Origin: Pseudomonadota bacterium
GTDB taxonomy: Bacteria > Bdellovibrionota > FAC87 > UBA2466
Direction of reading: 5' to 3'
Assembly: GCA_009927165.1 (NCBI GenBank)
Contig: RFNO01000061.1
Coordinates: forward strand, 1-44,135
DNA: 44,135 bases
The position numbers and the translations under genes were made by a program. Under the pieces are notes generated by a model. That model saw nothing but the letters and a program-made list of their open reading frames with translations, was not told the origin of the DNA and searched no databases. Position 1 is the stretch's first letter. The number at the start of each line of letters is the position of its first letter. Below, piece by piece: positions 1-44,135 of the stretch.

Positions 1-32
1 GGCCCTGCTCTTGGGGAGCAGGGCCATCTTTT
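1..32. terminator. Strong GC-rich hairpin, probable terminator
   Basis: Bases 1-10 pair perfectly with 16-25 (10 bp, GC-rich) around a 5-nt loop. The plus strand continues with ATCTTTT, a weak U-tract. The hairpin lies 34 bases beyond the stop of the minus-strand ArsC-like gene, so it could end that transcript, a plus-strand transcript entering from outside, or both. The window edge prevents deciding. Confidence 0.65.
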
Positions 33-58
33 AAGAGCTAGAATTCTCTCAGAACTTC

Positions 59-466
59 TTAATTCGCTTCCAACTTTACTTCGGGAAGCGCCACTGGAAC
101 CGACAAGTTAGTAGCCGTGGTGTTCACAAATTCAAAAAGAGATTTTTCATCAAATCCTTGATAAGCACGGTTATCACGGATAATCAAAGGTCGCTTAATA
201 AGATTGGGATCTTTCAACATCAAGCGGATAGCTTCGTTTTTCGTTGTTCGTCTTTTTCCGAGTGAGTTGTCCTTATAAGTAGTGCTTCTTTGGTTCAGAC
301 TAGCGTAAATATTTTCAGCTTTGATTACTTTTTCCAGGAGACTTCGTGGGGGGGGCTCATGAACGATATCTTTAAGTTGGTACTTCACACCTTTTTTGTT
401 CAAAAAAGCGATTGCTTTCTTGCATTGTGCGCAACTTTTCTTCGCGTATAGAACGATTTCTCCCAT
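59..466 (-). CDS. ArsC/Spx-family thioredoxin-fold reductase-like protein
   Basis: This is a 135-residue protein starting MGEIVLYAKKSCAQCKKA, a thioredoxin-fold beta strand followed by a CxxC pair (CAQC, residues 12-15). Family members use the first Cys for thiol redox chemistry (arsenate reductase) or as a redox sensor (Spx). The pattern RRTTKNEAIRLMLKDPNLIKRPLI matches the ArsC-family signature in which a lysine/arginine and proline precede the C-terminal strand (KRPLI). Length fits ArsC/YffB/Spx proteins (about 115-135 aa). The start is supported by AAGGAG seven bases upstream of the ATG. It is divergent from the flavoprotein gene. No arsenic genes are nearby, so a specific arsenate role is not claimed; an uncharacterised thiol oxidoreductase is equally likely. 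Confidence 0.8.
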   Translation of the reverse strand: MGEIVLYAKKSCAQCKKAIAFLNKKGVKYQLKDIVHEPPPRSLLEKVIKAENIYASLNQRSTTYKDNSLGKRRTTKNEAIRLMLKDPNLIKRPLIIRDNRAYQGFDEKSLFEFVNTTATNLSVPVALPEVKLEAN

Positions 467-628
467 TTGCGTACTCCTTAGGGCGTTAATTGTGAGACAG
501 AGTGTTTAGCACATGCTTCGGTTCGCCACAAGTTTCTTCTCGGAAAACTGCATTCCATGCGGGATTCCAGGCTTGTGCCCAATTTTGTCAGTTGAGAAAA
601 TTTTAGAAAACCTTTAATAAGAGGCCCC

Positions 629-1240
629 GTGGCTAAAAAACCGAAAAAACTGAAAAAAATACCTGTCTCGTCGATTCCCAAAGACTTGGGAGTCACTCGA
701 CGGAGTTCGATGCTTCAAGGAAAAAAAATAGCGTTGGCTATTGGAGGAGGAATTGGGGCCACTGAAGCCGTTAAAATTGCAAGGGAAATTCGCCGGCAAG
801 GAGCAGTAGTCAAAGCGTTCTTGAGTCCTCAAGCACTTCGGTTCATTACTCCCCTCAGTGTGGAGTGGGCTACTCTCGCAAAGCCTGTGATCGAAGCAGG
901 TCCCCAAGTGGAATATTTGGAAGAGTTTGATAGCGTTCTTGTTGCTCCCACTACATTGCACATACTTTCCAAGAGCGCGCTGGGGCTTACGGATACGGTT
1001 GTCGACTTATTGATTGCCAATCAGTTGGGGAGCCAACGAAAAGTGTTTATGGTTCCAGCCATGAATATTCAATTATGGGATCATCCTTTGAGAGAAAGTT
1101 ATCAGAAAAGTTTAGAAAGTTGGGGAGTAGCATTCTTTCCTTTTAAGGAAGAGGAAAACAGACTGAAAGTTCCCGATGCTCGAAGTTTGGTGGAATGGAT
1201 GTCGAGAGAATTATCTCGGGACAAACAAAAAGGAATTTAA
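629..1240 (+). CDS. Flavoprotein of the CoaC/Dfp (phosphopantothenoylcysteine decarboxylase) family
   Basis: The 203-residue protein starts at GTG with AAGAGG just upstream. After a basic N-terminal extension (about 28 residues) comes KIALAIGGGIGATEAVKIAREIRRQGA, the FMN-binding Rossmann-like start of the HFCD flavoprotein family. VLVAPTTLHILSKSALGLTD and the motif PAMNIQLWDHP correspond to the cofactor/substrate-recognition loops (PAMNxxMW type) of phosphopantothenoylcysteine decarboxylases. It carries only the decarboxylase-like half and lacks the CoaB synthetase domain of bifunctional Dfp. It could be a monofunctional CoaC or another flavin-dependent decarboxylase or UbiX-like protein; I favour CoaC-like from the PAMN motif. 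The stop lies two bases before the start of the downstream methyltransferase gene, indicating co-transcription. Confidence 0.8.
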   Translation: MAKKPKKLKKIPVSSIPKDLGVTRRSSMLQGKKIALAIGGGIGATEAVKIAREIRRQGAVVKAFLSPQALRFITPLSVEWATLAKPVIEAGPQVEYLEEFDSVLVAPTTLHILSKSALGLTDTVVDLLIANQLGSQRKVFMVPAMNIQLWDHPLRESYQKSLESWGVAFFPFKEEENRLKVPDARSLVEWMSRELSRDKQKGI

Positions 1241-1242
1241 AA

Positions 1243-2358
1243 ATGGAAATTCAAGTTGAAATAAAGAGAATGGGATTAGAAGGACAAGGAGTTGGTTATG
1301 ATCCCGAAGGGAATATTTATTTTGTGCCCGGTGCTCTCACCGGAGATAAAGTTCTTGTTCGAAGTCCAGAAGATCAAAAAAAATATCGCGACGCTGAAAT
1401 TGTTGAACTCATAGAACCCAATGGAAAAAGAGTTACCCCTATCTGTCAGTATTTCCAAAAGTGCGGTGGATGTGACTGGTTGCAATGGGATTACTCCGCT
1501 CAGCTAGAGGCCAAAGAAGAAATCATTAAGCATATTTTGGATAGGGGTGACTTGAAGCCAGAGATGTTTAAGCCTATTCGAAAAGCTGAGCAGACACTTC
1601 ACTACCGAAACCGAGTACAAATTCGAAAAACAAAAGACACAGTTGGGTTTTTTAGAAAAAAATCTCACGAGCTCATCGATGTGGAAACCTGTCAGGTGGC
1701 GGCACCCGAAATCAATGAAGAGCTGAAGAAAATCAGGAGCGAAAAAACCGAGAGCACAGAGCCGGTAACAAAAATTGAGCTCTACTTAGGGAAAGATGGA
1801 AAAGTTTATCGATTTGATAATGTTCCTCATTCTTTTTCTGGTTTTGCTCAAATTCACTCAGGTCAAAATCAGCTTTTGCAGCAAATGGTGAGAGAAGGAG
1901 TGGTTCAAACACACGGAAAAAAAGTGTTGGAACTCTACTGCGGCGATGGAAACCTCACTTTTGGGTATTTACCCGAAGTAGAGTACGTAGTTGGGGTAGA
2001 CGCGTCGCAAAGCGCTATTGAATCGGCTCGTCTTCAACGGCCAGACGAACTGAAGTCTAAAGTTGCTTTCTTTGCAGACAAAGTGGATTGCGGGTTAGTA
2101 CGAAGGTTGCCACAAGAGTTAAAAGACTATGATACACTGATCGTAGATCCTCCGAGGCAGGGAATGTCAGGTTCGCTCGCTGGATTTTTACATAATCAGT
2201 TAAAAACGATAATCTATATCTCATGTTCTCCAGTGACTTTCACTCAAGACGCACAGTGCCTCAAAAAGGACTTTATTCTTCAAACAGTGGAACCCATCGA
2301 CATGTTTCCCAATACTCGTCATGTGGAATTGGTAACCGTCTGGTCACGGCGTTCTTAG
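1243..2358 (+). CDS. RlmD/TrmA-family class I RNA (uracil-C5) methyltransferase
   Basis: The 371-residue protein transfers a methyl group from S-adenosylmethionine to uracil C5 in rRNA or tRNA. Residues 1-60 resemble a TRAM RNA-binding domain. Cys68, Cys74, Cys77 and Cys150 (CX5CGGC...C) form the 4Fe-4S site typical of RlmD-type enzymes. LELYCGDGNLTF is the SAM motif, VDPPRQGM the conserved DPPR loop, and YISCSPVTF contains the catalytic Cys (SCNP in most members, SCSP here). The ATG at 1243 was chosen over an upstream in-frame ATG at 1195, which would overlap the flavoprotein gene by 46 bases; AAAGGAA lies just upstream of 1243. The exact target (for example U1939 or U747 of 23S rRNA, or tRNA U54) cannot be read from the sequence. 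Confidence 0.9.
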   Translation: MEIQVEIKRMGLEGQGVGYDPEGNIYFVPGALTGDKVLVRSPEDQKKYRDAEIVELIEPNGKRVTPICQYFQKCGGCDWLQWDYSAQLEAKEEIIKHILDRGDLKPEMFKPIRKAEQTLHYRNRVQIRKTKDTVGFFRKKSHELIDVETCQVAAPEINEELKKIRSEKTESTEPVTKIELYLGKDGKVYRFDNVPHSFSGFAQIHSGQNQLLQQMVREGVVQTHGKKVLELYCGDGNLTFGYLPEVEYVVGVDASQSAIESARLQRPDELKSKVAFFADKVDCGLVRRLPQELKDYDTLIVDPPRQGMSGSLAGFLHNQLKTIIYISCSPVTFTQDAQCLKKDFILQTVEPIDMFPNTRHVELVTVWSRRS

Positions 2359-3230
2359 CCCTTTGGTGTTTCTGGGCTTATCCCACCTTTGCTGAAGAAG
2401 CGGGGGGAGATGTGGCCATTACTGTTAAGGAAACCGAATTTAGAAAAGAGGCTTCCAACTTAGCTGATAGTTACGGGATCCTTCCGGTTAAAAGTCTTGT
2501 GACCGTTACCGGAGAGAAAAAAGGTAAATTTATCGGAGTGGAAGTCGAACTAGAAGATGGAACTTTTACCGGGTGGATTGACGCCACTTCACTCAAAAAG
2601 ACGGACTCGAGCGGTGAAAGTGCTGAACAAGAAGAGTCTGAGAAAAAAATCATTCAGCCCAAAAGGTACAAAAAGAAAAATCCGGTCAGTATTCCCAAGG
2701 ACGAAGGAATTCTCTTAGGCCGAGCCCCCACGTTTAGTTACGGGCTAGTCGCGGGTGGCCAGCTCGATTTGATGACAGTCGATTCCGATGGTTCGAGTAT
2801 CAGCGGGAATGGTTACACCATCGGTGGCAGTTTATCTTTTCTTCTCGATCCCTCTTTTAGATTGAGAACGGAAGTTGCTTATACATCTCACGGCGGAGTC
2901 AACGACGTTAATCGATTGGCAATTATCAATTTTCTGGATATTTCCGCAATGGGGGAACTCCCATTGGGCCCGTCATTTTATGCTTTTGCGGGATTCCAAT
3001 ATTCGCTAGGGATTGGGATCGATAATCAAGAAGGGGCTATTCCTTCAGCAGCTTTAACCGATGCTTCTGAGGCCTCTGGTCCTTGGGCCCAGGCGGGTCT
3101 TGGATATAAGTTCTCAGTAGGGGAAATGAGCTTTCTTTCGATTCGGCTCCGTTATGCAGGGGCCATTGTTACCAATCCGATTGCCTTCCATACGTTTGGT
3201 GCTCAAGCCGTCTGGGAAATTGAAGGTTAG
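2223..3230 (+). CDS. Exported SH3b-domain plus beta-barrel envelope protein (start uncertain)
   Basis: The frame is open from an ATG at 2223, but its first 40 or so codons lie inside the methyltransferase gene and do not look like a protein start. A good signal peptide begins near 2328 (GNRLVTAFLALWCFWAYPTFA, cleavage before EEA), yet the only start-like codons there are ATT (2328) and CTG (2340); a GTG sits at 2256. Mature protein: about 60 residues with SH3b features (TVTGEKKGKFIGVEVE...GWIDATSLKK), a charged linker, then about 170 residues of alternating aromatic/hydrophobic strands rich in Gly ending WEIEG, consistent with a small outer-membrane beta-barrel. Function is unknown; possibly envelope structure or peptidoglycan contact through the SH3b part. 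Confidence 0.65.
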   Translation: MFSSDFHSRRTVPQKGLYSSNSGTHRHVSQYSSCGIGNRLVTAFLALWCFWAYPTFAEEAGGDVAITVKETEFRKEASNLADSYGILPVKSLVTVTGEKKGKFIGVEVELEDGTFTGWIDATSLKKTDSSGESAEQEESEKKIIQPKRYKKKNPVSIPKDEGILLGRAPTFSYGLVAGGQLDLMTVDSDGSSISGNGYTIGGSLSFLLDPSFRLRTEVAYTSHGGVNDVNRLAIINFLDISAMGELPLGPSFYAFAGFQYSLGIGIDNQEGAIPSAALTDASEASGPWAQAGLGYKFSVGEMSFLSIRLRYAGAIVTNPIAFHTFGAQAVWEIEG

Positions 3231-3415
3231 ATCCTCATGTCGAACTAAAGGTCATTGGGTTTGCTGTCAGCTTTGTATACGATTGGCCTTAGCGGTACTG
3301 TCCATTCATGGCCCACCCTAAATATTTGAAATAATGAACTAATTTAAAATTGAAATTTTGGACTGTCTGTATTCAGGACAGTCGATAGACACTGGAAACT
3401 GGTGTGGAGGCTTGA

Positions 3416-3478
3416 ATGGGCATCAAAAAATCTGGCACGCCGACTGCAATCTCTAAGATCAACACAACAACCAGTTAA
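3416..3478 (+). CDS. Possible 20-residue leader or micro-ORF
   Basis: ATG at 3416 is preceded by GGAGG (3406-3410), an ideal ribosome-binding site at ideal distance. The frame encodes MGIKKSGTPTAISKINTTTS and stops at TAA 3476-3478. The same frame then remains open for 56 codons through the repeat region and the terminator to a TGA just beyond. This may be a genuine micropeptide, a leader peptide, the 5' part of a small gene cut by a nonsense mutation, or chance. No homolog is recognised, and the sigma54-like site lies inside it. Confidence 0.3.
   Translation: MGIKKSGTPTAISKINTTTS
3433..3448 (+). promoter_or_regulatory. Sigma54-type (-24/-12) promoter candidate
   Basis: TGGCACG, four bases, then CTGCA: this matches the sigma54 consensus TGGCACG-N4-TTGCA at all positions except one T, with exact GG/GC spacing. 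Transcription would start about 12 bases after the GC, near 3459, and run through the CAACTT repeats to the terminator at 3602-3632. It overlaps the micro-ORF, which argues that only one of the two interpretations is functional. Confidence 0.4.
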
Positions 3479-3480
3479 AG

Positions 3481-3583
3481 CAACTTTGGATACATCGAGA
3501 CAAAACAACTTAGGGATACATCTGGGAAGCAGCTTGAAAGACAACTTGAAAAACAACATGAATTAGCAAACTCAGGACAACAT
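3481..3583 (+). repeat. Short imperfect tandem repeats, CAACTT core, about 12-nt period
   Basis: CAACTT/CAGCTT/CAACAT/CAAACT cores start at 3481, 3506, 3530, 3542, 3554, 3567 and 3578. The first two units also share GATACATC (3489-3496 and 3515-3522). In the frame of the micro-ORF the later units read Q-L-E-R/Q-L-E-K, so a coding origin is possible. Confidence 0.6.
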
Positions 3584-3601
3584 CATGTCGTCTGTTTGAT
3601 T

Positions 3602-3632
3602 AAAGGGACTCTTTTTAGGGTCCCTTTTTATT
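3602..3632 (+). terminator. Rho-independent terminator (plus strand)
   Basis: AAAGGGAC (3602-3609) pairs with GTCCCTTT (3620-3627) around a 10-base loop and is followed by TTTTTATTT. The last bases overlap the stop codon of the convergent S9 peptidase gene. On the minus strand the hairpin is not followed by a U-run, so it mainly serves rightward transcription. Confidence 0.85.
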
Positions 3633-5706
3633 TGCCTTTTTCAAACTGATTCTCAAAAAAGTGCACCATCAATCGAGCTTGTTCCAAAATATTTCTCAGT
3701 TTGGTGTTTCCGTGTCCTTCGTCAGGAAAAATCTTTAATTCTACTGGAATATTTTTTTCCTTGAGGGTTTTTACTAATTGCTCTGTTTCACTGACGGGTA
3801 CTCGTGGATCATTTGCTCCGTGAAAAACCAAAAGCGGCGTTTTGATTTTATTCAGATAATTCATGGGGGATACAGAGTTGAGAAACTGCTCGTCAGATAG
3901 AGGACCGTACTCCACTTCTCTTAAAGGTCTTCGATAGGGTTTAGTATTTTTAAGAAAAGTAATGAAGTCGGTTATGCCAACAGATTCAGAAGCTGCTGCA
4001 AACAAATCTCTGCCTTCCTGAATACTTCTTAGCACCATGAATCCGCCATAACTTCCTCCAAAAATGCCGAGTTGATTGGGTAAAGTGTATCCCTGGCTGA
4101 TCAACCACTTTGCTCCTTCTAAAGTGTCTTTAACGCTATCCATTCGTTTTTTGTAATCATCCAAACTAACATAAGTCTTTCCATAACCAGTGCTGCCTCG
4201 AACATTGGGAGCTAAAATTCCAAAGCCCCGCTGGAGAAAATATTGAAATATTTTACTAAAAGCTGGCCGATATTGAGATTCGGGACCCCCATGGCTATAA
4301 ATCACAAACGGAATAGGTCTCTTATTTACTGCGTAATCATTAGGTAAAAATAAAAAAGCTGGAATTTGCCTTCCATCAAATGAAGGATATTTAATGAGAG
4401 TTTCACTAGCGAAACATCGATTGTCGATGAGACTTTTTGCAGTCTGAGTCCAAGGAATCTTCTTGCCCCCGCGCCAGAGCCAAACTCCAGTAGGTTGGGA
4501 AGTAGACGTTTCAGAGAAAAAGAATTGTTTATCAGTGCCTTCGCGAACAAAACTGGGCGATCCCATCACTGCATCTCTATTTCTCGGTACCGAAAAGGGT
4601 TTTTGGAAAAGACCGTTTGATAAAAGCTCTGATCCAGAAAAAATACCATATCCATCTTGGTTCGTCATATAGATCAGACTTCGCCGAGAATTATCTAACT
4701 TAAAATCTTCGATTTCTCCGCTCTCTCGAGTAAGTAAATGAGGAGTTGAGTTTTCTTTGAGATCAATCAGCTGCAATTGCCCCCTCTCGGTTTTGTAATC
4801 TGAGATAAAAAGCAATGAACTTGAATTAGCAGTGAACACCCCTTGTTTACTTGAGGTTTTTCCAAGTGAACTTGTCACATTAGTCATTTTGTTCTTTTTG
4901 AGATCAAAAACCAAAACGTCACTATCTGTAACCGAACGATATTGTGTGAGAGCAATTAGTTGTCCATTCGATGAAATGTCGGTGATGGAGTTCAGACCCT
5001 GCATTTCTGCAAGCAATGTTTCTTTTTTGCTTGAGAGATCCATTTTGTAGAGATCAAAATCGACTCCGTTTCTGCGGTTGGAAGTAAAAGCAATCCAATC
5101 TGATTGGGGCCCCCAAAAAAAACTTTCCACGCGTTCCTTTGGGCCTGCTACTAATGTCTCAAATTCTTTCGTAGTCAATTTCAATAAATGGAGCTGATAT
5201 TGTTCGTTACCTCCTTCTTGAGTGGAGAAAATAATTTGATTGAACTGGGGACTGAGTCGATAATTTACTACTCCTTCGCTAAAAAAGCTTATTTGGCTGG
5301 GCCACTGACCAGGTTGAGACAAGTGAAATACTTGCGGACTCTCCCTCAGATCAGAAAGAAAATAGACACCCCCAACACCATCCGATTGGGGTTGGCTTGA
5401 CGATGTAATTTGTACAAAGGTTTCCACTGAATGGCGCGCGGCACAGTTTGCGGAAACAAGGCCGGCTGTGCTTGTGAGTTTGTTGAGTGATGCTGATTTC
5501 TTAAACCCAGGTATTCCTTTTGACGAGGAACTTTGGGAATTCTCCGAAGATGAGGATTCATTCAAGACAGCTCCCTGCTTTCTGTGTTTTCGTAAGTCGG
5601 GGCCAGACTCGGAAGTGGAGAGGGATTCGGCAGAACCGACTCCTGAAAGTAACCAGCTGAGCAAGATCAGAGTTAAGGCATTGAAATTAAATAAAAAAAA
5701 CGGCAT
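3628..5706 (-). CDS. Exported S9-family serine peptidase (prolyl oligopeptidase/acylaminoacyl type)
   Basis: This 692-residue protein has a signal peptide (residues 1-26, hydrophobic, ending SAES), so it should act in the periplasm or outside. After a Ser-rich linker, residues 100-430 carry WD-like repeats of a beta-propeller (for example WGPQSDWIAFTSNRRNGVDFDLYKMD), which filters peptides in S9 enzymes. The C-terminal alpha/beta-hydrolase domain has GGSYGGFM (nucleophile Ser), HGANDPRVP (Asp) and PDEGHG (His), the full catalytic triad in family order. YSHGGPESQY forms the oxyanion region. AAGGA lies seven bases before the ATG. It stands alone between convergent and divergent neighbours. Substrate is unknown; oligopeptide breakdown is the family role. 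Confidence 0.92.
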   Translation of the reverse strand: MPFFLFNFNALTLILLSWLLSGVGSAESLSTSESGPDLRKHRKQGAVLNESSSSENSQSSSSKGIPGFKKSASLNKLTSTAGLVSANCAARHSVETFVQITSSSQPQSDGVGGVYFLSDLRESPQVFHLSQPGQWPSQISFFSEGVVNYRLSPQFNQIIFSTQEGGNEQYQLHLLKLTTKEFETLVAGPKERVESFFWGPQSDWIAFTSNRRNGVDFDLYKMDLSSKKETLLAEMQGLNSITDISSNGQLIALTQYRSVTDSDVLVFDLKKNKMTNVTSSLGKTSSKQGVFTANSSSLLFISDYKTERGQLQLIDLKENSTPHLLTRESGEIEDFKLDNSRRSLIYMTNQDGYGIFSGSELLSNGLFQKPFSVPRNRDAVMGSPSFVREGTDKQFFFSETSTSQPTGVWLWRGGKKIPWTQTAKSLIDNRCFASETLIKYPSFDGRQIPAFLFLPNDYAVNKRPIPFVIYSHGGPESQYRPAFSKIFQYFLQRGFGILAPNVRGSTGYGKTYVSLDDYKKRMDSVKDTLEGAKWLISQGYTLPNQLGIFGGSYGGFMVLRSIQEGRDLFAAASESVGITDFITFLKNTKPYRRPLREVEYGPLSDEQFLNSVSPMNYLNKIKTPLLVFHGANDPRVPVSETEQLVKTLKEKNIPVELKIFPDEGHGNTKLRNILEQARLMVHFFENQFEKGK

Positions 5707-5817
5707 CTCATTGTCCTTTTTAAAAAAATACTTATTTTAACTAATAACCAACGGCATCCCTATTATAGGATGAGTTTGATTTTACTTCTGTGAATTTTAA
5801 AGTGATAAGGCTGCTAC

Positions 5818-6741
5818 ATGGATAAAGATCTTTATGAAATTTTAGGCGTTAAAAAAGAAGCCAATGACGGTGAAATTCGAAAGGCCTATCTCAAGCTTGC
5901 GAAAAAATATCATCCGGACGTTAATCCGGGTGATAAAGCGGCCGAGCAAAAATTTAAAGAGATCAATTTAGCGTACGAAGTACTGAAAGATGAAAAAAAG
6001 CGTGCTCAGTATGATCAAATGCGAGCGATGGGTGCTAACCCCTTTGCGCGGGCTCGGGCCGGAGCCGGAGCAGGGCCAGCGGGATTTGGAGGAATGGGGA
6101 GTGATGCTTTTGATAATTTTGGATTAGGTGATTTGTTTGAGGAAATCTTTGGGGCCGGGGGAGGATCGCGAACTTCCGGTCGACCAAGACCGTCCTACTA
6201 CGCTGGGCGAGGTCAGGACCGGGAAATGGTTTTAAATATTTCTTTCGTCGAAGCAGCAAAAGGAGGAGAGCGTCTCATTCAGTTTACAGATGGAAAAAAG
6301 TTAACGGTAAAAATTCCAGCTGGGGTTGATGAAGGGTCCAAAATTAAGTTGTCGGGCCAAGGCGAGCCGGGTTTCGGAGGAGGAACCCCAGGCGATTTAA
6401 TTATTAAGCTTCATGTGGCCGAGCATCCCATTTTTAAAAGAGAGGGTAATCATATTGTGCTGAGACTTCCCGTTACTTTTGAAGAAGCTGTAATGGGAGC
6501 TGAAGTGGAAGTTCCCACTGTGGATGGAATTGTTCATTTACGAATTCCCCCAGCCATTTCCAGCGGTCAAAGAATGAAACTAGCTGGAAAAGGTATCCTG
6601 AACGCAAAAACCGGCCAACGCGGAGATCAGTTTGTAGAAGTGTTAATAAAAGTTCCGAAGGAGCTTCCAGAGGAATATCGAAAAGCTGCCGAAGTCATTA
6701 AAAATGTGCCCTTCAATCCCAGAGAGGGGCTGCTCTCTTAG
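5818..6741 (+). CDS. cbpA: CbpA-like J-domain co-chaperone (class II DnaJ)
   Basis: The 307-residue Hsp40 stimulates DnaK ATPase activity and delivers unfolded proteins. The J domain is at residues 1-68 with the invariant HPD in KYHPDVNPGDK. A Gly/Phe/Ala-rich segment follows (residues 75-125), then two beta-sandwich C-terminal domains (LTVKIPAGVDEGSKIKLSGQGEPG and HLRIPPAISSGQRMKLAGKG). No CxxCxGxG zinc-finger repeats are present, so it is a CbpA/DnaJ-2 type rather than canonical DnaJ. It is divergent from the S9 peptidase gene, and its 3' end overlaps the convergent DUF72 gene by 29 bases. No DnaK gene is in the window. The symbol is by domain architecture only. Confidence 0.88.
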   Translation: MDKDLYEILGVKKEANDGEIRKAYLKLAKKYHPDVNPGDKAAEQKFKEINLAYEVLKDEKKRAQYDQMRAMGANPFARARAGAGAGPAGFGGMGSDAFDNFGLGDLFEEIFGAGGGSRTSGRPRPSYYAGRGQDREMVLNISFVEAAKGGERLIQFTDGKKLTVKIPAGVDEGSKIKLSGQGEPGFGGGTPGDLIIKLHVAEHPIFKREGNHIVLRLPVTFEEAVMGAEVEVPTVDGIVHLRIPPAISSGQRMKLAGKGILNAKTGQRGDQFVEVLIKVPKELPEEYRKAAEVIKNVPFNPREGLLS

Positions 6742-7660
6742 AAGAAAACAACAGAGTCACTATTTCCTGAATCGTTGTGGGGGCGCATCCTTCAAATCGA
6801 TTGTTTACTAGCACAAAAGCTGTTTTTGATTCGCTGAGAATATCCAAGAGATGTTCCACTACGGAAGCCCGTATCTCGGGAAGCGGTTCTTGAATCCTCT
6901 CGTAGGGTGCAAAATTATCTACTGCTTCTTGGTAAATAGTGCCCGGCTTTAATAGTAATCTGAAAATAAAGAAGGGGAGAGGAAAGTCCTTTGCCTTTTG
7001 CCACTGGAACTCAATTTCTGGCATTTGGGTCCAGCTATTAAAGACGTGTGTCACTTGATGTTTGATTAAGGTATGAAAATACTTTGGTTGAAGCCAATTT
7101 GAGTTTCTCAGCTCTATCGCCAGAGGAAGCGAACAGTTCAACCTTACTTCCCCCAAAAAGTTATCGAGTCTATCGACAAATTCACTGCCGCTTGACATTG
7201 TCTCTCGACGAAAGTGAGAAAACTCCAAAATGATAGCGCCCAGTTTATCCTCAAGAACCTGAATGGGTTCCAAGAAATGCTCAATGAAGAGCTGGGGATT
7301 CAAAAAATCTGAATTGTTTTGTCCTGCCTGCTTTCCATAGCGAGGAATTTTGGGGAATCTGGGAACGGTTATTTTGTCTGAGGCCTTTAATACAAACTTG
7401 AAATCAGCGGGTGTTTGGTCAAAATACCGCTTCATTTGGTTTTTGGTAGGCCAAGCATAGTAAGTGTGATCGATTCCCACACAAGCAAATTGCTCACTGT
7501 ACTCAGAAAGTGCAGTTTCATTAAAAGCTTTCTCGGATGTATAAGGTTTTGAATAAACCATGCCTTTCCACCCAACATATTTCCAACTGGAAGTTCCGCA
7601 AAAGATAGAAGCCTTCTTTAGTTTTTCAATCTCGGGTACCAAGAGTGGCTCCTGGGACAA
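6713..7660 (-). CDS. DUF72 (YecE-like) family protein
   Basis: The 315-residue protein shows the DUF72 pattern: an N-terminal CGTSSWKYVGWKGMVYS, then VGIDHTYYAWPTKNQMKRYFDQTPADFKFVLKA, then LGAIILEFSHFR, and a late LAIELRNSNWL strand, the order of a TIM-barrel-like fold. The biochemical function of the family is unknown; a nuclease or isomerase relationship has been suggested from structure. The start is TTG (7660) with AGGA five bases upstream, inside the 3' end of the penicillin-acylase gene; the 35-base overlap suggests translational coupling. The 3' end overlaps cbpA convergently. Confidence 0.85.
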   Translation of the reverse strand: MSQEPLLVPEIEKLKKASIFCGTSSWKYVGWKGMVYSKPYTSEKAFNETALSEYSEQFACVGIDHTYYAWPTKNQMKRYFDQTPADFKFVLKASDKITVPRFPKIPRYGKQAGQNNSDFLNPQLFIEHFLEPIQVLEDKLGAIILEFSHFRRETMSSGSEFVDRLDNFLGEVRLNCSLPLAIELRNSNWLQPKYFHTLIKHQVTHVFNSWTQMPEIEFQWQKAKDFPLPFFIFRLLLKPGTIYQEAVDNFAPYERIQEPLPEIRASVVEHLLDILSESKTAFVLVNNRFEGCAPTTIQEIVTLLFSSKRAAPLWD

Positions 7661-9968
7661 ATCGTTCCTGGGTTGAAAAGTGTTGGCTGGAAAAAGGTAC
7701 TGGTTCGGATTTCACCCAATGGCTAAAGAGATCGTTATAGTGTTGGGATAGGGGGTGACCCGATTGCCCACCAGGCTGAGTGAACAGCGAATTCTTAAAA
7801 TCTGAGAGATCCATCACCAATCGCATCGATGCGCCATTTCTGGGCGTCATAACGTTTGGCACAAGGCTGTCCCCGGCCAGTTCAGTCGAGGGCATATTGA
7901 GCACTGTTTGAAAAAAACTAGGTAGAGCCCTGCTGAGGGGGTGATTGATCTCGCTTCGATTCATTTCTCCCCATCGGATAGTGGTTAACTGACTTGGTTC
8001 AGAAACCAATTGCCGGGCAGCCGATATCAAACTTTTCTGAAAAGCTGAGCAGTAACTGCTGAAAGAAGGAGACAGAAGGTGTCTCGGTTTTCTTTCCCAT
8101 AGTTTTTTAACGAGGGCATCGTGACTGATCCTATCCAATAAAATCTCTTCGTGGATTACAGAAATTTCTCGGGATATGGGTGAAAGAAGATTCAGAAATA
8201 TCTCATAACGAAACTGACGCAAGACAGGGAAAGCCGATGAGTCTACTGAAGTAGTTCCGTTCCAATTACGAATTAACTCATAAAGGGGAGAAAGCCATAA
8301 GGAATGCTCAGGATCTGAAGGATCAATGGGACAAGTCAATACTTGGTCTCGATACCAGAGGTGCGTGAGGGACGTATTGTCAGCCTGAACTTGTGAGCAA
8401 TCGACGGCGTTCCATTTAGCTTTTCCCTGCAAAAGAGTTCGGATTCGTTTGGCACGAGCAGGACTGGGCCAATGACTACCAAAAAGTGGCAAATCTTTTC
8501 CTATACCAACGGTCCTCTGATTGGCACTTGCGATAAAACCTTCAGGGGGGTTGATCACGACTGGAAATCGGCTTCTTTCTACATAACCTTCCCATTTTGT
8601 TTGAGGAGTACGGTGAATTTTTGAGAGTCCATCAAAACCTGTCCGCTTAGGGAGTTTTCCTGCTAAAGTCCAACCAATATCTCCGGTTCTAGTCGCAAAA
8701 AGAGCATTTTGAGGGGGGCCTGCCCAATGTTCAAAAGCAGAAAGTAGTTCCTGTGAATTTTTTGCGTTATTAAGCGCGGACAAATCTAACTCTTTGAGAT
8801 TTTGAGGATCCAATGCTGTCCATTGAATCGCTGTGAACTTATCTTCAGATTCATCCACGATAGGGCCCCAAGGGCTTAGCTGAAGAGTTACTTCCATCGG
8901 TGGACTTCCCTTGATGGGAATAAATTCCCTTCTCACAGTGATCTCGGGAGAATTCTTGGGAATTTCGATCCGATCGATGTTGTCGACCGAGCTATTGGTA
9001 AAGGCCCAGGCCACATCTTGGTTTCGGCCAATAACAATTCCTGGCATTCCGGGAATCGATGCACCAACCACTTTTCCAGCGGACCATTTAATTCCTAAGC
9101 GATACCAAATATTAGGAATACGGAGATCAAGATGAGGATCGCTTGCGAGAAGGGGAGCTCCAGAAGTAGAGCGTTTTCCACTGATAACCCATGCATTACT
9201 TCCCGGTTCAAAATCTGATTTAATGGGAAGAAGTGAAGAACTATTTTTTCTGACAGTAAATTCTTGGGGAGTTGGGAATTTTGGTTCAGGTAGTGCGGGG
9301 GGATCGGCAAGAATTGGGGCATCTAAAAATCCCCAATCAAGTGTAAAAAAGGATACGAGACTAGGAGAAAGTTTCGTTCTCAGAATAGCCATTGCCTCCT
9401 CTGCATTACTCATTGGGGCATTGAGACTTTCATACATGCTGAGCACCACAGAGAAAGTATCTTCAATTGTCCAAGGCTTTGGGCGATAGTTGAGGAGTTG
9501 GCATTCCCACGGTCGCGGGTCATGAGCTAAATAGTGGTTGATTCCTTCTGCATAGGATTCAAGAAGTTGTTTGCGATCCGGAGGGAGTTGGCTTGCTGAT
9601 AAGCGTGCTGCTTCTCGATAACCCCACTTTCGGCTTTTGATATCGGAATCAACGGCTCGGGGTCCAAAGACTTCCGCCAAAGTTCCACTTATTTTTCTTC
9701 GGGTCAATTCCATTTGAAAAAAACGGTCTCTGGCAGTGATATAACCTTGAACTTTGTAGGCATCCGCTAAATGAGAAGTTTCAATCCAGGGAATCCCATG
9801 TTCATCCCATTTCACTTCAACTGTATCGGTAAGGCCGGTAAGACTATGAGTTCCTCGGTAATTTGGAAGTGAACGCTGCCAAAGAAAGTAAACAAAACCA
9901 ATGCTGCCTGTAAGAAAAATCAATAAGATCACAAAGAAAAGTACCCAGCGATGATTGAGTTTTACCAT
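7626..9968 (-). CDS. Penicillin-acylase-family Ntn hydrolase
   Basis: The ATG at 9968 gives 780 residues starting MVKLNHRWVLFFVILLIF, a clean N-terminal signal/anchor (an in-frame TTG at 10004 would add 12 residues). Family members are secreted precursors that self-cleave into alpha and beta chains; the beta chain starts with the catalytic Ser. Here the alpha part (residues 30-256) ends before GSNAWVISG, placing nucleophile Ser257 after Gly. DPHLDLRIPNIWY and GIVIGRNQDVAWAFTNSSVDN are the conserved substrate and oxyanion segments of the beta chain. It likely hydrolyses amide bonds such as acyl-homoserine lactones, beta-lactam side chains or N-acyl amino acids; which one is not readable. It overlaps the downstream DUF72 start. 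Confidence 0.9.
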   Translation of the reverse strand: MVKLNHRWVLFFVILLIFLTGSIGFVYFLWQRSLPNYRGTHSLTGLTDTVEVKWDEHGIPWIETSHLADAYKVQGYITARDRFFQMELTRRKISGTLAEVFGPRAVDSDIKSRKWGYREAARLSASQLPPDRKQLLESYAEGINHYLAHDPRPWECQLLNYRPKPWTIEDTFSVVLSMYESLNAPMSNAEEAMAILRTKLSPSLVSFFTLDWGFLDAPILADPPALPEPKFPTPQEFTVRKNSSSLLPIKSDFEPGSNAWVISGKRSTSGAPLLASDPHLDLRIPNIWYRLGIKWSAGKVVGASIPGMPGIVIGRNQDVAWAFTNSSVDNIDRIEIPKNSPEITVRREFIPIKGSPPMEVTLQLSPWGPIVDESEDKFTAIQWTALDPQNLKELDLSALNNAKNSQELLSAFEHWAGPPQNALFATRTGDIGWTLAGKLPKRTGFDGLSKIHRTPQTKWEGYVERSRFPVVINPPEGFIASANQRTVGIGKDLPLFGSHWPSPARAKRIRTLLQGKAKWNAVDCSQVQADNTSLTHLWYRDQVLTCPIDPSDPEHSLWLSPLYELIRNWNGTTSVDSSAFPVLRQFRYEIFLNLLSPISREISVIHEEILLDRISHDALVKKLWERKPRHLLSPSFSSYCSAFQKSLISAARQLVSEPSQLTTIRWGEMNRSEINHPLSRALPSFFQTVLNMPSTELAGDSLVPNVMTPRNGASMRLVMDLSDFKNSLFTQPGGQSGHPLSQHYNDLFSHWVKSEPVPFSSQHFSTQERFVPGATLGTRD

Positions 9969-10018
9969 GTGGGTATTGTCATGGTTAAACTGCGGGGACG
10001 TCAAATATTAGATGGAGT

Positions 10019-10906
10019 TTAAGGGCCGACTGAAGCTAAACTTCTTTTTGAGTTTTCGATTTTACTCAACAAAGTAAACTTGGAGTTTAGAAAGCCCCGA
10101 TACTGAGCAAAAAATCGATCTTTTAACTCTCTGAGAGCATCGCCTTCTTCCCAGACTTTTAATTTTCCTTGCACATTTTGAATTGCTAAAAACCGAGGAA
10201 CACTTTCATGAGAATAGTTTTCAGGAAAAGGAAATAGAGTTTTGAGAAGTTCAGAATCAAAAATTTGTTGCTTAGGATCCTCAATAACTACCGAATGTAG
10301 AATTAAGTCCGGATTTACAAATTTTTTGGCATAGTACTCGAGAATATATCGATATTCTTTAGAGCTTTCGCACCAATTGGGACCTATGACAAAGAAATTA
10401 AATTTCTCATCATCATGAGGTTTTAGAAAACTTCTAAGGAACTGAATTTGGGTAACGGCCTTTTTGACTGCTTCGGGTTTCCCTTCGAGTAATGTTTTTA
10501 CTTGGATTTGTTCGGTCATTGAGATTTTGTCCCAAGCTCCCCGTTTCAAAGGAATACGGTGAGCCACTAAGCGTTGCGTGATTCTTTCTGATTCCCCTAA
10601 TTCCACTTGGGTACTGAGAAAAAGAGAAGTTTTGGACCATTCTGCTCGATGGGTTAAGTAATCAGAATCCAATCGGGTGAGGTCTTCAGGCTTAAGAAGA
10701 AGATTAAATTTTCCTGTCTTATCGGAAACCAAAGGAAATATGTCGTTATAAGAACGGCCTTGTTTGAATTCGATGCTGAAAGGTAAATAAAAAAGTTCGT
10801 ACATGTGGAGGAGTTTGTTGGCAGCTTGATTGCCTGAAATTGCAGGCTCTGCGTAGCCACCACGGCCCACTATCAAACAGAGAGCTATCAGAATGATTCT
10901 TAACAT
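10019..10906 (-). CDS. Exported thioredoxin-fold-like protein with a single active-site-type cysteine
   Basis: This 295-residue protein has a signal peptide (MLRIILIALCLIVGRGGYA, cleavage before EPA). No family is recognised with certainty. FNFFVIGPNWCESSKEYRYILEYYAKKF resembles the strand-loop-helix of thioredoxin/TlpA proteins, where WCxxC would sit, but the second Cys is replaced (WCESS). The later VPRFLAIQNVQGKLKVWEEGD resembles the cis-Pro strand (V-P) and beta-hairpin of thioredoxins. A single-Cys protein of this kind could act as a thiol-reactive or structural periplasmic protein rather than a disulfide reductase. AGAGG precedes the ATG. It lies between the M16 peptidase and acylase genes, all reading leftward. 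Confidence 0.6.
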   Translation of the reverse strand: MLRIILIALCLIVGRGGYAEPAISGNQAANKLLHMYELFYLPFSIEFKQGRSYNDIFPLVSDKTGKFNLLLKPEDLTRLDSDYLTHRAEWSKTSLFLSTQVELGESERITQRLVAHRIPLKRGAWDKISMTEQIQVKTLLEGKPEAVKKAVTQIQFLRSFLKPHDDEKFNFFVIGPNWCESSKEYRYILEYYAKKFVNPDLILHSVVIEDPKQQIFDSELLKTLFPFPENYSHESVPRFLAIQNVQGKLKVWEEGDALRELKDRFFAQYRGFLNSKFTLLSKIENSKRSLASVGP

Positions 10907-11029
10907 CGGGATACCTCTATACTGCTAGAATACTGCAAGGGAGATGCCACTCTAAGCTGCTGAAATCACGAGCAAATAACGACAAAACACGTCGTTGTCT
11001 TAGTCAGCTGCGAAAAACTTAGTCAGTTC

Positions 11030-13663
11030 TTACGAACGTTCTAAAAGAGGTTCGCTGGCTTTGGAAGTTTTTCTGGTGGGAGAGGTTTGTCCTTCCCAAG
11101 CATGTCGAATGAAGGCTTCTTCCACTTGCTGATTGTGGACAATGGAAATAGTTGCCTTATCAAGATGTAAATATTTTTCTGCAATGGCTCTAATTTCTTC
11201 CGCTGTGATCGATTTGATTCTGTCAGCCACCCTGAGAGAGTGATCAAATCCCAACCCGTAAGCTTCATCAAGACCGAACATCATGCTTTGTGAGGAAAAA
11301 CGCTGCATTTCTAATTCAAACCGACCAATCCAATACTGTTTTGCTCGGGCCAGTTCTTTGGACGTCATGGCTCTGTCCAGAGTTTTTTCCAGCTCTTTGC
11401 GGATGCCGTGAATAGCCACGGGTAATTTTTCAGGGGAGCAACCGATATAAACTCCAAACATTCCGCCATCTGGGTTTTCAGAAGCAAGAGGCGCGACCGT
11501 GTAAGCCAAACTTTGTTTGTCTCGTAGTTCTAAAAAGAGTCTCCCCCCTTGTCCCGACAAACAAGAGTTTAAAAGTTTTAAGGCAAATCTATCCGGATTG
11601 TGCAACGAGGGCCCCAAGAAACCAATAATCATATGCGATTGAGAGAGAGGTTCCTTTTTTTCTAATACTACCGATAGTCGATTGTTTTCCGTTATGGGCA
11701 GAGTTGGGGTGATTTTTTTTCCGGTCTGGGGTAGTGAGTGCAGAATCTCCGCTATTTCTTTTTCCCAGGCACCGCGATCAAAGTGGCCGACAGTAGAAAC
11801 AACGACTTCGGATTGGTGAATGTAATTTCGGTAAAAATCTCTCAAGTCCTTGCTAGTGAGGGAGGAAACGGTATCGAGTTTCCCCAGGCTCGAACGACCA
11901 TAAGGATGATGATGATAGAGAGCTTGCATGAAATTGAGTTGGCAAATTTGTCCAGGTGTATCTCTTTCAGAGCGAATATCCTGCAAAAGTATTTCTTTTT
12001 CTATTTCAAATTCATTCTCAGGAAAAGTCGGGTTGAGCAAGATTTCCGATAGAAGCGGTTTTACTGCAGTCCATTGTTTGGATAAAAACTCTATGCTTAA
12101 GCCCATAGTGTGTCTTCCAACAAAAGCGCCAATGGATGCTCCCAAAGAGTCTAATTGATAAGCAATTTGTTTGGAATTGTAGTGGGGAGTACCGCTGGTC
12201 CAAACCCGCTGTAACAAAGTGCCGAGTCCCAGTTTTTCTTTTGATTCCTCACGAATTCCACCGGGAAAAATCATTTTCACGGAAACCACTGGAAGATGAT
12301 TCATCCATTTTTCGACGAATCGCACAGAGCTTTTCTTTTTTAGTTCCAATTGGGGTGAAACCTCTTTAGGGAGAGCAGATTTTACAGGTGAGGCACTCAA
12401 CAGGCTTTCCAGTTTTTTGATATCTACTTTCAGGCCTAAAGGATGAATTGCACTAAGAACAGGCTTTGTTTTAAGCAGTTGTGTCAGCGCTTCGTCGCAT
12501 GCTGATTTTTGAACAGACAAAATAGAGTTCAGATACTTCTGTTCCGATTCCGGATCCCCAAACTGAATCGTATAATATCCCAATCTGCGTGCATAGCCTT
12601 CAACAGTCTCTTTTCCTGCAATCACTTCAGATTCGAGTGAAGATTTCACTCGTTCAATTTCGCTCTCCTGGATTCCTTGGGGTGTAATTCGGTGAAGAAG
12701 GTTCACGGTTTCTCGTATCGCGGTTTCAAAGTTTTCAGGAGTGACTTGAAGACCGATAACAGCCATTCCGCAACGAGCTGTAGCAATGAGGCCCATATTT
12801 ACGTCTTGGGCAACTTTGGTATCCTTCACCAAGTGTTGATAGAGGAGACAGCTCTCACCTTGTCCCAAAGCAGTGCAAAGCACATCTAGTGCCGGTATTC
12901 CTGAATCATCCAAAGGCGGAGTAGGCCAAGCGATTTGAATGGAACATTCTTTGATGTCTTTTTCAGCTAGAACAACACGTACTTTTTTTGCCGAAGAATA
13001 ATCGGGTACTTTCGGAATGGAGACAGATTTTTGTTTCTTCATTCGGCCAAATTTTTGCTGGGCCAATGCAAAAGCTTTCTTTTTATCAATATCGCCTACA
13101 ATGAAAAGATAAGTAGAACCCGCATGGTAGTTTTTGGAGAAATAGGCTCTTAGAGTGCGATGGTCGATATTTTTAACGGTCGAGTCATAGCCAAGGACGG
13201 GCCTTCCATAGGGGCTATTGGGGAAGGCAGTTTTCCATAAGTTATGAGAAACGGTTCGGTAGGGAGAGTCCTGAGAACGCTTTATTTCTTCTAAGATGAC
13301 TTCCCGTTCTCGTCTCATTTCCTCGGGATCAAAAGTAGGATTCTGAACCGCATCAGCAATAATATCGAGTCCTTTTTCAAAGTACCGACTTCCCAAAGTG
13401 GTGTAGTAGACAGTTTCTTCAAAGGAAGTAAAAGCATTGATTTCACCGCCGCAGCTCTCTATTTCCAGAGCAATTTCCCCTACTTTTCGATTTTTGGTGC
13501 CCTTAAAAAGTGAGTGTTCCAGAAAGTGGGAGATTCCTGCGATTTTACCGGTCTCATAAACACTGCCTCGACTAATCCATGCCTGAACGGTAACCACTGG
13601 TGAAGCATGATTCTCCACTACAAAAACTGGTATTCCATTTTTTAATGTGTATCTTTCAATCAT
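11030..13663 (-). CDS. M16-family zinc metallopeptidase, two-repeat (pitrilysin-like)
   Basis: At 877 residues it consists of two M16 modules. The first carries the inverted zinc motif HFLEH (His46, Glu49, His50) followed about 75 residues later by EREVILEEIKRS, which supplies the third ligand Glu. The second module (from about residue 450) lacks HxxEH, as expected for the inactive partner half that closes the clamshell. Family members degrade short peptides; proteobacterial ones may be cytoplasmic or periplasmic. No signal peptide is visible, so this one looks cytoplasmic. AAAGGGG six bases before the ATG fixes the start. Its start codon overlaps the divergent hemW start codon by two bases. 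Confidence 0.92.
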   Translation of the reverse strand: MIERYTLKNGIPVFVVENHASPVVTVQAWISRGSVYETGKIAGISHFLEHSLFKGTKNRKVGEIALEIESCGGEINAFTSFEETVYYTTLGSRYFEKGLDIIADAVQNPTFDPEEMRREREVILEEIKRSQDSPYRTVSHNLWKTAFPNSPYGRPVLGYDSTVKNIDHRTLRAYFSKNYHAGSTYLFIVGDIDKKKAFALAQQKFGRMKKQKSVSIPKVPDYSSAKKVRVVLAEKDIKECSIQIAWPTPPLDDSGIPALDVLCTALGQGESCLLYQHLVKDTKVAQDVNMGLIATARCGMAVIGLQVTPENFETAIRETVNLLHRITPQGIQESEIERVKSSLESEVIAGKETVEGYARRLGYYTIQFGDPESEQKYLNSILSVQKSACDEALTQLLKTKPVLSAIHPLGLKVDIKKLESLLSASPVKSALPKEVSPQLELKKKSSVRFVEKWMNHLPVVSVKMIFPGGIREESKEKLGLGTLLQRVWTSGTPHYNSKQIAYQLDSLGASIGAFVGRHTMGLSIEFLSKQWTAVKPLLSEILLNPTFPENEFEIEKEILLQDIRSERDTPGQICQLNFMQALYHHHPYGRSSLGKLDTVSSLTSKDLRDFYRNYIHQSEVVVSTVGHFDRGAWEKEIAEILHSLPQTGKKITPTLPITENNRLSVVLEKKEPLSQSHMIIGFLGPSLHNPDRFALKLLNSCLSGQGGRLFLELRDKQSLAYTVAPLASENPDGGMFGVYIGCSPEKLPVAIHGIRKELEKTLDRAMTSKELARAKQYWIGRFELEMQRFSSQSMMFGLDEAYGLGFDHSLRVADRIKSITAEEIRAIAEKYLHLDKATISIVHNQQVEEAFIRHAWEGQTSPTRKTSKASEPLLERS

Positions 13664-14843
13664 GGTAAGCCCCTTTCAGGTATCCCAATTAAACCCTACG
13701 ACACCCGAGTTGACAAATCAGTTTGGCATTTACGTTCATGTGCCCTTTTGTATCCATAAATGTTCTTACTGTGACTTTTATTCTTTTACTAAATACGGCC
13801 CGGGAGACTTTCAGCGTTTCGTTGAGTCATGGGTTCGAGAAGCTCGCAGTGCTGCTCAATGGCTTCGTGAGCACCGCCCGTTACAGTCTCCGGTAACCAG
13901 TATCTTCTTAGGAGGGGGTACCCCCTCTTTGTTGCCCATGGAATTTCTGCAGACGCTTTTTTCAGTGCTGCAGGGCGAGTTCGATTGGGCCCCCGAGATT
14001 GAAATAACCCTTGAAGCGAATCCAGAAACGGTTACTGAAGAGTTGGCCTTTAATTGGCGGGAAAAAACCCCGTTAAATCGGATCAGTATGGGGGCACAAA
14101 GTTTTCAGCCCAAATACTTGGAGGCGTTGGAAAGATTGGGGTCGCCCTCAAAAATTCAAGAATCTGCGGGTATATTAAAGAGGGTGGGGTTGCACAACTT
14201 TAATCTCGACTTGATCATTGGTATTCCTCAGCAAACCCCCGATGAAATCGAACTCGATATTGATTGGGCCATTCGTTTAGAGCCTAAACATCTTAGTAAT
14301 TACAATCTCAGTTTAAAGCCTGGACATCCACTCTTCAAAAAACTTCCCTCGAATGATGTCAGCGCAGATATTTATGAAGCCGCAAGAAAGAAAATTACGA
14401 ACTCTGGCTTCGGACAGTATGAGATTTCAAATTATGCAGTACCCGGTTTTGAATGTGCTCATAACCTGCTCTATTGGTCGGGAGCCGATTATTTGGGATT
14501 GGGGCCGTCAGCAGCCAGTCGATTTTTCTGGGATGGAGTATTTTGGCACCGAAAGCAAATGAGCGATTATTCAGCTTATCTGGCTCAACACAAATTTGAA
14601 GAGAGGCTTTTTGAGCAAACGACTCAAGAACAAACTCAACTGGAAGCATTGTTCCTCGAGCTTCGTCAAAACAAGGGGATCAACCTAAGAAGATTTTTAG
14701 ATCGATACGGGCTCGATGTTTTAAAGAGTCCTAAAATAGAGCTTTTTGAAAAGGCAGGATGGCTAAAAGTAAAAGAGCCGACCCTGTCACTGACTGATCA
14801 AGGTCGGCTCCTCACAGATAGTATTGTTTGCGAATTGTGCTGA
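13662..14843 (+). CDS. hemW: HemW-like radical SAM protein (heme chaperone, formerly HemN-like)
   Basis: The 393-residue protein has the radical SAM cluster motif CIHKCSYCDFY (CxxxCxxC) near residues 32-39, with YVHVPFCIHKCSYCDF typical of HemW/HemN. FLGGGTPSLL, ISMGAQSF and NLDLIIGIPQQTPDEI match the family SAM and core motifs, and the C-terminal HemN domain is present (GLGPSAAS, then Gln-rich helices). HemW has a Cys after CxxxCxxC replaced by Phe/Tyr and transfers heme rather than decarboxylating coproporphyrinogen III; the CDFYSF sequence here agrees. ATG 13662 is preferred over ATG 13647, although neither has a visible ribosome-binding site. A minus-strand terminator lies inside its 3' end. 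Confidence 0.9.
   Translation: MVSPFQVSQLNPTTPELTNQFGIYVHVPFCIHKCSYCDFYSFTKYGPGDFQRFVESWVREARSAAQWLREHRPLQSPVTSIFLGGGTPSLLPMEFLQTLFSVLQGEFDWAPEIEITLEANPETVTEELAFNWREKTPLNRISMGAQSFQPKYLEALERLGSPSKIQESAGILKRVGLHNFNLDLIIGIPQQTPDEIELDIDWAIRLEPKHLSNYNLSLKPGHPLFKKLPSNDVSADIYEAARKKITNSGFGQYEISNYAVPGFECAHNLLYWSGADYLGLGPSAASRFFWDGVFWHRKQMSDYSAYLAQHKFEERLFEQTTQEQTQLEALFLELRQNKGINLRRFLDRYGLDVLKSPKIELFEKAGWLKVKEPTLSLTDQGRLLTDSIVCELC
14765..14810 (-). terminator. Rho-independent terminator for ssb, inside hemW coding sequence
   Basis: GAGCCGACC (14775-14783) and GGTCGGCTC (14802-14810) are a perfect 9-bp inverted repeat with an 18-base loop. Read on the minus strand the stem is followed by TTTTACTTTT, a good U-tract; on the plus strand there is none. 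It lies 44 bases past the ssb stop codon. Confidence 0.75.
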
Positions 14844-14853
14844 GACTTATTCC

Positions 14854-15297
14854 TTAAAAAGGAACTTCGTCATCAGCCATGCCTCCACCGGCTTGAGTGT
14901 CCATTGTGGGGCTCTCAAAGCTGGGAGCAGCAAAATCATTGGTTGTATTTGAGGCTCTATCACTTGTGCCTCCTAAGAATTGAACATTAGCGGCAACAAT
15001 TTCCGTTGTGTAACGTTTATGCCCTTCTTTATCTGTCCACTCTCGTGTTTGTAGTCTTCCTTCAACAAAGGCTTCTCGTCCTTTGGAAAGATATTGCCCG
15101 CAAATTTCGCCTAATTTTCCCCAGGCAACAATGCGATGCCATTCCGTGCGTTCTTGTTTTTGACCGTTTTTATCGGTCCAGTTTTCGTTGGTAGCGATAC
15201 TGAAAGTAGCTACAGAACCCCCGGTCGTTGTGTATCGAACTTCGGGATCTTTTCCCAAACGACCAATAAGAAGGACTTTATTTAAACCGCTGGCCAT
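14854..15297 (-). CDS. ssb: Single-stranded DNA-binding protein
   Basis: The 147-residue SSB opens [23 protein letters not shown], the conserved OB-fold start, followed by [23 protein letters not shown] and [10 protein letters not shown]. The C-terminal segment is Gly/Asp-rich and ends in DDEVPF, the acidic hydrophobic tip that docks replication, repair and recombination partners (family consensus DDDIPF). It coats ssDNA as a tetramer. AGGAG is five to six bases before the ATG. It is transcribed alone, divergent from the RDD gene, with a terminator embedded in the convergent hemW 3' end. Confidence 0.97.
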
Positions 15298-15409
15298 GAT
15301 TACTCCTGTTGTTGCCCTATTAAGGGAATTTAAGGCTATTTTTTTAAGATCCGGTTAGACTAGAGTCAAGGAAATGGGGAGGCATTCTTCATTTCTGATA
15401 AGGAGCCCT

Positions 15410-15907
15410 ATGTTTAGAAGTGGAATATCAAGACGATCTCCCATTTTTTTGGGTCCGGTTCGTTCAACGGCTTTTCACCGGATTGCTGCCAAATTAATTG
15501 ATGGGGTCTTGGTTGTGGCCGTTTTCTTTATTGGAAGAGCTCTTTGGGCTCCGCTGGGCCCACTTGCCGCAGCGTTTTATGCGGCGATCCAAGATTCTTT
15601 AGCAGAGGGGCAGAGCATCGGAAAAAAAATCATTGGTCTTCGGGTGCTCGATGACGGGACGGGAATCTCCTGTGACGCGGCGAGTTCAGCTATGAGAAAC
15701 TTGCCCTTAGTCATTGCCTTTTTATTTGCGACGGTTCCGGTGATTTGGGTTTTCGTGTTTCTGATGGTCATCCCTTTTATGGTGCTTGAAGTCTATTTAG
15801 TCGTCGCGTTAGAAACCGGGGTTCGGCTGGGAGACATCATGGCTAATACCCTGGTCGTTGAACACTTTGAAGTTCATCCCGATGATGCAGCAATTCCTCC
15901 CCTCTAG
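15410..15907 (+). CDS. RDD-family membrane protein
   Basis: The ATG at 15410 has AAGGAG at the right distance and is preferred over the upstream ATG at 15374 (poor spacing). The 165-residue product contains the RDD signature: FHRIAAKLIDGVLVVAVFFIG (Arg and Asp at the membrane boundary), then AIQDSLAEGQSIGKKIIGLRVLD, with GKKIIGLRV the family core. Two or three transmembrane segments follow (LVIAFLFATVPVIWVFVFLMVIPFMVLEVYLVV). Proteins of this family sit in the inner membrane; some export substrates or affect ion tolerance, but most are uncharacterised. The neighbouring pil operon begins 120 bases downstream with its own promoter. Confidence 0.85.
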   Translation: MFRSGISRRSPIFLGPVRSTAFHRIAAKLIDGVLVVAVFFIGRALWAPLGPLAAAFYAAIQDSLAEGQSIGKKIIGLRVLDDGTGISCDAASSAMRNLPLVIAFLFATVPVIWVFVFLMVIPFMVLEVYLVVALETGVRLGDIMANTLVVEHFEVHPDDAAIPPL

Positions 15908-15937
15908 AACCAATAACTAGGCCAACTAGCTAAATCT

Positions 15938-15946
15938 TGTTATAAT
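15938..15946 (+). promoter_or_regulatory. Extended -10 promoter for the pil operon
   Basis: TGTTATAAT is a perfect extended -10 element (TGn followed by TATAAT). No convincing -35 hexamer lies 16-18 bases upstream, which is normal for extended -10 promoters. The transcript would carry an 80-nt leader with a small hairpin (15965-15969 with 15974-15978). Confidence 0.55.
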
Positions 15947-16027
15947 TAACCAAGTCTCATCAGTGCCCTTTCAGGGGCTTCCAACTCGATCAACACATAA
16001 ATTTAATCAAATCGGTGTAATGCAAGC

Positions 16028-17104
16028 ATGCGATTTTTAGACACATTTATGAAGAAGCAGCTTGTGGGTCTGGATATCGGTATGTCCGGAATCAAGGCGG
16101 TTGAAATCAGTCAAGACGCTCAACCAAGACTTCTCGCCTACAATCGAATTCCGATTCCCTGTGATTGGATTAACTTAGATGGCGAAGTTAAAAACCAAGG
16201 GGTGCTCGTTGAATCATTACGAAAACTTTTTTCAGTTGGAAATTTTAAAACGAAAAACGTAGCGGTTGGCGTTTTTGGTCGCTCCATCATCACAAAAAAA
16301 ATCAGTGTCCCCCAAATGAGTCCCGAGGATCTGGAGAATCAGCTCTATTGGGAAGCTGAACAATATATTCCGTTTAATATTAACGAAGTGAATCTCGATT
16401 TTGCGATTTTGGGTCCTCACACAGCCACTTTGTCGAGCGAACCGAAAATGGATGTCCTACTCGTTGCCGCAAAAAAGGACTTTATTCAATTTCTGCAAGG
16501 TTTAGTGAAGGAAGCAGGATTGGAGCCCGTGATTCTCGATAGCCAAGCTTTCGCTCTAGGAAATGCTTTTGAATTCAATTACGGACCAGCTGCTCAACGG
16601 CAGGGTCATTCCACCCAAGTGATTATTGATTTCGGTGCGAGCTCTACGAAAGTCATCATGATTGAGGGGAGTCAAACTACTTTTAGTCGAGAACTCCAAG
16701 CATGCGGAACTCGTTGTTCTGAACTGCTGATGGAGCGATTCGGTATGTCAATGATTGAAGCAGAAGCGACCAAAATTTTGAAAGCCAATGAGTCCCATGT
16801 TCGACCCATCTTAGAGGATTATGCGATTATCATTTCTGAGGAAGTTTCTCGAACCATTGATTTTTTTCTAAGCCAAAGCATCGATAACTCTGTTGATGGC
16901 ATATACGTTTGCGGAGGGGGATCTCAACTCTTGGGATTAAAAGACGCTCTTGAAAAAAGATTACCTGCACCCATATCGAAATTAAATCCTGTTCAGCACA
17001 TTGCGGGGAGTGGTCAACCCATGAATCCGGCTGCCTTGAGAGAAGTGACCTGTTTGGGAGCCGTTGCTACGGGGCTGTCGCTTCGTCGAAAAGGAGACAA
17101 ATAA
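16028..17104 (+). CDS. pilM: Type IV pilus assembly protein PilM (actin-like ATPase)
   Basis: The 358-residue cytoplasmic PilM binds the N-terminus of PilN and links the pilus machine to its motor. Actin-fold motifs: VGLDIGMSGIKAVEI (phosphate 1, residues 13-27), VIIDFGASSTKVIMI (phosphate 2), and IYVCGGGSQLLGLKDALEKRL (adenosine loop). Length is typical (about 350 aa). The start may be ATG 16028 or the in-frame ATG 16049; neither has an obvious ribosome-binding site. It is the first gene of a tight operon whose neighbours pilN, pilO, pilP and pilQ follow in the conserved order. Confidence 0.95.
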   Translation: MRFLDTFMKKQLVGLDIGMSGIKAVEISQDAQPRLLAYNRIPIPCDWINLDGEVKNQGVLVESLRKLFSVGNFKTKNVAVGVFGRSIITKKISVPQMSPEDLENQLYWEAEQYIPFNINEVNLDFAILGPHTATLSSEPKMDVLLVAAKKDFIQFLQGLVKEAGLEPVILDSQAFALGNAFEFNYGPAAQRQGHSTQVIIDFGASSTKVIMIEGSQTTFSRELQACGTRCSELLMERFGMSMIEAEATKILKANESHVRPILEDYAIIISEEVSRTIDFFLSQSIDNSVDGIYVCGGGSQLLGLKDALEKRLPAPISKLNPVQHIAGSGQPMNPAALREVTCLGAVATGLSLRRKGDK

Positions 17105-17818
17105 GTGATTCGCATTGATTTGGGAAAATCTGCGGAAGACAAAGGAGCTGCGAAAAAAGCGGCTGCGGTTCCGAAAATTGATTTTTCTAAATATCTCAAA
17201 TTCAATAAAGCAGAACTCGGGGGCACCCTTTTGCTTATCGGAGCATTGGGTTTTGCTTTTCTTCCTTATCTCTTTGTTGAGCAATACAAAACAAGTTTTC
17301 GCCAAAGGCACGCCACTTCATTGACCAATCTCACAGATGCCGAAAATCACTTAAAAGAGGAAATCGAAAAGTACAAACCCTTCCAAGCTGAACAGGAGAA
17401 CTTCGAACGGCAAAAAGCGCTCGTTAGTCGTCGACTCGCTGCCGTGAATGAAGTCTTAGGTGCTCGCGGGGAAGTGGTTAATATCCTGGATGCTACCGGG
17501 CAGAGTGTTCCGTCTAATGCTTGGCTATCTGAGATCAGACTGGAATCAACCCCAATACCTTCTTTAACACTTTCAGGATATGCATTAACTCCGGAAGCTA
17601 TCAGTGATTTTGTGGATCGCTTGTCTTCCTCCATTTACTTAGAAAAAGTAAATTTGGAGGAAGTAGGAGCCATAAAAGCTGATATCGGTGAGCACAAAAC
17701 ATTTTCAATCACTGCCATTCCCAAAAACTTCCGCTCTTATGCTCCGGCAAAAGCAGAAGGGGAAGGAGCGGCTGCAAATGAAGCTGTTGCCCAGCCACAG
17801 GAGAATGTCGGCCAATGA
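17105..17818 (+). CDS. pilN: Type IV pilus assembly protein PilN
   Basis: The GTG start directly follows the pilM stop, with AAGGAG eight bases upstream. The 237-residue PilN begins IRIDLGKS (the INLLP-like tail that docks PilM), followed by a basic/Ala-rich cytoplasmic segment longer than usual, one membrane segment (LGGTLLLIGALGFAFLPYLFVE, about residues 38-58), a coiled-coil (NLTDAENHLKEEIEKYKPFQAEQENFERQ) and a periplasmic ferredoxin-like domain (LSEIRLESTPIPSLTLSGYALTPEAISDFVDRL). It pairs with PilO in the inner membrane. The unusually long linker before the membrane segment (about 35 residues) is a minor oddity. Confidence 0.93.
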   Translation: MIRIDLGKSAEDKGAAKKAAAVPKIDFSKYLKFNKAELGGTLLLIGALGFAFLPYLFVEQYKTSFRQRHATSLTNLTDAENHLKEEIEKYKPFQAEQENFERQKALVSRRLAAVNEVLGARGEVVNILDATGQSVPSNAWLSEIRLESTPIPSLTLSGYALTPEAISDFVDRLSSSIYLEKVNLEEVGAIKADIGEHKTFSITAIPKNFRSYAPAKAEGEGAAANEAVAQPQENVGQ

Positions 17819-18390
17819 TCGGTCTCTTAGAAAACAAACTGAAAATCGCAGTTGCCTTAGTGGCACTCGGGTTAATTTACGGTGTGTATTCGCTTTACAA
17901 TTTTTCCTCGGGCGAAAAAGCGAGTCTTGACTCGGAACTTTCCGAGCGCCAGAGTCAAACGGAAAATCTCAAAAAAGAATTAGAGGGAGTCAAAACCTTC
18001 GCACAAAATATTCCTGCAGTGAAACAAGCCTTCCGAGAGCAAAGCTTGCAACTTGAGTCCGTACTAGAATCAGTTCCACGCAACATTGAAATGGCAGGGC
18101 TTCTTAGAAAACTCACTATGCTCGCGCAGAATTCAGGCGTCGAAATCACTTCCTTTAAACCCGCTAAAGAGGAATTGGATTTAGGGTTTTTTAAAGGGAT
18201 AACAGTCTCCATGAATTTTCGAGGCGGATTTACTCAATCATTAGTTTTCTTTGATCAGGTGGCAAAGCTTAAACGTGTCATCAACTTTGAGTCCGTTAAA
18301 CTAAAGGCTCAGGCATCCAACAAGTTCGCTTCTCGGCAAAATTTAGATACAGAAGTGACTCTGAAAGCTTTTCGTTTAGGTGATTCATGA
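17815..18390 (+). CDS. pilO: Type IV pilus assembly protein PilO
   Basis: The 191-residue PilO overlaps pilN by ATGA. It has a single membrane segment (KIAVALVALGLIYGVYSLYNF), a coiled coil (SELSERQSQTENLKKELEGVKTFAQNIPAVKQAF) and a periplasmic ferredoxin-like domain with the PilO signature LLRKLTMLAQNSGVEITSFKP and VSMNFRGGFTQSLVFFDQVAKLKRVINFESVKL. It forms heterodimers with PilN and holds PilP at the inner membrane. Length is typical. Confidence 0.95.
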   Translation: MIGLLENKLKIAVALVALGLIYGVYSLYNFSSGEKASLDSELSERQSQTENLKKELEGVKTFAQNIPAVKQAFREQSLQLESVLESVPRNIEMAGLLRKLTMLAQNSGVEITSFKPAKEELDLGFFKGITVSMNFRGGFTQSLVFFDQVAKLKRVINFESVKLKAQASNKFASRQNLDTEVTLKAFRLGDS

Positions 18391-19022
18391 GGCATTGGGC
18401 ATATCTCAGTATAGCGCTTTTAGTTCAAAACTCGATTGCTCACGCCGAGAACGGGGCTGCGGCCAGTGTGTATGAGCCAGCGGGCAAAAGAGATCCCTTT
18501 CAACTGGTCTTATCGGGCTCTCGTGAAGGAGCCTCCACTACCGATCCACTCCAAAGCTATCCACTTGAGAGTTTTCAGTTGAAAGCAATTTTGAAGGGTC
18601 AGAACTCCAGTCAAATTATGGTGGAGGCCCCAAATGGAAATTCCTATATTTTAAGAGAGGAAGATACGTTGGGACGTAATCATGCGATTATCAGTCGTAT
18701 TCTTGATTCTGAAGTGATTTTTACGGAGCGTACTTTTAATTATTTAGGAGTTGAAAGACTCACCGAGAAAATTTTGTCTCTTTCCATGAGTGAAGATGAA
18801 ATTAAAAATGAAATGAGCGCATCGCCTAGTGACGAGGTGGGCAAAGAGGGGCTAACCAGAGCGCCCCAACAAGCTCCAGGGGCTCAAAAATCAGTGGATG
18901 AAAAAGAAAAGGAAAAACTCTACAAAATTTTATCGATTACGGAAAAGGGCAGTAAAAGTTTGGCGCCAGCATCCCCAGCGGCCAATCCGGCGAGTAGTCC
19001 CAACAAAAAGGAGTCCAAATGA
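18387..19022 (+). CDS. pilP: Type IV pilus assembly protein PilP
   Basis: The 211-residue PilP overlaps pilO by ATGA. It has a signal peptide (MRHWAYLSIALLVQNSIAHA) without a lipobox Cys, unlike many PilP lipoproteins, so it should be soluble in the periplasm or held by partners. The KRDPF motif (RDPF of the family) precedes the beta-sandwich (SFQLKAILKGQNSSQIMVEAPNGNSYILREEDTLG) that binds the N0 domain of PilQ. A charged, Pro/Ala-rich C-terminal tail of about 70 residues follows, longer than in model PilP proteins. It connects the PilN/PilO complex to the secretin. Confidence 0.92.
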   Translation: MRHWAYLSIALLVQNSIAHAENGAAASVYEPAGKRDPFQLVLSGSREGASTTDPLQSYPLESFQLKAILKGQNSSQIMVEAPNGNSYILREEDTLGRNHAIISRILDSEVIFTERTFNYLGVERLTEKILSLSMSEDEIKNEMSASPSDEVGKEGLTRAPQQAPGAQKSVDEKEKEKLYKILSITEKGSKSLAPASPAANPASSPNKKESK

Positions 19023-21097
19023 ATCCTAAACCTTTAAAGGTGGGTAAAGGCATAGCTTGCTTAGCTTTGGTCGCGATACTGCTGGTTTTTGGGAGAGAAG
19101 CGGCTAGAGCAGATGCCCCTGAATTAGCGGATCCGAATGTAGACATTGGAGATTCATTTAACAAGAATTCTTCTGGAAATGCTGATGAAAACGAATTAGA
19201 TCCTTTGAGAGAGTTGGAAAGCCTCTTAGATAATAACTCTGAGGGGACTCAAGCTCAATCGGTGCTTCCCTCAGCCCCCCAAGCTTTACCTCCGGTTTTG
19301 CCCAAATTGGAAGCTCCTCCTAAAATTCGAACGGTACCGCCCGCGGTGATTCCCGCTAAAAAGCCCGTTGAAAAAGAAAAAACGGTCACTCAAACGCCGC
19401 AACCTCCGAAGCCAGTTGCCCAAGCTTTACGTCCCACTTGGCCCGTCGTCAAAATGCCCAAAACCCAAAACGAAATTGTTGCGATAGATTTTAAAGTCGG
19501 TGAGACCTCTTCGTTCTTAAATGTCAAAGCGAAAGATGCTCTGAAGTACCGAATGGTTCGGGAAGCTAAAGGGCAACAGATTAGTTTTTTCTTTCAAAGT
19601 ACGCTCGCAAAAAAGAGTCTTTTAAGAGCCTACGATACAAAAGAGTTCAAAACTCCCGTTGCTATGTACACGTTGGGCCGCGCCAAAAACAAAAAAAAGT
19701 CAGAGCTTCGACTTACGGTGAGATTGAGGGATTCCGTTAGACCTAAAATTGTGAACGAAGAAAACATGCTTTCGATGGAGTTTCTTAATCCCACCCCCAA
19801 GGTTGCAAAGCGAGACGTAACATCAGAGCCGCTCCCGTTACCAGAGTTTTCCAATGGAGACTCAAATCAAGTTTACACGGGAGCCCCCTTAAGAAAGTTG
19901 GAGCTCAAAGGAATTGATGTTCGGGAAGCATTACGACTGATTACTCGTTTTAGTGGTTACAATCTTATTCTGGGAGAAGACGTTAAAGGCGAGATCGGCT
20001 CATTGAGTTTAGAGAATGTTCCCTGGGACCAAGCTCTGAACTTGGTTTTGCAAACCAAAAAATTAGGGTACGTCCGGCATGGCAATATTTTAAGGGTTGC
20101 CACTCTGCAAGCCTTGACCGAGGAAAAAGAAGATAAGTTGAAGCAAGAAGCAGCCGCTCTTTTAGTCGAGCCACTGAAGACCGTCTTTATTCCGATTAGT
20201 TTTGCGAAAGCATCAGACCTACAAGCTCGGGCTGAGCGCTTTGTTTCTTCTCGGGGAACTGTCGATATTGATGCTCGTACTAACATGTTGATTATCAGAG
20301 ATACTCAAGCTGTCATCAATCGGCTTCAAAAGATTTTTACGGTTCTCGATACACCGCCTACAGCAGTATCTATTTCTGCAAAATTTGTTGAGGCTAAAAA
20401 AGAGTTCTCGCGAGCTCTTGGGCTGGGGGCTTTCAATCTCACTGGGCGCACCTCCGGAATTGATTTCGGTCAATCGGGAGGAGATACGACAACAGTAGAA
20501 GCAACGGCTTTGCCGGGATTTGGCGCTTCATCGGCTGGGGCAAATATCAATATCTCTGCTCCCGATTTTGCAGCTCTGACTGCCCAAATCAGTTTGGCAG
20601 AGGCTGAGCAGAAAGTGAAAGTGTTGGCGAATCCAACGATTATTGTTCAGCAAGGTGAAACCGGCACTATTCGACAAAACTTAGAAACCCAGGTCGTACA
20701 AGCGAGCGCCGGTTCTGCGACGGTAACGAGTGGTCTTACTCAGAATGCAGAGCTCAAACTCGAAGTGGCTCCTATTGTTACTAATGATGGTTCTCTGCTT
20801 CTAACCACCCAATTACAACAAGACATTCCTCTTGCAGGGGCTAGTGGGCAGCTCAAAAAAGATAGCCGGACCGTCAATACTAAAATTATTTTAGATAATG
20901 GGGACACGGCTGTTCTGGGAGGAATTTACTCTTTCCAAGAAACCAATTCCGATGAAGGAGTTCCTTTCTTAAAGAATCTTCCACTTTTGGGATATCTGTT
21001 TTCAGCAAAAGGAAAAAACATAACTCAAAACGAAATTTTAGTGTTTGTTACCGGGCGAATTTTAAACGGCGAACAAGCTTTTAAACAAAATATGTGA
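19019..21097 (+). CDS. pilQ: Type IV pilus secretin PilQ
   Basis: The 692-residue PilQ overlaps pilP by ATGA and has a signal peptide ending near ARA-DAPE. A long Pro-rich segment (about residues 80-145) precedes one AMIN domain (residues 155-255, peptidoglycan binding). The N0/STN domain follows (RKLELKGIDVREALRLITRFSGYNLILGEDV, with WDQALNLVLQTKKLGYV), then one N1 domain (TVFIPISFAKASDLQARAERFVSSRGTVDIDARTNMLIIRDT), and the secretin barrel ending in PFLKNLPLLGYLFSAKG. It forms the outer-membrane ring through which the pilus extends. Only one AMIN domain is visible, fewer than in some relatives. Confidence 0.96.
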   Translation: MNPKPLKVGKGIACLALVAILLVFGREAARADAPELADPNVDIGDSFNKNSSGNADENELDPLRELESLLDNNSEGTQAQSVLPSAPQALPPVLPKLEAPPKIRTVPPAVIPAKKPVEKEKTVTQTPQPPKPVAQALRPTWPVVKMPKTQNEIVAIDFKVGETSSFLNVKAKDALKYRMVREAKGQQISFFFQSTLAKKSLLRAYDTKEFKTPVAMYTLGRAKNKKKSELRLTVRLRDSVRPKIVNEENMLSMEFLNPTPKVAKRDVTSEPLPLPEFSNGDSNQVYTGAPLRKLELKGIDVREALRLITRFSGYNLILGEDVKGEIGSLSLENVPWDQALNLVLQTKKLGYVRHGNILRVATLQALTEEKEDKLKQEAAALLVEPLKTVFIPISFAKASDLQARAERFVSSRGTVDIDARTNMLIIRDTQAVINRLQKIFTVLDTPPTAVSISAKFVEAKKEFSRALGLGAFNLTGRTSGIDFGQSGGDTTTVEATALPGFGASSAGANINISAPDFAALTAQISLAEAEQKVKVLANPTIIVQQGETGTIRQNLETQVVQASAGSATVTSGLTQNAELKLEVAPIVTNDGSLLLTTQLQQDIPLAGASGQLKKDSRTVNTKIILDNGDTAVLGGIYSFQETNSDEGVPFLKNLPLLGYLFSAKGKNITQNEILVFVTGRILNGEQAFKQNM

Positions 21098-21104
21098 GGA
21101 CGTG

Positions 21105-21524
21105 ATGGCTTGGTTTGTTTTCTTTCAGATGCTTTTCAATCTTGGTTTGATTGCTACGGGGTATTGGTTCTACACCAAGAAAAAATTTATTTTCTCCCAG
21201 CAGTCCCAATCTCCAACCCAGACGCTCGTTGAGGAGTGGAAAAAAAACTGGGAAGCTGAAAGACAGAATTCCGAACAGCAACTCGCCATCCAGCTTCGTT
21301 CGATGCGAAATTTGTATGATCAGACCAAGCGGCTTTTGGAGGAAAAACAGGCTCTTTTATCCCCTTTTCCTGTGAGCCAAGAGGAAAGAGAAATTAAATC
21401 TTTCGTTCAAGAAAAAGCTGTACCTGAGATTCCTACACTAGCCGATTTTGAACTCGAAAAAGAACGCCTGAAACAAGAGTCCCCCTTAGATTTGAGAACT
21501 ATCCTAAAAGAGCAGTTGTGCTAA
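21105..21524 (+). CDS. Membrane-anchored coiled-coil protein attached to the pil operon
   Basis: The ATG at 21105 lies seven bases after the pilQ stop, with GAGGA at 21096-21100. An overlapping GTG at 21102 would place the ribosome-binding site too close. The 139-residue product has one N-terminal membrane segment (AWFVFFQMLFNLGLIATGYWFYTKKK) and then a long charged helical stretch (LVEEWKKNWEAERQNSEQQLAIQL, RNLYDQTKRLLEEKQALL) likely to form a coiled coil on the cytoplasmic side, ending in a conserved-looking LDLRTILKEQLC. No family is recognised. Position and spacing suggest a role in pilus assembly or regulation, but this is inference. Confidence 0.75.
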   Translation: MAWFVFFQMLFNLGLIATGYWFYTKKKFIFSQQSQSPTQTLVEEWKKNWEAERQNSEQQLAIQLRSMRNLYDQTKRLLEEKQALLSPFPVSQEEREIKSFVQEKAVPEIPTLADFELEKERLKQESPLDLRTILKEQLC

Positions 21525-21863
21525 ATAAGTTATTGTTTTAATAAGTTAAATTAACAAATCAAGTTTTCTGCCCCACATTTGTTACCAGCTTTCTAGCCTG
21601 CCGCAGAAATAATGTTGACAGTCTGGCCCATACGGAAAAAAATACTCCTACATCATCAATGAAGTTTCGAAGAAGCTGTTGGTCATCACCAGCTGGCTTC
21701 TCAGTTTGGTGGTGGGGGGTTGGGCCTACTGCGTCATTTCTTGACTCTTTCACTTTTTGGGGGTTTTATATCTCCCCTAAAAGCTGGAACCAGGCGTTAA
21801 GGCGAGAGATGGCAAAGAGCCCTGATAAAAACTTTTTAAACACCTTTCAGGTTGGGGGTAAAA
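21525..21863 (+). other. Non-coding stretch between pil operon and phaR
   Basis: These 339 bases hold no convincing gene. A frame open from 21659 that runs into phaR encodes a Trp/Pro-rich peptide unlike a protein and overlaps a hydrophobic stretch in another frame lacking a start. A near direct repeat AATAAGTTA occurs at 21526-21534 and again at 21540-21548. Two promoter-like elements are present; the better one is at 21741-21770. Confidence 0.55.
21741..21770 (+). promoter_or_regulatory. Sigma70-type promoter candidate for phaR
   Basis: TTGACT (21741-21746), an 18-base spacer and TTTATA (21765-21770). The -10 region sits in the loop of a hairpin in which CTTTT/AAAAG and GGGG/CCCC pair (about 21753-21784, one T-T mismatch), which could be an operator or a 5' RNA structure. 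The phaR start codon is about 85 bases downstream. Confidence 0.45.
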
Positions 21864-22292
21864 ATGGAGAAGGCCAAAATTATTAAGCGTTATCAAAACA
21901 GAAAGCTCTATGATACCGACGCAAGCTGCTATGTTACTTTAGACGAAATAGCTGAAATGATTCAGCAAGGAGAAGAAGTAACTGTAGTGGATAACCGTAA
22001 TCAAAAAGATATTACGGCTGCTACTTTGACTCAGATTATTTTCGAAAAACAGAAACGTTCTGAAACACCCGTTCCGATTTCTACTCTTCGACATATCATT
22101 CAAACGGGTGATGGATCTTTTAGCGCATTTTTGGCTAAGGGAACTGAAGCCAATCAAATGGATATTATTCGACAGCTAGAAACTCAGGTCCGCGAATTAA
22201 CTATGAAGTTAGAAGGAGTCGAACGTAAAACTACGGCTCCTGGCGTGAAAGAAGCTCCAGTTCCTGGAGTTGTAAAAAGCGCAGAAGCCTAA
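21864..22292 (+). CDS. phaR: PhaR-like polyhydroxyalkanoate synthesis regulator (PHB accumulation DNA-binding domain)
   Basis: The ATG at 21864 has GGGGG five bases upstream and is preferred over a TTG at 21852. In this 142-residue protein, residues 4-60 match the PHB/PHA accumulation regulator DNA-binding domain: IIKRYQNRKLYDT (invariant RxxNRKLYDT), CYVTLDEIAEMIQQGEEVTVVDN and ITAATLTQIIFEKQ. The second part has a short helix (MDIIRQLETQVRELTMKLEGVER) and an Ala/Pro tail. In known systems such proteins bind PHA granules and repress phasin genes. No pha synthesis or phasin gene is in the window, so the target here is unknown; the domain also occurs in bacteria without PHA, as a general regulator. 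Confidence 0.88.
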   Translation: MEKAKIIKRYQNRKLYDTDASCYVTLDEIAEMIQQGEEVTVVDNRNQKDITAATLTQIIFEKQKRSETPVPISTLRHIIQTGDGSFSAFLAKGTEANQMDIIRQLETQVRELTMKLEGVERKTTAPGVKEAPVPGVVKSAEA

Positions 22293-22337
22293 TAAATCTA
22301 AGTTGTTAGGTCGTTCGCGACTCGAAGGTTGTAGTTG

Positions 22338-22366
22338 TTGGAGCTAAAAGCTAAATCTGAGATAAT
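22338..22366 (+). promoter_or_regulatory. Promoter of the 6S RNA gene
   Basis: TTGGAG (22338-22343), a 17-base spacer and GATAAT (22361-22366). The predicted start is about 22372, exactly at the 5' end of the 6S closing stem. Confidence 0.65.
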
Positions 22367-22370
22367 AGAA

Positions 22371-22557
22371 GAGCTCCCCTGTCGGGTGCGTGAGTCACGA
22401 AATGGCTCTGACCTACAAATAGATTTACCGGTAGCCTTCTCTTATTGTGGTGTGCAAGCCTATCGACGAATAGGAAGCCTAAAGCAGTAATCAAGGCAAC
22501 CACCTAACTCTTTGGGTTAGGAGCATTTAGGACCACGGCTTTAAGATGGGGGAGCAA
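22371..22557 (+). ncRNA. ssrS: 6S RNA
   Basis: About 187 nt, close to the E. coli length (184). The ends pair: GCTCCCC (22373-22379) with GGGGAGC (22549-22555). The interior matches the 6S pattern in order: GGTGTGCAAGCC, a short hairpin (CCTATC...GAATAGG), GAAGCCTAAAGCAG, CAACCACCTAACTCTTTGGG, TTAGGAGCATTTAGGACCACGGC. These correspond to the E. coli segments GGTGAGCATGCTC, GAAGCCTTAAAACTG and CACCTTGAACCAAGGGTTCAAGGGTTACAGCC. The RNA mimics an open promoter and sequesters RNA polymerase holoenzyme in stationary phase or starvation. It stands between phaR and a gene of unknown function, with its own promoter. Alignment here is by eye; an Rfam 6S covariance search would settle it. Confidence 0.88.
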
Positions 22558-22592
22558 CTTTACTGAATCATTTCTAGTAAACAAGCTCCCCC
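22548..22592 (+). promoter_or_regulatory. Alternative 3' hairpin competing with the 6S closing stem
   Basis: GGGGGAGC (22548-22555), the 3' arm of the 6S closing stem, can also pair with GCTCCCCC (22585-22592). An inner helix TTTACT/AGTAAA stacks on this 8-bp stem. The stem is followed by AAAAATTCC, not a U-run, so it is not a typical terminator; a 3' processing or switch structure is more likely. Confidence 0.55.
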
Positions 22593-22641
22593 AAAAATTC
22601 CCCACTGAAGTCCTGAAGAAAAGCGTTTAATAGGGTTAAGC

Positions 22642-23148
22642 ATGATCAGTGATAGCAGTATTAAATGGGTTGAAAATCTAGCTGAGCAAGAGCAATTGAT
22701 TCGGTTAGGTAAGTTGCCTGGTTTGGATATTGGGCAAACTCGAGGAGAGGTTCTTGCCGTGGGCACTGCCGTGTTTCTTCGCCAATTAAGAACCCAATTT
22801 TTACTTTTGGTTAAACTGTTTAATGCCCGAATGGCTGAACCCTCTCTCAACATACAGCTTGTGGATATTCCCGAAAAAACGGACGGATTCTACTTGCAGA
22901 GAAATCATGTGAAGCTCAGTGTGGTTTCTAATCGCTCGGGCTTCATTCAAATCCAATGTGAAAAATCATCTCCGGAAGTCTCTACTCGTCCAAGTATTGT
23001 ATTCTCGGGTGTAGTAGAAGGGCGATTCTCTAACTTCGAAGAAGTAAATTGGGTTTTTCTTGAAAATCCCATCAATGCGGAACAGCTCTCTCGTTATTAC
23101 TTAACCGAATTCCTACAAAGCAGCCGTTCGTTAGAAAACCTGTCTTAA
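22642..23148 (+). CDS. Conserved-looking protein of unknown function
   Basis: A 168-residue soluble protein with no signal peptide or membrane segment; it is not recognised. The N-terminal half is helical (SSIKWVENLAEQEQLIRLG, GEVLAVGTAVFLRQLRTQFLLLVKLFNARM). The C-terminal half looks like beta strands ending in a helix (NPINAEQLSRYYLTEFLQSSRS). AGGG lies upstream of the ATG. It follows the 6S RNA and precedes the Tad-like cluster, from which a separate promoter divides it. Codon use looks like its neighbours, so it is probably a real gene. Function is unknown. Confidence 0.7.
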   Translation: MISDSSIKWVENLAEQEQLIRLGKLPGLDIGQTRGEVLAVGTAVFLRQLRTQFLLLVKLFNARMAEPSLNIQLVDIPEKTDGFYLQRNHVKLSVVSNRSGFIQIQCEKSSPEVSTRPSIVFSGVVEGRFSNFEEVNWVFLENPINAEQLSRYYLTEFLQSSRSLENLS

Positions 23149-23231
23149 ACTTAAGAATCCTGAAATCAGTCTAACCGACTTCTTATCCTTCACGGTCATT
23201 TCTTTTGTCTGCTTATTTCCCTTCTGCTTTT

Positions 23232-23246
23232 TGGCACCTGATTAGC
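23232..23246 (+). promoter_or_regulatory. Sigma54-type promoter upstream of the Flp pilin gene
   Basis: TGGCAC (23232-23237) and AGC (23244-23246) with the exact GG-to-GC spacing of -24/-12 promoters; consensus positions TGGCAC, T and GC match, while the second T of TTGC is an A. Start of transcription would be near 23258, 31 bases before the pilin ATG. A pyrimidine-rich tract lies just upstream. Pilin genes are often sigma54-controlled, which supports the call. Confidence 0.6.
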
Positions 23247-23288
23247 ATAAGACCCTGAACTGAGGGGGAAATTCAATGAGGTTACGAA

Positions 23289-23531
23289 ATGCCGCAAAGA
23301 AAATCTCGAGGTCAAGGCCTAGTTGAATACCTTATCTTGGTTTGCCTTATTTCGGTTAGTTCTATCGCTGTTGTTAGCTTGGTAGGGGCCAATATAAAAG
23401 AACTTTATGCGAACGTGGCGCAATCGCTTCAAGGAAAAAAGAAGATAGATTTCTCTGAAGTGGAGCCCGCCATGTATCAGAAAAGAAAACTGCATGACTT
23501 CATGGACGATAATCATTCAAAGACCAAATAA
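23289..23531 (+). CDS. Flp/Tad-type pilin precursor
   Basis: An 80-residue prepilin. A short basic leader (MPQRKSRG) ends in the prepilin peptidase site G-QGLVEY, with Glu at +5 and Tyr at +6, the class IVb/Tad motif GxxxxEY. The hydrophobic helix LVEYLILVCLISVSSIAVVSLVGANIKELYANVAQSL matches Flp pilins, which are exported and assembled by Tad machinery after cleavage. The acidic/basic C-terminal tail (about 35 residues after the helix) is longer than in minimal Flp pilins. GAGG lies seven bases before the ATG. Its 3' end overlaps the next gene by 38 bases. Confidence 0.85.
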   Translation: MPQRKSRGQGLVEYLILVCLISVSSIAVVSLVGANIKELYANVAQSLQGKKKIDFSEVEPAMYQKRKLHDFMDDNHSKTK

Positions 23532-23973
23532 ACAGCGGCACAGACTTAATCCTGGAAATTCAGGTTTGTTGATAATGGAAGCTGTCTTGGTTCTTCTTCC
23601 CATTTGTCTCGCGATATTTCTCCTGTTGGAGATTCTCAGGCGAGAAGTATTTTATGTGGTTCTAGGGCACGCAAGCTGTTTATGGGGGAGGAATTTGGCG
23701 CTAGGTGAAACTTCTCAACAGGCCAGACACCGAACTGGTAATTTTTTAAAAAAGGCATTGGGAGAATCTTTGGGAGGCGAAGTGTTTCGCCACTTAAGTG
23801 TTGATTCGTTCTACGTAACCCACTCGGCGGATTTGCACCGACTCAAAGCAGGAGATAAAAGCGGTGGTTTATTGGAACTCTACTATCGATACCCTCAATT
23901 AATTCAATTTGAAGTCCGAAACTCTAAAAAACATCATCAGGAGATTATCAATAAGTGCTTGTTTCCATTCTAA
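23494..23973 (+). CDS. TadE-like prepilin/pseudopilin
   Basis: This 159-residue protein overlaps the pilin gene by 38 bases. The start is uncertain: ATG 23494 is used, but a shorter start would remove much of the leader. A basic leader (QRPNKQRHRLNPGNSG) ends at a prepilin-type site, G-LLIMEA, with Glu at +5, followed by one hydrophobic helix (AVLVLLPICLAIFLLLEIL). The remaining 110 residues form a soluble periplasmic domain of unknown fold. TadE/TadF proteins have this architecture and help Flp pilus assembly. The stop overlaps the next ATG (TAATG), indicating translational coupling. Confidence 0.75.
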   Translation: MTSWTIIIQRPNKQRHRLNPGNSGLLIMEAVLVLLPICLAIFLLLEILRREVFYVVLGHASCLWGRNLALGETSQQARHRTGNFLKKALGESLGGEVFRHLSVDSFYVTHSADLHRLKAGDKSGGLLELYYRYPQLIQFEVRNSKKHHQEIINKCLFPF

Positions 23974-24536
23974 TGGGACTCGTTTCTAGTTTGATTTTGG
24001 GGCCTTTATGGATCATGCAGGTTTACCAAAAAGAAAATACTTACCAAAAAAATCAAATTTTTATTGATAACGCTGCCATCATGTTGGGCCAGAAAGATCG
24101 GGATTTAATGAATCAAGTTGAAAAAGAAAATCGAAAACTGAAAAGTCTACACGAACTTTATCACTCTGCTATTGCCTGTAGTTTCATTCCAGCTTTGTCT
24201 GCCTCATGTCAAACATCTGCGCAGAATTTAAATAAGGCTATTCTTCTTTTGGGGCAAACTTCAACGCTTCAACATGGCCTGCTTTGGCGAGGAAGCCATC
24301 AAAAAATGGCGGGTTATCTTACCTTAAATGAAATCAGGTTTGACTTGAAACGGCATCCCGTCCCTCCCTTAACTAAAGCACATTGCGTGACTTGTGGCTT
24401 AATAAATGGGTGGCAAATTCAGGAAGACTTCCTCAGAGCGGAAATAAGTTCAAAGTGGAATTCAGAAATCGAAGTCAAAGTCGGACCTATGAAAACTAAT
24501 TTTGGAAATTGGAGTTATCGTCTTTGGTCCCAATAA
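23973..24536 (+). CDS. Membrane-anchored protein of the Tad-like cluster, unknown family
   Basis: The ATG at 23973 overlaps the previous stop (TAATG); an in-frame GTG at 23955 is an alternative. The 187-residue product has one N-terminal membrane segment (MGLVSSLILGPLWIMQVY) without a prepilin-type Glu, a charged coiled-coil-like stretch (QKDRDLMNQVEKENRKLKSLHELYHSA), four Cys that could form disulfides in the periplasm (ACSF, SCQT, HCVTC) and a C-terminal beta-rich segment. No family is recognised. Position between two prepilin-like genes suggests a minor pilus component or assembly factor (TadF-like by position only). Confidence 0.65.
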   Translation: MGLVSSLILGPLWIMQVYQKENTYQKNQIFIDNAAIMLGQKDRDLMNQVEKENRKLKSLHELYHSAIACSFIPALSASCQTSAQNLNKAILLLGQTSTLQHGLLWRGSHQKMAGYLTLNEIRFDLKRHPVPPLTKAHCVTCGLINGWQIQEDFLRAEISSKWNSEIEVKVGPMKTNFGNWSYRLWSQ

Positions 24537-24718
24537 TCAAGAAACAGCAGGGGGGAGTCATTTTGGAAATGATGCTATTTATCAGCATTGTTTGGATTGC
24601 AATCTTTCAATTTTCTATTAGGCAAATCGTGGAGCTCAGAAAAGAAAATCGAAAATTGCTAAACCAACGAATTAAATACGATGGAGTAATACTGTGGAAA
24701 AATTTAAAGCCTTATTAG
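24524..24718 (+). CDS. Small prepilin-like (TadE-type) protein
   Basis: The TTG at 24524 has GGAG nine bases upstream (an in-frame TTG at 24509 is less likely). The 64-residue protein has a short basic leader (MVPIIKKQQG) and a prepilin cleavage pattern, G-GVILEM, with Glu at +5, followed by a hydrophobic helix (MMLFISIVWIAIFQFSI) and a basic tail (LRKENRKLLNQRIKYDG). The size and arrangement fit a minimal pseudopilin. It overlaps the previous gene by 13 bases and the next gene by 25 bases. Function beyond pilus assembly cannot be read. Confidence 0.6.
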   Translation: MVPIIKKQQGGVILEMMLFISIVWIAIFQFSIRQIVELRKENRKLLNQRIKYDGVILWKNLKPY

Positions 24719-25398
24719 AGCTATGGAAAAAGAAACCGCTTCTCTCGCGCTTATGGGTCTTGGGAGTATTGATCCTATTTTTTTCTGTTGAGGCTCGAAC
24801 GCTTTTTCATCATACCGGGGGTTCCGAAGCCAGATTACTATCTACCCGGAGACCACTCAAAGCAGGGATGTCCCTGCAGATAGCTGATCTCGCAGTTAAA
24901 CACATATCCGGGGTATCCGATCGTCCTTTGGGAGCATTTACGGAAAAACAAGTCCATGAAATTACGGGGTGGATCGTGAAAACAGACTTGCGCGAAGGAC
25001 AAATTCTTACTGACGAAACCATCGAACCCCAGCAGCCAGCCGTTTTCTCTGAAACGGTGCCCAGAGGTCTGAGAGCTTATGGCATCGAACTCGAAACCAC
25101 CGTTCCCTTGACAGCCGGCGACCGGGGGGATCTTCAATTGATTCCTCAAGACGAGCATCAATCACCCCGTTTAGTCAGCGAAAATTGCAGGCTACTTGGA
25201 GTGAAACAGACGGAACGGACCACTCGAATCGTTGCTGCGGTAACTCCTGAGGAGGCAACGCTACTCGACGATGCTCAGAGAAAAGGGCGACTCAATTTTA
25301 TTCTGAGAAACCCTAGAGAGAACCAACTTCAACGAAAAAGAAAAAGCCATCTCAGGACCAGGAAAAAACCGACAGTTGAAGTCATTACAGAGGAATAA
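24694..25398 (+). CDS. CpaB/RcpC-like Flp pilus assembly protein (SAF domain)
   Basis: GTG start with TGGAG upstream. The 234-residue protein has an N-terminal membrane segment (SRLWVLGVLILFFSVEA) and a periplasmic part. Residues 48-108 carry an SAF-type domain (LLSTRRPLKAGMSLQIADLAVKHI, GWIVKTDLREGQILTDETIE), and the second part (RAYGIELETTVPLTAGDRGDLQLIP) is the beta-rich CpaB/RcpC module. In Tad systems CpaB associates with the secretin and helps pilus biogenesis. A basic tail (RKRKSHLRTRKKP) closes the protein. It shares the operon with the pilin-like genes. Confidence 0.8.
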   Translation: MEKFKALLELWKKKPLLSRLWVLGVLILFFSVEARTLFHHTGGSEARLLSTRRPLKAGMSLQIADLAVKHISGVSDRPLGAFTEKQVHEITGWIVKTDLREGQILTDETIEPQQPAVFSETVPRGLRAYGIELETTVPLTAGDRGDLQLIPQDEHQSPRLVSENCRLLGVKQTERTTRIVAAVTPEEATLLDDAQRKGRLNFILRNPRENQLQRKRKSHLRTRKKPTVEVITEE

Positions 25399-25400
25399 AT

Positions 25401-26681
25401 ATGTTTCGGAATAAGTCGATGGGGCTTCATTTTGTTTTTATCTTAGTTTACTTAAGTGGTCAGACATCCGTATTGGGATCGGTGCCCCCCGTTAATAAAT
25501 ATTTCCAGATAATGTGGGTCGAAAAACCGGGGACACCATTTTTCCAGCGAAAAAAGATCTTTGCTAAAGAGTTTAAGATGCTCCTAGAAAACCAGTGGGG
25601 TGGGCTACTGAAAAATGGATCAGAAACTGTGATTTCGCCAGAAAAGTTCAGAATCTGGAAACGATTAGAGACAATCGATAAGACGATAGTTCAGTTGTGG
25701 AATATGCTTTTCCCGGTTTCAAACCGAGCCAGTGAAAAAGACTTGGAAACTAGAGAAGCATTTGAACAAGTTCTCAAACAAGAAGTTTCAACATTAGACC
25801 GTGGACAATACGGACCCCTTCTTCAAAAAGCAAAATTGGCGCTCGCAGCAGCTCATTGGCGGAGGGGAGAACAGAAGCAGGCTGTAAGACTGGTGAAGGA
25901 AGCGAAATCTCTTCATCCCCGAGCGGAAGCGACAGAACTCATCTCATCGGATAATCTTGATGGGATAACTTTTGATGCTTTGGTCTCCAGTTTAAATCCG
26001 GACTCTCTCAGACATAGCTGTCGTTTAAACCTAAATAATATTGAAAGCATAGCCCAACTCTGGGTAAATGGCTTTCGAATGGATGTTCCGTTGGCTCAAA
26101 TTCAAGAAGGACTCCACCATTTTGTGGCGCAAAACAAGTCAGGCTTGTGGTCGGAAAAAGTGTTACGGTGTGCGGGTCAGCGCATCGATTCCGGCGAGTG
26201 GAATTGGACTAGCTCGGTTCAATTTAACTGGGAAACTGGTTTAGGCGATAATCGATTAGGTTCTCAAGAGTCCTGCTTGGTTGTGGAACCCGTGAATACA
26301 AGCATAAAGAGCTGGCTTTACTCAGACCAGACCGGATTTGTGGGGTGTCCGGGTTATCCTATCGCTCAACCCAACCACGTATCTCAGCCATCCAGTGAGT
26401 TCATTCATCTGGTGGAAAAATGTGTATCGACGAATAGTGCAAAATTCGGACTAAACAAACAAGGGCTTAATCAATTAAGCCTTTCTGAATTATTGATAGC
26501 CTCAAACACGAGCCAGGGCATCAGCGATACGAAGCTCCGAGAAGAGAAATGGTATAATAAACCAACCAGTTGGTTAGTGTTGGGGGGAGTGGTAGCGACA
26601 CTCGTACTGGCTGTTGCAAACCAACCCCGAACTTCAAAGCCCAGCCCGACTTGGATTGCTATTAAGATGGATAGCCAATAG
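25401..26681 (+). CDS. Exported protein of unknown function, end of Tad-like cluster
   Basis: A 426-residue protein starting two bases after the cpaB-like stop. It has a signal peptide (MGLHFVFILVYLSGQTSVLGS). Residues 100-180 are helical and TPR-like in pattern (YGPLLQKAKLALAAAHWRRGEQKQAVRLVKEAKSLHP). The middle part contains WNWTSSVQFNWETGLG and several Cys. A C-terminal hydrophobic segment (TSWLVLGGVVATLVLAVA) followed by a basic tail suggests a membrane anchor. No known family is recognised. TPR-like Tad proteins (TadD) exist, but the resemblance is too weak to claim. Confidence 0.65.
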   Translation: MFRNKSMGLHFVFILVYLSGQTSVLGSVPPVNKYFQIMWVEKPGTPFFQRKKIFAKEFKMLLENQWGGLLKNGSETVISPEKFRIWKRLETIDKTIVQLWNMLFPVSNRASEKDLETREAFEQVLKQEVSTLDRGQYGPLLQKAKLALAAAHWRRGEQKQAVRLVKEAKSLHPRAEATELISSDNLDGITFDALVSSLNPDSLRHSCRLNLNNIESIAQLWVNGFRMDVPLAQIQEGLHHFVAQNKSGLWSEKVLRCAGQRIDSGEWNWTSSVQFNWETGLGDNRLGSQESCLVVEPVNTSIKSWLYSDQTGFVGCPGYPIAQPNHVSQPSSEFIHLVEKCVSTNSAKFGLNKQGLNQLSLSELLIASNTSQGISDTKLREEKWYNKPTSWLVLGGVVATLVLAVANQPRTSKPSPTWIAIKMDSQ

Positions 26682-26685
26682 TTTT

Positions 26686-26922
26686 ATGAACAATAATTCA
26701 AAATTTTTAGTGGCGTTGCTCAATAACATCTCGCAACACCAATGGTTTTTTTTAATTTGGGCTATTGTGGCACTGTTTTTTGTCAAACTGATCGTGAATT
26801 ACCAACAAAAAGCAAACCAAAGAAATTTTAGACGTGAAGATCTAACCGCTTCAAAAGGAAAAGCACTCACTCCGGTTTCGACGGAAAAAAGTCTGAGTGA
26901 GCGCAAAGATAATAAAGATTAA
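26686..26922 (+). CDS. Small single-span membrane protein
   Basis: The ATG at 26686 lies five bases after the previous stop. The 78-residue product has one membrane segment (QHQWFFLIWAIVALFFVKLIVNY) and a basic/polar tail. No family is recognised. Its TAA stop shares bases with the TAA of the convergent FYDLN gene (TTAA palindrome, 26919-26922). It probably closes the Tad-like operon. Confidence 0.55.
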   Translation: MNNNSKFLVALLNNISQHQWFFLIWAIVALFFVKLIVNYQQKANQRNFRREDLTASKGKALTPVSTEKSLSERKDNKD

Positions 26923-27557
26923 TCGAAGCTTTCGTCGCTTTCTTTCCCAGACTCAATGCCCACCACAGCAGAATCATCGTCATTGAGGTCTTCTAGGCTT
27001 TCGAAATCCTCCCCGGCATCACTGACAACTAATTCACGCTCTGGTTCTTCTTCTTTTTCCGGTGCACGAGCTTTCTTAGAATCTGATTTAAGAACTATCT
27101 TAACTTCAAAGTCTTCTGGACCGAACTCTGCGAAACATTTAGGGCAGGTAATGGGGGTCCGTTCAAAATCATAAAATTTGGTGTGGCACTTCAGGCAATT
27201 GCGCTTTTCGCCGAGGCGTCCCGGAGTGATAGGCCCCAAAACTACACGTTTTGCGGGAGCTGCAGGTTTCTCCGCCGCAGCCGGTTTGCTCGGCTTTGCT
27301 CCTTTTTTATTGGGAGTTCGGGACAATTCTTTTTTAGCCGGAGCTTTTGGGGCTTTTGCCTTTATCTCCGGTTTGGAAGGACGTTTTTTAGCGGCCGGTT
27401 GTTTTCCTTTAGGGGCTTTTTTGGCTTTAGTTTTTTGAGTATTCTTTTTTACAGCTGCTTTTGCCATTCTCGGATCCTTCATTTTTAGGCGCTTTTTGGT
27501 TTTATCCAGCTTGGAATCTACGAGCTGGAGGAACATTTCTTTTAATTTAAGCGCCAC
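26919..27557 (-). CDS. FYDLN-type zinc-ribbon protein with basic and acidic low-complexity tails
   Basis: The 212-residue protein has, at residues 115-150, GEKRNCLKCHTKFYDFERTPITCPKCFAEFGPEDFEV. This is the FYDLN acid family core with two CxxC pairs (CLKC and CPKC), probably zinc-binding. Before it lies a Lys/Ala/Pro-rich basic region (residues 30-110) resembling histone-H1-like tails; after it an acidic tail (EKEEEPERELVVSDAGEDFESLEDLNDDD). Start is GTG 27557, though internal starts are possible. Family function is unknown. The basic-plus-zinc arrangement suggests nucleic-acid binding, an inference. Confidence 0.8.
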   Translation of the reverse strand: MALKLKEMFLQLVDSKLDKTKKRLKMKDPRMAKAAVKKNTQKTKAKKAPKGKQPAAKKRPSKPEIKAKAPKAPAKKELSRTPNKKGAKPSKPAAAEKPAAPAKRVVLGPITPGRLGEKRNCLKCHTKFYDFERTPITCPKCFAEFGPEDFEVKIVLKSDSKKARAPEKEEEPERELVVSDAGEDFESLEDLNDDDSAVVGIESGKESDESFD

Positions 27558-27617
27558 TTAAAACAGGCCCCCTTCTAATGGTAAGAATAAATCACGTCAA
27601 GCCTACGGATCCTAGCC

Positions 27618-28529
27618 CTAGTGAAAATAAGTTAGATCCCTAAACATCTGAAATCGTGTATCTATTTGGCTCTTTGAAAGCTTTAAAAGTTGATTGCAGC
27701 CAAAATCTTCAACGATGAAAGAAGCCATCACACTTCCGTAAACCACCGCCTGACGCAGCGTGGCCATCGTGGGGGTCGCTTGTTTTTGCGCGGCTAAATA
27801 ACCCATAAAGCCCCCGGCAAAAGAATCACCCGCACCGGTAGGATCTTTCACTTCGCTTAAGGGTAAACCAGGAAGACTGAAAGCTTCTTTACCGTGAAAT
27901 AATAAAGCTCCGTACTCTCCGCGTTTCACGACTAAAAGCTGGGGTCCCCACGCTCGAATTTGAGCGGCGGCTTTAACGACATTGTGAGTTTGTGTCAGTT
28001 GTCGGAGTTCGGCTTCGTTGATGATCAAACAGTTCACTTTTGAAATTACTTTTAAAAGAGCATCCTTCTGACTTTCTATCCAAAAATTCATGGTATCGAC
28101 AGCCACAAATTTAGCTTTGGGAAGGTGACTGACCACTTGTTCTTGTAAAGAAGGAAGAATGTTTCCTAAAAAGAGAAACTCACTGTCTTTATAAGTGTCA
28201 GGTACTTCAGGAACAAAGGTTTCAAAAACATTTAAGCGGGTTTCCAAGGTAGTTGCTTCGTGAAGGTCGTATCCATATTTCCCCGACCAATGGAATGTTT
28301 TTCCGGCAGAGAGCTTTACTCCAGTTATATCAATGCCTCTGGATTTGAGTTCATTAAGATGGGTTTGTGGATAATCAGCGCCTACCACACTAATACAGCG
28401 AACGGGCGTAAAATAGCTTGCACTCAACGAGAAATGATTAGCAGAACCACCTAAAACTTTACCGACACTCCCAAATGGCGTTTCAATACTGTCAAAGGCA
28501 AGTGAGCCCACTGCAACAATCGATGACAC
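27618..28529 (-). CDS. PfkB-family carbohydrate/nucleoside kinase
   Basis: The GTG start has GGGGGAGG five bases upstream. The 303-residue kinase shows the PfkB signatures: an early GSVGKVLGGSANHFSLSASYF (substrate/Gly-Gly hinge region) and, near the C-terminus, DPTGAGDSFAGGFMGYLA, the ATP-binding signature with the catalytic Asp (GAGDSF). Members phosphorylate sugars or nucleosides (ribokinase, adenosine kinase, fructokinase). HLNELKSRGIDITGVK and KFVAVDTMNFW are typical family strands; substrate cannot be assigned from motifs alone. It lies 31 bases after the htrA stop in the same direction, so it may be co-transcribed with clpB-htrA. Confidence 0.88.
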   Translation of the reverse strand: MSSIVAVGSLAFDSIETPFGSVGKVLGGSANHFSLSASYFTPVRCISVVGADYPQTHLNELKSRGIDITGVKLSAGKTFHWSGKYGYDLHEATTLETRLNVFETFVPEVPDTYKDSEFLFLGNILPSLQEQVVSHLPKAKFVAVDTMNFWIESQKDALLKVISKVNCLIINEAELRQLTQTHNVVKAAAQIRAWGPQLLVVKRGEYGALLFHGKEAFSLPGLPLSEVKDPTGAGDSFAGGFMGYLAAQKQATPTMATLRQAVVYGSVMASFIVEDFGCNQLLKLSKSQIDTRFQMFRDLTYFH

Positions 28530-28560
28530 CTTTTCCTCCCCCGTTTAACTCAGAAAAACC

Positions 28561-30135
28561 TTATTCGGGTAAACCAAACTGGAAGAATAAGTTTCTCCCT
28601 TTTCTTTTGATTTCCAAATAAACTCGTTTTGAATTTTTTAATGCTTTTTTGTAACCCGAGATAGAAGTAATCGCTTGCCGATTTACCCGAACAATAACGT
28701 CTCCAGCTTCTAAACCCAGCATGGTTTCTGCAAGAGAGCCCGGTTCGATACCGGTAACGACAACGTCTTTTCCTTTCATCCCCAAAACGATCCCAATCTG
28801 ATCGGGTTCTTGGGCCTTATCGTTATTTACAGCTGGTCCTCCTTCCTGTTCTTCAGGGAGTGTGCCAACTTTAACGGTTACCACCCGGCTTTTTTTATCA
28901 GAGTAACTCATCACTTTTAGTTTTACGCTTTGTCCAGGTTTAAAATCACCAATGCGTCTTTGAAGTTCTGTTACATCCTTAACTTGTTTCCCATCCACTT
29001 CTAAGACTACGTCGCCTGCTTGGAGGCCCGAATTTGCCGCAGGACTAGATTCGATGACTTCGTGAATGCCAACGCCTTCTTTGATCCCTAGATCTTTAGC
29101 AAGCTCACTGTCGAGAGGCTGAATATAAACTCCCAACCAACCTCGAACGATCTTTCCTTCTTTGAGCAGTCTGTTCACGATATCTTTGGCAAGATTAGAC
29201 GGAATCGCAAAGCCGATTCCCATGTAACCCCCGCTGCGGCTATAAATAGCAGTGTTTACCCCGATAACTTTACCTTCGAGGTCGCAAAGGGGTCCTCCGG
29301 AGTTTCCGGGATTAATCGCAGCATCAGTTTGGAGCATGTCGCCGCGGAAATCATTTCCCAGCCCAACTTGGTTTCGGCCTTTGGCTGAGATAATTCCCAC
29401 AGTTACGGATTGATCCAGCGCAAAAGGGCTGCCGATAGCAATTGCCCAATCTCCCACTTCAGTTGTATCGGAATCCCCCCATTCAGCAGAAGGAAGCGAT
29501 TTGGCTCCTTCTAATTTAAGAACTGCGAGATCCGTTTTCGGATCCGTACCGATGACTTTAGCTTTTAGATCCGTTTTGTCTGAATCTACACGAACTAGAA
29601 TTTCTGTACTACCTTCAATCACGTGGTTGTTTGTTACGACAATTCCACTCTTATCAACAATGATTCCAGAGCCAAGGCTGGTTTGAGGTCCCGGGTCGGG
29701 CATTTGTGGGCCTCCAAATCGCTCAAAAAAATCCCAAAAAGGATCTCGAGGAAATGGGCTTTCTTCTGGCTCTTGACCAGGCATGGGTCGTCTTCTTCCT
29801 GGTCTGCCTGCCATTTTTGGCTTCTTTACCCCTCGGGTTGCTTTGATATTTACTACTGCTGGGCCCACTTTTTTTGCAACTGAGCGAAAACTTTCCGAAG
29901 TCTTTTTTAAGTGAGCGGTTCCAGCGTCGCCGTTCGCAGAAGCTTCCTGTCTTGTTTCGGCCGCTGCGGGGTTATCGAGGGCGAGAGCAAGGTTTGATTC
30001 CGATTTGGACTGCTTCAGTTGATACAGATACTGAACTCCTGCATACATCCCAATACTGGTAACCGAGGCAAATACTCCAATGAGGAGATAAAGAGCGGGC
30101 CCCTTCAAAAACGATTTTTGATTTTTTTCAGACAT
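28561..30135 (-). CDS. Membrane-anchored HtrA/DegP-family serine protease
   Basis: AGGAG precedes the ATG. In this 524-residue Do-like protease an N-terminal membrane segment (GPALYLLIGVFASVTSIGMYAGVQYL, residues 12-37) anchors it. Catalytic triad: His171 (TNNHVIEG), Asp202 (DPKTDLAVLKL) and Ser279 (NPGNSGGPL). Two PDZ domains follow (GWLGVYIQPLDSELAKDLGIKEGVGIHEVIESSPAANSGL, then GIVLGMKGKDVVVTGIEPGSLAETMLGLEAGDVI). A Pro/Arg/Lys-rich loop lies before the protease domain. It degrades misfolded envelope proteins and is placed 11 bases after clpB, so probably co-induced. Confidence 0.95.
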   Translation of the reverse strand: MSEKNQKSFLKGPALYLLIGVFASVTSIGMYAGVQYLYQLKQSKSESNLALALDNPAAAETRQEASANGDAGTAHLKKTSESFRSVAKKVGPAVVNIKATRGVKKPKMAGRPGRRRPMPGQEPEESPFPRDPFWDFFERFGGPQMPDPGPQTSLGSGIIVDKSGIVVTNNHVIEGSTEILVRVDSDKTDLKAKVIGTDPKTDLAVLKLEGAKSLPSAEWGDSDTTEVGDWAIAIGSPFALDQSVTVGIISAKGRNQVGLGNDFRGDMLQTDAAINPGNSGGPLCDLEGKVIGVNTAIYSRSGGYMGIGFAIPSNLAKDIVNRLLKEGKIVRGWLGVYIQPLDSELAKDLGIKEGVGIHEVIESSPAANSGLQAGDVVLEVDGKQVKDVTELQRRIGDFKPGQSVKLKVMSYSDKKSRVVTVKVGTLPEEQEGGPAVNNDKAQEPDQIGIVLGMKGKDVVVTGIEPGSLAETMLGLEAGDVIVRVNRQAITSISGYKKALKNSKRVYLEIKRKGRNLFFQFGLPE

Positions 30136-30146
30136 GTATTGTCTCC

Positions 30147-32762
30147 TTATTTTGAAGACGCTTTTTTGCGTAAGTTCGAGTTGGCTCGACTAAATTCAAT
30201 TTCTCCCGCGGAGCTAACACCGATTGATACTTCATCTCCCGAATGAAAGTCTCCTTCTAAGAGACGGATCGATAAGGGATTTAGTATCAAGTCAGTAATT
30301 AATCGCTTCAAAGGACGTGCTCCGTAAATGGGGTCATAGCCTCTTTCTGCCAATAATTCCTTAACCTTACGGTCCACCACCATACTGAGGTTTTTACCCG
30401 CTAGCAACTCTTTTACGTGGTCCAGCTGAATGTCGACTATTTGCGTTAGTTGGGCTTTCTCCAAATGGTGGAAAACGATTAAATCATCCAATCGGTTGAG
30501 CAGTTCGGGGCGAAAGTGCTTTCTTACTTCGCCCATGACTAATTCTCGAGATTTTTTCTCATCCGAAGTTTCCAGCAAGTGCTGACTTCCCAAATTAGAA
30601 GTTAAGATGATGATGGTATTTTTGAAATTCACTTGGGTTCCTTGGCCCGAAGTTAGAATCCCGTCGTCTAGAACTTGGAGTAAAATATTGAAAACATCGG
30701 GATGGGCTTTTTCTACTTCATCAAAAAGCACTACGGAGTAGGGACGTCGTCTGACCGCTTCAGTGAGAACTCCTCCTTCCTCATACCCCACGTAACCAGG
30801 AGGAGCGCCTACCAGTCGGGATACGGAATGTTTCTCCATGAACTCCGTCATATCGATTCGGACCATGTTGCTTTCATCATCGAAAAGAAATTCAGCCAAC
30901 GCTTTTGCTGTTTCAGTTTTTCCAACCCCGGTGGGCCCAAGAAACAGAAAACCGCCAATAGGCTTTTTAGGGTCGTGTAGGCCCGCGTAACTTCTTCGGA
31001 CAGCGTTACACACTGCTTTAACAGCCTCTTCTTGTCCTACGACGCGTCTTCTGAGTTCCTCTTCCATTCGAAGCAATTTTTCTTTTTCACTTTCCAGCAT
31101 TTTTGAAACTGGAATGCCCGTCCATTTTGCCACCACTTCGGCAATATCTTCTTCATCGACTTCTTCTTTGAGCATTCGTTTTTCACGACTCATTTTGTTG
31201 AGCTCGTCATTAACCGCATTCGACTTTTTTTCTAAATCACCCAAAACTCCGTATTTGAGCTCAGCTGCTTTTCCCAAATTGCCTTCGCGTTCAGCTCGTT
31301 CGGCTTGTAGTCGTGCTTGCTCAATCTGTTCCTTTAATTGAGATGCTTTTGAGATAAGTTCTTTTTCAGAGTTCCACTGAACCTTCATTTTACTGATGGA
31401 GGTATTGAGTTCCTGAATATCTGACTCAATCTCTTTTCTTCTAGCTTCCGATTGAGCAGAACTTTCCTTTTTTAGAGCTTCTCTCTCTACACCGAGTTGA
31501 ATTACTTTTCTTTCGACTTCATCGATTTCCGTGGGGAGACTATCAATTTCGATTCTTAATTTTGAAGCAGCTTCGTCGATGAGGTCGATGGCTTTGTCGG
31601 GTAATTGTCGATTAGTGATATAGCGGTCGGAAAGCTTGGCCGCAGCAACCAGAGCAATATCAGTGATCCGAATTCCGTGATGAACTTCATACTTCTCTTT
31701 CAAACCACGCAAGATTGAAACTGTATTTTCTACTGAGGGCTCGCCAACAAATACTTGTTGAAAGCGCCGTTCTAGAGCCGAGTCTTTCTCGATGTATTGG
31801 CGGTACTCATCCAAAGTGGTGGCACCCACACATCGTAATTCGCCTCGAGCTAATTGCGGCTTCAACATATTGGAAGCATCCATGCTGCCTTCGGCTTTGC
31901 CAGCCCCTACTACGGTGTGGAGTTCATCGATAAAAAGAATGATATTTCCCTGAGCGGAGGTGACTTCTTTTAAAACTGCCTTCAATCGGTCTTCAAATTC
32001 TCCTCTAAACTTAGCGCCAGCAATTAAAGAACCGATGTCGAGTGCCAGGAGTCGTTTTCCTTTTAAACTCTCTGGAATGTCGCCTGCTACAATTCGTTGA
32101 GCCAATCCTTCAACAATAGCTGTTTTGCCAACTCCAGGTTCCCCGATTAAAACAGGATTGTTTTTTGTTCTTCGAGATAGCACCTGAATCACTCGACGAA
32201 TTTCACCATCTCGTCCAATTACAGGATCGAGGCGTCCGTTCGAAGCCGCTTGAGTAAGATCGCGGCAGTATTTTTCTAGGGCATTATATTTTTCTTCGGG
32301 ATTCTGATCGGTTACCCGCTGACTGCCTCGGACTTTCTTTAGAGCATCTAAAAAAATTTGTTTGTTGATGCGATGCTTGGTAAACAACGCGTGTACTGCA
32401 CCTTCTTTTAGCGTAAACAACGCAAGAAATAAGTGTTCGGTGCTAATGAAATCATCTCTCAAACTTTTAGATTCATCTTCTGACTGTACGAGAACCTTAT
32501 TCAGAGTGGAAGAAAGGTAAGTTTGCACATTCCCGTGGACTTGTGGTTTTTTGTTAATTTCCTGCTCTACTTCTTGGATGAGAGACGAAGGTAACTTGCT
32601 CTGGATTTTTGTGAGTGTCTCCGCAACTAAGCTGTCGTCTTGCTTCAAAAGGGTAAAGAGCAGATGTTCCGGATCTACGGTTTGTTGGCTTTTTTTAACG
32701 GCGAGACTTTGGGCATCGACTACAGCTTCTTGGGCTTTCACAGTGAACTGATTCAAGTTCAT
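30147..32762 (-). CDS. clpB: ClpB disaggregase (AAA+ chaperone)
   Basis: The ATG at 32762 is preceded by GGAGGAG, so the upstream in-frame ATG at 32795 is rejected. This gives 871 residues, typical for ClpB. Order: Clp N-domain ([18 protein letters not shown]), AAA-1 with GEPGVGKTA and the FIDELH Walker B, a middle coiled-coil domain (about residues 400-520, [23 protein letters not shown]), AAA-2 with GPTGVGKTE and [12 protein letters not shown], and a C-terminal D2-small domain. ClpB works with DnaK/DnaJ to solubilise aggregates. The gene leads the clpB-htrA unit. Confidence 0.97.
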
Positions 32763-32799
32763 AAAAATTCTCCTCCCCACTCGTGCGGGTTTCATGAAT

Positions 32800-32828
32800 A
32801 ATATGGAATGAAATAGCCGAAAGTCAAA
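32800..32828 (-). promoter_or_regulatory. Sigma70-like promoter for clpB
   Basis: On the minus strand TTGACT (32828-32823) is followed 17 bases later by CATATT (32805-32800), or 19 bases later by TATTAT (32803-32798). No clear heat-shock-sigma consensus was seen. The clpB leader would be about 30 bases. Confidence 0.5.
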
Positions 32829-32836
32829 AGGAGATT

Positions 32837-34669
32837 GTGAAAAATACTAATAAAATCATTTGGTTAGATATTAAAAATCTGATTAAGGATTACCCGTTTA
32901 GTCGTTATTTGAGCAAATATCGTAAGCGGTATCTCTTAGGTTTCGTTTGGCTTCTTTTTGTTGATTTTCTGAACGTGGTTCAGCCTCTCATCGTAAAGGG
33001 TGCCATGGATGCGTTAGTAAGTAAGCAGACCCGGGTCGTAGTTTTGGCGGGAGCAGCTTACTTTATGGCCATGACGCTACAGTCCGTCGGCCGCTATTGG
33101 TGGCGTGTCTATCTCATTGGAACTGCCAACTTCGTATCTTCTGATTTGAGAAGGGAGTTTTATGAGCATTTGCAGAAGATTCCCCTAAGCGCGTATCACA
33201 AACACCGCACCGGTGACCTCATGTCTCGGGCCACCAATGACATTGAAGCCATTCGAATGGCACTCGGTCCCGGCATCTTGGTTGCTCTAGATGCCGTTAT
33301 CATGTTTGTAATGCTCGTTCCGGCCATGCTTTGGCTATCCGTTAAAATGACTCTTCTAACTTTTGCGCTGTATCCTCTGGTGCCTTGGTTAACTGCAAAG
33401 CTGGGCAATAAAATCGATTTGTTTTTCGAAAAAATGCAAGCTCAGCTTTCTCACATGAGTGCCTATGCCCAGGAAATCTTTTCTGGAATTCGTCTGATTA
33501 AGTCTCTCGTTCTTGAGGATCAGGCAGGTAAAAAGTTTCGTGAGCTTTCGAAAGATTATGTCAAAGAGGGAAATACTCTAGCCCGATATGAATCTGTATT
33601 TTCTCCCACGCTGGGGCTTATCACTCAGTGCGGAACTCTGTTTATTCTCTTTTTTGGAGCAAAAGATGTTGTTGCAGGAGTGATTACGGTGGGGACGTTC
33701 ATAGCCTTTCAACGCTTCGTGGTCCAATTATCTTGGCCGATGGAAGCAATTGGCTGGTCGGTAACAATGACTCGAGAGGCAAAAGCTGCTGAGCGCCGAC
33801 TGGAAGAGATTTTTACAGAATTGTCTGTGCAAGAAAAGTATCCGGAAGTAATCGCAAAATCACCGGACTATCAGCTGGAAATAACCGACCTGAAATTTAA
33901 TTTTGGATCACTCGCCAGTCAAAGTTTTACTTTGAGTCTTGAGGGACTTGAAATTTCACCTGGAAGAAAAGTGGGATTAGTGGGAGCAGTGGGCTCCGGA
34001 AAAAGCACGTTGTTTAACCTTTTAATCAGACTTTACGAACCACCTCCAGGTACGGTTTTTCTGAAAGGGAAAGATATTCGGGCCATTCCATTAGAGGAGT
34101 TAAGGCAGAGAGTTGCAAGTGTCGAGCAGCAAGTTGTTCTTTTTGGTGAAACCATCTCGACCAATTTGAACTTGGGGCTTTTAGAGGAGGGCTCCGCAGC
34201 TGAAGTAGAAAGAGCAACTCGAACGGCAGGAATTTTTACCGAAATCATGAACTTACCCAAAGAATTTGACACTGCGTTGGGAGAAAAAGGCATTAATTTA
34301 TCGGGAGGACAAAAACAGCGAGTTGCTTTAGCAAGAGCTTTGTTGAGAAAGCCAGAGTTGCTGTTGTTAGATGATTGTTTCTCTGCGGTCGATGTCGAGC
34401 ATGAGCAACAAATCATTGATAGGTTTTTTGAGGCTTATCCCCATCTCACTGTACTGTTTTCTTCCCATCGGCTCTCAGTAATGCCCCGAATGGACGAAAT
34501 ATGGTTGATGAGTTCTGGAAAAATTGTAGCCAGAGGAAGTCATGTTGAGTTGATGAAAAGTTGTTCGTTGTACCGAGAGTTGTGGAGAGAAAGTGAAAGG
34601 GAACAAGAACGAGAAATCGTATCTGGTGTGGTAACGCGTGAACCTAGTCCTAATGAGATGAAAACATGA
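32837..34669 (+). CDS. ABC exporter, subunit with degenerate ATP site (Walker B Asp)
   Basis: The GTG start has AGGAG upstream. The 610-residue half-transporter has six membrane segments in the first 320 residues (exporter fold) and an ABC ATPase domain: Walker [10 protein letters not shown] (383-391), signature LSGGQ (488-492), Walker B LLLLDD (508-513) and H-loop SHRLS (His544). Asp513 stands where the catalytic Glu normally is. In heterodimeric exporters (BmrCD, TM287/288 types) this Asp subunit forms the non-hydrolysing site. It overlaps the next gene by ATGA and should pair with it. Substrate is unknown (lipid, drug or peptide). Confidence 0.92.
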
Positions 34670-36432
34670 AAGAGTCTAAGACCCTGAGCGTTTTTAAAAA
34701 ATTATGGCCGCTTATCAGAGAGTATCGCCTGCGGTTATATCTCGGCGTGGCATTGATTGTGTTAACGACGAGTTTAGACTTGGTTGCTCCAATTGTGATC
34801 GGGAAAGTCGCAGACGCAGTTGTTGAGAAGAATCCGAGTCTGGAAGTGGTGGGGCATTTTTGCTGGTTGTTTTTAGCTATCATCTGTAGCAAAGCTTTGT
34901 GCGAATCTCTTCAAGCATATACCTTGCAAACCACTGGGCTTCTTATCACTCAGAAGCTTCGAGTTCTTGTGTTTGAGCAGATTTCGCGCTTTTACATGTC
35001 TTATTTTGACGAACATTCTAGTGGGCGTCTTTTGACCCGAGTGATCAACGATGTTCGTTCGTTGAGTGAGCTTTTTACTGCATCCATGTCAGTTCTAGCA
35101 CTTGATGCCATGGTGATTGTGGGTACCGTCATCACGATGCTGGTGTTAGATTGGCGTCTGGGAGGACTTGTTCTTTTTACATTTCCTGCTGTGGTATGGG
35201 TAATTATTTACTTCGGAAAATTGCTTTCGGAGGCCTACAGAGAAGTACGTGCCAAGCTTTCTGAAATAAATAGTTTTATGGGTGAAAATATCGGGGCAAT
35301 GGCTACGATTCATCGATTAGCAGCTGAAAAATCTCGGCAGAAGTCTTTTGAAAGAATTGTAGATCAACATCAAGCATCCCTGATGAAGTCGATCCATGCT
35401 TACGCCCAAGTTCAGCCCTGGGCGAATGTCTTAAATGGGATCGCTATGGGCACCTTATTGAGTGTGGGTGGTCTCTGGGTGATTCAAGGGAAAATCAAAG
35501 TAGGGATTTTAGTTGCCTTCCTAGGCTATATCCGAAATTTGTTTCAGCCCATTCGAGACTTAGTTGAAAAATATAATGTTGTATTATCTGCAATGGTTTC
35601 TGCGGAACGAGTAACTCGTGTTTTTGACGAGAGTGTGGAGTCCGATTCTGCGGAGCTAATCCGAGAGTTCCAAATTCCCAACCATTTAGGGATAAGATTT
35701 GAGCACGTTGGATTTCAATATTCGACCAGAAATGAGAAAGCGATTCACGACATTAGCTTTGAAGTCGATCCCGGAAAAAGTTTAGCCGTTGTTGGAGCAA
35801 CTGGAAGTGGAAAATCAACTTTAGTTCGTCTTTTGCTCAAGTTTTATGAATGTCAGGAAGGAACTATTTTCTTTGGAGACAGGCCACTTTCTGAGTGGCC
35901 TCTTAAAGTACTTCGCAAGCATGTCGGGTTTGTTCCTCAAGAAGTCTATCTCTTTGAGGGAACTGTTCGGGATAATCTTACAATCGGAAATACTTTTGGA
36001 GATGAACTGCTCGTTGAACAATGCAAAAAGGCCCAAGTATGGGAATTTATTTCGCGGCGAGGGGGACTCGAACTCAAAATACAGGAGGGAGGTACAAACC
36101 TCTCTTTGGGAGAACGACAGTTACTATCCTTTGCTCGGATCCTGGTTTTAAATCCAGAAATGTTAGTAATGGATGAGGCCACGGCCAGTCTCGATAATGC
36201 GATTGAAGGGAGATTGATGAAAGCGGTTAAAGAGCTCTTAAAAAGTAGAACCTCAATCATTATTGCCCATCGTTTATCGACTATTGAGAGCTGTGATCAG
36301 GTCATTGTTTTAGAAACGGGACGAATAAAAGAGCGGGGAACGATACCTCAGTTGCTCCATCAGAGGGGACTTTTTGAAAAATTTTATCAGTTGTATCAGG
36401 ATTCCGGCAGGCTAACGACGAAAACCCTTTAA
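34666..36432 (+). CDS. ABC exporter, partner subunit with catalytic Glu and degenerate signature
   Basis: The 588-residue half-transporter starts inside the previous stop. It has six membrane segments, then Walker [10 protein letters not shown] (377-385), signature LSLGE (479-483, instead of LSGGQ), Walker B VMDE with Asp503 and Glu504, and His535 in AHRLS. The normal Glu504 together with the normal LSGGQ of the partner would form the working ATP site; the LSLGE of this subunit and Asp513 of the partner form the degenerate one. This complementary pattern is strong evidence for a heterodimer. The best-known relatives export lipids or drugs. Confidence 0.92.
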
Positions 36433-36487
36433 AAACAATTGGTTAAAGTCGTTTTCAAGAATTCCGTTTCATGTTAAAACTTCGCCC

Positions 36488-36982
36488 ATGAAAACTCTGG
36501 TTGGCATCGTCATGGGCTCTGCTTCGGATAGGGAGACACTAGCTCCCGCTTCTCAGATTCTTAAAGATCTAGGAATTCCTCATGAAGTTAAAGTCGTTTC
36601 GGCTCATCGAACTCCCGATCTGTTATTTCAATATGCCGAAATGGCAGAGAAACGGGGTCTTGAAGTGATTATTGCGGGAGCAGGCGGCTCTGCCCATTTG
36701 CCGGGAATGCTAGCATCTAAGACCCATTTGCCCGTCTTGGGAGTGCCAGTGGAAAGTTCAGTCCTCAAAGGGTTGGATTCACTTCTCTCTATTGTCCAGA
36801 TGCCCAAAGGGATCCCAGTAGGCACACTGGCCATTGGAAAAACTGGCGCCGCAAATGCGGCTCTTTTGTCGGCTTCTATTCTGAGTAGCAAATATCCGAA
36901 GATAAGAGCGAAGCTTCTGAAGTTTAGAGAAGTGCAGACTCGTTCGGTTTTAAAGATAAAAAAAAAGGAAAAGAAAAACTGA
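36488..36982 (+). CDS. purE: N5-carboxyaminoimidazole ribonucleotide mutase PurE
   Basis: A 164-residue class I PurE that converts N5-CAIR to CAIR in purine synthesis. [25 protein letters not shown] (active-site His), [28 protein letters not shown] and [16 protein letters not shown] match the family throughout. The Lys-rich C-terminal tail (KIKKKEKKN) is slightly longer than usual. No ribosome-binding site is visible. It is followed one base later by purK. Confidence 0.96.
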
Positions 36983-36983
36983 A

Positions 36984-38081
36984 ATGAAAGTTGGAATTTT
37001 AGGGGGAGGACAACTGGCTCAAATGCTGATTCAGGCGGGACGCGAGTTGGGGGTGAAGTTTGAGGTTTTTACTTCGGAGCAAGGGTGTCCCGCTGGCCAA
37101 TTGGCTGAAGTAACCGTTGGTAGTTTTAATGACCAAGCTCAGATGGTTGCGTTTTTTAAACGCAACCATTTTATTACTTACGAAAATGAAAACCTTTCTG
37201 TTGAGTTGTTACAGAGTATTTCCGAAAATAGCTCTTCACTATTTCCATCTGCCAACATCTTGGAAGTCATCTCTGCACGTTTTTCACAAAAGCAGTTTTT
37301 TCATCATTTGGGTATTCCGACTGCTCCTGTCTTCTTTGTGGAAAATTCGAGCGACGTTCCAAGTGCGTTGGAAAAAGTTGGAGTGCCTGGAATTTTTAAA
37401 ACCAATCGATTGGGGTATGACGGAAAAGGGCAAAAGCAAATTACCTGTCTTGCTGAAGGCGTGACAGTATGGAACGACTTGGGATCTGTGCCTTTGGTTT
37501 ATGAACAGTGGATTCCTTTTGAAAGGGAGCTCTCTCTAGTGGCATGTCGAGATCGCTTTGGAAAAATGGTGTTTTATCCTTTGGTTGAAAATATCCACAA
37601 AAAGGGAATCTTGGAATTAACCTGGGCTCCCGCCGAAAATGTTTCTCCCGATTTGCAAAGACTTGCCGAGTCTTATGCAGTATCCGTGTGCCAGAAGATA
37701 AACTATGTGGGAGTGCTAGCACTGGAATTATTTCAATGGGGGACACAACTTCTTATCAATGAAATGGCTAGCCGGGTTCATAACACGGGCCATTGGTCTA
37801 TAGAAGGAGCACAAACCAGCCAGTTTGAGAACCATCTTAGAGCAGGATTGGGACTTTCACTCGGGGATCCGCAACCCTGTGGGTACAGCGCCATGCTCAA
37901 TCTCATTGGAACCATTCCGGCTCAAATCGAACAACTGAAAAAAGAGATAGGCGTTTTTGTTCACCTTTATGGAAAAAATCCCCAACCTGGCAGAAAACTC
38001 GGGCATATCACCGTAGTTTCCGAGAATACCCACAGTCTGAAAGATAAATTAAATCGAGTTAGGGGTATTTGTGGAATTTAA
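36984..38081 (+). CDS. purK: N5-carboxyaminoimidazole ribonucleotide synthetase PurK
   Basis: A 365-residue ATP-grasp enzyme that makes N5-CAIR from AIR, bicarbonate and ATP, feeding PurE. GILGGGQLAQMLIQAGRELG is the N-terminal nucleotide-like fold, RLGYDGKGQ the ATP-grasp loop, and EMASRVHNTGHWSIEGAQTSQFENHLRA the characteristic PurK C-terminal motif. AAAGG lies upstream. Its end overlaps the convergent epmA by 33 bases, leaving no room for a normal terminator between them. Confidence 0.97.
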   Translation: MKVGILGGGQLAQMLIQAGRELGVKFEVFTSEQGCPAGQLAEVTVGSFNDQAQMVAFFKRNHFITYENENLSVELLQSISENSSSLFPSANILEVISARFSQKQFFHHLGIPTAPVFFVENSSDVPSALEKVGVPGIFKTNRLGYDGKGQKQITCLAEGVTVWNDLGSVPLVYEQWIPFERELSLVACRDRFGKMVFYPLVENIHKKGILELTWAPAENVSPDLQRLAESYAVSVCQKINYVGVLALELFQWGTQLLINEMASRVHNTGHWSIEGAQTSQFENHLRAGLGLSLGDPQPCGYSAMLNLIGTIPAQIEQLKKEIGVFVHLYGKNPQPGRKLGHITVVSENTHSLKDKLNRVRGICGI

Positions 38082-38954
38082 TGCCCAGAATAATCGATCC
38101 AGGCCCACGGCTACTCCTGAACACGGGGGAAGCCTGTCAATCACTTCAAAGAGTGTTCTTGGAAAAGGATGTGGCTCTTTTCCTGCTTTGATACGCTCTT
38201 GCTTTTCAAACTCATATCGGTTTTTCAAAACAGAGGAATCAATGAGCTCGGTTGCTCCATTACACAGTTCCATTTGATGCCAATAAATTTCAAATCGTTC
38301 TCCCCAGTGCTTACCTTTGGGCTGGGAAAGGGTAGAGACACTTGCTGGGTAATCGTAAATCAAAGTGGGGGTTTGGGGGGGGAGCGCAGGTTCGATGCGC
38401 TCCATCATGATCCGGAAGAAAATATCTTCCCAAGAATCAGATTCGGTTAAGGAATAAATTCCAATTCGGCGAGCCTCATTCAAAAAAAGAGCCGCTGAGG
38501 CCATGTCGGCTAAGGCAATGTTGGCATAGGTGTGAAAAGCAGCTTCAACCGAGATCTCCTTAAAAGAAACGGATTGGCCGGAAAGGGTGGTGATAAAATC
38601 CTTCATGTCTTGACGAGTCGTTAGATAATCACAGTGAACGCGGTAAAATTCCAGCATTGTGAATTCCTTGAAATGAATAGACGTGTCGGGATCGTCACGG
38701 AAGCATTTGCAAATCTGGTAAATCGATTTGTTTTCTTGGGCTAAAAGTACTTTCATGGCAATTTCGGGTGAAGTGTGAAGATCGCAGGTGCCTTCATTAA
38801 ACTGCACTTTGAGGGGATCCAGAGCGTTTTCAAAGGCCCCCACAGGAACCAAATAGGGAGTAAAAACTTCAAGAAAACACCGTCCTTCGAAAAAAGTCCG
38901 CACATTTTTTATAAATTGGGCCCAGGAGTGTGAAGGATGTCTGGCAGATTTCAT
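38049..38954 (-). CDS. epmA: EpmA-like elongation factor P lysyl-lysine ligase (PoxA/GenX)
   Basis: A 301-residue truncated class II lysyl-tRNA-synthetase-like protein without an anticodon domain, the architecture of EpmA. Motif 2 resembles CFRDDPDTSIHFKEFTMLEFYR, with HTSPEIAMKVLLAQ before it; motif 3 is GVAVGLDRLFWAL. EpmA attaches beta-lysine to EF-P and normally works with EpmB (lysine 2,3-aminomutase). Neither epmB nor efp is in this window. The start has no clear ribosome-binding site. It overlaps purK convergently. Confidence 0.88.
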   Translation of the reverse strand: MKSARHPSHSWAQFIKNVRTFFEGRCFLEVFTPYLVPVGAFENALDPLKVQFNEGTCDLHTSPEIAMKVLLAQENKSIYQICKCFRDDPDTSIHFKEFTMLEFYRVHCDYLTTRQDMKDFITTLSGQSVSFKEISVEAAFHTYANIALADMASAALFLNEARRIGIYSLTESDSWEDIFFRIMMERIEPALPPQTPTLIYDYPASVSTLSQPKGKHWGERFEIYWHQMELCNGATELIDSSVLKNRYEFEKQERIKAGKEPHPFPRTLFEVIDRLPPCSGVAVGLDRLFWALNSTNTPNSI

Positions 38955-39034
38955 GATGTCACTCTGCCAATGATTACTTCACAAGAAAAGTAAAAACCTT
39001 TTGTAGTAAACGAACGATCAGGTAGCCTATAAAA

Positions 39035-39922
39035 ATGTCGATTCTTACGGATCTTCGGAAAAGAGTAGATGGATGGTTACGGGAAGTGTTTCCTCAGCTT
39101 TCCTCCAGACACATTGAAGAAGCAATTCAAGAGGGACTTGTTACGGTAAGTGGAAAAAAAACCAAAAAAGGACACCGAGTCCTTAAAAACGAACTGGAAT
39201 TCACAGCCTTAGAGATGACATTGAAAGAGATTGAAAAGGGAAACTCACATCTTGAGATCGAAGTCATTCATGAGGATAAATATTTTTGGATTGTGGATAA
39301 GCCCGCAGGAATCCCAAGCCATCCGATCTCCTTGTTTGAGCGGGAAACAGTGACTCAATGGGCTCTGGCTCGTGAAGCAAAAGTGAGAGAGGAGTTTCCT
39401 GGACCACAACCTACGGTGACTCCGCACCGGCTGGATATTGGTACTTCAGGAGTGCTCATTGTATGTCGTACTCAGGCATCGTTTCAGGACTGGCGACAGC
39501 GATTTCAATCCAAGCAGGTTCAAAAAAAATACTTGGCTTGGTGTTATGGTGAAGAACAACAAACGGAGTTGTTCCTGGATGAGCCTATTGCACATTCCAG
39601 GCAAGATGCTAGAAAAATGGTCGTCACAGCGGGAACCGAAGCTTTCCGAGAGCCCGAAATGGAAGCAAAGACCAATGCCAAGCGGTTGAAACAGAGTGGG
39701 GAAGTGTCACTTTGGGAAATCTCTTGTTCAACGGGAGTAACTCATCAAATTCGTGTTCACTTAGCATGGGCTGGTTTTCCTTTGGTAGGAGATAAGCTTT
39801 ACGATCCCCTTTTTGATCAAAGAAAGTTGAAGCCCCCCTTTCATCAATTAAGAGCCAGTGAAATTGAGTGGCAAAGCCAGCGATTTAGAGTGGACAGTAA
39901 ACAGTTTGAGGAAAGTTTTTAA
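39035..39922 (+). CDS. RluA-family RNA pseudouridine synthase with S4 domain
   Basis: The 295-residue protein starts with an S4-like RNA-binding region (SSRHIEEAIQEGLVTVSGKKTKKGHRVLKNELEF). The catalytic core has VTPHRLDIGTSGVLIVCRT, in which HRLD carries the catalytic Asp, then KKYLAWCYG and THQIRVHLAWAGFPLVGDKLYD, the family motif III. Such enzymes convert specific uridines of rRNA or tRNA to pseudouridine. The target cannot be assigned. It lies alone between divergent epmA and convergent rpoC. Confidence 0.92.
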   Translation: MSILTDLRKRVDGWLREVFPQLSSRHIEEAIQEGLVTVSGKKTKKGHRVLKNELEFTALEMTLKEIEKGNSHLEIEVIHEDKYFWIVDKPAGIPSHPISLFERETVTQWALAREAKVREEFPGPQPTVTPHRLDIGTSGVLIVCRTQASFQDWRQRFQSKQVQKKYLAWCYGEEQQTELFLDEPIAHSRQDARKMVVTAGTEAFREPEMEAKTNAKRLKQSGEVSLWEISCSTGVTHQIRVHLAWAGFPLVGDKLYDPLFDQRKLKPPFHQLRASEIEWQSQRFRVDSKQFEESF

Positions 39923-39930
39923 TAGGTTCG

Positions 39931-39955
39931 GGCTAGACCCTTTGAAGGTCTAGCC
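39931..39955. terminator. Hairpin between convergent genes, no U-run
   Basis: GGCTAGACC (39931-39939) pairs perfectly with GGTCTAGCC (39947-39955), 9 bp with a 7-base loop, between the rluA-type and rpoC stops. Neither strand has a T-tract after it, so it may be an atypical or rho-assisted terminator. Confidence 0.5.
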
Positions 39956-39969
39956 AAACTCAATCAGAA

Positions 39970-44102
<4,133 letters not shown>

Positions 44103-44106
<4 letters not shown>

Positions 44107-44135
44107 ACGTTTGTATCCTCAACTAATTCGACATC
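44103..44135 (-). CDS. rpoB: RNA polymerase subunit beta, C-terminal end (partial)
   Basis: The frame upstream of rpoC, cut by the window edge, reads [10 protein letters not shown] then TGA, which matches the end of RpoB (family C-termini read like LDVELxxD). The TGA overlaps the rpoC ATG as ATGA, so the two subunits are translationally coupled. Only ten residues are visible, so this rests on the match plus the universal rpoB-rpoC order. Confidence 0.85.

Follow-up and report, generated by a model that had tools for sequence, protein, structure and literature searches.

A putative sigma54-dependent small RNA with a phased array of CANCUU-like units in an uncultured Bdellovibrionota group

To our knowledge, protein sponging by bacterial RNAs has been described for only a handful of regulators, CsrA and Hfq above all. 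CrcZ of Pseudomonas is controlled by sigma54 and CbrB, Qrr and GlmY/GlmZ are sigma54-dependent small RNAs, and EutX/Rli55-type RNAs sequester the ANTAR protein EutV through a recognition element identical to that in the leaders of the regulated mRNAs. Six A-rich stretches of CrcZ serve to titrate Hfq (PMC5501646), and GlmY is a decoy for RapZ (PMC7073468). In the phylum considered here, Bdellovibrio bacteriovorus has attack-phase intergenic small RNAs, including merRNA, some of which depend on an alternative sigma factor. Where a promoter has been assigned, the link is to FliA/sigma28, and merRNA has a c-di-GMP riboswitch (PMC3627812).

The window analysed here is the whole stretch of 44,135 nucleotides. 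It comes from a genome (G000, assembly of 2.47 Mb in 137 contigs; G-numbers designate genomes and C-numbers contigs) that belongs to an uncultured Bdellovibrionota group, according to synteny and to the record names of related genomes (Bdellovibrionaceae UBA2466, Bdellovibrionales Baikal-deep-G133 and MAGs labelled Deltaproteobacteria or Bdellovibrionaceae). The region 3433-3632, made of a sigma54 promoter, a repeat array and a terminator, apparently corresponds to a predicted small RNA, previously undescribed. It lies in an intergenic gap that we measured at 397 nt (3231-3627), as given in the initial annotation. On one side is a gene for an outer-membrane beta-barrel protein (OMP; 2223-3230, plus strand; PF13505 just below the cut-off), a syntenic marker whose homologs adjoin the RNA in relatives. 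On the other is an S9 prolyl oligopeptidase gene (3628-5706, minus strand; PF00326 and synteny), which is missing at the locus in some relatives, where dnaJ is next instead. The predicted RNA, of about 175 nt (3457-3632, plus strand) and longer in some relatives, has a promoter and a terminator on its two sides, in like orientation in every genome. It matches no Rfam family above the gathering score (sub-threshold matches of 13-20 bits), and differs in this respect, as well as by its repeat array, from Qrr and GlmY/GlmZ. It shares phylum and intergenic location with the attack-phase RNAs of B. bacteriovorus, but those of them with a known promoter are linked to FliA/sigma28. A search of the open-access literature found no description of an RNA of this array kind.

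The -24/-12 promoter TGGCACGCCGACTGCA is located at 3433-3448 (plus strand), exactly where a TGGCACG-N4-CTGCA site had been noticed, with GG at 3434-3435 and GC at 3446-3447, hence the GG-to-GC offset of 12 nt of such promoters. It has a counterpart at the matching place in all 15 homologous regions compared (14 genomes of the family, f1, and one of a sister family). From the usual sigma54 spacing, the RNA would start at about 3457-3459. TGGC-N7-YTGCW sites are in excess in G000 (143 rows versus 42 for the reversed pattern, both including some double rows due to a 1-base gap choice in the pattern), which is consistent with an active sigma54 regulon. Furthermore, two genes with the motifs of sigma54 activators (enhancer-binding proteins), GESGTGKE and GAFTGA/GAFTDA, are present in the sampled stretches of this genome, on C14 and C68; their products are candidate activators. 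Upstream of the promoter, the sequence TGTATAC (3274-3280, plus strand), which starts 159 nt before the -24 element, is a candidate activator site. The motif TGTATNC occurs in 13 of 15 homologous upstream regions versus 3 of 23 control sigma54-like sites. It is found at -158/-159 in genera g1 (the genus of the window: G000, G001 and G002), g2 and g8, and at -147 in g6, a difference of about one helical turn; this placement has the form expected of an enhancer site. By direct reading, a palindrome, GACTGTC-TGTATTCAG-GACAGTC (3361-3383), is a second candidate activator site, with TGTATTC at -65, an extra TGTATNC copy common to the three g1 genomes.

Downstream of the predicted start, phased-chain and out-of-sample profile tests delineate an array of about ten CANCUU-like units (3468-3583, plus strand) with a pitch of 12 +/- 1 nt. 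The units start at 3468 (CAACCA), 3481 (CAACTT), 3494 (CATCGA), 3506 (CAACTT), 3519 (CATCTG), 3530 (CAGCTT), 3542 (CAACTT), 3554 (CAACAT), 3567 (CAAACT) and 3578 (CAACAT), i.e. with spacings of 13, 13, 12, 13, 11, 12, 12, 13 and 11 nt. Five of them score strongly. The seven CAACTT-like units with a period of about 12 nt reported initially were therefore a conservative count. Over the family, the unit reads CANCUU(G/A)(A/G)A, in an A-rich array with a pitch of about 12 nt. A unit profile trained on 11 RNAs of other genera only, with the window RNA and those of G001 and G002 left out, has the consensus AACAACTTGAAA, with C, A, C and T as strongest letters. Applied to the window RNA, it detects 5 units versus 0.27 in dinucleotide shuffles (P<=5e-4, the floor of 2000 shuffles), and the phased-chain score of the array is 59.8 versus a shuffle maximum of 18.4. 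When the 15 RNAs are pooled, in counts that overlap partly with the training set of the profile, the distances between units fall at 11-14, 23-26, 35-39 and 47-51 nt, with nearly empty gaps and values close to zero in shuffles; within these ranges they concentrate at 12-13, 24-26, 36-39 and 48-50 nt. The phased array beats its own shuffles in 14 of 15 RNAs, barely so for G002, and reaches 18 phased units in the RNA of G005. There is one good unit in G008 and there are few in G002, which indicates that the array is not maximal in every genome. The steady pitch of about 12 nt suggests regularly spaced or cooperative binding. It also equals four codons and, in the window, a 54-codon frame overlaps the array, as would be expected of a protein-coding repeat of four residues per unit; such a repeat is nevertheless extremely improbable, given that spacings of 11, 13 and 14 nt disrupt the frame, that the longest frames span 5-26 codons in most homologs (51 and 41 in two) and that none is conserved.

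The RNA would end at an intrinsic terminator (3602-3632, plus strand), the only one detected within 3200-3700; it had been noticed earlier at this position and is composed of a stem of 11 bp (3602-3627) and a T tail (U in the RNA). Relatives have terminators at the same place with unrelated sequences. More generally, the succession of TGGCAY-N6-TGCA, units and a GC-rich terminator is found in the syntenic gap of 14/14 family genomes and of the sister-family genome. G004 and G006 carry the complete cassette inverted, on the opposite strand, without any change in the order of its elements. A BLAST search of the region in 97 relatives returned only short pieces at chance level. Hence, promoter, array and terminator have been retained although DNA similarity has been lost, beside an OMP gene that is still syntenic. 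The initial annotation had named a lack of conservation of repeats and -24/-12 bases as one of the results that would refute its proposal; both are in fact conserved (promoter in 15/15, phased array in 14/15).

The distribution of this element appears narrow. A pattern combining the promoter, 60-90 nt and two units matches 4 of 369 genomes of the phylum, all in the family of G000, versus one match for the reversed control in all 369 genomes. A second pattern, searched in about 85,000 species, retrieves 31 stretches, of which 7 are true members, all from this uncultured Bdellovibrionota group; the other 24 lack the array, a number close to the 28 or so expected by chance. In other families of the phylum, pattern and profile scans found no homolog of the array type that also has a sigma54 site. 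Moreover, outside the family, the matches retrieved from 192 genomes with a 60-position array profile lack a sigma54 site and several lie inside open frames, which indicates that the array by itself lacks specificity. Exact 12-bp CAACTT tandem arrays also exist in another family of the phylum (L052, 1501-1686, in G146:C91, and L053, 1508-1537, in G119:C79), but their surroundings have no sigma54 site.

Ten RNAs from five genera have (C/T)GGC(A/T) 5' of the array and AGCC(G/A) right after it. RNA folding pairs these two segments in a long-range stem whose extensions vary by genome, for instance GGUAA/UUACC in G009, GGAA..CUC/GAG..UUCC in G004 and GGUGUAAC/GUUAUCACC in G011. In G007, UGGC/GCCA replaces CGGC/GCCG, a U-A for C-G exchange. 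For the inner helix of the ten RNAs, the energy with their own partners is -71.5 versus -51.7 +/- 5.0 with 5' and 3' partners swapped (P=1.5e-4), i.e. a total swap cost of about 20 kcal/mol, which amounts to about 32 kcal/mol over all 15 RNAs (P=5e-4). No closing stem stands out on folding in genus g1, the fold stability of the window RNA is not unusual (z -1.4), and the units are predicted to be no more unpaired than the remainder of the RNA. A covarying long-range stem would make little sense if the region did not act as RNA. Since this stem spans the array, since the oriented promoter and terminator survive inversion and since the pitch is about 12.3 and not 10.5, it is very improbable that the region is a DNA-level element (an array of DNA-binding sites) or is not expressed.

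Same-sense units are also found behind other sigma54-type promoters, in the leaders of lipoprotein and small secreted-protein genes, where they usually end beside the Shine-Dalgarno sequence. These cases, all found by motif search, comprise two ortholog groups and single cases. The first group, located by protein similarity, encodes a small secreted protein (G000:C47, G001:C4 and G002:C113), and its leader in G002:C113 is the best array match in G002 (E=1.8e-4); the second encodes a lipoprotein (G000:C24, G001:C1, G010:C57 and G013:C270). An upstream half-site, CTGTC, is shared by 7 of 13 leaders versus 2 of 23 controls, which is only suggestive of a signal. The two-unit leader pattern exceeds its reversed control only about threefold. 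At 362 gene starts, taken from a sample of stretches, units are not enriched (9 sense and 18 antisense at 9 bits or more). Among the 80 sigma54-like sites listed for G000, 3 have a unit of at least 9 bits versus 1 on the reverse strand, and most sigma54-like leaders have no unit. In view of this lack of global enrichment, the set of mRNA targets, if real, would be small. Some leader matches, including L121, L129 and L134, resemble protein-coding DNA and were discounted as chance matches.

Several observations were made on individual genes. The secreted-protein gene of G002:C113 (L093, about 1240-1500; G002:C113:13240-13500) shows a change of frame between its apparent start and its body, in the signal-peptide region, and its orthologs are intact in G000 and G001. 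A DUF4423 protein is encoded downstream of a sigma54-like promoter whose leader has TAACTT/TAACTAGGGGG (L173, from 137; G000:C35:39736). On the minus strand of L233 (G000:C35), a gene starting at 4002 is preceded, about 30 nt upstream, by a single, very strong unit of 15.3 bits, AACAACTTGAAC, with no recognised sigma54 site.

The presence of the same-sense motif in a multi-copy RNA and in the ribosome-binding regions of mRNAs resembles a decoy, as in CsrB and CrcZ, and the same-strand motif in some leaders would favour the sponge or multi-binding idea. Location of the leader units beside Shine-Dalgarno sequences, together with as many as 18 phased units in one RNA, could also be explained by a structural or scaffold RNA, or by a binder of the ribosome or S1 with CAACUU as upstream translation enhancer; we consider this unlikely, given that units are not general to leaders and that sigma54 control points to a conditional regulator. 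The main rival to the decoy model, itself doubtful but a little less so, is a multi-seed antisense RNA, in which CAACUU units would recognise AAGUUG stretches of several mRNAs by base-pairing, or an array sponging a small RNA that carries the complement. Repeated A-rich seeds could serve several targets, and no protein binder is known. However, the motif conserved across orthologs in sigma54 leaders is the same sense and not the complement, AAGTTG is not enriched near the 362 sampled starts (18 versus 15 for CAACTT), none of the 14 family genomes gave a match to Hfq, the usual helper, and a strict pitch of about 12 nt kept over 50 nt is unnecessary for seeds.

If the RNA is a decoy, the regulator that it binds may differ from those already described. 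Like CrcZ and CrcY, the Hfq/Crc decoys of Pseudomonas, which titrate a translational repressor bound near ribosome binding sites, it is small and has A-rich motifs in several copies. It differs from them by a CANCUUGA unit at a fixed pitch of about 12 nt, by a long-range closing stem, by its lack of Rfam match and by its host genomes: an Hfq profile, positive in control genomes, gave no match in 14/14 family genomes. Membership of the CrcZ type was rejected on this basis and for want of AAN repeats, the conserved CANCUU having C at two fixed positions. The CsrA decoys CsrB, CsrC, RsmY and RsmZ also have many copies of a motif that is found at the ribosome binding sites of mRNAs, but the motif of the array has no conserved GGA and is not in regular hairpin loops. 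A CsrB/RsmZ-type decoy for CsrA would be compatible with the profile search, which finds CsrA encoded in 13/14 family genomes, and with the fact that some units abut GGA (4 GGA in the window RNA). It is quite unlikely, as five RNAs (G001, G002, G008, G009 and G011) have no GGA and the others few (0-4 per RNA overall), the conserved letters being CANCUU; for lack of multiple GGA, CsrB-type membership was also rejected. Lastly, like EutX/Rli55, the array RNA has its putative recognition unit in common with some mRNA leaders, but it has a sigma54 promoter and neither riboswitch nor two-hairpin ANTAR element. Since no Hfq was found and the GGA of CsrA is missing from five RNAs, the leading idea is a regulator that would recognise a new motif.

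As a whole, the best explanation, to which we give about an even chance, is a sigma54-transcribed sponge RNA that would titrate a putative RNA-binding regulator. The promoter, array, terminator, conservation, stem covariation and motif common to orthologous leaders are features of the sequences themselves, from which expression, a protein binder, titration and the sign of regulation would be deduced. An enhancer-binding protein at the upstream TGTATNC sites would turn on sigma54 transcription of the small RNA, which would end by factor-independent termination. In most relatives, a short long-range stem would hold the CANCUU(G/A)(A/G)A array in a big loop. The array would then act as a multi-site decoy titrating a putative regulator, not Hfq and probably not a classical CsrA, that would otherwise be bound to one or a few units just 5' of the Shine-Dalgarno sequence in some sigma54-driven messages for lipoproteins or secreted proteins. 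Synthesis of the RNA would hence change, most likely relieve, the translational control of surface proteins. More tentatively, and with somewhat less than an even chance, a new regulator reading CANCUU(G/A)A could control surface lipoproteins in a lineage without detectable Hfq, with the sigma54 RNA as its dedicated multi-site decoy and perhaps cooperative binding of one subunit per about 12 nt.

Sponge RNAs are of a known kind, and genuine novelty could lie in the putative binder. A conserved array, a new motif, a strict pitch and Hfq not found together point to an unrecognised RNA-binding regulator, for which the array is a ready bait. If true, this would be a further decoy system alongside CsrA/CsrB and Hfq-Crc/CrcZ, and the array RNA may connect sigma54 with the control of surface proteins among uncultured bacteria related to predatory Bdellovibrio.

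Elsewhere in the window, at 22373-22556 (plus strand), lies a 6S (SsrS) RNA that scores 101.6 bits for a gathering score of 46.4.
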